DNA of 51,943 nt from Ignavibacteriales bacterium. GTDB lineage: Bacteria > Bacteroidota > Ignavibacteria > UBA10030. Shown here one piece after another: positions 1 to 51,943 of the stretch (position 1 is its first letter; each line of letters opens with the position of its first letter). A program made the translations under genes and the position numbers. The stretch is taken from contig JACPSI010000157.1 of the NCBI GenBank assembly GCA_016193365.1, positions 1 to 51,943 on the forward strand. Reading direction: 5' to 3'. A model generated the notes under the pieces. It saw only the letters and a list, made by a program, of their open reading frames with translations. It was not told where the DNA came from and searched no databases.

Positions 1-1217
1 ACGAGAATGGCGGCATCGTGCAAATGACAGGCTATGTCCTGGACCTCACGGAGCAAAAACGGCTCGAAGAACAGCTCCGCCAGGCACAAAGAATGGAGAG
101 CGTTGGCACGCTTGCGGGCGGCATCGCCCATGATTTTAACAACATCCTGGCCATTATTAACGGGTATTCTGCTTTACTTAAAAAGGGCGATGGTGATCCC
201 GTAAAGCGAGCGCAGTGGTTTGAAGCAATTGCCACGGCCGTCGATAGAGGGGCGGGGGTTGTTCGGCAGTTGCTCACCTTTGCCCACAAACAGGCTGTCG
301 AGTTCAAGCCGCTGGACATCAATCATGTGATCCGCGAGTTTGTGAATTTTGTCCGCGAGACATTCCCGGAGTCAGTTGAATTTCAGCTTGACCTTGAGAA
401 CGACATTCCGGCAGTTGTCGGGGATTCCGGCCAGCTTCAACAGGCACTGCTCAACCTGTGTGTCAACGCAAGGGATTCGATGCCTGGCGGCGGCACCATT
501 TCCATTCTCACGAGACAGTCGGAAGGTTACCTGGTGAAGAAACGTTATGCGGAAGCCGATGCGAAGAGCTACGTGCTCGTTGAAGTGCGAGACAGTGGGG
601 CAGGGATGTCGAAAGAAACACAGACGAGGATCTTCGAACCGTTTTTTACCACGAAGGAATTCGGCGAAGGGTCGGGCCTCGGTCTTGCCGTCGTCTACGG
701 TGTTGTGAAATCTCATCAGGCATTTATCGATGTGGATTCACAGGTGGGAAAAGGAACTTCGATGAGGATTTATTTCCCCGCATCCTTTTCCGCCCCTGCG
801 CAGGTTGCAGACCGGAAAGAAGCATATGTGTCGAAGTCGTCGGGCGAGGAAACGGTCCTTCTCGTGGAAGATGAACCCATGATTCTCGATTTGCTCAAGG
901 AAGTCCTCGAAGGGGGCGGGTACAAAGTCATGGTTGCACAGAACGGAGAGGAAGCGGTCGATGTGTACTCGAACGCAAAGGACCGGATCGCCGTCGTCCT
1001 GTCCGACATGGGGTTACCGAAACTCGGAGGGTGGGAAGCGTTTCAGCAAATGAAACAGCTTAACCCCCGCGTCAAAGCCATTCTCGCCAGCGGTTATCTA
1101 GACCCGCGCTTGAAGTCAGAAATGATCAAGGCCGGCGCGAGGGATTTCATTCAGAAACCATACGTTCCCGAACAAATCCTCCAGCGTATTCGGGAAGTCA
1201 TCGATTCCACGTCGTGA
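1..1217 (+). CDS. Hybrid sensor histidine kinase (PAS/PAC end + HisKA + HATPase + C-terminal REC), 5'-truncated by the window edge
   Basis: [21 protein letters not shown] (H-box), [14 protein letters not shown] (N-box), [13 protein letters not shown] (G-box), then REC with VLLVEDEP and [13 protein letters not shown]. The frame is open upstream of the listed Met. Confidence 0.9.
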
Positions 1218-1257
1218 GTCAACCCGCCTTTTTTCAGTACTTCCACGAACAAATGTC

Positions 1258-2034
1258 ATGAGTGATCCCGCACAACCGCGCAATGTCAAAATCCTTGTGG
1301 CTGAGGATGAGCCGGTCAACAGGGTTCTCATGTCAAAATTGCTCCACCGTCTCGGATACCGTGCGGATTTTGTTGACAACGGTGCGGAGGCTGTAGAGGC
1401 ATCAAGGCGCAACGAGTATGATCTCGTTCTCATGGACATCCAGATGCCGGAGATGGACGGTTTTGCAGCTTCGCATGAAATCATCAGGTCACGCCCGGAC
1501 AAAAAGCCGGTCATAATCGCCGTGACGGCTCTTGCGAAAGACGGCATTCGAGACAAGTTTCTGCACGCCGGCATGAACGACTATCTGCAGAAACCTGTGG
1601 ACGCCGAAGGATTGCGGCAGATGCTTGAAAAATGGAAACCGACTTCGAACTCTTCCGACAGTGAAGGCCGGATCCAAAATTCGGCTGCTGGCTTGAAGGA
1701 ACTGCACGAACGCCTCGAACTCCTACAAGGAGAAACCGAACCATCATTTGTGAGAGAAATTCTCACAATGTTCATGGCCACGGCGCCGGTGCAGCTTAAA
1801 AAAATCCAGGATGGTCTGGAACGGTCGGATGCAAAAGCTGTCCATGCCGGGTCGCATGCCTTAAAGGGAGGAAGCCTGAATCTTGGCGCCATGCATCTCG
1901 GATCACTTTGTCAGAAAATGGAGAATGCGGGAGAGTCTGGCCGGCTGGATGAGGCAAAGATGCTGTTCGAGGAATTGATGCACGAGTTCGAACGAGTACG
2001 TCGCGAACTGCAAAAGTACACCGAAGCGCACTAA
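1258..2034 (+). CDS. Response regulator receiver + HPt phosphotransfer domain protein
   Basis: KILVAEDEPVNRVLMSKLL...DLVLMDIQMPEMDG (REC); C-terminal AVHAGSHALKGGSLNLGA (HPt His motif). Confidence 0.85.
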   Translation: MSDPAQPRNVKILVAEDEPVNRVLMSKLLHRLGYRADFVDNGAEAVEASRRNEYDLVLMDIQMPEMDGFAASHEIIRSRPDKKPVIIAVTALAKDGIRDKFLHAGMNDYLQKPVDAEGLRQMLEKWKPTSNSSDSEGRIQNSAAGLKELHERLELLQGETEPSFVREILTMFMATAPVQLKKIQDGLERSDAKAVHAGSHALKGGSLNLGAMHLGSLCQKMENAGESGRLDEAKMLFEELMHEFERVRRELQKYTEAH

Positions 2035-2108
2035 AATCGTCGATCCGCGCACCTTGATATTCATTGAGTTTTTTCCTAAGTTTTTTCAGTTCATGAGGTT
2101 TTCCTCCA

Positions 2109-2125
2109 CCGCGCAATAAGCGCGG
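2109..2125 (+). other. Short perfect hairpin (CCGCGC-AATAA-GCGCGG) in the sprA 5' intergenic region
   Basis: 6-bp perfect stem with 5-nt loop; no following T-tract. Confidence 0.35.
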
Positions 2126-2267
2126 CAAGCATTACCTCTATACAGCAGGCAGGCTTTTACCCTCACAACATGGAGATACATCGAGCGCTTCGTTACTTGT
2201 TCACGTTCAACGGTGGGATGTAGTCTCATCCATCCATTATCCTGATTTTTCTCTTTTTCTCATTGAA

Positions 2268-5200
2268 TTGAAACAACGTAACGGACATTGTTCGGTGTGG
2301 AGGGTGTTCTCCTACCCCGCACTCATTCTTCTGTTCCTGGTTCTGTCGCTCGGTGCATACGTCAGGAACACAAAACCAAATCCCGCTCATCCATCAGAGA
2401 TTCTTCAAACTCCTTCCGACGACAGCGTCAAAACGCAGTCCGATACTTCCAAATTCACGCCGCGTCCACAGCAATCCGGGAAACTTTCGCGCCGCGCCAA
2501 GGCGCTCCTTCGACGCCAGGGAGGTCGTGAAAGCATGGGCGAGGGACGGGAGGCCCTGAGGGACCGGGACACGACCCGCATTATGCCCGTCGACTCAGCC
2601 GCCCGTCTTGCGCACTTCCATCACCTCCGTGAAGACCTGCCGATGGTGGATGTGCGTCGGCCTGCTCAGTATTCCCTCTATCTCCCGGATCCGCTTTCTG
2701 TCCGACATAGCGAAACTTTGGATTCGGCCCAATGGAAGTATCGCGTTCAAACCTCTGTATCCGGCTTTTCTACGAAAGTCCCTCTGGATGTGCCCTTCGA
2801 AGAATATGCCGCCCTTCGGATGGAACGTGCGATCAGGCAAAACTGGGAAGCAATGACGCAGGCATATAAAATCCAGGAAGAGAAGAAAGCAGGATTGGGT
2901 GAAGTGTTCGGGCAGATCACGAAAGTTGAAATACCAATACCGAAGAATCCGCTTTTCAGCATCTTCGGGCCAAACATTATCAAGCTTCAGATTAACGGCG
3001 CCGTCGACATCCACAGCGCTTTCAGGAATACGGAAATCGACCAGTTTATCAACAGCCCTCTGGGGAACGTGCGGAACGAGCCGGATTTTCAGCAGCAGGT
3101 TCAGGTCAACGTCAAAGGCGAAATCGGCGACAAGCTCAAGATCGACGCTGATTGGAATACGCAACGCACGTTTGAATACGAGAACCAGCTGAAGGTTCGG
3201 TACACCGGCTACGAGGACGAAATCGTCAAGAGTGTTGAGGCAGGCAACGTATCATTACCGTCGAACTCGTCCTTCATTTCCAGCAGCCAGGCGTTGTTTG
3301 GGATTAAGGCTGGCCTTCAGTTTGGGCCCCTCGCTTTAACGACGGTGGCATCGCAGAAAAAAGGGCAGATCAAGGACATTACCGTTGCGGGAGGCGCCAG
3401 GCCAACACCGTTTGAACGCAGGGCCACGGATTATTCGAGAGATCACTACTTCATCGACACGTTGTACATCCCGTTGTATGATTCGGCATTTGTCAATATA
3501 CCGGCGATCGTCAATCCGGCGAGGCAGATTCGTGAGATGGAGGTCTGGGTGTCGCGGGTTGGTGCGCAGGATCCATCGCGGGAACGAAGAGTTGTTGCGT
3601 TCATGGATGAGAACCTTGTCCTTCAGCATCAAAACAGCGTCACACTCAGGACGTCCGGTGTGTTTCAGACTCAAAAAGACTCGATTGATGCCGGCGATTA
3701 CATTAGACTGGAGCCCGATGTCGACTACAAGTTCCATGAATACGCCGGTTTCATCACGTTCAATCGCTCTTTGCAGGCTGAGCAGGCAGTCGCAGTCGCT
3801 TATTCCATTCCCGAAGGAAAAATCGGGAATTTCGGTACGCGTGATACGCTCAATCCGCTGATTATGAAACTGGTCAGGCCGCGGCTGCTTGGTCCACACC
3901 ACCGCACGGCGTGGAGGATGATGCTCAAAAACAGATATCCCCTCGGAGGGAGAGGAATCAAGAAGGACGGGTTTGACCTGAACATCTATTACCAGGTTTC
4001 AGGGAGTCCTGACATTGACAATGTGCTGCCGCAAGCAGTGAGGCTCAATGAAATGTTCGGCCTTGACCGTTTTCATCCAGACGGAAGCACGCCGGGGGCC
4101 GATGGCACATTCGATTACTTCCCACAACTCACCATTGACGAACAGCGGGGAGAGTTGATTTTCCCGACCGTGGAACCTTTTGACACATCGAGCATTTACT
4201 TCTTCTTGACACGGCGAGGAGGCTTTACGCCGGGTCAGGCAAAAACGGCGGCGGATTCATTTTCCTTTGGCGCAATCTACGACACGACGGACAACGGGGC
4301 ACGCAACAGCGACCGAAATAAGTTCGTCATACGCGGGACGATTACACCTTCTACCGCCTCATCATACAACCTCGGTTTCAACATCGTTGAAGGCAGTGTG
4401 GACGTGATTGTTGACGGACAGTCACAGCCGAAGAGTGATTACACGGTGGATTACATCACCGGGCAGGTCGTGATACGCAACCAGGCATTACTCGCGCCCG
4501 GTCGCAACCTGCAAATTCGATATGAGGCGAACGACTTGTTCCAACTTGCCTCAAAAACATTGTTGGGCGCACGGGGCGATTTTAACCTTGGGAAAAATGC
4601 GTCGCTTGGCTTCACCATCATGAATCTCAACCAGCAATCCCTCAGCGACAAGGTTCGTCTCGGAGAAGAGCCAATCAGCAACACGATTATGGGAGTGGAC
4701 GGAGGGACAAATTTTGAAGCGCCGTTTATTACGCGTGCGCTGAACTTCCTCCCCGGAATAGAAACGATCGCAGCCTCCAACATATCCATTCGCGGAGAAG
4801 CTGCCTACATGAGCCCCGACCCGAACACGCGCAAAAGCACTATTCCGCAGGATGAGGACAAAGGCATTGCATACATCGACGATTTTGAAGGTGCAAGGCG
4901 GCTGATACCCTTCGGCGTCAATTCGCTGACGTGGAAGGATGCGAGCCCGCCGTTTTACATCTCTGGCATAGACGCCTTCACGCCCACAGGAAGAAACATC
5001 CCGACGACAGCTACCGTCATCCGCGACAGCACAAGGATGTTTTCGAAAGCGAAAGCGTTCTGGTTTAATGTTCAACCGTCGGACGTCTCTACAAACGAGA
5101 TCTGGCCGGAGCGCAGCGTTGCACCCGAACAATCTCTTACCACGGTTCTGGATTTCTACATGAGGCCGGGTGCGCGGGGCGTGTATAATTATTCTCCGAA

Positions 5201-8200
5201 CCTTGACTCCACCTTGTTCGCCAACCCGCAGCAAAACTGGGCCGGCATGCAACAGCTGCTCTCTACAACGTCGACGAACGTACATGACGAGAATATTAAT
5301 TTCATCGAGCTGTGGATTAACGTGGAACGCGCTTCGACCTCGGCAAAGTTGAATATCAATATGGGATTGATCAGCGAGGATGTGATCCCCGTTTCGCGCC
5401 TTGGGTACGGGAAGCTCGACACCGAAGACGGACTGCTTAGCGGAATTCGCAATACTACGCTCAACAAGGGTGAGGACGTAGGGATCGACGGTTTGACCGA
5501 TCTTGAAGAGCGCAATCGGTACGGCGAGTTCATTAACCAATTGAACGGAAAATACACAAGCATCCTCAATCCGGATCCTTCGGGAGATAATTTTATCGAG
5601 CCTCCGGTGGGAACGGGGAGGGCGCCGCTGGGAGAGTATGAGTACGGTAACGGCACGGAAGGCAACGAGCGCACCAATAATCCGGATACCGAAGATCTGA
5701 ACCGGAACAACAACCTGGACCGGGTGAATGCATATTTCGAATACGAAATCCCTCTGGACACCACGAACGCGGATTTTCTGAAGTACAGGACGGGAGGGGG
5801 CCACAACGGGTGGCACCAGATTCGCATTCCTATAAATGAGTACACAAGGAGCATCGGTGATGCAACGTTCTCTACCGTTGAAGCGGTGCGAATGTGGGTG
5901 GCCGGAGCACAAAGCGACGTACATCTGCTGTTGACGGAAATGAACCTTGTCGGCAATCAATGGGAAGAGCTCATCAAGAAAGACAGTGTGTTTCGCGTCA
6001 GCGTTGTGAACATTGAAGACAACCCGTCGTACGTTTCTCCACCCGGCGTCGAGCGTGCGAGAGACCGTTCCCGGCCGACGCAAAACATTGTCGGCAATGA
6101 ACAGGCTCTCAATATTATTATCAACAACCTGGAGGACGGCCAGAATGTCCAAGCCATCAAGCGATTTACGTTCAAGCCTCTCGACCTCTTTAATTACCGT
6201 GCTTTGAAAATGTTCGTCCGGGGTGACCCGAGCTTCAGATTCACACAGGTCACGGCCGACTCGATAGACTACGATGCCGAGGTATTTCTGAGGTTTGGCA
6301 CGGACACGCTGAATTACTACGAATACCGGGCGCCTCTGCGGCCGGATCGTTTCCCCATTGACAACGGATGGGATCGCCTGAACGACGTGACAGTAAATTT
6401 TGCCGAGCTAACCGGAATAAAGTTATTGCGCGATAGTGCCGGTGCATTGACAAGACGCTTTCCAACTTCGAGCGGCCCATCGGGTTCGACTTTCCAGATT
6501 CGAGGGGAGCCGACGTTGACGAACGTTCGCTTCATTTCCATCGGCGTTGAAAACCCGGGGGGGAGGGGAACCACTTTTCCCCTCAAAGGTGAAGTCTGGC
6601 TGAATGAACTCCGACTCATCGATGTCGATGACACTCCCGGTTGGGCGTACCGGTTTGACACGAGTGTGAAACTCGCCGATGTCGGCAATGTCGTTTTCTC
6701 TTTTCTGAACCGTGACCCGAACTTCCACGGACTGGAGGAGCACTTCGGCTCGCGGTTGACCGGCAGGAGCTGGAATATTTCGGCCAGCTTTAGCCTGGAA
6801 AAATTCTTGCCGCAGAGTTGGACCGGGTCGGCGTTAGGGTTGACCTATTCGCACGTGGAGGGAATTCAAGTTCCTCGATATTTGCCGGGTACGGATGTTC
6901 TCGTTTCTGAAGCAGCTCAACGGACAGCAGAGGCAGTGCGTCTGCAGGGAAAATCCGATGAAGAAGCCAGGGCTTCTTCGGAAGCCTTGCGAACTCGCAC
7001 GCAGACGTTGAATATCACGGAAACATATGCTCTTCCGAGTATCAGGCTCGTCCTTCCTGTGGACTCGTGGCTTGTCCGAGAAACGATTAACCGAATGGCG
7101 TTTGGGTACACTTATACCGTGTCGCGCAGACGCGACCCTGTGACGGAATCTTTTGTGCGGTGGGACTGGAATGCGAGAGCGTCGTACGGCCTCCAATTCA
7201 GCGCGGAAAACTACCTTCAGCCCTTTGACCTGCTCGGTGATTTTTTTCTCATCAATCCATGGAGAAATCTCAAGCTGTATTACACCCCGAGGACACTCAA
7301 CGGGGCAACGACGGTCAGCCGCGGCCAGAAAAAAGAAAAAACCCGAACCCAGGGCGCGTTCAGGCCTACGGTGCGCAGCATGGCAGCCAGCCGGTCTATG
7401 ACATTCAACTGGCAATTTGTAGAGGGCGGGTTCCTGAATCCTGGTATTGACTACCAGGTGAACATCAACAGCAGCCTTGTCCACCTCGAGCTCGACCAGT
7501 TCGGCAGACAACGTTCCTTCTGGGAAATCCTCGACGACATGTTCCTGAGCGACCGCCTCGTGAACTTCGGCATCGACCAGACCTACTCGCAGGTCATAAA
7601 CCTGAACACGCGACTGGTGGTTCCGCCGGTTCTGGAGCTGGACAAGATCATTACACCTTCACTTCGTTACTCGTCTCAGTACGACTGGTCGAACAACCTG
7701 CAGGCGGGCGCCCTGGGAAAGAGCGCCGGTTGGAGCAGCAACCTCAGCATGTCTCTGGATTTCAACATAAAGAAGATCTCATCGGAGCTGTGGTCTGCCA
7801 CTCCGACGTTTGTGTCGCAGAAAGACACGGGCATGTCAAAATCGTTCGGCGAGGTTGTTGACCAACTTACGCGAGTGCTTTTCAAGGCGCCACTTTTTGA
7901 CTTTGAAAAAGTCAGCTTTACCTTCACACAGCAAAATAGGTCTCAGAACGGCGGTGTTCTCGGAGGGACTGGTTTTGCAAACATCTTCTCTCGGATTCCC
8001 TTCGTCCAGTCTTCCTTGCCGGAGTACGGACCTTCGTTGCTGTATCAACTCGGGCTTTCCTCGGATCCGCACGGAGATGTTATTCTGAAGACCAAGAGTT
8101 CATTCCCTTTCATCACAGGGTATACTGTTCCGGGGCTGCGAGCGGCTCGCAGCGGCTCAGCACTCCTGCTGACTGATGTTTTCTCCCAGTCAAATCGTAT

Positions 8201-9194
8201 GACGATACGAACATCACGGCCGTTGTGGGAAGGAGCCAGCCTGGAGCTGAACTGGAATGTGGGATGGTCCTACAATCAAAACCGGACAGTTGCGCCCGAC
8301 TCCCTGGGAACGCCTGTCGAGCAAAGCAGGGTCGTTAGCGGGGATGTTGACCGGTCGTTCCTCTCATTTCCACCGATTTTGTTTTTCGAGTTTTTCAAAA
8401 CAAGTATCGAGGATGTGAACAAAAAGTTCGAGCAATCAAAACTGGTGCCAGATGGAAGGCCCAATGACGTGAAGCTTTCTGAAGCTTTCGAGGATGGATT
8501 GGAGGCGCTGCCCATCTTTAAGAAGCTCCTCGGCGGCATCCTTCCTCGTGTAAACTGGTCTCTGCGATGGGACGGGCTCGAACGCTTACCCCTGCTGCAA
8601 ACGCTTGCCAACAGAGTAACGCTGGACCATTCCTACTCGTCGAATTATCGCCGGAGATGGAGAATAACGCCCGAGGGCACGCAAATCACAGAAAGCCAGC
8701 AAGTGACGCAGGGGTTTTCCCCACTGGCAGGACTTAATATTACATTTAAAGATTTCGTCAAAGGAAATTTCACCGCAACGATAAGGTACAGCGCCATTAC
8801 CTCGTTTGATCTTGTGCCATCGATTTTTAATATCACGGAATCCGGGACGAACGATATTTCAATGACAGCAAATTTTAACCGCCAGGGATTTGAGCTTCCA
8901 GTGTTCGGCCTTTCACTTTCGAACGATATCGACCTGAGCTTTTCGTATACCTATGCGAAGACTTCCCGCAAACTCTACGACATGAAAGCCGTCCTCTTTA
9001 AAAAGGAAGGGACACCCCTTGAGGGTTCCAGTCGAACGGTTTTGGAGCCGCGCATTCGTTACGTCCTCAGCGCTCGCGTCACCGCATCGTTCTACTACCG
9101 CTACACGAAGATCAAACCGGACGCCGACGGCTCGAAGATTCCGGGCTCTACCGTCAACGAAGGCGGTCTCGACGTACGCGTGGCGATTCAATAA
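2268..9194 (+). CDS. sprA: Cell surface protein SprA/Sov, T9SS outer-membrane translocon (TTG start as listed; true start uncertain)
   Basis: 2308 aa with N-terminal hydrophobic segment. SprA-like stretches include PNIIKLQINGAVDIHSAFRNTEIDQF, QVQVNVKGEIGDKLKIDADWNTQRTFEYENQLKVRYTGYEDEIVKSVEAGNVSLPSNSSFISSSQALFGIKA and YIDDFEGARRLIPFGVNSLTW. Confidence 0.93.
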   Translation: MKQRNGHCSVWRVFSYPALILLFLVLSLGAYVRNTKPNPAHPSEILQTPSDDSVKTQSDTSKFTPRPQQSGKLSRRAKALLRRQGGRESMGEGREALRDRDTTRIMPVDSAARLAHFHHLREDLPMVDVRRPAQYSLYLPDPLSVRHSETLDSAQWKYRVQTSVSGFSTKVPLDVPFEEYAALRMERAIRQNWEAMTQAYKIQEEKKAGLGEVFGQITKVEIPIPKNPLFSIFGPNIIKLQINGAVDIHSAFRNTEIDQFINSPLGNVRNEPDFQQQVQVNVKGEIGDKLKIDADWNTQRTFEYENQLKVRYTGYEDEIVKSVEAGNVSLPSNSSFISSSQALFGIKAGLQFGPLALTTVASQKKGQIKDITVAGGARPTPFERRATDYSRDHYFIDTLYIPLYDSAFVNIPAIVNPARQIREMEVWVSRVGAQDPSRERRVVAFMDENLVLQHQNSVTLRTSGVFQTQKDSIDAGDYIRLEPDVDYKFHEYAGFITFNRSLQAEQAVAVAYSIPEGKIGNFGTRDTLNPLIMKLVRPRLLGPHHRTAWRMMLKNRYPLGGRGIKKDGFDLNIYYQVSGSPDIDNVLPQAVRLNEMFGLDRFHPDGSTPGADGTFDYFPQLTIDEQRGELIFPTVEPFDTSSIYFFLTRRGGFTPGQAKTAADSFSFGAIYDTTDNGARNSDRNKFVIRGTITPSTASSYNLGFNIVEGSVDVIVDGQSQPKSDYTVDYITGQVVIRNQALLAPGRNLQIRYEANDLFQLASKTLLGARGDFNLGKNASLGFTIMNLNQQSLSDKVRLGEEPISNTIMGVDGGTNFEAPFITRALNFLPGIETIAASNISIRGEAAYMSPDPNTRKSTIPQDEDKGIAYIDDFEGARRLIPFGVNSLTWKDASPPFYISGIDAFTPTGRNIPTTATVIRDSTRMFSKAKAFWFNVQPSDVSTNEIWPERSVAPEQSLTTVLDFYMRPGARGVYNYSPNLDSTLFANPQQNWAGMQQLLSTTSTNVHDENINFIELWINVERASTSAKLNINMGLISEDVIPVSRLGYGKLDTEDGLLSGIRNTTLNKGEDVGIDGLTDLEERNRYGEFINQLNGKYTSILNPDPSGDNFIEPPVGTGRAPLGEYEYGNGTEGNERTNNPDTEDLNRNNNLDRVNAYFEYEIPLDTTNADFLKYRTGGGHNGWHQIRIPINEYTRSIGDATFSTVEAVRMWVAGAQSDVHLLLTEMNLVGNQWEELIKKDSVFRVSVVNIEDNPSYVSPPGVERARDRSRPTQNIVGNEQALNIIINNLEDGQNVQAIKRFTFKPLDLFNYRALKMFVRGDPSFRFTQVTADSIDYDAEVFLRFGTDTLNYYEYRAPLRPDRFPIDNGWDRLNDVTVNFAELTGIKLLRDSAGALTRRFPTSSGPSGSTFQIRGEPTLTNVRFISIGVENPGGRGTTFPLKGEVWLNELRLIDVDDTPGWAYRFDTSVKLADVGNVVFSFLNRDPNFHGLEEHFGSRLTGRSWNISASFSLEKFLPQSWTGSALGLTYSHVEGIQVPRYLPGTDVLVSEAAQRTAEAVRLQGKSDEEARASSEALRTRTQTLNITETYALPSIRLVLPVDSWLVRETINRMAFGYTYTVSRRRDPVTESFVRWDWNARASYGLQFSAENYLQPFDLLGDFFLINPWRNLKLYYTPRTLNGATTVSRGQKKEKTRTQGAFRPTVRSMAASRSMTFNWQFVEGGFLNPGIDYQVNINSSLVHLELDQFGRQRSFWEILDDMFLSDRLVNFGIDQTYSQVINLNTRLVVPPVLELDKIITPSLRYSSQYDWSNNLQAGALGKSAGWSSNLSMSLDFNIKKISSELWSATPTFVSQKDTGMSKSFGEVVDQLTRVLFKAPLFDFEKVSFTFTQQNRSQNGGVLGGTGFANIFSRIPFVQSSLPEYGPSLLYQLGLSSDPHGDVILKTKSSFPFITGYTVPGLRAARSGSALLLTDVFSQSNRMTIRTSRPLWEGASLELNWNVGWSYNQNRTVAPDSLGTPVEQSRVVSGDVDRSFLSFPPILFFEFFKTSIEDVNKKFEQSKLVPDGRPNDVKLSEAFEDGLEALPIFKKLLGGILPRVNWSLRWDGLERLPLLQTLANRVTLDHSYSSNYRRRWRITPEGTQITESQQVTQGFSPLAGLNITFKDFVKGNFTATIRYSAITSFDLVPSIFNITESGTNDISMTANFNRQGFELPVFGLSLSNDIDLSFSYTYAKTSRKLYDMKAVLFKKEGTPLEGSSRTVLEPRIRYVLSARVTASFYYRYTKIKPDADGSKIPGSTVNEGGLDVRVAIQ

Positions 9195-9195
9195 C

Positions 9196-9244
9196 ACAAC
9201 CTTGTCAAGGTTATCGAGTTTTACGTTGACCTTGACAAGGTTGT
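9196..9244. repeat. Inverted repeat/hairpin: acaaccttgtcaaggt -17 nt- accttgacaaggttgt
   Basis: Perfect 16-bp arms; each arm is itself a near-palindrome (CCTTGnCAAGG). Confidence 0.9.
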
Positions 9245-9300
9245 AAGGTATCAGGTCGTGCAAAGTGAACACTGTCAAAGACGATAGAACTCTTTGGTAT

Positions 9301-9313
9301 CCTTGACAAGGTT
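9301..9313. repeat. Third copy of ccttgacaaggtt in the sprA-porX intergenic
   Basis: Identical 13-mer to the one inside the 9196-9244 element. Confidence 0.8.
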
Positions 9314-9384
9314 ATACAAGCAAAACCTCACGCAGCCACGAGGTTCGTTGATTCTCTGGGCTTTAATAACTATTTTGACATCCG

Positions 9385-10956
9385 ATGAATAACACTGTGA
9401 ACACGAAAAAGATACTCTGGGTAGACGACGAAATCGACCTTCTCAAGGCTCACCTGAAGCTCCTGGAACAAAAAGGATACTTTGTCGAGACGGCGACGAA
9501 CGGCGAAGATGCCATCGACCTGGTGAAGGAAAAAAGCTACGACCTTGTTTTTCTCGACGAGATGATGCCCGGCAAAGGAGGGCTTGAAACCCTCGCCGAA
9601 ATCAAGGACATCGTGCCTGCCCTGCCGGTCGTTATGGTGACCAAAAGCGAAGCCGAAAGCCTTATGGAGGATGCCATCGGCGGGAAGATCACTGATTACC
9701 TCGTCAAACCGGTCAACCCAAGTCAGATTCTTTTGGCGTGCAAGAAAATCCTTGATGCCAAAAAGATCGCGGGCGAATACGTTTCGCGTGACTATGCCGT
9801 GGAGTTCCAGAAAATCACGCTCTCCTTGATGAACCCCATGGCCGAACAGGGGTGGATAGACCTCTACGTCAAATTGACAAACTGGGACGTCGAGCTCGAT
9901 GAACATCCCGGCCTTGGCCTTCATCAGACACTCATCGACCAGAAACGGGAATGTAACGTTGAATTTGGGAAGTTCGTCGACCGCAATTACCGGAATTGGA
10001 TCGAACGCCCCGACCGTCCCGTGCCGCTGTCTCCGGACGTGATGGAACGGTTTGTCCTCCCGCAGCTCAACGAAAAGTCGTCGGTGTTCTTTTTTGTCAT
10101 CGATTGCCTGCGCCTCGACCAGTGGTTGACGATGGAGCAGATGCTCGGTGACTACTTCACGATAGAAAAAGACTACTACTTCAGTATCCTCCCGACAGCG
10201 ACACCGTATTCCCGGAACGCAATCTTCAGCGGCCTCTTTCCTCTCGACCTCGAAAAACGGTTTCCGGAAATCTGGCAGGCCGGCGACGACGACGAAAGCA
10301 GCCGCAACAGGCACGAGCATCAGCTTATGGAAAAATTGCTCGAACGGAAGAACATCCAGCTCAAGCCCGAGCCCAAGTACGTCAAGATCCTCGATGCGGA
10401 ATTCGGACGCCAGGTGGAAAACAACATCCTTTCCTATGCTCAGGGAAGGCTCACGGCCATCGTCGTGAATTTTATCGACATGCTGGCGCACGGGAGGTCG
10501 GATTCGCCTCTGTTAAAAGAAATTGCACCCGACGAGCCCGCGTACCGTTCGCTCACGCAGTCCTGGTTCCAACATTCTTCTCTTTTCAGCATGCTCAAGA
10601 CCCTCTCGCGCCAGAAACAGGTGAAGATTGTCATTACGACAGACCACGGCAGCGTCCGCTGTCTAAGGGGGACGAAAGTCATTGGTGATCGCGAGGCGTC
10701 GACAAATCTCAGGTACAAGTTCGGGCGTAACCTGAAAGTGGAAGACAAAGAGGCAGTTTTTGTGAAGAACCCTACGGATTTTAAACTGCCGCGAGGGAGC
10801 GTGACGACGAATTATGTGATTGCGAAAGAAGATTACTACTTTGTCTATCCGACAGACTACCACAGATACCTCAACCAGTATCGTGACAGCTTCCAGCATG
10901 GCGGGATTTCGATGGAAGAAATGATCCTCCCGGTCGTCACGCTCAGACCCAGATAA
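9385..10956 (+). CDS. porX: PorX-like T9SS response regulator (REC + PglZ phosphatase-like domain)
   Basis: KILWVDDEIDLLKAHLKLLEQKGY...DLVFLDEMMPGKGGLETL; PglZ-like FFVIDCLRLDQWLTMEQML, TATPYSRNAIFSGLFP, TTDHGS; tsaE immediately downstream. Confidence 0.9.
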   Translation: MNNTVNTKKILWVDDEIDLLKAHLKLLEQKGYFVETATNGEDAIDLVKEKSYDLVFLDEMMPGKGGLETLAEIKDIVPALPVVMVTKSEAESLMEDAIGGKITDYLVKPVNPSQILLACKKILDAKKIAGEYVSRDYAVEFQKITLSLMNPMAEQGWIDLYVKLTNWDVELDEHPGLGLHQTLIDQKRECNVEFGKFVDRNYRNWIERPDRPVPLSPDVMERFVLPQLNEKSSVFFFVIDCLRLDQWLTMEQMLGDYFTIEKDYYFSILPTATPYSRNAIFSGLFPLDLEKRFPEIWQAGDDDESSRNRHEHQLMEKLLERKNIQLKPEPKYVKILDAEFGRQVENNILSYAQGRLTAIVVNFIDMLAHGRSDSPLLKEIAPDEPAYRSLTQSWFQHSSLFSMLKTLSRQKQVKIVITTDHGSVRCLRGTKVIGDREASTNLRYKFGRNLKVEDKEAVFVKNPTDFKLPRGSVTTNYVIAKEDYYFVYPTDYHRYLNQYRDSFQHGGISMEEMILPVVTLRPR

Positions 10957-10959
10957 TCC

Positions 10960-11439
10960 ATGAAGCAGCGGACAAGGTCAGCCGCCGAAACTCAGGCCCT
11001 TGCTTCGACGTTCGCACGACAATTACGGAAGGGCGATATTGTCGCGCTGTATGGAGACCTCGGTTCGGGGAAGACGCAGTTCGCGAAAGGGTTGTGCGCT
11101 TTTTTCGGAGTGCGGGAACATGTCACGAGCCCCACTTTTGTTTTGCTGAACCGGTACAGCGGAAAGGACGCTGCAGGAAAAGAACTTCTGATCTTTCACT
11201 TCGACCTGTATCGGATCAAATCTCTTTCGGAAATCTACGACCTTGGTTACGAAGAATTTTTTTCACAGGATGGCATCTGTATGATCGAGTGGGGCGAACA
11301 CTTAAAGGACCTCCTCCCGCTCCAGCGCTATGACGTTCGAATTTCGTTCGGCGGTGTGGAAGAAGAAAGAATCATCGAAACGGAGAAATACGACTCCTCC
11401 GGGCGGCTGCTCACAACAACGATGCAATACACTCAATGA
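10960..11439 (+). CDS. tsaE: tRNA threonylcarbamoyladenosine biosynthesis ATPase TsaE
   Basis: GDIVALYGDLGSGKTQFAKGL (Walker A), SPTFVLLNRY, HFDLYRI, MIEWGE. Confidence 0.95.
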   Translation: MKQRTRSAAETQALASTFARQLRKGDIVALYGDLGSGKTQFAKGLCAFFGVREHVTSPTFVLLNRYSGKDAAGKELLIFHFDLYRIKSLSEIYDLGYEEFFSQDGICMIEWGEHLKDLLPLQRYDVRISFGGVEEERIIETEKYDSSGRLLTTTMQYTQ

Positions 11440-12128
11440 ATATCCTCGGCATTGAAACATCGACTGCAACATGCTCTGTCGGTTTTGTGGACGAGGAAGG
11501 AGTCTCGGTCGAGCGTTCCCTGGTGGAATCGCATATCCACTCTGAAAAACTCCAAACCCTTATCTCCAATGTTCTCCAGGACGCGAAAACGTCGATGATT
11601 GCCGTTGATGCAGTGGCAGTCTCCATTGGCCCGGGTTCATTCACAGGCCTGCGAATCGGCCTGAGCAGCGCAAAAGGGCTGTGTTACGCAATCGGAAAGC
11701 CGATTCTTTCAGTGTCGACCTTTGAGGCAATGGCAAGAGCCGTTGTCCGGTTTCGCCCTCTCGTTCAAAATATTGTCATCCTTCTCGATGCAAAACAGTC
11801 GGATTTCTATGTGGGCAGTTTCAGTAGGGTTGGCGACCTTGTCGAGACAGGATTGGAAGTGGCCGTCAAACCGCTCGAGGAGTGTGTTCGTGCTCTTCCT
11901 GTTGATGAACGGGCGCTGGTGCTGACGGACTCGCCACTCAGAATTCGGACTGCGTTTGGTCAGAACGTTGCCTGCGAGTCTCCCCACGCCTTTTGCCGTG
12001 GCGACATTGTGGCACACATCGGCCTCGAAAAATTCCTGTCGAAACAATTCAGCGGCCTTGAGGCTCTTGAGCCGATGTACCTGAAAGACTTTTTTGCAAA
12101 ACGTGAGCCTTTGAGCGCACATGCCTGA
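11436..12128 (+). CDS. tsaB: tRNA threonylcarbamoyladenosine biosynthesis protein TsaB
   Basis: MNILGIETSTATCSVGF, SIGPGSFTGLRIGLSSAKGLCYA. Confidence 0.94.
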   Translation: MNILGIETSTATCSVGFVDEEGVSVERSLVESHIHSEKLQTLISNVLQDAKTSMIAVDAVAVSIGPGSFTGLRIGLSSAKGLCYAIGKPILSVSTFEAMARAVVRFRPLVQNIVILLDAKQSDFYVGSFSRVGDLVETGLEVAVKPLEECVRALPVDERALVLTDSPLRIRTAFGQNVACESPHAFCRGDIVAHIGLEKFLSKQFSGLEALEPMYLKDFFAKREPLSAHA

Positions 12129-12169
12129 TTCTCCACTTCCTTTTTCGTCAAACTAAGAGAGGAGCTTCC

Positions 12170-13012
12170 ATGGCCTGGTTCCGGCGTTCGCAAGAGAATA
12201 TTCAAACAGGAGGGCCGAAGAAAGACGTCCCCGACGGCATGTGGACGAAATGCGGCGGCTGCGGAGAGATTATTCATCGCAAACAGCTCGAACAGAACCT
12301 CTTTACCTGTTACAAATGCAACTATCACTTCCGCATCGGCAGCAAGGTATACTTTGAGATTCTCCTGGACAAGAAAACTTTCAAGGAGATGGACAAAAAA
12401 ATCCGGTCCATGGACCCGTTGAATTTTGTCGATTCGAAAAAATACTCACAACGCCTTGACGAAGCTGTGCGCAAGACGGGTCTGATGGAAGCTGTCCGAA
12501 TCGGGACGGGAGAAATCAACGGCCTGCCGGTCGTTGTGGCCTGCATGGACTTCGCCTTCATCGGCGGAAGCATGGGGTCGGTGGTGGGAGAAAAAATCGC
12601 CCGCGCCATCGATGCAGCCAGACTGAAGAAGCATCCGCTGATCATCGTCTCTTCGAGCGGCGGCGCAAGGATGATGGAAGGCGCTCTTTCGCTGATGCAA
12701 CTGGCAAAGTCGAGCGCGAAACTCGCCCAGCTCTCCGACGCCGGTGTTCCCTATATATCCATCATGACGGACCCAACCACCGGAGGCGTCACCGCAAGCT
12801 TTGCCATGCTCGGGGATGTTCACATCGCGGAGCCGGCCGCCCTCATCGGCTTTGCCGGACCTCGCGTGATTAAACAGACTATTGGAAAGGACCTCCCCAA
12901 AGGGTTCCAACGCGCGGAATTCTTGCTGGAGAAAGGCTTCGTCGATATGGTCGTGCATCGAAAGGAGATGAAGGAGACCGTGTCGAAAATCCTCACATTG
13001 CTCCAGAACTGA
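12170..13012 (+). CDS. accD: Acetyl-CoA carboxylase carboxyltransferase subunit beta
   Basis: MWTKCGGCGEIIHRKQLEQNLFTCYKCNYH zinc finger; SSSGGARMMEGALSLMQLAK; TTGGVTASFAMLGD. Confidence 0.96.
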   Translation: MAWFRRSQENIQTGGPKKDVPDGMWTKCGGCGEIIHRKQLEQNLFTCYKCNYHFRIGSKVYFEILLDKKTFKEMDKKIRSMDPLNFVDSKKYSQRLDEAVRKTGLMEAVRIGTGEINGLPVVVACMDFAFIGGSMGSVVGEKIARAIDAARLKKHPLIIVSSSGGARMMEGALSLMQLAKSSAKLAQLSDAGVPYISIMTDPTTGGVTASFAMLGDVHIAEPAALIGFAGPRVIKQTIGKDLPKGFQRAEFLLEKGFVDMVVHRKEMKETVSKILTLLQN

Positions 13013-13015
13013 AGC

Positions 13016-13918
13016 ATGAAAATTCACATCGTAGGGGTCCCGATGGACCTTGGCGCCGGACGACGCGGCGTTGATATGGGGCCATCGGCAATACGCATTG
13101 CCGGAGTCGCGGAGAAACTCAAAGTGCTAGGGCATATCGTCATCGATGAAGGCGACATTCCGGTCAAGAACCCTGAACAGCAGAAAATCCGCAACGAGAG
13201 GCTGAAGTACCTTCCGGAAATCGTCCGCGCATGTACATTCCTTGGTTCCAAAATTGAAAAAATTGTCTCAGGCGGGGAATTTCCACTGGTGCTCGGCGGC
13301 GACCACTCCGTGGCTATCGGGACGATTGCCGGGATTTCAGCGTCTTGCCGCAAAACCAATAAAAAGCTCGGCGTTTTGTGGATCGATGCGCATGGCGACC
13401 TGAACACGGACAAGACCACGCCGTCCGGCAACATTCACGGAATGCCACTGGCAGTTTCGATTGGGTTAGGTGCCATAGAGCTCACGTCGGTTGCCGGTGA
13501 TTTCCGAAAGGTGGATCCGAAAAATGTCGTCCTGCTGGCAACTCGAGACCTCGATGACGGCGAACGGAAACACATCCGCCAGCACGGCATTAACATTTTT
13601 ACCATGGAAGAAATCGATAAACACGGTATGTCGGTGATTGTCGCAAAGGCTTTAAGAAAAATTCGTGATGTCGACCATCTTCACGTCAGCTTCGACCTGG
13701 ACGCCGTCGACCCATCCGTGGCGCCCGGCGTCGGCACGCCCGTCAAAGGGGGACTGAATTACCGGGAAGCTCATCTGATTATGGAAGAGCTGAATGAGTA
13801 CGGAAAAATGGCATCACTCGAAGTGGTCGAAGCAAATCCGATTCTCGATAGCAGAAACCAATCCGCCGAATTCGCCGTTGAGCTCATCCAGTCAGGGTTC
13901 GGCAAAAAAATCATCTGA
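13016..13918 (+). CDS. rocF: Arginase / ureohydrolase family
   Basis: PMDLGAGRRGVDMGPSAIR, GGDHSVAIGT, WIDAHGDLNT, SFDLDAVDPSVAPGVGTP. Confidence 0.9.
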   Translation: MKIHIVGVPMDLGAGRRGVDMGPSAIRIAGVAEKLKVLGHIVIDEGDIPVKNPEQQKIRNERLKYLPEIVRACTFLGSKIEKIVSGGEFPLVLGGDHSVAIGTIAGISASCRKTNKKLGVLWIDAHGDLNTDKTTPSGNIHGMPLAVSIGLGAIELTSVAGDFRKVDPKNVVLLATRDLDDGERKHIRQHGINIFTMEEIDKHGMSVIVAKALRKIRDVDHLHVSFDLDAVDPSVAPGVGTPVKGGLNYREAHLIMEELNEYGKMASLEVVEANPILDSRNQSAEFAVELIQSGFGKKII

Positions 13919-14769
13919 TGAACATCATTTCGACGGTTGCAGAGATGCAGGCTGAGGCTTCACGCCTGCGGGCAGAGGGGAGGAAGATCGGCGTTGTGCC
14001 AACCATGGGATATCTGCATGAGGGGCATGCAAGCCTCATACGTCGGGCGAAGGAAATCTGCGATGTTGTCGTTGTAACTATTTTTGTCAACCCGACGCAA
14101 TTCGGCCCGGGCGAGGATTTCGACCGGTATCCTCGCGATTTTCAACGAGACAGTGAGATCGCTTTAAAATGCGGCGCGGACATTATCTTCAGGCCCGACA
14201 AACAGGAAATGTATCCTGAAGGATACAAGACGTACATTGAGGTGGAGGATATTTCCAGTACTTTTGAAGGCAAAATTCGTCCCGGACATTTTCGCGGTGT
14301 GGCCACAATCGTTGCCAAGCTGCTTCATGCGACACATCCCCATATTGCCGTGTTCGGTCAAAAAGATGCCCAGCAGTCATACGTCATCCGGCAAATGGTT
14401 CATGACCTCAACTTCGACGTGGAAATCGTCGTCGCGCCCATTGTGCGAGAACCCGACGGCCTTGCACTGAGCTCAAGGAATGTCTATTTGAAAAACGGCC
14501 AGCGAGCAAGCGCCGTTTTTCTCTATAAGTCTTTACAACATGTTGAAAATCGTGTGAAATCCGGAGAGCGCTCCGTGGCCAAACTCCGGGCTGAAATGGA
14601 GGAGATCCTGAAGAAAGGGAATCCAACGCAGATCGACTACGTTGCGTTCGTTCGGCCGTCGACGTTTACTGAAATTGAAACCATCGAGACTCCGGAAGTT
14701 CTCATTGCTCTCGCAGTTCGATTCGGTTCAACCCGGCTCATTGATAACATAATTGTTTCAGTGGTTTGA
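13918..14769 (+). CDS. panC: Pantoate-beta-alanine ligase
   Basis: VPTMGYLHEGHASLIRRAKE, FVNPTQFGPGEDFDRYPR, VFGQKDAQQSYVIRQM, LALSSRN. Confidence 0.96.
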   Translation: MNIISTVAEMQAEASRLRAEGRKIGVVPTMGYLHEGHASLIRRAKEICDVVVVTIFVNPTQFGPGEDFDRYPRDFQRDSEIALKCGADIIFRPDKQEMYPEGYKTYIEVEDISSTFEGKIRPGHFRGVATIVAKLLHATHPHIAVFGQKDAQQSYVIRQMVHDLNFDVEIVVAPIVREPDGLALSSRNVYLKNGQRASAVFLYKSLQHVENRVKSGERSVAKLRAEMEEILKKGNPTQIDYVAFVRPSTFTEIETIETPEVLIALAVRFGSTRLIDNIIVSVV

Positions 14770-14847
14770 TCCCTTGCCGAAAACGAAATCGTATCTTGCT
14801 TACGACTTGCATGCAGGACGTGACCGTCTGACTCGAAACTCTATGCG

Positions 14848-14870
14848 GGTCGTCCTGAAGGACGACCTAC
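14848..14870. repeat. Palindromic repeat GGTCGTCCT-GA-AGGACGACC (copy 1)
   Basis: 9-bp perfect arms, 2-nt centre; followed by CTACC. Confidence 0.7.
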
Positions 14871-14929
14871 CAGTGTACTTGTCGGTCGGAGTTTTACGCC
14901 AACCTCTCGGAATGAAATCTAGCTTCTAA

Positions 14930-14953
14930 GCCGTCCTGGAGAACGGACCTACT
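14930..14953. repeat. Diverged copy 2: AGCCGTCCTGGAGAACGGACCTACT
   Basis: Aligns by eye to copy 1 (GTCCTGxAGxACGxxCCTAC). Confidence 0.5.
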
Positions 14954-14976
14954 CATAATTATGAAATAGCTCCAGA

Positions 14977-15750
14977 ATGACACGTCGAGCATCTGAATCC
15001 GCAAAACAAGATTTCGCAGCCGTCATCATGGCCGCAGGCAAGGGCACGAGGATGAAAAACCCCAACCTCGCGAAGGTCATGTACGAACTGAACGGCAAAC
15101 CGATGATCCACTACGTTGTCGACCTCGCGTACGACTTACATGCAAGCCGAGTGATCGTCATTGTCGGCCATCAGCGGGAGATTGTCAGTGCGTATGTCCG
15201 CAAAACGCATCCTGACGTCGAGTGCGTCCTGCAGGATCAACAGCTTGGCACCGGCCACGCGATCCAACAGTCGGAATCAACGCTCAAGAATTTCGAAGGA
15301 AGTGTTCTCGTTCTCTCAGGAGATGTCCCGCTTCTGCAACGAGACGCCATGGAAAAGCTCATCGCACATCATTCGGGCACCGGGGCGGTGGCAACCATCT
15401 TGACGGCGGACATCGAGGACCCGACGGGATACGGACGGATTGTCCGGAACGCGGACGGGTCGGTGAAGAAAATAGTGGAGCATCGTGACGCGTCACCGGA
15501 AGAGCTGGCCATCAGGGAAATGAATTCGGGTATCTATGTTTTCGAAAAAGACAAACTCTTTGACGGACTCAGCCATATCGGAGTGCACAACGTCCAGAAC
15601 GAGTACTACCTCACGGACGTGTTCGAGTATTTTTGGAAGCATGGCTGGAGAGTATCGGCCGTGAAAGCGCCTCATGTCGACGAAATTCGCGGCGTGAATA
15701 CCGTGGAACAGCTGGAAGAGGCAAGAGCCGTCCTCGAAGGTCGGGCGTGA
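14977..15750 (+). CDS. Single-domain UDP-N-acetylglucosamine pyrophosphorylase-type nucleotidyltransferase (GlmU N-terminal domain only)
   Basis: AAVIMAAGKGTRMKNPNLAKVMYELNGKPMIHYVV, DQQLGTGHA, SGDVPLL, TDPTGYGRIVRN-like (DIEDPTGYGRIVRN); no LbH acyltransferase domain. Confidence 0.88.
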   Translation: MTRRASESAKQDFAAVIMAAGKGTRMKNPNLAKVMYELNGKPMIHYVVDLAYDLHASRVIVIVGHQREIVSAYVRKTHPDVECVLQDQQLGTGHAIQQSESTLKNFEGSVLVLSGDVPLLQRDAMEKLIAHHSGTGAVATILTADIEDPTGYGRIVRNADGSVKKIVEHRDASPEELAIREMNSGIYVFEKDKLFDGLSHIGVHNVQNEYYLTDVFEYFWKHGWRVSAVKAPHVDEIRGVNTVEQLEEARAVLEGRA

Positions 15751-15811
15751 GCATGTCTGCTGCTGACGAAACCTTCGAGCCTCTCATGCGTCCAACCTGT
15801 ATCCGATTCTG

Positions 15812-15840
15812 TTGACAATCATTCGAGTTTTGACTATCAT
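15812..15840 (+). promoter_or_regulatory. Sigma70-like promoter TTGACA-17 nt-TATCAT
   Basis: Consensus -35, 17-nt spacer and near-consensus -10, upstream of an AAGGAGG RBS and the ATG at 15867. Confidence 0.55.
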
Positions 15841-15866
15841 TCATTCAGAGAAAAAGGAGGAAATCC

Positions 15867-16373
15867 ATGAGATCAGCGTTTAGTTGGGCGGCAGCGATTC
15901 TCCTCATCGCCGGAACGGCAAACGGCCAGCTTAAATCGAGGCCCGAAGAAAGGCCAAGTGTCAGCGAATCGATCATCCGCAGCGACAACAGCGGATTGAT
16001 GTTTGGATGGTTTGACCCCAGCCGGCTCACAATGCATCACAGTTATTCGCTGAGTTATTCGAGCTTTGGCGGACAGGGGCTTTCCCTCGGCGTTTATACC
16101 AACAGCCTGCTCTATCAGTTTTCTGACCCACTGTCTGTGCAGTTCGACATCAGCCTGATGCATTCGCCGTACAATACGTTTGGGAATGAATTTGGCAAGA
16201 ATTTCTCAGGTGTGTATCTCAGCCGTGCGCAGCTCAATTACAAGCCCACGGACAACATGTGGCTTCAGATCCAGTTCCGGCAAGTTCCCTCGTTATACTG
16301 GCTGGGCAATTCCGGATACTACCTGCCAAATTATTATAACGGATTCGACGTGCGCGAGGAGAACAACCACTGA
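15867..16373 (+). CDS. Hypothetical exported protein
   Basis: AAGGAGG RBS; signal-peptide-like MRSAFSWAAAILLIAGTANGQ; aromatic-rich beta-strand-like remainder. Confidence 0.7.
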   Translation: MRSAFSWAAAILLIAGTANGQLKSRPEERPSVSESIIRSDNSGLMFGWFDPSRLTMHHSYSLSYSSFGGQGLSLGVYTNSLLYQFSDPLSVQFDISLMHSPYNTFGNEFGKNFSGVYLSRAQLNYKPTDNMWLQIQFRQVPSLYWLGNSGYYLPNYYNGFDVREENNH

Positions 16374-16402
16374 CTCTGTTGTACAATCGAGTTTGTTCAA
16401 TC

Positions 16403-16452
16403 ACCGAGCAGGCACACCACCTTAAAAGGAAGAGCCTGCTCGGTTCGTTTTT
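16403..16452 (+). terminator. Rho-independent terminator
   Basis: accgagcaggc ... gcctgctcggt, 11-bp perfect stem, then TCGTTTTT. Confidence 0.8.
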
Positions 16453-16965
16453 GTGCCGAGGGAGAGGCAAGCGATAAAAGAACCGTCAGTTACACCGGCC
16501 GTCCATTCCGCTCCTTCACAACACCACGTTGTTGAAACAACTGCCACTTCCGGCAAATTTCCATCCCGCAAAGCCTTGCTCTTGACCTTAGGACTTGTGG
16601 TCGTTGGAGCTATCTATTTTCTCGCGATGAACCCTGATGAACCAGAAGTACGGCAATTCGGGAGGACCAGAGCAATTCAGCTCGACGTCCAGAATGGCAC
16701 GGGCGAGGCCAGGCTCGCCCAGAAACTGACAGAATTCCTCAGGGCGGAAGGCTTCGATGTTGTGGAACTGGGCAATTACAAATCGCAGGACATTCCCCGG
16801 ACGATGGTGCTCGACCGGGCAGGCAACATGCATGCCGCAAAATTTGTCGCGGCTTCACTGGGAATCGATGAAGAACGTGTCGTCCAGCAGGTGGACAAGA
16901 ATTTGTTCCTGGACGTTACTGTTGTCATCGGAAAGGATTTTGCTTCTCTGAGGGCATTTCGTTAA
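16453..16965 (+). CDS. LytR_C (LytR/CpsA/Psr C-terminal) domain membrane protein
   Basis: One TM helix (ALLLTLGLVVVGAIYFLAM) then IQLDVQNGTGEARLAQKLTEFLRAEGFDVVELGNY typical of LytR_C. Start (GTG) uncertain. Confidence 0.7.
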   Translation: MPRERQAIKEPSVTPAVHSAPSQHHVVETTATSGKFPSRKALLLTLGLVVVGAIYFLAMNPDEPEVRQFGRTRAIQLDVQNGTGEARLAQKLTEFLRAEGFDVVELGNYKSQDIPRTMVLDRAGNMHAAKFVAASLGIDEERVVQQVDKNLFLDVTVVIGKDFASLRAFR

Positions 16966-16985
16966 GGCATGCGGGGAGACTTGCT

Positions 16986-17423
16986 CTGACTTCGGGAACA
17001 CTTGCCAAAACAATCATCCGTTTCGCTTTGGAGAAAAAGGCGAGGAACGTTGTGATGATGGATCTGCGGAAAGTAACATCGACGACGGATTTTTTTGTGA
17101 TCTGCACCGCCGACTCCGACACGCAAGTCAAAGCGATTGCTGATTCGATCGTTGAGGGAACAATGTCGAAGGGAGTTCGCGTCTGGCATTCGGAAGGAAT
17201 GCAGGCTCTGTTCTGGGTAGTCCTGGATTACGTCGACGTCGTCGTACATATTTTTCTGAAAGAGGCGAGGTCATTTTACAACCTCGAACGCCTCTGGAGC
17301 GATGCCGGGATCACGGAAATAGAAGACGAAGCGGAGCAGGAAGCTGTCAGTACACGACGACAGAACGTGCGAGCGCCCTCCGCGGCTCATCGGAAGACAA
17401 AAAGAACGACAAAACGGTCATGA
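16986..17423 (+). CDS. rsfS: Ribosomal silencing factor RsfS (probable start upstream of the listed TTG)
   Basis: LAKTIIRFALEKKARNVVMMDLRKVTSTTDFFVICTADSDTQVKAIADSI...GMQALFWVVLDYVDVVVHIFLKEARSFYNLERLWSDA. Confidence 0.9.
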   Translation: MTSGTLAKTIIRFALEKKARNVVMMDLRKVTSTTDFFVICTADSDTQVKAIADSIVEGTMSKGVRVWHSEGMQALFWVVLDYVDVVVHIFLKEARSFYNLERLWSDAGITEIEDEAEQEAVSTRRQNVRAPSAAHRKTKRTTKRS

Positions 17424-19072
17424 AGCAGTATCTCGCAGAAAAAATAAGCGCTGTCCTGAAATCGCTCAACTACGACGGCGGCACAAAGCTCACGTTTGAA
17501 AAACCCAAGCTGGAGGCTCACGGAGATTTGACGACGAACGTTGCCATGGTGCTTGCGAAAACCGTTGGGAAAAATCCGAGAGCCGTTGCGCAGGAAATTG
17601 TTTCGAAACTCTCGTTCGACGCTCAAGACGTTGCCGGTGTAGACATTGCCGGTCCGGGGTTCATCAATTTCCGTTTCACCGGCCGGTTCTTTACGAAACA
17701 AATCGCCGAGATCCTCGCGCAACGTGAGCTCTTTGGAAAATCAACCGTCGGGGCGGGGAAAAAAACCCAGGTGGAATTTGTGAGCGCCAATCCCACCGGG
17801 CCGCTGAGCGTCGGCCACGGTCGACAGGCTGCGATCGGAGATACGATTGCAAACCTGCTGGAGTGGACGGGGCATGACGTCACCCGTGAATATTACTATA
17901 ACAACGCAGGACGGCAGATGAGAATGCTGGCTGAATCGACGTACGCCCGCTTCAGACAGCTGTCCGAACCGGATTTTCCTTTTCCCGAAGACGGCTACCA
18001 GGGGGAGTACATTACTGCGATTGCTGAAGAACTGAAGGAAGGGCAGGGAGAAAAACTTCTTCAGCTGGAGAAAGAAAAAGCACTCGAGATCTGCAAGTCT
18101 TTCGCCGAGGACTCCCTTTTTCAATCGATCAAACAAGTCCTCGGCCGAATCGGCGTCACATTCGACGTTTTTTACAACGAAGATTCTCTGTATTCATCGG
18201 GCAAGATCAAGGAAGTTATCGATGAGTTTCGTAAGAAAGGCCTGGCCTACGACAAAGACGGCGCAGTTTGGCTGAAGACGACCGCGCTCGGCCTTGAGCA
18301 GGATCGTGTGATCGTCAAAAGTAGCGGAGAGCCTACGTACCGTTTGCCGGATATTGCGTATCATCGCGAAAAATTCAAACGTGGGTTTGACCTTATTGTC
18401 GATATTTTCGGGGCCGACCACATTTCGACTATTCAGGAAGTTCTTGCCGGCGTACGATCTCTGGGTTACGACCCCGAAAAAATCAAAGTCGTTATCCATC
18501 AATTTGTAACGCTGATGAGGGACGGGCAGCAGGTAAAGATGTCCAAGCGGCTTGCAAACTTTGTCACCCTCGATGAACTGATCGAGGAAGTAGGTCCGGA
18601 TGTCGCGCGTTTCTTTTTTATCATGCGGGCAACGTCGAGTCATCTGGAATTTGACCTCGACCTTGCGAAGGAACAGTCGGAAAAAAACCCGGTGTATTAT
18701 GTACAATACGCCCACGCGCGAATCGCAAGCATTCTTCGCTTTGCCGAAAGCCAGAAGACCATAGAGAAATCCACGGAGATACAGAATCCCAACCTTGACC
18801 TCTTGAAGGAACCTTCGGAAGTGTCGCTGGCAAAACTGCTTTTGGAGTTCCCCGAATGGGTTGAAGGGACATGTTTTGCGTACGAGCCTCATCGGCTTGC
18901 GACGTACCTCCATGATGTCGCTACGGCGTTCCACCGCTTTTACCACGAGTGTCGCATCGTGATCCCAGAGCATGATGTGTCGAAAGCCCGCCTCGCTTTG
19001 TGTCTCGCAACAAAGATTGTCCTGAGCAACGGGTTCAACATCCTCGGCATTTCGGCGCCAGAAAAGATGTGA
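17420..19072 (+). CDS. argS: Arginine-tRNA ligase
   Basis: VEFVSANPTGPLSVGHGRQAAIGDTIANLLEWTGHDVTREYYYNNAGRQM; KMSKRLANFVTLDELIEEVG. Confidence 0.97.
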   Translation: MKQYLAEKISAVLKSLNYDGGTKLTFEKPKLEAHGDLTTNVAMVLAKTVGKNPRAVAQEIVSKLSFDAQDVAGVDIAGPGFINFRFTGRFFTKQIAEILAQRELFGKSTVGAGKKTQVEFVSANPTGPLSVGHGRQAAIGDTIANLLEWTGHDVTREYYYNNAGRQMRMLAESTYARFRQLSEPDFPFPEDGYQGEYITAIAEELKEGQGEKLLQLEKEKALEICKSFAEDSLFQSIKQVLGRIGVTFDVFYNEDSLYSSGKIKEVIDEFRKKGLAYDKDGAVWLKTTALGLEQDRVIVKSSGEPTYRLPDIAYHREKFKRGFDLIVDIFGADHISTIQEVLAGVRSLGYDPEKIKVVIHQFVTLMRDGQQVKMSKRLANFVTLDELIEEVGPDVARFFFIMRATSSHLEFDLDLAKEQSEKNPVYYVQYAHARIASILRFAESQKTIEKSTEIQNPNLDLLKEPSEVSLAKLLLEFPEWVEGTCFAYEPHRLATYLHDVATAFHRFYHECRIVIPEHDVSKARLALCLATKIVLSNGFNILGISAPEKM

Positions 19073-19096
19073 AAGCAAGTAATCCCGCAAAACAAT

Positions 19097-19146
19097 GTAA
19101 ACCTGACAGTCTCCCTCGTTGTTCTCAAGAGACCTGTCAGGTTTAC
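19097..19146. repeat. Inverted repeat/hairpin gtaaacctgacag(tctc)...(gaga)ctgtcaggtttac
   Basis: Perfect 13-bp arms plus 4 more pairs after a 1-nt bulge; 50 bp in total. Confidence 0.85.
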
Positions 19147-19390
19147 CAAGTGCGTTTGACAATGGAACTTCTTTTCATTAGCTTTCTTTCGCCACTAACC
19201 ACAGGAACGCATAGACCTCTCCGCTTGCTACCGCTTTCAAGGACCGCATAACCGCGGGACCATCAAGAATGTTGCTCCGAGTTTTCCCCAAAAGTTTCTG
19301 TCAAAGTTTTTGATAGAAGAGTCAATGAGAGGCTTAAGGTTTTCATTTCCGGACATAGTTTTGTAACTTTTTGTAAAATCTAGGGAAGAG

Positions 19391-19867
19391 TTGAACTTTC
19401 AGTCCGGACCAATAGAAGGTGTTCACATGAAAGCTCTGAAAACCCATTCAGACCATCGGGGATGGCTCATGGAACTTTTCCGGAACGATGAGATTCCAAA
19501 GGATTTCCTTCCTGCGATGGGCTACGTTTCCGAGACTGATCCGGCAACAGCTCGAGGGCCACATGAACACCGTGAACAAGCCGATTTCTTTTGCTTTGTC
19601 GGCCCTTCAACGTTCAAAATCTACTTGTGGGATACACGCAAGGATTCAAAAACATACGGGAATAGACAGGTCCTCGAAGCGGGCGAATCAAATCCGCAGA
19701 GTATGATCGTTCCGGCCGGTGTTGTGCATGCGTACAAAAATATCGGCACGAAACCGGGGTGGGTGTTCAACTTCCCCGACCGGCTCTATGCAGGCAAGGA
19801 CCGTAAAGCACAGGTAGATGAGATTCGGCACGAGAATCAAGCAAACACGACTTTTATTTTGGACTAA
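19391..19867 (+). CDS. dTDP-sugar 3,5-epimerase-like / WxcM-like cupin sugar enzyme
   Basis: HSDHRGWLMELFRNDEIP, GYVSETDPATARGPHEHREQADFF, IVPAGVVHAYKNIG, NFPDRLYAGKDR. Confidence 0.8.
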   Translation: MNFQSGPIEGVHMKALKTHSDHRGWLMELFRNDEIPKDFLPAMGYVSETDPATARGPHEHREQADFFCFVGPSTFKIYLWDTRKDSKTYGNRQVLEAGESNPQSMIVPAGVVHAYKNIGTKPGWVFNFPDRLYAGKDRKAQVDEIRHENQANTTFILD

Positions 19868-19874
19868 GATTTCC

Positions 19875-20885
19875 ATGACCATTCTCGTTACAGGCGGAGC
19901 TGGGTTTATCGGAAGCAACTTTGTCCGATGGATGCTTGAAAAACACCATAACGACGAAATTATCAACGTCGATAAGCTGACGTATGCCGGGAATCTGGAG
20001 AACCTGGAAGATGTCGAAGAAAATCGCCATTACATGTTTGTGAAAGCGGATATCAGCGACCGCTTATCGATGGAGTCCCTGTTTCAGAAATATCCCATTG
20101 CCGCCATGGTGAACTTCGCGGCTGAGTCGCATGTGGACCGCAGCATCCTTGGTGCGGCAGAATTTATCCAGACGAACGTTGCCGGGACGAATGTGTTGCT
20201 GGAACTGGCAAAGGACTATCAGGTAAAAAAGTTCGTTCAGGTGTCGACTGATGAGGTGTATGGCTCGTTGGGCGCGGACGGTAGGTTTACCGAGGAAACC
20301 CCTTTGCATCCCAACAGTCCGTACTCAGCCAGCAAAGCTTCGGCAGATTTCATCGCCATGGCGTACCACCATACGTTTGGCGTCCCGGTCATTGTCACGC
20401 GATGCTCAAACAACTACGGCCCGTACCAGTTTCCGGAAAAACTCATTCCACTGATGATCGTGAACGCCCTTGGCGACAAACCGCTGCCCGTTTATGGTGA
20501 CGGATTGAACGTTCGGGATTGGCTGCATGTGAATGACCATTGTTCTGCGATAGACGCAGTCCTGCAGAAAGGAAAGCCCGGTGAGGTGTACAACATCGGG
20601 GGGAACAACGAGTTGAAAAACATCGACATTGTCCGGCTCATCCTCAAACAACTCGGCAAGCCGGAAAGTCTGATCTCGTTCGTAAAGGATCGCCTTGGCC
20701 ACGATAAAAGATATGCGATCGATTCGAAAAAATTTCAGTGGGAACTCAAGTGGCAGCCAGGGTACACATTCGAGCAAGGACTTGCAGAAACCATCGGATG
20801 GTACGTGAAACATCAGGAATGGTGGAAGAAGATTCTCAGCGGCGAATATAAAGAGTACTATCGACGGCAGTATGAGACAAGGTAA
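19875..20885 (+). CDS. rfbB: dTDP-glucose 4,6-dehydratase
   Basis: MTILVTGGAGFIGSNFVRWML, AESHVDRSI, YSASKASADF, VIVTRCSNNYGPYQFPEKLIPLMI. ATG at 19875 fits better than the listed 19818. Confidence 0.95.
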   Translation: MTILVTGGAGFIGSNFVRWMLEKHHNDEIINVDKLTYAGNLENLEDVEENRHYMFVKADISDRLSMESLFQKYPIAAMVNFAAESHVDRSILGAAEFIQTNVAGTNVLLELAKDYQVKKFVQVSTDEVYGSLGADGRFTEETPLHPNSPYSASKASADFIAMAYHHTFGVPVIVTRCSNNYGPYQFPEKLIPLMIVNALGDKPLPVYGDGLNVRDWLHVNDHCSAIDAVLQKGKPGEVYNIGGNNELKNIDIVRLILKQLGKPESLISFVKDRLGHDKRYAIDSKKFQWELKWQPGYTFEQGLAETIGWYVKHQEWWKKILSGEYKEYYRRQYETR

Positions 20886-21332
20886 ATTGTAAATTGAAAG
20901 TTGAAAATTGTAAGTTCAATTGACGACCGATGAAGGTTATCCGATTTGAAGATCTTGAAGTATGGAAAAAGGGCCGCGAACTCACACGAAAGGTATATTC
21001 ATTAACGAAAATGAAAAAGTTCGCAAAAGATTTTTCTCTGTGCGATCAGATCAGAAAAGCAGTCATTTCGATAACCTCGAACATTGCTGAGGGCGTTGAT
21101 GCGGGTTCAAACAGTGAGTTTATTTCGATTCCTACGGTATTCCCGACGTTCAGTTTCAGAGGTCAAGAATCAGCTCTATGTTGCGCTTGATGAGGATTAC
21201 ATTACTCAAAACGAGTTCGCTGAGGTTTATGAATTATGCTCTGAAGTTTCGAAAATGCTCTATGGCTTCATGCGTTACTTACGAAAGTCCCGAATAGCGT
21301 AACTTACAATTTTCAATTTACAATCTGCAATT
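20884..21332. mobile_element. Putative inverted-repeat-bounded cassette carrying an S23/four-helix-bundle gene
   Basis: Left attgtaaattgaaa[gttgaaa]attgtaagtt (20886-20916); right reverse complement attgtaaattgaaaattgtaagtt (21301-21324), identical apart from a 7-nt insertion. Confidence 0.55.
20930..21302 (+). pseudogene. Four-helix bundle (23S rRNA intervening sequence, S23-type) protein, frameshifted
   Basis: MKVIRFEDLEVWKKGRELTRKVY...SLCDQIRKAVISITSNIAEGV..SNSEFI joined to RFLRYSRRSVSEVKNQLYVALDEDYITQNEFAEVYELCSEVSKMLYGFMRYLRKSRIA if one T is removed at 21123-21125. Confidence 0.85.
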
Positions 21333-21338
21333 ATTGTT

Positions 21339-22439
21339 GTGAAAAGAATCATAAGTGTCGTTGGTGCGCGCCCGAACTTCATGAAAGTCGCCCCGTTGCA
21401 CAGGGCGTTTCAGAAATACTCTGATAGAATTCGGCATCTCATCGTCCACACAGGCCAGCATTACGACGAAGCGATGTCGAAAGTGTTCTTTGAAGACTTA
21501 GAGCTTCCGCATCCGGATTTTTATCTCGGCGTAGGATCGTGGACGCATGCACAGCAGACGGCGAAAATCATGGTGGAGTTTGAGAAGGTTCTGGTGGAAC
21601 ACAAGCCCGACCTCGTCGTTGTGGTCGGAGATGTGAACTCGACCGTGGCATGCAGCCTTGTGAGCGTGAAAATGGGTATTGCCGTCGCTCACGTCGAGGC
21701 GGGACTCAGGAGCTTCGACAGGTCGATGCCGGAAGAGATCAACCGTCTGTTGACAGATTCGATTTCTGATCACCTGTTTGTGAGCGAGAAAAGCGGCCTT
21801 GAAAATTTGAAGCGTGAAGGGGTGAGCGAAAAGAAGGTATTCTTTGTGGGCAATATCATGATTGACTCGCTCATCCATTTCCGGGAAAAAGCGAAACTGA
21901 GCAATGCGGCGAAGAACCTGGGCCTGCAACCCAACGGTTTTGTCCTTGTGACGCTCCATCGCCCGGGCAATGTGGACGAGAAGAAAGACCTTGAAACGAT
22001 TTTTTCGATTTTCAAAAAAATTGGCGATACGGCCACGATTGTTTTTCCGGTTCATCCAAGAACACGGAAGATGATTCAACAATACGGGTTAGAAATGAAC
22101 GGCAAGGTATCAAAACGTGTCAGACTTCTGGACCCGCTTGGTTATCTCGAATTCCTCGATTTGATGCAACAGTCCCGGCTTGTGCTGACAGATTCTGGCG
22201 GAATCCAAGAAGAAACGACTTTCTTGGGGATTCCATGCCTGACGCTGAGAGAAAACACGGAGCGCCCGGTAACGGTGGAAGTCGGGACGAACGAGATATG
22301 CGGGTTGGATGAAAACCTCATCGTGCGGCGAAGCAAAGAAATCCTGAATGGAAACAGCAACACAGGAAGAATCCCTGAGCTGTGGGACGGCCATACGGCG
22401 GTGCGAATCGCTGAAATCTTATCCGCACACTTGTTATGA
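21339..22439 (+). CDS. wecB: UDP-N-acetylglucosamine 2-epimerase (non-hydrolysing)
   Basis: VVGARPNFMKVAPL, HTGQHYDEAMSKVFFEDL, VVVGDVNSTVACSLV, HVEAGLRSFDRSMPEEINR, LTDSGGIQEE. Confidence 0.95.
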   Translation: MKRIISVVGARPNFMKVAPLHRAFQKYSDRIRHLIVHTGQHYDEAMSKVFFEDLELPHPDFYLGVGSWTHAQQTAKIMVEFEKVLVEHKPDLVVVVGDVNSTVACSLVSVKMGIAVAHVEAGLRSFDRSMPEEINRLLTDSISDHLFVSEKSGLENLKREGVSEKKVFFVGNIMIDSLIHFREKAKLSNAAKNLGLQPNGFVLVTLHRPGNVDEKKDLETIFSIFKKIGDTATIVFPVHPRTRKMIQQYGLEMNGKVSKRVRLLDPLGYLEFLDLMQQSRLVLTDSGGIQEETTFLGIPCLTLRENTERPVTVEVGTNEICGLDENLIVRRSKEILNGNSNTGRIPELWDGHTAVRIAEILSAHLL

Positions 22440-24127
22440 AATGCCACTGGACATCGTTGATTCGTAAGCTGCTTATTGGTGTGACGCTCTTTTTTGCCAT
22501 CGAAGCGCGGGCTCAAGAGTTCAAGAAAAACGCGGAAACGCTCGACAAGAAGCTTCAGCAAACGTTTCCGACATCGACCCAACTCACACTTCCGCGTGCA
22601 ATATTGGACGCCCCCGTCGATCCAAATAAGTATTCCGTGGGACCCTCCGACGTGTTTGCTGTCGACATGTGGGCCGGGACCCTATTGAGTCTCATGATTC
22701 CGGTCACCCCAGAAGGGACGCTGATTATCCCGACGGTCGGGGAAATACAGGTGGCGGACCTGACGCTTGCCGAAGCGAAAAAGAAAGTGCAGGCAGAGAT
22801 CAGGAAAAAATATTCGACTGGCCAGCCGACGGTGACGCTGTACAGCCCGCGTCCGTTGAGCGTGAGAGTCTCCGGCGATGTTCGCGTTCCTGGAAGCTAC
22901 ACGTTGTATGGATCCGATCGCGTCGAAAAAGCCATTCTCGAAGCGAGCAAAGAAGAAATGCCAAAGGCGGTTGCATCACAGACGGAGCAGCAGAGAATTG
23001 AGCAAATTGAGACGGAGAGAAGGTTACAACGGGCTTCGAAGAGAAACATCGTTGTGAAACACAGGGATGGAACGGTTGACCGCGTTGACCTGCAGAAATT
23101 CTACGCTACCCGTGATCACCGTTTGAATCCCTATCTGAAGGAAGGTGATGAGGTGTTCGTCCCGCTGGCGGAGAACCCCAAACGAGTGATTGGGGTCTAC
23201 GGTGCTGTCCATCAGGCGGATCGGTACGAATTTGTCGACGGGGACAGTTTCCTTGGAGCTATCCACCTTGCCTACGGCTTCAAAGCTTCAGCCATAATGG
23301 ACAGTGTTGAGCTCACTCGTTACGATGAAGCTCAAACGGAGCTCATGACCACCAAGGTAGATGCCAGGGCAATTCTGGAGGGGCGGTTGGCGGACATTCC
23401 TTTACAGCCGGGCGACCGCATTATCGTCAAAGCAAAGGAAGAATATCGCGAAGATTATCGCGTAACTGTCGAGGGCGAGGTGCACTATCCCGGGACGTAT
23501 CCCATCACCCGGAATAGCACGCGTTTGTCGGAAGTACTCGAGCGGGCAGGGGGTGTCACTCCTTATGCGGCCCTGACTTCGGCGATCATCATCCGGAAAT
23601 CGATGGGGGACATTTCACGCGAGCGCCTGATGAGCCTCCGCGGAAACGTCCAGCGTGAAGATACCCTGTCTATGATTCTGGAGACCGAGGTCAGGATGTT
23701 GCAAGGAGAATATGTTCAGACGGATTTCGAGAAACTCATCCGTCAGCGGGACAGTACGCAAGATGTTGTTCTTCAACCGGAAGATCGGGTCGTCATACCG
23801 TCGGTTAAGAAAACGGTTTATGTCTTCGGGCAGGTTGTGGCGCCAACTCATGTTCCGCTGGCTCCTGGGGAAGATGTGGCGTATTACGTCAAGAAGGCGG
23901 GAGGATTCACTGACCGTGCGCGGACAGGTGATGTCGTCATAATTAAGCGGGTAACGCGACAATGGCTGGCACCGTCGGAAACAACTATTGAAGACGGCGA
24001 CTATGTTTGGGTTCCAAAAGTCCCCGAACACCCCTTCACGTATTATTTGTCGATCGTCAGTCAGACGGCTTCCGTCATCGCCGGCGCGCTGACGATTGTT
24101 TTGCTCTTCCTGCAGTTGCAGAATTGA
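22436..24127 (+). CDS. SLBB/Wza-like polysaccharide export protein
   Basis: YSVGPSDVFAVDMW, several SLBB-like repeats (VEGEVHYPGTYPITRNSTRLSEVLERAGG; VYVFGQVVAPTHVPL), C-terminal TM. Confidence 0.88.
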   Translation: MKCHWTSLIRKLLIGVTLFFAIEARAQEFKKNAETLDKKLQQTFPTSTQLTLPRAILDAPVDPNKYSVGPSDVFAVDMWAGTLLSLMIPVTPEGTLIIPTVGEIQVADLTLAEAKKKVQAEIRKKYSTGQPTVTLYSPRPLSVRVSGDVRVPGSYTLYGSDRVEKAILEASKEEMPKAVASQTEQQRIEQIETERRLQRASKRNIVVKHRDGTVDRVDLQKFYATRDHRLNPYLKEGDEVFVPLAENPKRVIGVYGAVHQADRYEFVDGDSFLGAIHLAYGFKASAIMDSVELTRYDEAQTELMTTKVDARAILEGRLADIPLQPGDRIIVKAKEEYREDYRVTVEGEVHYPGTYPITRNSTRLSEVLERAGGVTPYAALTSAIIIRKSMGDISRERLMSLRGNVQREDTLSMILETEVRMLQGEYVQTDFEKLIRQRDSTQDVVLQPEDRVVIPSVKKTVYVFGQVVAPTHVPLAPGEDVAYYVKKAGGFTDRARTGDVVIIKRVTRQWLAPSETTIEDGDYVWVPKVPEHPFTYYLSIVSQTASVIAGALTIVLLFLQLQN

Positions 24128-24136
24128 AGGAGATTC

Positions 24137-25324
24137 ATGGATCAGAACAAGGGGGATAAATCCCCTACCAATAACGAGGAAGGTCAGCCAAACCTTCTGG
24201 ATTACGCTGTAGTCCTGGCAAAGTGGCGCGGGTTCATCGTCAAAAGCGTTCTCATAGTCACTGTTTTCTCGATCATCGCAAGTCTGATTCTTCCAAGGTG
24301 GTATAAGGCAACAGTTTCTATTCTACCTCCGAAAGACACCGGCTTGCTGAGTTCATTAGGAATAATGGGGGCAGCAAGTTCGGTGGGTTCGGCCTTGAGA
24401 AATTTGCCATTGGGTGGACGCGGCTCACTCGGAATCAATCTGGGTGCTTACAATTACCTGGCGATTTTAAAGAGCAGGACTGCGATGGAATCGGTCGTGC
24501 GAAAATTCGATTTGATCAAGGTTTATGAAGTAAGTGATACCTCGATGGAGAAGGCAGCCAAGCAGCTGGAGGACAAAGTAAGAGTTGAGATACAGAACGA
24601 GGATTATATTACCATCGACATATGGGATGAGGATCCTCAACGTTCTGCCGACATCGCGAACTACTTCGTGGAAGTTCTCAATCAAATCAGCAACCGATTG
24701 GGAACTCAAGAAGCCAAAAATAACAGGGAATTCATCGAAAAGCGTGTAGCCAAGAGCCGAGTAGACCTTCACAAGGCTGAGGAGGATTTGAAAGTCTATC
24801 AAGAACAACGGGGTATCCTGGTTTCCCCCGACAAAGAAAATTCAAGTGTTGCAGCAATTGCTGAACTCTATGCCCTGAAAGCCAAGAAGGAAATTGAGAT
24901 TGGAATCCTCGAGAGAACGGTGTCAAAAAACAATCCGCTGCTTGAGCAGTACAGGATTGAATTGAGCGAGATCGACAAGAAAGTCGCTCAGATTCCACAG
25001 GTGGGACTCAATGCCCTTCGTTTATACCGAGAAGTTGTCATTCAACAAAAAATTATTGAATTCCTGATTCCGCTGTATGAGCAAGCAAAAGTAGATGAGC
25101 AGAAAGATATTCCGGTCATTTTGGTGTTGGATAAAGCGGTTCCGGCGGAGAGAAAAGACAAGCCAAAGAGAATGATCATCGTTCTTTCAGCCGCTTTCTC
25201 TTCCTTTTTGTTTTCACTCGGTTTCGTATTCATGCGTGAACGGTTTCTTCACTTCAAAGAGGCGAATCCGGTTCAATTCGAGACCTTGAGGAACGCTTTT
25301 CGCAGACAGCCCGTGGCGAAGTAA
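24137..25324 (+). CDS. Wzz-family chain-length determinant protein
   Basis: Two flanking TM helices, LPRWYKATVSILPPKD, long coiled-coil with NREFIEKRVAKSRVDLHKAEEDLKVYQEQRG. Confidence 0.85.
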   Translation: MDQNKGDKSPTNNEEGQPNLLDYAVVLAKWRGFIVKSVLIVTVFSIIASLILPRWYKATVSILPPKDTGLLSSLGIMGAASSVGSALRNLPLGGRGSLGINLGAYNYLAILKSRTAMESVVRKFDLIKVYEVSDTSMEKAAKQLEDKVRVEIQNEDYITIDIWDEDPQRSADIANYFVEVLNQISNRLGTQEAKNNREFIEKRVAKSRVDLHKAEEDLKVYQEQRGILVSPDKENSSVAAIAELYALKAKKEIEIGILERTVSKNNPLLEQYRIELSEIDKKVAQIPQVGLNALRLYREVVIQQKIIEFLIPLYEQAKVDEQKDIPVILVLDKAVPAERKDKPKRMIIVLSAAFSSFLFSLGFVFMRERFLHFKEANPVQFETLRNAFRRQPVAK

Positions 25325-25328
25325 TTTA

Positions 25329-26735
25329 GTGTTTTGGAAGTCGATGGAAAGCATTGATCTTGTCCCAAGACTGCCCCTCATCGGCGTACCGCGATCCGCC
25401 CTTAACTTTCTTATCGTTCAGCTTGTCCTCATCGCTTTTGCAATTGTCATGGATGTCAGTGTTTACTTGCCGCTGGTAGCCCTTGTCTTGCTCGTTCCAT
25501 TAAGCTTCGAACTGGGGTTGGTTCTCCTCGTTGTTTCGTTATTTGTGGATTATCATATCTGGTGGTACAGCGTAGCTGTACTCTTTTCTCTGCCATTTTG
25601 TTTTTCATTTTTTCTAAACCAGCGGGACATCAGGTGGAATTCCTTTGCCAACCCCATGTCAATTCCTCTCTTCGTATATGGTATATCTATCCTACCGTCG
25701 TTCTGGAATGCCGTTGAGCCCATAAAAAACATTGTTCTTTTGTTTAATGTCGTAGCGTTCTTGATTGTTTTCTACTCGCTGGTTGTCGCTCTACGCACGT
25801 ATGAAGATCTTCGAAGAGTCGTTGCTGTTTACCTCGGCATGACGATTCTCAACGGGCTCAATGTGATCCTGGAATCGATTGTAGGCGGAAGACGAGCATT
25901 TGGCTTTGCCGGGATTATGTATGTGGATTATGCAGGGCTGGGTATCTGCGTGAGTGCTGCGATGGCAATTGTTTCGCGAGTGAAAATGCAATTTGTTCTT
26001 ATCTTTGTTTCAATACTCCTCGCAGCTGCCCTGGTGTTGACCCAAACCCGGAGTATATGGCTGGCAACATTGCTCACGCTCATGGTTCTCGGCGCGTATG
26101 CCTTTCTCCGCCCCTCTGTGGCAGGGGAGTCACGGACACACCTGGCAGTGATCATGATTGGTGGACTAATGGTAATGGTTGGCGTTGGCGCATTTTTATT
26201 CTCATCTAACCCAGAAATTGAAAAACGCTCGTTGGAATTGGGCCAGGACAAAAGCCTCGGAGTTAGCGAAAGAGGTGAAATTGGTAGTTCGTTGACCTCA
26301 CGCCTCTTGATTTGGGACACGGCCCTTAATGCGTTTGTGGCACATCCGTTAGTCGGTATCGGCGTCTACGGTTTTCCGTTAGAGTCCGCTCAGTACTCCA
26401 GAATCCCTGCATTCCTCTATCGCAGGTTTGTAGCAGGTCTCTCCCCGCATCAAACTTTCTTTGCCGTTCTTGCGGAAACCGGAATCGTGGGATTTTTTGG
26501 ATTCACTGTTTTCTTGTTCGTTCTTTTACGTTCCGCTTTCCAGGCGATCCATCAAGCTTCCGACGAGCGGGGAAGAAAGTACGCGTTTGTAGGTGCTATT
26601 GCGGTCACATATTGTACGGTCTCCATGTTGTTCACAGATGCCTGGTTGTGGGGGCGGGGAATTATCCTGCTCGCGATGGTCATGGGATTGGTGATGGCCA
26701 ACAGGAAAATTGCCGCTCGGTCGATCACACATTGA
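25329..26735 (+). CDS. O-antigen ligase/polymerase-like membrane protein
   Basis: Multi-TM; TQTRSIWLATLLTLMV; SLTSRLLIWDTALNAFVAHPLVGIGVYGF; PHQTFFAVLAETGIVGFFGF. Confidence 0.82.
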   Translation: MFWKSMESIDLVPRLPLIGVPRSALNFLIVQLVLIAFAIVMDVSVYLPLVALVLLVPLSFELGLVLLVVSLFVDYHIWWYSVAVLFSLPFCFSFFLNQRDIRWNSFANPMSIPLFVYGISILPSFWNAVEPIKNIVLLFNVVAFLIVFYSLVVALRTYEDLRRVVAVYLGMTILNGLNVILESIVGGRRAFGFAGIMYVDYAGLGICVSAAMAIVSRVKMQFVLIFVSILLAAALVLTQTRSIWLATLLTLMVLGAYAFLRPSVAGESRTHLAVIMIGGLMVMVGVGAFLFSSNPEIEKRSLELGQDKSLGVSERGEIGSSLTSRLLIWDTALNAFVAHPLVGIGVYGFPLESAQYSRIPAFLYRRFVAGLSPHQTFFAVLAETGIVGFFGFTVFLFVLLRSAFQAIHQASDERGRKYAFVGAIAVTYCTVSMLFTDAWLWGRGIILLAMVMGLVMANRKIAARSITH

Positions 26736-26739
26736 AGAG

Positions 26740-28260
26740 ATGAAACGGCTTCCATTTCTAAACGCCATCTCTGGTGTTGCTCAGATCGTTGTGAACACTG
26801 GCCTCCTCCTTGTGATTATACCGACATTTGTTCGAACCCTGGGACTTCAAGTCTATAGCACCTACGCACTGATTACAGCCATCGGCGGCCTCGGCGTTTT
26901 CACGAATTTTGGCTTCAATACGTCGTTGATCAAATATCTGGCCGAACTCAAAGACAAGGAAGAATCCGGTTATGACATCGTTGTAACGAGTATCATCATT
27001 GGAGTATCTACATCATTCGTAGTAGTCTTGTTGCTTGTGTTTAGCGACTTCATACTCTCAGGTTTGTTAAACCTTGGGCCCGAAACACTCAGCGCGTCGG
27101 TTCGCTGGTTTTTTTTCGCGTGTGTTGGTACCAATGCCTTCCAGGTAATCGGTCAGGTGCCAGGCGCGGTGCTCGATGCCCAACAAAGAGTCTACATCAC
27201 AAACGGGGTGCAGTTGGGTGTTGGAGCGCTGGGCAAAATCTCCATTCTCATATCCCTCCTGGTTGACCCAAGTTTGGCAACGGTGGGTTGGATTATGCTC
27301 GGATTCTCGTTCGTTGGGATGTTTCTTTTGGGCTGGTTTGCATTCAGAACGTGGGGTCGAATATCTTGTCCCTTGCTGTGGACGAGGTTTGCCGGTGTTG
27401 CACGAAAACATTTCGCCTACGGTCGAAACATTTATGCTACAGCGGTCATTGGTTTTTTCTATGAGCCTTTGACAAAAGTTCTTATCAGCCATTTTGTGGG
27501 TTTGACTGAAGTCGGCTTTTTCGATATTGCTCTACGGATCAAAGGATTCGTGTGGAGTGTGGTAGAACGCCTGCTTTATCCGTTGCTTCCCATGTTCGCT
27601 GGTAAGACGAGTTTCGAGTCCGTCCGAACGCTTATGGAAGAAGTACAACACAAACTGAGCGTGGCTATCGTCTCCGTAATAGTTGCCACAATTTTCCTCA
27701 GCGAGCCGCTCGTTTCCGTGTGGCTTGGAAGGACACTCTGGCCGGTGGTGCTCAGCGTCATCTGTGTTGTGACTTGTTACATGATCGCGTTGCTCTTTGT
27801 CCCGACTTATCATTTCCTGACCGTGAAGGGATATCCTCACAAGACCCTTCTGCTGCAAGCTGTGAACGTGGGTATGAACGTCGTGTTATTCGGATCCCTT
27901 GTTCCATGGTTTGGATATTTTGGAGCGTTATCTGCTTTTTGTCTGGCGGTCCTCACTTCGACGGTGATGAGTGCTTGGTATCAATGGTCGATTCTCCATA
28001 GCAAGCCCGTTGCTTCTCGAGACTCCGCTTTGAGACTTGTCAAACTAGCAGGATCTCTTTTGCTTGCCAACTATGCAACAACCTTGATCCTGGAAGGGTA
28101 TTGGATACGCATTTGTGCGCTCATAGCAGTAAATGGAGTAGCAACAATTCTTTTGTCGCGATGGCTGAAAATGATCACGCGCGAGGACGTCAAGCGCTAT
28201 GTTGGCCTTGACAGCCGATTTGGCCTTGTGCTGAAAAAGTTGCTTGTCCAGAGAGCATGA
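26740..28260 (+). CDS. Polysaccharide flippase (Wzx/MATE-like oligosaccharide transporter)
   Basis: ~12 TM; FGFNTSLIKYLAELKDKEE; start taken at ATG 26740 rather than the listed TTG 26710. Confidence 0.82.
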   Translation: MKRLPFLNAISGVAQIVVNTGLLLVIIPTFVRTLGLQVYSTYALITAIGGLGVFTNFGFNTSLIKYLAELKDKEESGYDIVVTSIIIGVSTSFVVVLLLVFSDFILSGLLNLGPETLSASVRWFFFACVGTNAFQVIGQVPGAVLDAQQRVYITNGVQLGVGALGKISILISLLVDPSLATVGWIMLGFSFVGMFLLGWFAFRTWGRISCPLLWTRFAGVARKHFAYGRNIYATAVIGFFYEPLTKVLISHFVGLTEVGFFDIALRIKGFVWSVVERLLYPLLPMFAGKTSFESVRTLMEEVQHKLSVAIVSVIVATIFLSEPLVSVWLGRTLWPVVLSVICVVTCYMIALLFVPTYHFLTVKGYPHKTLLLQAVNVGMNVVLFGSLVPWFGYFGALSAFCLAVLTSTVMSAWYQWSILHSKPVASRDSALRLVKLAGSLLLANYATTLILEGYWIRICALIAVNGVATILLSRWLKMITREDVKRYVGLDSRFGLVLKKLLVQRA

Positions 28261-28979
28261 TGGCACTTAAGAAATGGATAAATAATTTGGTGGGACTCTC
28301 GGGTTACCAGATCGCCAGGAGGCCTTCAGTGGCTCGGGACATTGCGCGTGGAAAATACAGCTGGCTTCAAGAAATGGACATCGCAACAGTTTTGGACATA
28401 GGCGCAAACACCGGAGCGTTTGCTGAAATGATGCGTCAAATTCTCCCGCAGGCCATGATTTACTCCTTCGAGCCCCTGGAATCATGCTATAAGCAGTTGA
28501 TTTCGAAAGCACCCGTTCTGAGACCAATGCAATGCTTTCAGTTTGCGCTGGGCCAAGAACATGCTATAAAGACAATGTATCGCAATGATTACTCTCCCAG
28601 TTCTTCCCTTCTACCGATGGGAAAACGAGTTCATGAGGCTTTTCCCTTTACGCGACATGCAGTTGAAGAACAGATCGTGGTGCGTTCATTGGACGAGGTC
28701 GCCGGCGAGTTATTTTTGAAGAAGCCCATACTTCTAAAAGCAGACGTCCAAGGTTACGAACTGAATGTTCTGACAGGAGCGGAAAAGACCCTGCCCATGA
28801 TTGACATACTCATTCTCGAGACGAGTTTCGTGGAGCTATATGTGGGACAACCTTTGTTTGATGAGGTGTATCAATTCTTGCATGACCGACGATTCTCTTA
28901 TAGCGGGAGCCTTGGACAGATACTTGATCCATCTAAAGGGGTCATACTTCAGGAGGATTCAATTTTTGTACGCAGATGA
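28257..28979 (+). CDS. FkbM-family methyltransferase
   Basis: VLDIGANTGAFAEMMRQILP, IYSFEPLESCYKQL, LLKADVQGYELNVLTGAEKTL. Confidence 0.85.
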   Translation: MMALKKWINNLVGLSGYQIARRPSVARDIARGKYSWLQEMDIATVLDIGANTGAFAEMMRQILPQAMIYSFEPLESCYKQLISKAPVLRPMQCFQFALGQEHAIKTMYRNDYSPSSSLLPMGKRVHEAFPFTRHAVEEQIVVRSLDEVAGELFLKKPILLKADVQGYELNVLTGAEKTLPMIDILILETSFVELYVGQPLFDEVYQFLHDRRFSYSGSLGQILDPSKGVILQEDSIFVRR

Positions 28980-29119
28980 AAAGAGAAGGAATGAAATCGA
29001 AAAGCGTCTATGCCGCAAAAATAATGATTAGGATGTACCTGTTACGTAACTGGCGGGGGAAAAAGCCAGATGTGGAATCAGCCGATGTACGTCAGCCCCC
29101 AAGTGAACGCACTACATGA
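28976..29119 (+). CDS. Candidate small ORF (47 aa), ATGA-overlapping both neighbours
   Basis: MKREGMKSKSVYAAKIMIRMYLLRNWRGKKPDVESADVRQPPSERTT*; start overlaps the FkbM stop (ATGA 28976-28979), stop overlaps the next ATG (ATGA 29116-29119). Below the ORF-track length cutoff. Confidence 0.35.
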   Translation: MKREGMKSKSVYAAKIMIRMYLLRNWRGKKPDVESADVRQPPSERTT

Positions 29120-29844
29120 GGATTAGAAGTTTAGTAAAAAAGCACCTCCCGCGGTCATCCCATCTTCTTCTTCGAGCTCTATTCGCTAAGAGAAAGAAGA
29201 CAGTGTCTCAGATGGGCCAGGATTTTTGGGTGTTCGGCGAGGTGTTCAATGGAATGGAGAACGGATTTTTTCTTGAAGTCGGTTCAGCGGATGGTATTAC
29301 CTTTAGCAACACGTTTCTGCTGGAGAAAAGATACGGTTGGCGAGGCATTTGTATTGAACCGAACCCATTGTTGTTTAACGACCTGCGTCGCGTCAGAAAT
29401 GCCATTTGTTTGAATGTATGTGTAGACTCTCAAGAAGGCGAGGTCGATTTCGTGCACAGAGATGTTTTAGGAGGGATTGTGGATAACGATACAGACAACA
29501 AGCGAGAAGCAATCGGAATAACACAAGCCAATATATTCCGCCTTAAGACAAAGACGCTTTCGTCGATCCTGAAATCGGAAAATGCTCCGCATACCATTGA
29601 TTACTTCTCCATAGACGTTGAGGGCGCAGAGGATCGCGTTCTTTGCGAGTTCCCTTTTGATGAGTACAAGTTCAAATCCATGACAATCGAACGACCAAAG
29701 CCGCGATTAAGAGAAGTTCTGGCTCGAAATGGATACTTGTCCGTTAAGGAAATACCGAATCATGATGTTTTTTACATACATCAATCATTCTATCGGGAGT
29801 ATGAGCGGAACATATTCCAGTTTTGGTCGCGACATTTGAGATAA
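29116..29844 (+). CDS. FkbM-family methyltransferase
   Basis: SQMGQDFWVFGEVFNGMENGFFLEVGSADGITFSNTFLLEKRYGWRGICIEPNP; DYFSIDVEGAEDRVL. Confidence 0.85.
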   Translation: MRIRSLVKKHLPRSSHLLLRALFAKRKKTVSQMGQDFWVFGEVFNGMENGFFLEVGSADGITFSNTFLLEKRYGWRGICIEPNPLLFNDLRRVRNAICLNVCVDSQEGEVDFVHRDVLGGIVDNDTDNKREAIGITQANIFRLKTKTLSSILKSENAPHTIDYFSIDVEGAEDRVLCEFPFDEYKFKSMTIERPKPRLREVLARNGYLSVKEIPNHDVFYIHQSFYREYERNIFQFWSRHLR

Positions 29845-29864
29845 GGAAAAGAGAACCCAGCTGA

Positions 29865-29939
29865 ATGAGTTTATCGTTGAGCGAGAAAAAGTATGCCTTG
29901 GTCAAGGGGCCGAAATTGCCGGTCTTTGACGTGCAATGA
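29865..29939 (+). CDS. Candidate micro-ORF (24 aa), ATGA-overlapping the downstream GT2
   Basis: MSLSLSEKKYALVKGPKLPVFDVQ*; TGA at 29937-29939 overlaps ATG at 29936. Confidence 0.25.
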   Translation: MSLSLSEKKYALVKGPKLPVFDVQ

Positions 29940-30718
29940 GAATCTCCATCATAACACCTTCGTTGAATCAAGGAAAGTTTATCGAGGAAACGATTCGCTC
30001 TGTCATGAATCAAAATCATGACGACGTTGAGCACATTGTGATGGATGGGGAGTCAACCGACAACACTGTGTCGATTTTGGAGCGATATTCCCACCTCAAA
30101 TGGGTTCGTGAGAAGGATTCCGGCCAGTCCAATGCAATCAACAAGGGTTTTCGAAGCGCTACGGGCGAAATTTTGGGTTGGCTCAATTCGGACGACTATT
30201 ATGAAAAGAACATCTTCGCAGATATTGTCCGCTACTTCCAAAGTCGCCCCGATTGCATGATGTTATACGGTGATATTAGTTTTGTCAACTCAAAAGGTGA
30301 ATTGATTACGAAAATCACTGGTGACACGATCAATCACGCGAGGCTGATACAATGTCCTGATGTCGTCCGTCAACCGAGTTTCTTTTGGAGACGGACACTC
30401 ATGGACCAGGTCGGGATGCTAGACGAAACTCTACATCTTGTCATGGATTTCGATTTCTTTTTGAGGATCTCGAAGCATCATCATTTTCATTACCTACCTA
30501 AAAACTTCAGCTATTATCGACTCTATGATCAAAACAAAAGTGTCTCTCTCGGACGTCGTCAAGTGCTGGAGATGTATATGGTATACAGAAAGAACAAGAT
30601 CAGCTTCACACCAGCAATCGCCCTGTTTTTGGTGAAGAAATTGATGCGGACGTTTGCGCCGATGAATGGCCTTATCGACTTTCTTCGGAAACAGCGACGA
30701 CATAACGCTCCGTCGTGA
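29936..30718 (+). CDS. Glycosyltransferase family 2
   Basis: RISIITPSLNQGKFIEETIRSVMNQ, HIVMDGESTDNTVSIL, GWLNSDDYYEKN. Confidence 0.92.
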   Translation: MRISIITPSLNQGKFIEETIRSVMNQNHDDVEHIVMDGESTDNTVSILERYSHLKWVREKDSGQSNAINKGFRSATGEILGWLNSDDYYEKNIFADIVRYFQSRPDCMMLYGDISFVNSKGELITKITGDTINHARLIQCPDVVRQPSFFWRRTLMDQVGMLDETLHLVMDFDFFLRISKHHHFHYLPKNFSYYRLYDQNKSVSLGRRQVLEMYMVYRKNKISFTPAIALFLVKKLMRTFAPMNGLIDFLRKQRRHNAPS

Positions 30719-31938
30719 AAAAAAGAATACTGTTTGTCGACGAAGATCAGCAACGGAATGGTTCGACCGTGAGTTTGGAATACCTCGTGAAGGGATTTCA
30801 CTCCCGAGGTTATGATACTTTTGTATTGACGTGGAAGAAAGACCCAGGGGCGAAATCGGTTTTGAAGCAATCGGCGACGCTGATAGATGGAACGCGCTGG
30901 GGACTGCCTTCGATAACCCTGCATGTCCATTTTGTCTACGACATACCCGTTCTTTCTTGGAGTGGCCTCAAATCCGTCACGTTTGATAGTTTGAAGTTCT
31001 TTCTCGGAATTATGATCGTTTTCAAAACGATAAGAGAAACTCAACCTGATGTTGTGTACATCAACGAATATTCTGTTGTTCAAGCTTCTATCGCCTCGTG
31101 GCTGTCGGGGAAGCCGTCTGTGGCCCATATCAGAAGTCAACTTCTCAATGGAACATTCGGGATTCGGCGGTTTCTGCTCTCTCGTCTCATGTTAACAACC
31201 AACAAAGCAATATTCGCGATCACGGAGCGTGAGGCAAATCAGCTGCATTGGCCTGTCAATCAACAACATAGAATTCATGTCGTGGGGGAATTCTTTTCAC
31301 ACACTGGATTGACCGTCCATGATTCAAAAAAATGTAAAGAGGCTTTTGGATTGCCATTGGACAGGAGTATCATCACAATGCTTGGGGGCATCAAAGATAT
31401 CAAAGGGACAATCGATTTCTTGAGGGCAGCCGAGATCGTCGTCTCCAAGAATGATCGGGTGGTTTTTGTCATCGCAGGTTCTGACTACAAAGATGGAAAT
31501 TCAGGCAGACGGGCATACTTTCACGAGTGCATGAGGATTGTGGACTCGCTTAAAAAGAAAGGATCAGTTCGCATGTTAGGTGCTATTGGCAATTCGCTGG
31601 ACCTCATTCTTGCCTCGGATATTGTGGTTTCTCCCTCCCCACGAACGCATTTTTCCAGGCCGGTCATCGAAGCATGGGGGCTTGGAAAGCCCGTAATCGC
31701 GACAAGAACGGATCATATGCAGGATCTCGTCACGCAAGGTACAGATGCATTTCTCGTGGACGCTGGAGATCATGATTCTCTTGCAAGCTGCCTTTCTACC
31801 CTTTTGGTGGATGAGCAACTACGGGACAGACTAGGTGTTGCGGGCAAGAGCAGGGTGGCTGAGGAATTTGACGCCGACAAAAATATCCAGAGAATAGTCG
31901 ACATATGTGATTCTTTGGTGAGTCAGAAAAATGGGTAA
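30715..31938 (+). CDS. Glycosyltransferase family 4 (GT-B)
   Basis: DEDQQRNGSTVSLEYLVKGF; VVSPSPRTHFSRPVIEAWGLGKPVIATRTDHMQDLV. Confidence 0.85.
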   Translation: MKKRILFVDEDQQRNGSTVSLEYLVKGFHSRGYDTFVLTWKKDPGAKSVLKQSATLIDGTRWGLPSITLHVHFVYDIPVLSWSGLKSVTFDSLKFFLGIMIVFKTIRETQPDVVYINEYSVVQASIASWLSGKPSVAHIRSQLLNGTFGIRRFLLSRLMLTTNKAIFAITEREANQLHWPVNQQHRIHVVGEFFSHTGLTVHDSKKCKEAFGLPLDRSIITMLGGIKDIKGTIDFLRAAEIVVSKNDRVVFVIAGSDYKDGNSGRRAYFHECMRIVDSLKKKGSVRMLGAIGNSLDLILASDIVVSPSPRTHFSRPVIEAWGLGKPVIATRTDHMQDLVTQGTDAFLVDAGDHDSLASCLSTLLVDEQLRDRLGVAGKSRVAEEFDADKNIQRIVDICDSLVSQKNG

Positions 31939-32860
31939 CACTGTATTGACGACCCCGAAAATTGTTGCTGTAGTTCTTAACTACAAGCGCCCACAGGAAA
32001 CTGTGGAATGCGTTCGATCGCTGGTAGAATCGACATACGAGGGCGTGGAAATTGTCGTGGTGGACAATGCCTCTTCAGACGGCTCCGCAGAACTCATCCG
32101 AGGTCTCTACCATCGTGTGACAGTTGTGCAAGCAGAAAAAAATCTCGGATATGCCGGTGGTATGAACTTGGGTATACGACGGGCGTTACAATTATCTGCG
32201 ACTTATATCCTGATCATCAATAGCGATACTTTTGTGAAGAAAGACGCGTTAAAGCTTCTTGTTCAGGAATTAGGGGAAAGGCCGAATGCAGGAGCCGCAA
32301 GTGGAACGTTCCTGTACTATCCAGAGACAAATAAGGTGTGGTACGCAGGAGGAAAGTTGATGTACTGGCAGGCCCACGCGCAGACAAAACGCACATTTCC
32401 CGACAACTGGTTAAGCGGTACATGTAAAACTGAGGAAGTATCCTTTCTCTCAGGCTGTGCTATTGTTTTTCGCGCACAATCACTGTTAGAGGTTGGCCTG
32501 TTCGACGAACGTTATTTCATGTACTTGGAAGATGTGGATTTGTCTGCTCGTTTTGCTGCAAAAGGGCTCGATTTGTTGTACGTTCCGGAGGCAGTATTCT
32601 ACCACAGACTGTTTCAGGATGTTGATGAGCCTTTAAAAGTGTACTTTAGTATGAGGAACCGACTTTTATTCCTTAACGCCCAAAGGATCCTTGACCGCAT
32701 TGTGGGGGCGGTTTATTTTTCATTGATGTTAGCGACCAAAGTAACTCTTTGGAGTTTGACGAGGTCCGATCTGAGGCGAGCAGCACTGCTGGGAGTCACA
32801 GATTTTTTCAAGGGACGCTACTACGAAGGTCGAGGGTTGATCTTCATTGCCAAAAAGTGA
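31931..32860 (+). CDS. Glycosyltransferase family 2 (rhamnosyltransferase-like)
   Basis: VAVVLNYKRPQETVECVRSL, VVVDNASSDGSAELIR, NLGYAGGMNLGIR, LFDERYFMYLEDVDLSAR. Confidence 0.92.
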   Translation: MGNTVLTTPKIVAVVLNYKRPQETVECVRSLVESTYEGVEIVVVDNASSDGSAELIRGLYHRVTVVQAEKNLGYAGGMNLGIRRALQLSATYILIINSDTFVKKDALKLLVQELGERPNAGAASGTFLYYPETNKVWYAGGKLMYWQAHAQTKRTFPDNWLSGTCKTEEVSFLSGCAIVFRAQSLLEVGLFDERYFMYLEDVDLSARFAAKGLDLLYVPEAVFYHRLFQDVDEPLKVYFSMRNRLLFLNAQRILDRIVGAVYFSLMLATKVTLWSLTRSDLRRAALLGVTDFFKGRYYEGRGLIFIAKK

Positions 32861-32902
32861 TGGGTAAGAATACACGTTTGGGTTTTACAATTGGTGGAAC
32901 GG

Positions 32903-34045
32903 ATGCGTATTGGTATTGATGCCCGTGGTGCTATGAAGGTCACTGACGGAGTGGGCCGCTACGCGATCGAGTTGCTGCGAGCTTTTTCGAAAAGGGATGA
33001 CGACAATCAATACTTTGTCCTCAAAAATCCGCAGACAAATTTCTCTTTTGAATATGACCATCGGTTTCACGAACTGTCCGTCTCCCTGAATCGATTCAGT
33101 ATAGAAGAACAATTGTTCTTGCCGGGAATACTCTCGAGGCTAAAGCTTGACCTCTTTCACTCGCTGCATGCCACTCTTCCGCTTGCGCACAAAGGCGCAA
33201 AAATTGTAACCGTTCATGATATCTTTCCTATCTTTCTACCTTGGAGTTTCGGTGGAGGCACGGTGAGAAACAAATTCACAGCGGTTTCCTTCTCTGCTTT
33301 ATTACGTCTCTGTTTGAAGAAGGCCACTCTGGTCATCGCCGATTCTGTGCATACGGCCAGAGACTTGAGCGCCCATCTTGACCTTGATCCTGGTCGAGTA
33401 AGGCAGATTTACCCCGGCACTGATCACCTATTTCCATCAAAGAAGCCCAGCCCCAAGTCAAGCGATTCTCCTGAGATTCACGCAATATCCAAACCGTACC
33501 TGATTACGGTGACGAACTTTAGACCTCACAAAAATATGGACAAGATTTTAGAGGCATTTAGATTGATAAGGTCAAGAATACCCTCTTTTACTCTGGTGGT
33601 CATTGGAGACGACCCCAAGGGACGTGCTTCGCGGCTCGGATCACTTGAAGAATTTGAAGCTCAAAAAGTACGTCTCCTCGGGTTCGTGAGTGATGGAATG
33701 CTTGCAAATCTGTTGGAGTCCTCTGAAGCTTTTTTGTTTCCTTCCCTGTATGAAGGCTTTGGTTTCCCAATCCTCGAAGCAATGGCGAGGGGGACCCCGG
33801 TTATTACCTCTGCTATTGCTTCTTTGCCGGAGGTGGCAGCAGACGCGGCGGTCTACGTAGACCCCAACAACGCTGAGGCTATTGCACAGGCTGTCATGAA
33901 CCTCCATACAAACAAGAAATTGAAGAAAGATCTTCAGGATCGAGGTCGGCGACAGGCAAAGAAGTTTCAATGGCAAAATACCGCGGAAAAAACGCTCCGG
34001 GTGTACGATGAAGCAATCGGGCGTTCTTCCAGTTTGCACATATGA
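32903..34045 (+). CDS. Glycosyltransferase family 4
   Basis: MRIGIDARGAMKVTDGVGRYAIELLRA; LFPSLYEGFGFPILEAMARGTPVITSAIASLPEVAADAAVYVDP. Confidence 0.93.
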   Translation: MRIGIDARGAMKVTDGVGRYAIELLRAFSKRDDDNQYFVLKNPQTNFSFEYDHRFHELSVSLNRFSIEEQLFLPGILSRLKLDLFHSLHATLPLAHKGAKIVTVHDIFPIFLPWSFGGGTVRNKFTAVSFSALLRLCLKKATLVIADSVHTARDLSAHLDLDPGRVRQIYPGTDHLFPSKKPSPKSSDSPEIHAISKPYLITVTNFRPHKNMDKILEAFRLIRSRIPSFTLVVIGDDPKGRASRLGSLEEFEAQKVRLLGFVSDGMLANLLESSEAFLFPSLYEGFGFPILEAMARGTPVITSAIASLPEVAADAAVYVDPNNAEAIAQAVMNLHTNKKLKKDLQDRGRRQAKKFQWQNTAEKTLRVYDEAIGRSSSLHI

Positions 34046-35178
34046 AAATTGTTCAAACGAATAAAGCGTATTTTCCCGTCATTGGTGGGATGGAGACTGT
34101 CGTCACGACATTGTCCGAAGGCCTCTACAATAAGGATGGCGTTTCCGTTGAAGTACTGACGTGCAATGATAGGCGATCGTTAAGATTCTTAAGGCGAAAC
34201 GTCAACGACGTTCCAGTAACGTTTGTGCCCACGTGGGGTAACATTGCTTCTTTACCTATTAGTCCCGCATACTTTGGTACCCTAGCCAAGCTCGATGGAG
34301 ACATACTCCACATTCATGAGCCATTCCCATTGGCAGACCTCTCGATGGTTTTCTTACGGAATATCCGGAGGAATTTCTCGCGCATCGTTGTTTCGTGGCA
34401 TAGCGACATCATTCGTCAGAAATGGGCTTTGGCGCTCTATTCTCCGGTCATTCACAAGCTACTTGAATTGGCTGATTGTATTCTGGTTGCCAGCGCAAAA
34501 AACATTGAGAGTTCGCGCTTCCTGCAAAGCTACAAGGAAAAATGCGAGGTCATACCATTCGGTCTTGAGCTGGCTTGGGCCAAGAATTCAGCCGGTCGAG
34601 CGGAAAAGGTGAACGCCATTAGAAAAGAACATGGAGTTCCCCTGCTTTTATTTGTCGGAAGGTTGGTTTATTACAAAGGCCTGAAGTATCTTGTTGATGC
34701 TCTTCATATGCTCCCAGAAGCGCGGCTAATCATCATTGGATCTGGTCCTCTTCTTGGCGACATTCGGAAACAGATTGCTAGGCTCAATCTGAACGCGAGA
34801 ATCGTGATGATTCCGCATTTACCTCGAAATGAGCTTCAAGCATATTACGACGCATGCGATGTGTTCGTACTTCCATCGACGGAAGTAAGCGAGGCATTTG
34901 GGCTTGTGCAAATTGAAGCTATGGCATGCGGCAAACCTGTTGTTTCCACGAACCTCGGAACGGGCGTGACGTTTGTTAACAAGGATGGCATTACTGGTTT
35001 GACTGTGGAGCCTCGGGATTCGAAGAGGTTGTGCGAGGCCCTGAGAAAGCTCATAACCAACAAGGGTTTGAGGACACGCCTTGGTCAGAATGCCCAAAAG
35101 CGCGCCTTTGAAGAGTTCTCTGCAAGGAAAATGGTCGACAGAACTTATAAGCTCTATCAACGCCTTTTGACCCAATGA
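34042..35178 (+). CDS. Glycosyltransferase family 4
   Basis: VIGGMETVVTTLSEGL, LLFVGRLVYYKGLKYLVDAL, FVLPSTEVSEAFGLVQIEAMACGKPVVSTNLGTG. Confidence 0.93.
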   Translation: MKIVQTNKAYFPVIGGMETVVTTLSEGLYNKDGVSVEVLTCNDRRSLRFLRRNVNDVPVTFVPTWGNIASLPISPAYFGTLAKLDGDILHIHEPFPLADLSMVFLRNIRRNFSRIVVSWHSDIIRQKWALALYSPVIHKLLELADCILVASAKNIESSRFLQSYKEKCEVIPFGLELAWAKNSAGRAEKVNAIRKEHGVPLLLFVGRLVYYKGLKYLVDALHMLPEARLIIIGSGPLLGDIRKQIARLNLNARIVMIPHLPRNELQAYYDACDVFVLPSTEVSEAFGLVQIEAMACGKPVVSTNLGTGVTFVNKDGITGLTVEPRDSKRLCEALRKLITNKGLRTRLGQNAQKRAFEEFSARKMVDRTYKLYQRLLTQ

Positions 35179-35224
35179 GGATTGGTCCGGAACACGACCT
35201 TGCTTGTCGGCGGCCGGCAGCTAA

Positions 35225-36540
35225 TTGCATGAGCGTCTGATGAGAAAAAGAAGCGAATTGATGGTCACCCTCGCTATAGACTTCGTTATGGTCAACTTGG
35301 CCTTCGTCTTCTATTACTGGATTAGGGTAAAAAGTGGATGGTTTCAATATTCCATCGAGCCGGAATTTATCCTTCCGATGTTCGCTGTTTATTTCTACTG
35401 GTTGCTTTGCTATGCGTTTTTTGCGCTGTATCGCTCTTGGTATGCTCAATCCAGGCTCGACGAACTGTTAACCTTATTCAGGACGACCGTCCTCGGTGCT
35501 CTCGTGTTATTCTTTCTCATATTCATTGACGACTCGGCAAACGATTCACGCGCGAATTCGAGATTACTCATTTTTGTTTACTGGAGTATGGTCTTTTCAC
35601 TAGTTGCAGTTCGGAGATTGACTGTCCGAGCAATCCCAAAACGATTACTTATTGCCGGAATCGGTGCCCGTAACACGCTTATTGTGGGTTGGGCCCAAAA
35701 GGCATTTCAGTTATGCGATAGGTTCTCAAGTATCCCGCCCTCGGTTATAAAATAGTAGGATTTGTCAAAGCAACCAGAAGGGCGGAGGGTCCAAAGGGTA
35801 CCAACTACAAGAATCTTCCGGTTTTGGGGAGGGATATGCACTCACTGGTTTCCCGAAAATTTCTCAATGGAGACCATAAGGTTGTTTTCATCCCTAATTG
35901 GGCTGACCTGCAGGAGATCGCTCCTTCAAGCAGAAGGAAAAATTCTCTGCTCCGGGAACTTGAAATCGGAGACAAATTTGTGATTCAATACTTGGGGAAT
36001 ATGGGGAGAACTCATGGAATCGAACATCTTTTTGAATATGTCAATCAATTATCGGGTCAGGCGCGTATTCATTTCCTATTTATTGGCTCTGGAGCAAAGA
36101 AGCAATGGCTTGAAGACGCGGCAAAGAAAGCAGGTCTTCGGAATATCTCAATACTGCCTTATAGATCACGAGCTGAACATGCCATGGTCAATAATGCATG
36201 CGATCTGGCCATCATTTCGATGTTGCCCGGGATGTCGGGGGTTTCAGCGCCGAGTCGGTTGTACAACATAATGGCGGCAGGTAAACCAGTGCTCGTCGTT
36301 GCAGAAGATAGCTCTGAACTTGCAAAGGTAGTGTTCGAAGAGTCTATCGGATGGGTTGTCGAGCCAGGTAATACTCAGGAACTCGTGGCGAAAATTCTGA
36401 AGGCCGCGAAGCATCCGAAACTTTTGCGTAAAATGGGAATGCGCGCGCGCGCGGGCCGCAGCCGAAGAAAAATACTCGTTTCAGAAATCCCTTTCGCTGT
36501 ACAGCAGGTTACTGACCTCGTGAAACAGTGCGAACGATGA
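35225..36540 (+). pseudogene. Chimeric, frameshifted gene: N-terminal ~200 aa of an undecaprenyl-phosphate sugar phosphotransferase joined to the C-terminal domain of a WbuB-like GT4
   Basis: 35225-~35828 parallels the intact paralog at 36575; after ...YKNLPVLG the sequence becomes RDMHSLVSRKF...VVFIPNWADL...IQYLGNMGRTHGIEHLFEYVNQL (GT4). Frame breaks near 35720 and in 36441-36453. Confidence 0.85.
36441..36453 (+). repeat. (GC)6G dinucleotide tract at a frameshift point
   Basis: gcgcgcgcgcgcg; adding one GC unit restores ...RARARAAAEEKYSFQKSLSLYSRLLTS*. Confidence 0.9.
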
Positions 36541-36574
36541 AGAGACCAAGAGAACCAAGGTTTTCTGGAGAAGC

Positions 36575-37984
36575 ATGAAAAAGAATTCCGAGAGTATTGT
36601 CGTCTTCGCGGTTGATTTTGTCACCATCAACCTTGCCTACTTTATCTACTACTGGGTTCGCGTCCGAAGCGGCTGGGTTTCTTTTCCGATTGAGCCTGAG
36701 CTATGGCTGCCAATGCTGGCTCTTTACGGTTATTGGCTTTTGTGGTTCCTGTTTTTCGGCCTGTACCGCTCTTGGTACGCCCAATCGAGAATCGACGAAA
36801 TCCTCATCCTTTTTCGTACAACAGCAATCGGCGTTCTCGTGTTATTCTTTCTTATTTTTGTCGATGACACTACAACAGAAACACGCGCAAATTCCAGGCT
36901 CCTTATTTTTGTCTACTGGCTCCTGACATTTGGAACAGTGGCAGCCGGCAGGCTGGGAGTACGGGCGATCCAAAAGCGTTTAATCATAGCCGGCGTCGGT
37001 GCGCGAAATACATTGATCGTTGGGTGGTCGGACAAAGCCTTTCAGCTCTGCGATATGGTGCTCAAATACCCCGCGCTAGGTTATAAGATGGTTGGCTTTG
37101 TAAGGGCGGCAAAAAAAGGCGAGGGTCCCAAAGTGAATCAATACAAGAATCTTCCGGTGCTGGGAGGCGTTCAGGAAATCCCATCTCTTTTGGATAAACA
37201 CAATGTGCAGGAAGTCCTCATAGGGCTCGATTCTACAGAACACCCGCAGCTGCTCGACGTGATGAAGTTTTGCAACGGACGCGACGTCGGAATGAAAATT
37301 GTTCCCGACCTCTACGACATTGTCAGCGGCCAGGCGCGGCTCAGCTCGATCTATGGTTTTCCGCTCATGGAGCTTCGCCCTCAGTTGCTGATGCCGTGGG
37401 AAGCCGCCATGAAGCGTCTCGTGGATGCTGTCGTTGCGCTGGCGATCATTCTCGTCGGTATCCCTCTCTGGCTCATTATTGTCCTTGCCATCAAGCTGGA
37501 TTCACGGGGGCCGATTTTCTACAAACAGGAGCGCGTAGGCCGCAACGGCGATCCTTTTAACATTCTGAAATTCCGCTCCATGTTCACGGACGCCGAGAAG
37601 AAAACAGGCCCGGTCTGGGCGGATAAAAATGACCCAAGAATTACGCGTCTGGGCAGGATCCTTCGCCGGTTTCATCTCGATGAGGTTCCACAGTTTCTCA
37701 ACGTCCTGATTGGCGACATGAGCCTGGTAGGCCCGCGCCCGGAACGGCCATACTTTGTCAACCGTCTGTCAAAAGAAATTCCGCTCTACCGGCATCGACA
37801 TCGCGTCCGGCCGGGGATTACGGGATGGGCTCAGATCAAATACAAGTACGACCAATCGATTGAAGACGTGAAATCGAAATTGAAATACGACCTGTTTTAC
37901 ATTGAAAACATGTCGTGGCGGCTGGATTTGAAAATTATGCTTAACACTCTTTATGTTGCATTGACCGGCAAGGGACGCGTTTGA
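36575..37984 (+). CDS. Undecaprenyl-phosphate glucose/galactose phosphotransferase (polyprenyl glycosylphosphotransferase, WcaJ-like)
   Basis: N-terminal TM bundle, CoA-binding-like middle, GPIFYKQERVGRNGDPFNILKFRSMFTDAE...DPRITRLGRILRRFHLDEVPQFLNVLIGDMSLVGPRPERP. Confidence 0.95.
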   Translation: MKKNSESIVVFAVDFVTINLAYFIYYWVRVRSGWVSFPIEPELWLPMLALYGYWLLWFLFFGLYRSWYAQSRIDEILILFRTTAIGVLVLFFLIFVDDTTTETRANSRLLIFVYWLLTFGTVAAGRLGVRAIQKRLIIAGVGARNTLIVGWSDKAFQLCDMVLKYPALGYKMVGFVRAAKKGEGPKVNQYKNLPVLGGVQEIPSLLDKHNVQEVLIGLDSTEHPQLLDVMKFCNGRDVGMKIVPDLYDIVSGQARLSSIYGFPLMELRPQLLMPWEAAMKRLVDAVVALAIILVGIPLWLIIVLAIKLDSRGPIFYKQERVGRNGDPFNILKFRSMFTDAEKKTGPVWADKNDPRITRLGRILRRFHLDEVPQFLNVLIGDMSLVGPRPERPYFVNRLSKEIPLYRHRHRVRPGITGWAQIKYKYDQSIEDVKSKLKYDLFYIENMSWRLDLKIMLNTLYVALTGKGRV

Positions 37985-37997
37985 TAGAAAATCTACC

Positions 37998-38034
37998 CGC
38001 AGAGACGCTGAGAGGCGCCTCTGCGATCTCTGCG
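37998..38034. repeat. CTCTGCG-type intergenic inverted repeat
   Basis: cgcagaga ... tctctgcg arms with internal agaggcgcctct palindrome; followed by acctttgtggtgatttgttttt. Confidence 0.7.
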
Positions 38035-38076
38035 ACCTTTGTGGTGATTTGTTTTTATGAAAAGAGAAAGAAATAG

Positions 38077-39180
38077 ATGAACCTTCACATGGTTGACCTC
38101 GTCGGTCAGTACAAAACAATCAAACCGGAAATCGATGAGGCGATTCATAGGGTCCTTGACTCCGGGCATTTTATTCTTGGCAAGGATGTCAAGGACTTTG
38201 AGGCGGAGGTAGCTTCATATCTTGGCGTAGCCCATACGGTCGGTTGCGCTTCGGGCACTGATGCTCTGCAAATCGCCATGATGGCGTTGGGTATTGGGGC
38301 CGGCGACGAAGTGATCACGACTCCGTTCACGTTTGTTGCTACGGCGGAAACAATCGCCCTCCTTGGCGCGAAACCCGTCTATGTTGATATTGACCCGAAA
38401 ACGTTCAACATCGACCACTCTCAAATTGTAAAAGCGATTACCAAGAAAACCAGGGCAATTATTCCAGTTCATCTGTACGGCCAGTCGTGCGATATGGATC
38501 CAATCATGGAGATTTCACGAAAACACAACCTGCCCGTCATCGAAGATAATGCCCAAGCAATCGGCGCCGAGTATAACGGACGGAAGCTCGGGGGCATTGG
38601 AATGTTGGGCTGCATCAGTTATTTCCCAAGCAAGAATCTTGGCGCTTATGGCGATGCCGGAATGGTGGTCACCAACGACAGCGCTCTTGCTGAAAAAGTC
38701 CGAATGATCATCGTTCACGGATCGAAAGTGAAATACAAGCACGAGATCCTTGGCGTCAACAGCAGGCTCGATACCCTCCAGGCCGCGATACTGAGAATAA
38801 AGCTGAAATACCTTGACAGGTGGATACACGCGCGGAAAGAAGCTGCCGCTCGCTACAACAAGCTGTTCGCCGGAACGAACGTCATTACACCGTTTGAAGC
38901 CTCATACGGCAGGCATGTCTTTCATCAATACACAATTCGATTGAAGAACCGAAATGCTGTAGAAAAACATCTCGCTGAGAAGAAAGTACCGCACGCCGTG
39001 TATTACCCGATCCCTCTGCACCTGCAACAGGCATTTCGAACTTCTGAAGCGGTAGAAGGTTCATTCCCATTAGCCGAACAGGCCGCGCAGGAAGTACTTT
39101 CACTTCCCATGCACACGGAGCTGACAGAGGAACAACAGTCGTACATTGCAGCCTGCGTTCTCGAGGCAACTCGCCGATGA
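38077..39180 (+). CDS. DegT/DnrJ/EryC1/StrS aminotransferase
   Basis: GCASGTDALQIAMMALGIGAGDEVITTPFTFVATAE, IEDNAQAIGAEYNGRKLGGIGMLGCISYFPSKNLGAYGDAGMV. Confidence 0.95.
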   Translation: MNLHMVDLVGQYKTIKPEIDEAIHRVLDSGHFILGKDVKDFEAEVASYLGVAHTVGCASGTDALQIAMMALGIGAGDEVITTPFTFVATAETIALLGAKPVYVDIDPKTFNIDHSQIVKAITKKTRAIIPVHLYGQSCDMDPIMEISRKHNLPVIEDNAQAIGAEYNGRKLGGIGMLGCISYFPSKNLGAYGDAGMVVTNDSALAEKVRMIIVHGSKVKYKHEILGVNSRLDTLQAAILRIKLKYLDRWIHARKEAAARYNKLFAGTNVITPFEASYGRHVFHQYTIRLKNRNAVEKHLAEKKVPHAVYYPIPLHLQQAFRTSEAVEGSFPLAEQAAQEVLSLPMHTELTEEQQSYIAACVLEATRR

Positions 39181-39911
39181 CAAATTCCAGCAACCACAAG
39201 CTTTCTCTTATCGTTATTCCCACGTACAACGAGGCGGAAAATGTTCCCGCCCTCGTGCCACGGATCCTCGATCAAGATAAGACGTTTCACGTTCTTATTG
39301 TCGATGATAATTCGCCGGACGGCACCGCGAAGCTTGTGAAAACCATGCAGAAGAAGCACAAGCGGATTCACCTCATCGAGCGCGGCCAGAAAATGGGACT
39401 CGGCACAGCTTACGTAACAGGTTTCAAATACGCCCTGAAAAACAGTTTTGATTTCATTTTTGAGATGGATGCTGATTTTTCCCATAATCCTAAAGCGCTT
39501 CTCGATCTGAGGAAAAAGGCTGATGAATGCGACCTTGTCATAGGTTCAAGGTACGTGTCCGGCGTGAATGTGGTCAACTGGCCGATGAGGAGGCTCATTC
39601 TCAGCTATGGTGCGAACGTCTATACGCGCATCATCACCGGTATGCCGGTGAAAGACGCCACAAGCGGTTTTAAATGTTACCGACGCTATGTCCTCGAAAG
39701 TCTTGACTTGGATTCACTCAAGTCAGAAGGCTACTCGTTTCAGATCGAAACGAATTTTTTGGCCTGGAAAAAAGGGTTCCGTGTATGTGAAGTTCCCATA
39801 GTTTTTGTTGACAGAAGGGTAGGAGTCTCAAAGATGTCCAGGAAGATCGTCTATGAGGCAGCCTGGCAAGTGTGGCGACTAAAACTACAGAGTCTGTTTA
39901 ATGGCAAATAA
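39177..39911 (+). CDS. Polyprenol monophosphomannose synthase-like GT2
   Basis: VIPTYNEAENVPALVPRIL, IVDDNSPDGTAKLV, FEMDADFSHNPKAL, DATSGFKCYRR. Confidence 0.92.
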   Translation: MTNSSNHKLSLIVIPTYNEAENVPALVPRILDQDKTFHVLIVDDNSPDGTAKLVKTMQKKHKRIHLIERGQKMGLGTAYVTGFKYALKNSFDFIFEMDADFSHNPKALLDLRKKADECDLVIGSRYVSGVNVVNWPMRRLILSYGANVYTRIITGMPVKDATSGFKCYRRYVLESLDLDSLKSEGYSFQIETNFLAWKKGFRVCEVPIVFVDRRVGVSKMSRKIVYEAAWQVWRLKLQSLFNGK

Positions 39912-41925
39912 AAGCGGTCGGCTCCAGCTTTCTATTATAGTGGTGAATTACAACGTCCGCGATTTTTTGCACCACGCTCTGCATTCTCTACAAAAGGCGA
40001 CAAAGGGGATTTCGTCGGAAATCATCGTCGTGGATAACGCTTCCGATGACGGCAGTGCGGAAATGGTTCGAAAGAGATTTCCCGGCGTCCAGCTCATCGT
40101 CAACAAACACAATCTGGGGTTTGCAAAAGCGAATAATATCGGACTCGAGAGCGCGCGCGGAAAGCTGTTGCTCTTGATAAATCCGGACACCGTTGTCCAG
40201 GAAGACACTCTCCGCGTCATGATGAGGTTCTTTGATGAGTATCCGGATGCGGGGTTGGCTGGATGTAAAATTCTGAACCCTGACGGGAGCTTTCAGCTCT
40301 CTTGCCGCAGGAGCTTTCCAACGCCCTGGGTGGCATTGACGAAGATATCGGGTTTAAGTAAGGTTTTTCCAAGGTCGAGCTGGTTCGGGAAGTACAACCT
40401 GACGTATCTCAATGCAGATGAAACGTACGAGGTAGATGCCGTGAGCGGTTCGTTCATGATGCTGCGCCGGGACGTCTATCAACACGTAGGGGGGCTTGAT
40501 GAGGCTTTTTTCATGTACGGAGAAGACCTTGACTGGTGTTACCGGATTCAAAAGGCGGGGCGGAAGATTTTCTACGTACACACCACACAGATCATTCATT
40601 ACAAGGGTGAAAGCACGAAACGCAGCGCCCTCGATGAAATCCGGACGTTCTACGAAGCCATGCACTTGTTTGTACGGAAGCACTATGCAAAACGTTTTCC
40701 GCTTGCACTACTCGTTCGGCTCGGCATTGGTTTCACAAGCATTGGGGCGAACGTTCGTTCGTTGTTGAGGCCCCTAAAGTTTGCAGTCGTTGATTTCCTC
40801 ATCGTTGACATAAGTCTTCTTCTTGCCGAGTACCTATGGCGCGGAGGCGTGTTTCTGTATCCCGGTTACGCGTACCCCATCGTCTTTGTGGTTCCTGCGG
40901 TCATCGTTGTGGGAAGTCTCTATGCCGCGGGAGTTTATACACACAGGAATATGTCTGTCTCACGGTCGTTGGCTGCCGTCGCGGGAAGCTTTGTCGTGAT
41001 TGCCTCTCTCACCGCCTTTTTCAAGGAGTATGCCTTCAGTCGAATGGTCATGGTGATTTCCGGGTTTCTGAGTGTGCTGTTCATCTCGGGCTGGAGAGTC
41101 TCACTGAAACTCTCAGGCCGCGTGGCGACCACGGGCAGGAAAAGTCTTCTGGGAAAGCGAACGCTGATTGTCGGGGCGGATAATTCGGCCAGAGAGTTGT
41201 TAAAGAAGCTGCGTGTGCGGGCGGGCGAGGGATACGACATCGTAGGGTTTCTCGACCGCACGCGTCGGCACGTAGGTGAATCCATCGACGGGATCGCTAT
41301 TGTCGGCAGTATCGAGAATGCGGGCAAGGTGATCAGGGAATTCCGCGTTAGCGACGTTATTTTCTCGACCAATGCGCTCTCCTATGCCGAGATCCTGTCT
41401 GTGATCAGCAGGATTCGCGAACAGGCAGTGAATTTTCATCTTGTCCCCACAACGCTTGAGGTCATCATCGGCAAAGCAAGCGTTGATACGCTGGAGGATA
41501 TCCCGCTTGTGCAAATCTCATATAATATTGAACAGCCATTTCACAAATTTCTTAAAAGGCTTTTTGACCTCACGGTTTCTACGTTGCTCTTCATCTGGGT
41601 TTATCCTATCTTACGTTTAAGAAAGCTCTTATCACCCGGCATTCGCTCGAATTTCGTCTTGTCCATTCCTTCAGTTCTCAAAGGGGAAAAAAGCCTCGTG
41701 GGTCCTCCGGAAGGTTTCCATACACACATTGCACGCAACGGAGAATCCGGGACACCCGTGAATCTTGGAAAGCCCGGTTTGACAGGCCTCGTCCAGCTTC
41801 AGGGAAGCCGCTCGTTATCTTCAGATGAAGCCGAGCAATACAATCTATACTACGCGCGCAACCAATCGGTTTTACTTGATCTCGAGATTCTGATCAAGAC
41901 GTGGCTCCAGCATAGAATGAATTGA
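39901..41925 (+). CDS. Fusion: N-terminal GT2 + TM/CoA-binding + degenerate polyprenyl glycosylphosphotransferase C-terminus
   Basis: GT2: [43 protein letters not shown]-term: [19 protein letters not shown]...[87 protein letters not shown]. Confidence 0.88.
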
Positions 41926-41941
41926 GAGTCGAGGTCAGTCA

Positions 41942-42892
41942 ATGGCAAAGGTCATGCTGGATTTTGAGAAACCTATTCTGGAACTTGAACAAAAAATCGA
42001 GGAAATGCGGAAATATGCGGATAACCTGGACATTGCCGATGAAATCCAGACACTCGAGAAGAAAGTAGATCAGCTGAGACAAAGCGTTTACACGGACCTT
42101 ACGCGGTGGCAGCGAGTTCAGCTGGCGAGGCACCCCGACCGGCCTTACACGCTGGATTACATCGAGATGATGATTGAGGATTTTGTTGAGCTCCACGGAG
42201 ATCGGGGGCACAGCGATGACAAAGCCATTGTGGGCGGCTTTGGCAGGCTGGGAAAAGAAACAGTATTGATCGTCGGTCATCAGAAAGGGCGGGACACGAA
42301 ATCCAACCTCTACCGCAACTTCGGCATGCCCAACCCGGAAGGCTATCGGAAGGCTCTTCGCATGTTCCATCTCGCTGTGAAATTCAACAAGCCTATTATC
42401 ACACTGTTGGATACGCCCGGCGCTTATCCCGGACTCGAAGCCGAGGAGCGGGGCCAGGCGGAAGCGATTGCGCGCAATTTGTTTGAGATGTCGCATTTGC
42501 CCGTGCCCATTATCGTCGTGATCATCGGCGAGGGTGCATCGGGAGGGGCGCTTGGCATCGGCGTGGGAGACAGAATTCTGATGTTCGAGAATTCCTGGTA
42601 TTCTGTTATCGCGCCGGAGTCGTGCTCGAGCATCCTCTGGCGGAGCTGGGATTACAAAGAGCAGGCGGCGGAAGCATTAAAGCTCACGGCGAGCGACCTT
42701 GTCGAACAGGGAATCGTGGATAGAATCGTGCCCGAGCCACTCGGAGGAGCGCACCGCAACGCTCAGGAAGTCGCGAATACGCTCAAGGAAATTCTCCTGG
42801 AGGAATTAAAGGCATTGAAAAAGATGAAACCCGGGGCGCTTGTTGAAAAACGGATCAAAAAGTTTGCGGATATGGGAGCGTGGAAAGAGTGA
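41942..42892 (+). CDS. accA: Acetyl-CoA carboxylase carboxyltransferase subunit alpha
   Basis: [75 protein letters not shown]. Confidence 0.97.
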
Positions 42893-42936
42893 AGACAAAA
42901 CTAAACCGATGATGGAGTGTTGGATGGATTGATGGA

Positions 42937-43398
42937 TTGATGATGCAATCGATCATTAAACATATTTCGCAGATACGGGTTCGGTATGTTGACACCGACC
43001 AGATGAAGTTTGTTCATCACGCAAAATATTTTGAGTATTTCGAGCAAGGAAGGTCGGACTTCATGCGGGCGATTGGGTTGCCGTATCCCGAGGTCGAAAA
43101 ACAAGGCATATACTTGCCCGTCATAGAAGCTTTTGCAAAGTTCCGACAGTCCGCACGCTACGACGATTTGATCACCGTTGAGACCATTGTAGCCGAAATG
43201 CCGGTGGCAAGAATAAGGATCGAGTATAAGGTTCGTCGGGAAGGCGAGGAAGAACTTCTGGCGGAAGGATATACTGTGCACAGCTTTGTGAATGCCGAGA
43301 CGGGGAGGCCGACCAGGGCGCCGTCAGTGTTTTTGCATTCGCTCGAGGAGGCTTTTGAACAGTCAAAGGAATCGTATGCTGAAAAAAGAACTGCTTGA
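42937..43398 (+). CDS. YbgC/4HBT-family acyl-CoA thioesterase
   Basis: IRVRYVDTDQMKFVHHAKYFEYFEQGRSDFMRAIGLPY. Confidence 0.9.
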   Translation: MMMQSIIKHISQIRVRYVDTDQMKFVHHAKYFEYFEQGRSDFMRAIGLPYPEVEKQGIYLPVIEAFAKFRQSARYDDLITVETIVAEMPVARIRIEYKVRREGEEELLAEGYTVHSFVNAETGRPTRAPSVFLHSLEEAFEQSKESYAEKRTA

Positions 43399-43576
43399 CA
43401 TCCTGTGCTGCCCCCAATGCAAGGGCGACCTCGATTACAAAGTCGATCGGAATGAGCTTGTGTGCAAAAGCTGCGGCAAAGTGTACGCTGTCAGGGATGA
43501 TATCCCGATTATGCTTGTCGACGACTCGACTCGTCGAGTGGACGACCTGAGCCGTCAGCAGCGTGAACCGGAATGA
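43376..43576 (+). CDS. Trm112-family small zinc-binding protein
   Basis: MLKKELLDILCCPQCKGDLDYKVDRNELVCKSCGKVYAVRDDIPIMLVDD; ATG at 43376. Confidence 0.9.
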   Translation: MLKKELLDILCCPQCKGDLDYKVDRNELVCKSCGKVYAVRDDIPIMLVDDSTRRVDDLSRQQREPE

Positions 43577-43631
43577 AGTGACCGCCCCTACGGCTTTCCC
43601 TCCTCACACATCTCTTTTTTTCCACCAACCG

Positions 43632-45098
43632 ATGTTCAGTAAAATCCTTAATCTCGGGAGAGAGACGGCCATCTATGGCCTCAGCACCGTGTTGGGCAGA
43701 TTGCTCAACTTTCTGCTCGTTCCGTTCTATACGAACCTTCTCATCCCGGCCGAGTTCGGCGTTATCGCCAACGTCTATGCATACATCGCCTTTGTTGTGG
43801 TCGTGTATGGTTATGGAATGGAACAGGCATACATGCGGTTTGTTTCGTCAGCCGAAGTCAGCGAGAAGCCAAAAGCGTTCAGCGTCGCGTTTTTCTCTCT
43901 CGTGGGGACGTCGATTGGTTTCTCTTTGCTCATTCATTTCTATGCGCCGGTTATATCAACAACGATCGATCTGCAGGAGTCGCAAGCCTCACTTGTTCAA
44001 TACGCAGCGTGGATTCTGTTTTTCGACACAGTCGCGCTTATCCCCTTTGCATCCTTTCGTATGGCACACCGTGCAAAAATGTTTGCCGCGCTCAAACTCG
44101 CAAATATTGTTCTGACCTTGTTGCTCAATATTGTTTTCCTTGTGCAGTTTCAAATGAAGGTCGAGGGCGTATTTTTGGCGAATCTTGTCGCCTCTGCTTT
44201 CACGTCGTTGACAACGGTTGCGCTTGTTCGCTCCGACGTGACCATTCGTTTTTCCAAAAGCCTTTATAAAGAGATCCTGCGTTTCGGGTTGCCGCTGATG
44301 CCGGCGGGATTGGCAGGCGTTGCCTTACAGGTTATTGACAGGCCCATCATCAAAGCTCTGACTGATGACGCTACGCTTGGTATTTATCAGGCAAACTACA
44401 GGCTGGGAATCTTCATGATGCTTATGGTGGGAATGTTCGATTACGCTTGGCGGCCGTTTTTCCTGAATCACGCCAACAGCCCGGATGCCAAGAAAATGTT
44501 TGCCAAGGTGCTGACGTATCTCACGGTTTTGCTCATGAGCGTTTTTCTACTTGTTTCGTTATTTGTCGAAGATGCTGTGAGGCTGAATATGGGCGGAAAG
44601 TATTTTCTCCATCCTGATTATTGGCCCGGCTTATCGATCGTTCCGTGGGTACTGCTAGCGTATGTCTTCACAGGATTTTACACAGTGCTTGTACCGGGAG
44701 TCTATCTGGAGAAAAAGACGCAGTATTTGCCGTTGAATTCCGGAATCGGTGCCGGGATCAAAGTGGCTCTGAATTACGCTCTCATTCCAGCGTTCGGATT
44801 GATGGGGGCCGCGCACGCCACTTTGTGGGCGTACGTTGCAATGGCGGCCGGAATGTACTTTATTTCACAAAAATTTTATAAAGTCGATTTCGAGTGGGGC
44901 AAGATTGTAAAAGTTTCTTTGCTGGCATTTGGCCTCTACGCTTTTTCTGTTTTCCTTTCCCCGGAAGCCGGCAGCCTGATGGGGGTTCTCATCAAAATTG
45001 TAATCGTGGCCACGTACGCGTTCTTCCTTTCTCTGATTCGTATCCTCGATAAAGATGAGTTTCAACAACTCAAAATGGTTTTTGCCCGGAAGATGTAA
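43632..45098 (+). CDS. Polysaccharide flippase (second)
   Basis: ATG 43632 MFSKILNLGRETAIYGLSTVLGRLLNFLLVPFYTNLL; ~12-14 TM helices. Confidence 0.85.
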   Translation: MFSKILNLGRETAIYGLSTVLGRLLNFLLVPFYTNLLIPAEFGVIANVYAYIAFVVVVYGYGMEQAYMRFVSSAEVSEKPKAFSVAFFSLVGTSIGFSLLIHFYAPVISTTIDLQESQASLVQYAAWILFFDTVALIPFASFRMAHRAKMFAALKLANIVLTLLLNIVFLVQFQMKVEGVFLANLVASAFTSLTTVALVRSDVTIRFSKSLYKEILRFGLPLMPAGLAGVALQVIDRPIIKALTDDATLGIYQANYRLGIFMMLMVGMFDYAWRPFFLNHANSPDAKKMFAKVLTYLTVLLMSVFLLVSLFVEDAVRLNMGGKYFLHPDYWPGLSIVPWVLLAYVFTGFYTVLVPGVYLEKKTQYLPLNSGIGAGIKVALNYALIPAFGLMGAAHATLWAYVAMAAGMYFISQKFYKVDFEWGKIVKVSLLAFGLYAFSVFLSPEAGSLMGVLIKIVIVATYAFFLSLIRILDKDEFQQLKMVFARKM

Positions 45099-45163
45099 TC
45101 ACTTTGCTCTCCGCTTCAACGTTTCGTATATTGTAGAAAGAAGGAAAGAAAACAGGCGAAATC

Positions 45164-46216
45164 ATGAATGACGAAGCAAAAAAATCAAGCTGGGTTCCGA
45201 CGAACCCGAATTACGATCCCAATAAGCCCATGCAGATCGGGGGGCAGGCTGTGATCGAAGGCGTGATGATGAGGGCGCCGGGGTCTGTCGCCACAGCTGT
45301 TCGTCGCGCAAACGGCGATATCGTGGTCAAAAAAGAATCGTTTGTTTCATGGGTGGAGAGGTTCGGCCTTTCCAAAATCCCCATCGTGCGGGGCGCGATT
45401 GGGCTTGTCGACATGATGTATCTTGGCATCAAAACGCTTAATTTCTCGGCTGAGGTTGCCATGCTTGACGAAAATCAGGACGCAAAAAAGAACGGTCAGA
45501 ATGTCGACGGCAAGCTGAAAACCCAATCGAATTTCGCAATCGTGGGCAGCCTTATTTTTGCCCTCGCCGTTGGCATAGGTATTTTCTTTATCACTCCGCT
45601 GGTGCTGGCGACGGAGCTCTTTCAGCTCGAGCAGAAGGCATTTGAGTTCAACCTGACGGCCGGTATGATCCGGATTGCAATACTCCTTGGTTATCTTGGC
45701 GCAATTTCAATGCTCAAGGACATACGACGATTGTTTGAGTATCACGGCGCCGAACACAAAGCGGTGTTTGCGTTTGAATTGAACGATAGCCTCATCCCAC
45801 AAGCCGCGCAAAAACACACGCGATTTCACCCAAGATGCGGAACGAGTTTTCTTCTCATCGTGATGATTGTTGCGATTCTTTCCTTCAGCGTCCTTGATTA
45901 TTTCCTCATGAAGTTGTTTGGCGAGATGACGTTGTTTCTCCGTCTCGTCACGCACCTTCCGTTTATACCGATTGTGGGCGGTATTGCGTACGAGTTTATC
46001 AAGTTTTCGGCGAAACACAGCACAACATGGTGGGGAAGGATCATTGTTGCTCCGGGCTTATGGCTGCAGAGGATTACGACGAAAGAACCGGCTGAATCTC
46101 AGTTGGAGATTGCTCTTGTTGCATTACGGTGTGCTCTTGGGCTGGAGGATGCGGAGAAGTACCAACTACGTCTCACACCTGCTGCGGTGGATGAAAAGGT
46201 GATGTCGAATGTTTGA
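45164..46216 (+). CDS. DUF1385 membrane protein
   Basis: [68 protein letters not shown]; directly precedes prfA. Confidence 0.93.
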
Positions 46217-47279
46217 TAAGCTGGAAAAATCTGTCGAGAGGTTCGAAGAGGTTCATCGCCTGATGAGCGACCCCGCAGTGATTGCGGACCAGCAGCGGTT
46301 TCGCGATTTGGGAAGGGAACTTCGCAAACTTGAAGCTGTCGTGAAATCCTATACTCGATACAAAAAAACACAGAGGGATTTTCTGGGAAGCAAGGAATTA
46401 CTCGACACTTCGAGCGACCCGGAAATGAAGGCGATGGCTCAGGAAGAGTACGACCGGTCTAAAATCGAACTGGCGAAACTCGAGGAAGAGCTCAAGCTTT
46501 TGCTTGTGCCGGAAGACCCAAACGACACGAAAAACTTTATCATGGAAATTAGAGGCGGAACGGGTGGAGAAGAGGCGGCCCTCTTCGCCGCGGATTTGCA
46601 TCGCATGTATTCGAGGTTCGCTGAGCGCAAAGGATGGAAAGTCGAGCTCATGGATTGGAATGAAACCGGAAAAGGCGGATTCAAGGAAATTGTTTTTTCC
46701 GTTTCCGGTGAGGGTGCGTTTGGCTTAATGAAGTATGAAAGCGGGGTTCATCGTGTTCAAAGAGTCCCAGAGACAGAGGCGCAGGGGAGAGTTCACACCT
46801 CTGCAGCCTCGGTTGTCGTTCTCCCGGAGGTGGAAGACGTTGAGGTGGATATCAACCCCGCCGACCTCGAATTCGAGACCTATCGCGCGGGAGGAAAAGG
46901 CGGCCAAAACGTCAACAAAGTGGAAACGGCCGTGCGGATCCGTCACATGCCTTCGGGCATTGTCGTCGCCTGTCAGCAGGAGCGCTCTCAATTCCAGAAC
47001 AGGGAGAGGGCGATGAAAATGTTGAGGGCGAAGTTGTATGAGGCGAAACTGAATGAACAAACGGCTTCGATGGCGGCACAGCGAAAATCGATGATCAAGA
47101 GCGGAGACAGAAGCGACAAGATTCGAACGTACAACTTCCCGCAGAACCGCGTGACCGACCACCGCATCGGGTTGACGCTCTACAACCTTGATCGCGTTAT
47201 TGACGGCGACCTCGAAGCCCTGATTGAACAACTGAGGGTGGCCGATCGTGCAGAAAAGCTCCAGCAACAAACGGCTTAA
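46209..47279 (+). CDS. prfA: Peptide chain release factor 1
   Basis: [64 protein letters not shown]. Confidence 0.97.
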
Positions 47280-47309
47280 GCGAGAATCATTGCAACATAG
47301 GAGTACGGC

Positions 47310-47594
47310 ATGGTTAAACTTGTTGAAGTAAAAGCAAAACCAGATTACCGATTGTGGCTGCGGTACGAGAATGGTGTTGAGGGAGAAATAGATTTCTCCA
47401 AGGAAGTGGGTCAAGGAGTTTTTGCTTACTGGAGTAATCCTGATAATTTTCAAAACGTGCACATCGGGAATAGTGGCGAGCTCTCATGGAGCGATCAACT
47501 CGATATCTGTGCCGATGCAATGTATTTGAGCATCACAGGGAAAAAGCCGGAAGATATTTTTCCAGTATTAAAACAAGAGACGACCAATGCCTGA
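47310..47594 (+). CDS. DUF2442 protein
   Basis: LVEVKAKPDYRLWLRYENGVEGEIDFSKEVGQGVFAYWSNPDNFQNVHIGNSGELSWSDQLDICADAMYLSITGK. Confidence 0.85.
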   Translation: MVKLVEVKAKPDYRLWLRYENGVEGEIDFSKEVGQGVFAYWSNPDNFQNVHIGNSGELSWSDQLDICADAMYLSITGKKPEDIFPVLKQETTNA

Positions 47595-47847
47595 GATTTC
47601 CAGATTCTTAGGCATTGTGATAAAAATGTTTTATGATGACCACCTCCCGCCGCATTTTCATGCTGAGTATGGTGACTTTCGAATCAAGGTGAGCATCACT
47701 ACATTATCGGTCATGGAGGGAAGATTTCCTCCAAAAGCGCTCGGGCTTGTGATTGAATGGGCGTCTCTTCATCAACAAGATTTGTTGGAGGTTTGGCAGA
47801 AAGCGGAAAAGAAAGAACCACTTGGGAGAATTGCACCTCTAGAATAG
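47587..47847 (+). CDS. DUF4160 protein
   Basis: MPEISRFLGIVIKMFYDDHLPPHFHAEYGDFRIKVSI; overlaps the DUF2442 gene by 8 nt. Confidence 0.88.
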   Translation: MPEISRFLGIVIKMFYDDHLPPHFHAEYGDFRIKVSITTLSVMEGRFPPKALGLVIEWASLHQQDLLEVWQKAEKKEPLGRIAPLE

Positions 47848-47871
47848 ATGTGGGCGCTTGGGCGATGAACT

Positions 47872-48363
47872 TCAATCGGTCCTTGTTCGTAAAGACCTGA
47901 TTCTGCCGAAGAAACCCTTCAGCAGTTCTTCACTTTCCCTGTCGCAAATTCCTGAGATCACGTTGACAGTGTGGTTGAGCCGTTTGTCCTGTGGGATATT
48001 CATGAGCGTTCCGCATGCTCCTGCTTTTGGGTCAAACGCCGCGAACACAAGCGTCGGAATGCGGGCGAGCACAAGAGCGCCCGCGCACATGGGGCAAGGC
48101 TCGAGGGTGACGTACATGGTGCAATCCTCCAGCCGTCTCGACTCCAGATGGTTCGCCGCTGCGGTCAGTGCTATCATTTCGGCATGAGCAGTAGGATCCT
48201 GCAGTTTTTCGATCTGGTTGTAGCCGCGGCCGATCACTTTCCCGTCGTGTACAACGACGGCGCCTACGGGAACCTCGTCTTCTGCAACGGCCTTTTCAGC
48301 TTCCCTGAGGGCTTGCTTCATCCATTGTTCGTGTTGAGTCATCGGCTTTCTTTGGTTGAGCAA
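47872..48363 (-). CDS. tadA: tRNA-specific adenosine deaminase
   Basis: PVGAVVVHDGKVIGRGYN, DPTAHAEMIAL, YVTLEPCPMCAGALVLARI. Confidence 0.95.
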   Translation of the reverse strand: MLNQRKPMTQHEQWMKQALREAEKAVAEDEVPVGAVVVHDGKVIGRGYNQIEKLQDPTAHAEMIALTAAANHLESRRLEDCTMYVTLEPCPMCAGALVLARIPTLVFAAFDPKAGACGTLMNIPQDKRLNHTVNVISGICDRESEELLKGFFGRIRSLRTRTD

Positions 48364-48889
48364 CTTCGCCTACGGGTGACCTGACGGTTGCAACACCCTT
48401 GGCCTCCGAATAATCCCTCAACGCCTTCGCGATACGTTCTGCTCCTTCTTTGACTTCATTGAGGCTCTTGAGAATATCGGGTGCGTTCTCCGCTGCTTTC
48501 TCAGCCCGGCGGAGATAGGCGAGAATAATCGTCAAAGGGTTGTTAATGTCATGCTGGAGGCCTCGTACGACTTCGTGCATCGTTTTCAGCTGTGTCTGCT
48601 GTAGCTCCAGCTCTTTCTGTTGTTCCAGGCGCGCATGTTCCTGTTCGGCAAATTTACTCCTGTACTCGATAACTTTTACGAGTGCATAGGCAAGCAGCCA
48701 CATCCAGAACAAAGAGTCAAAATTCTTGAAATAGTCGAACCCGTGTTCCAAAGAGTTCGCTTTGAAATCCCGGTAAAAATCCATCGTACTGATAAAAAAG
48801 TACGAGTAAATGATGTAACCGGAAAGGACGGCGGGATACTTGATACAGAAATCTTTAATGATTCCAAAGAGTTTTTTGAGATGTGTCAT
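48296..48889 (-). CDS. Membrane protein with HisKA-like DHp domain but no HATPase domain
   Basis: Two TM segments, coiled coil, MHEVVRGLQHDINNPLTIILAYLRRAEKAAENAPDILKSLNEVKEGAERIAKAL; ends with no N/G boxes; overlaps tadA. Confidence 0.75.
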   Translation of the reverse strand: MTHLKKLFGIIKDFCIKYPAVLSGYIIYSYFFISTMDFYRDFKANSLEHGFDYFKNFDSLFWMWLLAYALVKVIEYRSKFAEQEHARLEQQKELELQQTQLKTMHEVVRGLQHDINNPLTIILAYLRRAEKAAENAPDILKSLNEVKEGAERIAKALRDYSEAKGVATVRSPVGEVAQPKKADDSTRTMDEASPQGS

Positions 48890-48961
48890 GGGTGGCTTCC
48901 TGGGGGAGGTCGGGCTTTTTGTTGGACATCCTGCTTTGTGGGGAGGTGGAGCTTTGTACGT

Positions 48962-48987
48962 CCGGAGGGAGTCCCCGCCCGAACGAC
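48962..48987. repeat. Direct repeat copy A ccggagggagtccccgcccgaacgac
   Basis: Identical 26-mer to copy B. Confidence 0.9.
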
Positions 48988-49043
48988 AGGGTAACGGTCC
49001 ACTTCTTCAGCGGTTGGATCCCTCGGTGACCAGACTGTACACC

Positions 49044-49069
49044 CCGGAGGGAGTCCCCGCCCGAACGAC
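49044..49069. repeat. Direct repeat copy B, with inverted partial copy at 49087-49110
   Basis: ccggagggagtccccgcccgaacgac; the reverse complement of 49087-49110 is gagggttccccgcccgaccgaacc. Confidence 0.9.
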
Positions 49070-49140
49070 CGAATTCCGCCTAATTGGGTTCGGTCGGGCG
49101 GGGAACCCTCAAATTGTTAACTACAGCCCCTTCTTGATTG

Positions 49141-49214
49141 TACACCCGCCGAGAGTCGAACTCGGAACCCTCAGATCCGAAGTCTGATGCTCTATCCAGT
49201 TGAGCTACGGGTGC
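49141..49214 (-). tRNA. tRNA-Arg, anticodon TCG
   Basis: Reverse complement GCACCCGTAGCTCAACTGGATAGAGCATCAGACTTCGGATCTGAGGGTTCCGAGTTCGACTCTCGGCGGGTGTA; D arm, TCAGA/TCTGA anticodon stem, loop CTTCGGA and T arm with GTTCGAC. CCA not encoded. Confidence 0.93.
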
Positions 49215-49657
49215 AAGTTAAAGCAATGTTGACTTGCCAGCACTGTCAAAAAGAACGCATGTTCTCTGAAAAAATACCTTGAAATAGTATGGAGATTTCT
49301 TTGAACTTGCAAACTACGCTTAATTGAAGAAAAAAAACGAGAAATGAACGAATTGGGAATCAAAAGAATGAAATCCATTCTTCACTTAGCAAGTCCCGAA
49401 ACCAAATAAGGAATTTTGAGAATCACATTATTGCGTCCTTTTCAAACCTGATTTTTGCTGTAAGATATTGCCAGAGGTTTTCTCAATACCAGAAGCGTTC
49501 TTATCTATTACGCTGACCCTGTCTAATGAGAGCGCGTATGTTGGCATAAAGGTCGCTCAGCGACCCATCTTTGAGAAGAGGCGAATCCCAATTTTCCAAC
49601 CCTTAGATTGGGAGAGAAAATAGTCCTTGACAAGATGACGATAATGTCATACAATTA

Positions 49658-49665
49658 AAGCGCTT
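49658..49665. promoter_or_regulatory. LacI-family-like operator half/core AAGCGCTT
   Basis: Perfect 8-bp palindrome (ttaAAGCGCTTcg) upstream of a LacI-type gene; a related TAAAACGCTTT lies at 49731-49741. Confidence 0.4.
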
Positions 49666-49739
49666 CGATAAATCCCACCCAAAGAGCTTAGAAATTCGAC
49701 CGTATCCTCGGAAATAATGATGTTTGTTATTAAAACGCT

Positions 49740-50798
49740 TTGACAAGGATGTCGAAACACAGGCCGACCATAGCGGATGTTGCTGAGAAGTCTGGCCTAT
49801 CTGTTTCGACTGTCTCCCTTGTCCTGAACAACAAAACCAACGTCAGCCCCCAGACGCGGAGCAAAGTTCAGGAAGCCATTGCAGACCTTAAGTACTATCC
49901 TCGCGGAAATGCACGAGGACTGGCTTCGCGGGTAAGTGGCAACATTGGTTTCATCCTTACAGAAGATCACTTTTCTCAATCCGAGCCTTTCTACACGAAG
50001 ATTTTTCTTGGAACGGAATTCGAAGCCCGCAACTACAATTATTATGTTCTCCTCACGACCGTCGGACCGTCAGTCAAAGAGGAAAAACAAATCCCTCGAT
50101 TTCTTCTTGAACACAATGTTGACGGCGTGATCATCGCTGGTAGAATCGGGTCATCGTGGCTCGAAGAGATTAACGAACGAGGTTTGCCTATGGTGCTTGT
50201 TGATTTCGACTCCCCGCGCCATAATGTATCGTTGGTTGGAATGGATAATCACTCGGGTGCCCGACTTGCCGTGCAACATCTTTGCAGAGAGGGACACACC
50301 AAAATCGGATTCATCGGCGGTGATATCAAGCATCCGAGCATTGCTGCCCGCTTGGCTGGATTTCGCGAAGAATGCAAATTTCAGAAGGTTGAATGCCGGA
50401 GAGAGTGGGAGAGCATCGATGAGCATGGAACCGGCGTTGAGAACGGCGCACGAGCAGCGCGCAAACTCTTTCTCAACAGGAATCAGATACCCACTGCCGT
50501 TTTTGCCGCAAACGACGCGATGGCAATCGGATGTATTCAGTTTGTGAAGTCACAAAAGCTATCCGTTCCAAAAGACATTGCCGTTGTCGGTTTTGACAAT
50601 ATCGAGGCAGGACTGCATGTTGACCCCCGTTTGACAACGGTGAATGTTCAAAAAGAGGAATTAGGCGCTCTTGCTGTCAGGAGGCTTGTCGAGATGATAA
50701 AAAGCGAAACACCCGCAGTGACCAGGACGTTCACTCCTGTGGAGTTGATCGTTCGTGAGTCGTGCGGCGCAAAAAATGGCGTGCATCACGTCGACTGA
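49740..50798 (+). CDS. LacI-family transcriptional regulator (start may be ATG 49749)
   Basis: RPTIADVAEKSGLSVSTVSLVLNNKTNVSPQTRSKVQEAIADLKYYPRGNARGL; AVQHLCREGHTKIGFIGG; AVVGFDNIEAG. Confidence 0.96.
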   Translation: MTRMSKHRPTIADVAEKSGLSVSTVSLVLNNKTNVSPQTRSKVQEAIADLKYYPRGNARGLASRVSGNIGFILTEDHFSQSEPFYTKIFLGTEFEARNYNYYVLLTTVGPSVKEEKQIPRFLLEHNVDGVIIAGRIGSSWLEEINERGLPMVLVDFDSPRHNVSLVGMDNHSGARLAVQHLCREGHTKIGFIGGDIKHPSIAARLAGFREECKFQKVECRREWESIDEHGTGVENGARAARKLFLNRNQIPTAVFAANDAMAIGCIQFVKSQKLSVPKDIAVVGFDNIEAGLHVDPRLTTVNVQKEELGALAVRRLVEMIKSETPAVTRTFTPVELIVRESCGAKNGVHHVD

Positions 50799-50936
50799 TT
50801 TTTCATCCGTGAAAGGAGAAAAATAAAATTCGGAGTGTTGCTAACAAGGGCATGATCGTTTCAATTGTGCTGTAGACCAAATATGTTGTCATAATTCATT
50901 CTGTTTGCAAGTCTATTATAAACAAGGAGGTATGCC

Positions 50937-51943
50937 ATGGATCTGCGAAAGACAATGTTTTTTGTGGTCGCAGGGGCCATGCTGTTCAGCATGGATGCGA
51001 CATCGCAGCTAGTTAATATCAACACCAGTGGCGGTTTCGAAGGGAGTTTGCCGTCGTACTGGACGAAAGGGAACGAGCCTTCGGGGTCGACGCTGACGTG
51101 GGCGACGGATCAGTCGGTATCGTTAGGTCGATCGCTGAAGATCACCAAGTCGGCGACGAGCGATTCTGCGGCCTGGGTGTCGGAGAATATGGTGGATTAC
51201 TGGTCGGAGCGTCACTTTGCGAACGTGGACATGAAGATCGGTGCCTGGGTGAAGACGCAGGGAGTGAACACGAACCCGACGGCGGATTCGCTACGGTGGT
51301 ATATCGCGTATACGTTTTATGACAGTGCCGGTGTGCTGATCGGTCGGACGAAGCTGCCGATTGACCAGAGTGTGGCGACGAGTACAGGATTTGTCGCGGA
51401 CACGAACGCAGTGGGAGAGACAGTGCTGCCGAAGGATTCGTGGAAGACGATCATCAGTTTTGTGGCTGGAAAGAATGCCACGGGAACGGTCTGGGCGGAC
51501 AACTTCATCCTCTACGGACGTGGTGGAGCCTGGGCTGGACAGAATTGGAACTCGGGTGTCGGTGTGCCAACGGGGTGGACCTACTGGTTGCCGCCGAACG
51601 GCGGGAACGACGGTCTGCTTGCGAACGGTTTTGAGAACACGCGGCTGACCACGGAGACGTCGCATTCAGGGTTATCTTCACTCAAGTTCGACCTTCCCTT
51701 GAACCGGCAACCGCATGACGCCTTCGTCGGTACAAGACGTTATCTCTTGACTGGAACCGCGACGGGTCTTGTCGCTCCTCCCCATCAAGCCGCGGGAGAT
51801 ATATCAGCCCTGCTTGATGCCAAAGCCGGCGATGTGTTGCGCATCAGCGTCTGGATCAAGGCGAGTAATCTGGTGCCGGACTCAGCGGCGTTGTATCCGG
51901 TGACGTGGGCAGTGGGATTCACGCCTGGATTCTGGAAGGGGAA
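50937..51943 (+). CDS. Secreted modular protein with two CBM-like beta-sandwich-type units, 3'-truncated by window end
   Basis: AAGGAGG RBS; ATG GAT CTG...: MDLRKTMFFVVAGAMLFSMDATSQLVNINTSGGFEGSLPSYWTKGNEPSGSTLTWATDQSVSLGRSLKITKS...; frame open to the last base, so absent from the ORF track. Confidence 0.8.
   Translation, partial: MDLRKTMFFVVAGAMLFSMDATSQLVNINTSGGFEGSLPSYWTKGNEPSGSTLTWATDQSVSLGRSLKITKSATSDSAAWVSENMVDYWSERHFANVDMKIGAWVKTQGVNTNPTADSLRWYIAYTFYDSAGVLIGRTKLPIDQSVATSTGFVADTNAVGETVLPKDSWKTIISFVAGKNATGTVWADNFILYGRGGAWAGQNWNSGVGVPTGWTYWLPPNGGNDGLLANGFENTRLTTETSHSGLSSLKFDLPLNRQPHDAFVGTRRYLLTGTATGLVAPPHQAAGDISALLDAKAGDVLRISVWIKASNLVPDSAALYPVTWAVGFTPGFWKG

Follow-up and report, generated by a model that had tools for sequence, protein, structure and literature searches.

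A probable recombination scar joining parts of an initiating sugar transferase and a GT4 glycosyltransferase in a polysaccharide locus of an Ignavibacteriales bacterium

The window, the whole stretch of DNA analyzed here (51,943 nucleotides), is one entire contig of a 3.16-Mb, 97%-complete assembly that comes in 167 contigs. The gene set surrounding the chimeric frame that is our subject is, to judge from its families (Table 1), a Wzx/Wzy-type polysaccharide locus. The intact PGT-B, a polyprenyl-phosphate sugar-phosphotransferase, is a full member (451.9 bits against TIGR03025, cut-off 295.55) of the EPS_sugtrans / WcaJ-type polyisoprenyl-phosphate hexose-1-phosphate transferases (TIGR03025, PF02397), and its family suggests that chain initiation would fall to it. 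It is 82% identical to its counterpart in G001, a relative of the same genus; the corresponding values for the DegT, GT2, GT2-PGT and AccA genes that follow are 82, 91, 82 and 97%. The other conserved genes examined in the window have full-length open frames. Between the two FkbM methyltransferase genes lies a short gap (28976-29119) that holds only a 47-aa frame.

In this bacterial family the variable glycosyltransferases usually come first, then the PGT, then the conserved genes. Nearly all relatives examined have DegT, GT2, GT2-PGT and AccA in the same order after the PGT, and the genes before it vary; even the genus's two members differ in them. The GT2-PGT gene at 39901-41925 combines a GT2 domain with a PGT-like part that has CoA_binding_3 and, of Bac_transf, no more than the C-terminal part (profile positions 96-175 of 179); its PGT domain is possibly degenerate. 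Relatives have it at the corresponding position, so that this fusion, unlike the chimera described below, is a genuine and conserved one. G001 has an extra stretch between PGT and DegT (L081 4600-5230, contig C143), resembling, by eye, a fragment of a DUF559-type endonuclease; the corresponding place in the window lacks it.

Table 1. The chimera and its surroundings; positions are those of the window
Feature	Position	Strand	Basis
Poly_export/SLBB	22436		family profile match
GNVR/Wzz-like	24137		family profile match
Wzy_C	25329		family profile match
Polysacc_synt flippase	26710		family profile match
FkbM methyltransferases (n=2)	28257, 29116		family profile match
Variable glycosyltransferase block (GT2, GT4, GT2, GT4, GT4), upstream of the scar	29936..35178	+	gene content differs among relatives
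PGT-A, first frame: N-terminal 160 codons, with the membrane part and the beginning of CoA_binding_3	35240..35719	+	similarity to PGT-B; TIGR03025
First frame break (approximate)	35720..35722	+	one base fewer than PGT-B (nucleotide alignment)
PGT-A, second frame, up to YKNLPVLG	35722..35832	+	nucleotide/protein alignment with PGT-B
Junction in GTT TTG GGG (V-L-G)	35821..35829	+	motif common to PGT (PVLG) and GT4 (IVLGRDM)
C-terminal domain of WcaI/WbuB-like GT4	35824..36453	+	PF00534; NF007640
Second frame break (GC dinucleotide run, palindromic GCGCGC tract)	36441..36456	+	GT4 family C-terminus in another frame
PGT-B, intact polyprenyl-phosphate sugar-phosphotransferase	36575..37984	+	PF02397 1.3e-69, PF13727 3e-17
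Conserved downstream block: DegT aminotransferase, GT2, GT2-PGT, AccA	38077..42892	+	families and order in relatives

At 35225-36540 an earlier note had placed a chimeric gene in which the N-terminus of a sugar-phosphate transferase is joined to the C-terminus of a GT4 glycosyltransferase. The hybrid is indeed there, with unmistakable matches on either side (E=6e-71 for PGT-A against PGT-B; E=4e-18 for PF00534), but its span has to be redrawn at both ends: homology puts the start at the ATG at 35240 and not at the TTG at 35225, and the stop at 36540 is merely that of a shifted frame.

The front half (35240-35832) covers ~198 codons from the N-terminus of another polyprenyl-phosphate sugar-phosphotransferase, PGT-A, whose protein sequence is 68.5% identical to that of PGT-B (68% over the 160 aa of the first frame); the description of this half as a diverged paralog of the downstream gene over some 200 codons is thereby borne out. 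TIGR03025 matches it at positions 2-146 (3.5e-15), that is, with the N-terminal part of the profile only, and PF13727 partially and just below its cut-off (5.7e-5). The chimera accordingly has the N-terminal membrane / CoA_binding_3 part of a TIGR03025-type transferase. What separates PGT-A from the transferases of that group is the missing catalytic domain: a profile search located the C-terminal Bac_transf domain (PF02397) in PGT-B only, and neither in 35240-35755 nor in 35824-36453. A 17-nt stretch identical in PGT-A and PGT-B, considered as a mark of recombination, was rejected; an 18-nt one (TCTCGTGTTATTCTTTCT) lies elsewhere in the alignment.

The back half is the C-terminal domain of a GT4 of the WcaI/WbuB-like kind (NF007640, PF00534). 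PF00534 (Glycos_transf_1) scores 65.9 bits against a cut-off of 26.4 (E=4.2e-18); the WcaI family, NF007640, is the best-scoring named family (3.2e-34, profile positions 182-384 of 411), yet stays under its cut-off because only half of the protein is present. The half is 54% identical to the full-length GT4 of a relative, and a search among solved structures returned no sequence match for it. The C-terminal, donor-sugar domain is thus present and well conserved, while the N-terminal GT-B domain that WcaI/WbuB-like enzymes possess is gone; "WbuB" is here a label of likeness only.

Where precisely are the two halves joined? The earlier placement near 35821-35832 holds: the joint falls within GTT TTG GGG, and an independent repeat search has the similarity between PGT-A and PGT-B ending at 35828. 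PGT-B and the PGT of G001 have PVLG at this point; most GT4 relatives have V-L-G-R-D-M, with (I/V)VLG before RDM; and in the window GTT TTG GGG leads into LGRDMHSLV..., the GT4 C-terminal domain. Because V-L-G belongs to both parents, the joint can be placed no more finely. The microhomology available to a recombination event, as estimated from the motifs of both families, would amount to at most about 9 nt.

The frame of the chimera is broken twice, as had also been claimed: just after 35719 and in the GC run at about 36441-36455. Past the first break the original frame runs to a stop at 35755, and a PGT-B-like frame picks up as VLKYPALGYKIVGFVKATRRAEGPKGTNYKNLPVLG; beyond the second, the ending proper to the GT4 family (AAEEKYSFQKSLSLYSRLLTS) continues in another frame to its stop at 36521-36523. 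Random sequencing error does not readily account for two breaks within a single 1.3-kb stretch when the other conserved genes examined are fully open; with conserved genes around the chimera intact, the two breaks look like real decay. In alignments with relatives, PGT-A violates 3 of 49 conserved columns and the GT4 half none of 28 (the row of G029 being left out of the GT4 count, since its PGT had been taken in place of its GT4), from which it follows that constraint was lost recently.

That most of the conserved residues are kept in both halves is the one observation that might speak for a functional product, either a hybrid protein or a short membrane protein from 35240-35755. This is hardly credible: the frame is broken twice, neither the catalytic domain of the PGT nor the N-terminal domain of the GT4 is present, and the fusion occurs in none of the relatives searched. 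The suggestion that a hybrid enzyme would be encoded if the breaks were sequencing errors also fails, because even an open frame would have no known catalytic arrangement: PF02397 is missing from its PGT part, and of the two domains that a GT-B enzyme requires the GT4 part is without the first. A working hybrid enzyme is very unlikely; equally far-fetched is a product still made and active, be it the truncated membrane half (35240-35755) or small amounts of a frameshifted hybrid, serving for example as a membrane anchor that positions the glycosyltransferases of the locus. Most likely the scar itself does nothing.

Comparison with relatives indicates which of the pieces is surplus. A GT4 like that of the chimera stands directly upstream of the PGT in G012, G004, G029 and G017 (the front of the last being cut by a contig end), so that the separate, full-length GT4 before a PGT that the earlier note had proposed to look for exists. 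A GT4 3' part with PGT-B after it thus conforms to the usual order, which leaves PGT-A as the extra piece. The fusion itself was not found: in relatives the best matches to the GT4 and to the PGT each occupy a full-length frame of their own, a few of them cut short, and a conserved single family of fused proteins, which would have told against a chimera, was not seen among the relatives searched.

The missing halves are also absent from the rest of the assembled genome, consistent with the proposal that a deletion or recombination removed the transferase catalytic domain together with the GT4 N-terminal domain. With full-length PGT-B as query, the whole-genome search of this 97%-complete assembly yielded PGT-A, PGT-B, a single distant PGT (37%) from a different contig and some weaker matches, with no C-terminal half of PGT-A among them; with the N-terminal half of a homologous GT4 as query it yielded nothing (as a positive control, 4 of 5 relatives were matched). 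These results bear on an artefact of assembly, in which two separate genes of one population would have been misjoined at ~35830 and the frame breaks would be errors. The fragmentation of the assembly into its 167 contigs lends this some color, but it is decidedly improbable: at the joint the two parent genes are identical over a short stretch only, far under the word lengths normal for assemblers; the missing halves are on no contig; and a GT4 3' part leading on to PGT-B agrees with the natural order in relatives.

The finding of partial gene copies in a broken frame, at a place where relatives have an unbroken arrangement, instead makes it highly probable that the chimera is a pseudogene, a scar left where illegitimate recombination or a deletion struck the locus at the right-hand margin of its variable part.

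Where did the second transferase come from? The PGT is single-copy in all 27 other genomes of the family that have a match. In a class-level sample of 245 genomes, 194 of them with a match, only this genome, G104 and G232 show two (in G232 they sit on separate contigs, and their frames of about 465 codons are open), and this genome alone among the matches listed has a partial copy adjacent to the complete one. In a phylogenetic tree PGT-A groups with PGT-B and G001 (91/92) and falls outside the pair PGT-B+G001 (90/86), a weakly supported placement: AU tests reject neither PGT-A with PGT-B alone (p=0.18) nor PGT-A with G001 alone (p=0.21). A pairing of PGT-A with G011 was rejected (p 0.0006). 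Since the alternative pairings within the PGT-A/PGT-B/G001 trio are not rejected, the tree does not separate import from an old duplication. The GC3 of PGT-A (0.52) resembles that of the variable block (0.49-0.54) and not that of PGT-B (0.60 as a whole, 0.56 over the matching stretch), which counts for import, the difference being small.

PGT-A might alternatively be a tandem duplicate, copied before the split from G001 and since diverged, with a later deletion between PGT-A and the GT4 leaving the fusion and G001 losing the extra copy. This is doubtful, if far from fanciful: the nearest relatives of PGT-A are PGT-B and G001, its exact place in that group being unsettled, but a second copy is present in no other genome of the family, an extra loss in G001 has to be supposed, and the lower GC3 of PGT-A, small as the difference is, suits the variable block. 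The most economical reading, and the most likely one, is that PGT-A was imported from a sister lineage together with variable genes.

If so, the order of events may have been the following: 1) Another variable block, with a PGT of its own at the end (the genes up to 34042-35178 plus PGT-A), would have been placed upstream, import from a sister lineage being the likeliest route. 2) A single exchange or deletion at the few V-L-G codons common to both genes would have fused PGT-A to the resident GT4, and the same event would have removed the catalytic half of PGT-A, the N-terminal half of the GT4 and anything between them. 3) The two frameshifts would have come after the fusion.

Events of this type are ordinary for sugar-coat clusters, and the scar adds one more example to a known kind. 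In the O-antigen clusters of Salmonella, remnants of wzy and of an H-repeat bear witness to earlier recombination and deletion, and group D2 joins two clusters (PMC3715488); there, as in the chimera, gene remnants and joins record such events, but the Salmonella remnants are of wzy and insertion elements, whereas here an initiating transferase is fused in place to a GT4 and no insertion element is seen. An account of the meningococcal capsule island (PMC5349592) describes a truncated galE2 alongside it, intact and truncated copies flanking a horizontally acquired locus. An intact gene plus a truncated copy at a polysaccharide locus is what is found here as well; the meningococcal remnant lies in a duplicated flanking region, while the truncated copy in the window sits within the locus, fused to a different gene.

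One practical consequence is for annotation: 35225-36540 should not be named a bifunctional enzyme. The initiating transferase forms the boundary between the constant and the variable blocks of the locus, and the scar shows a break at precisely that boundary. One can think of it as a clean fossil of change in a surface-polysaccharide locus of uncultured bacteria.
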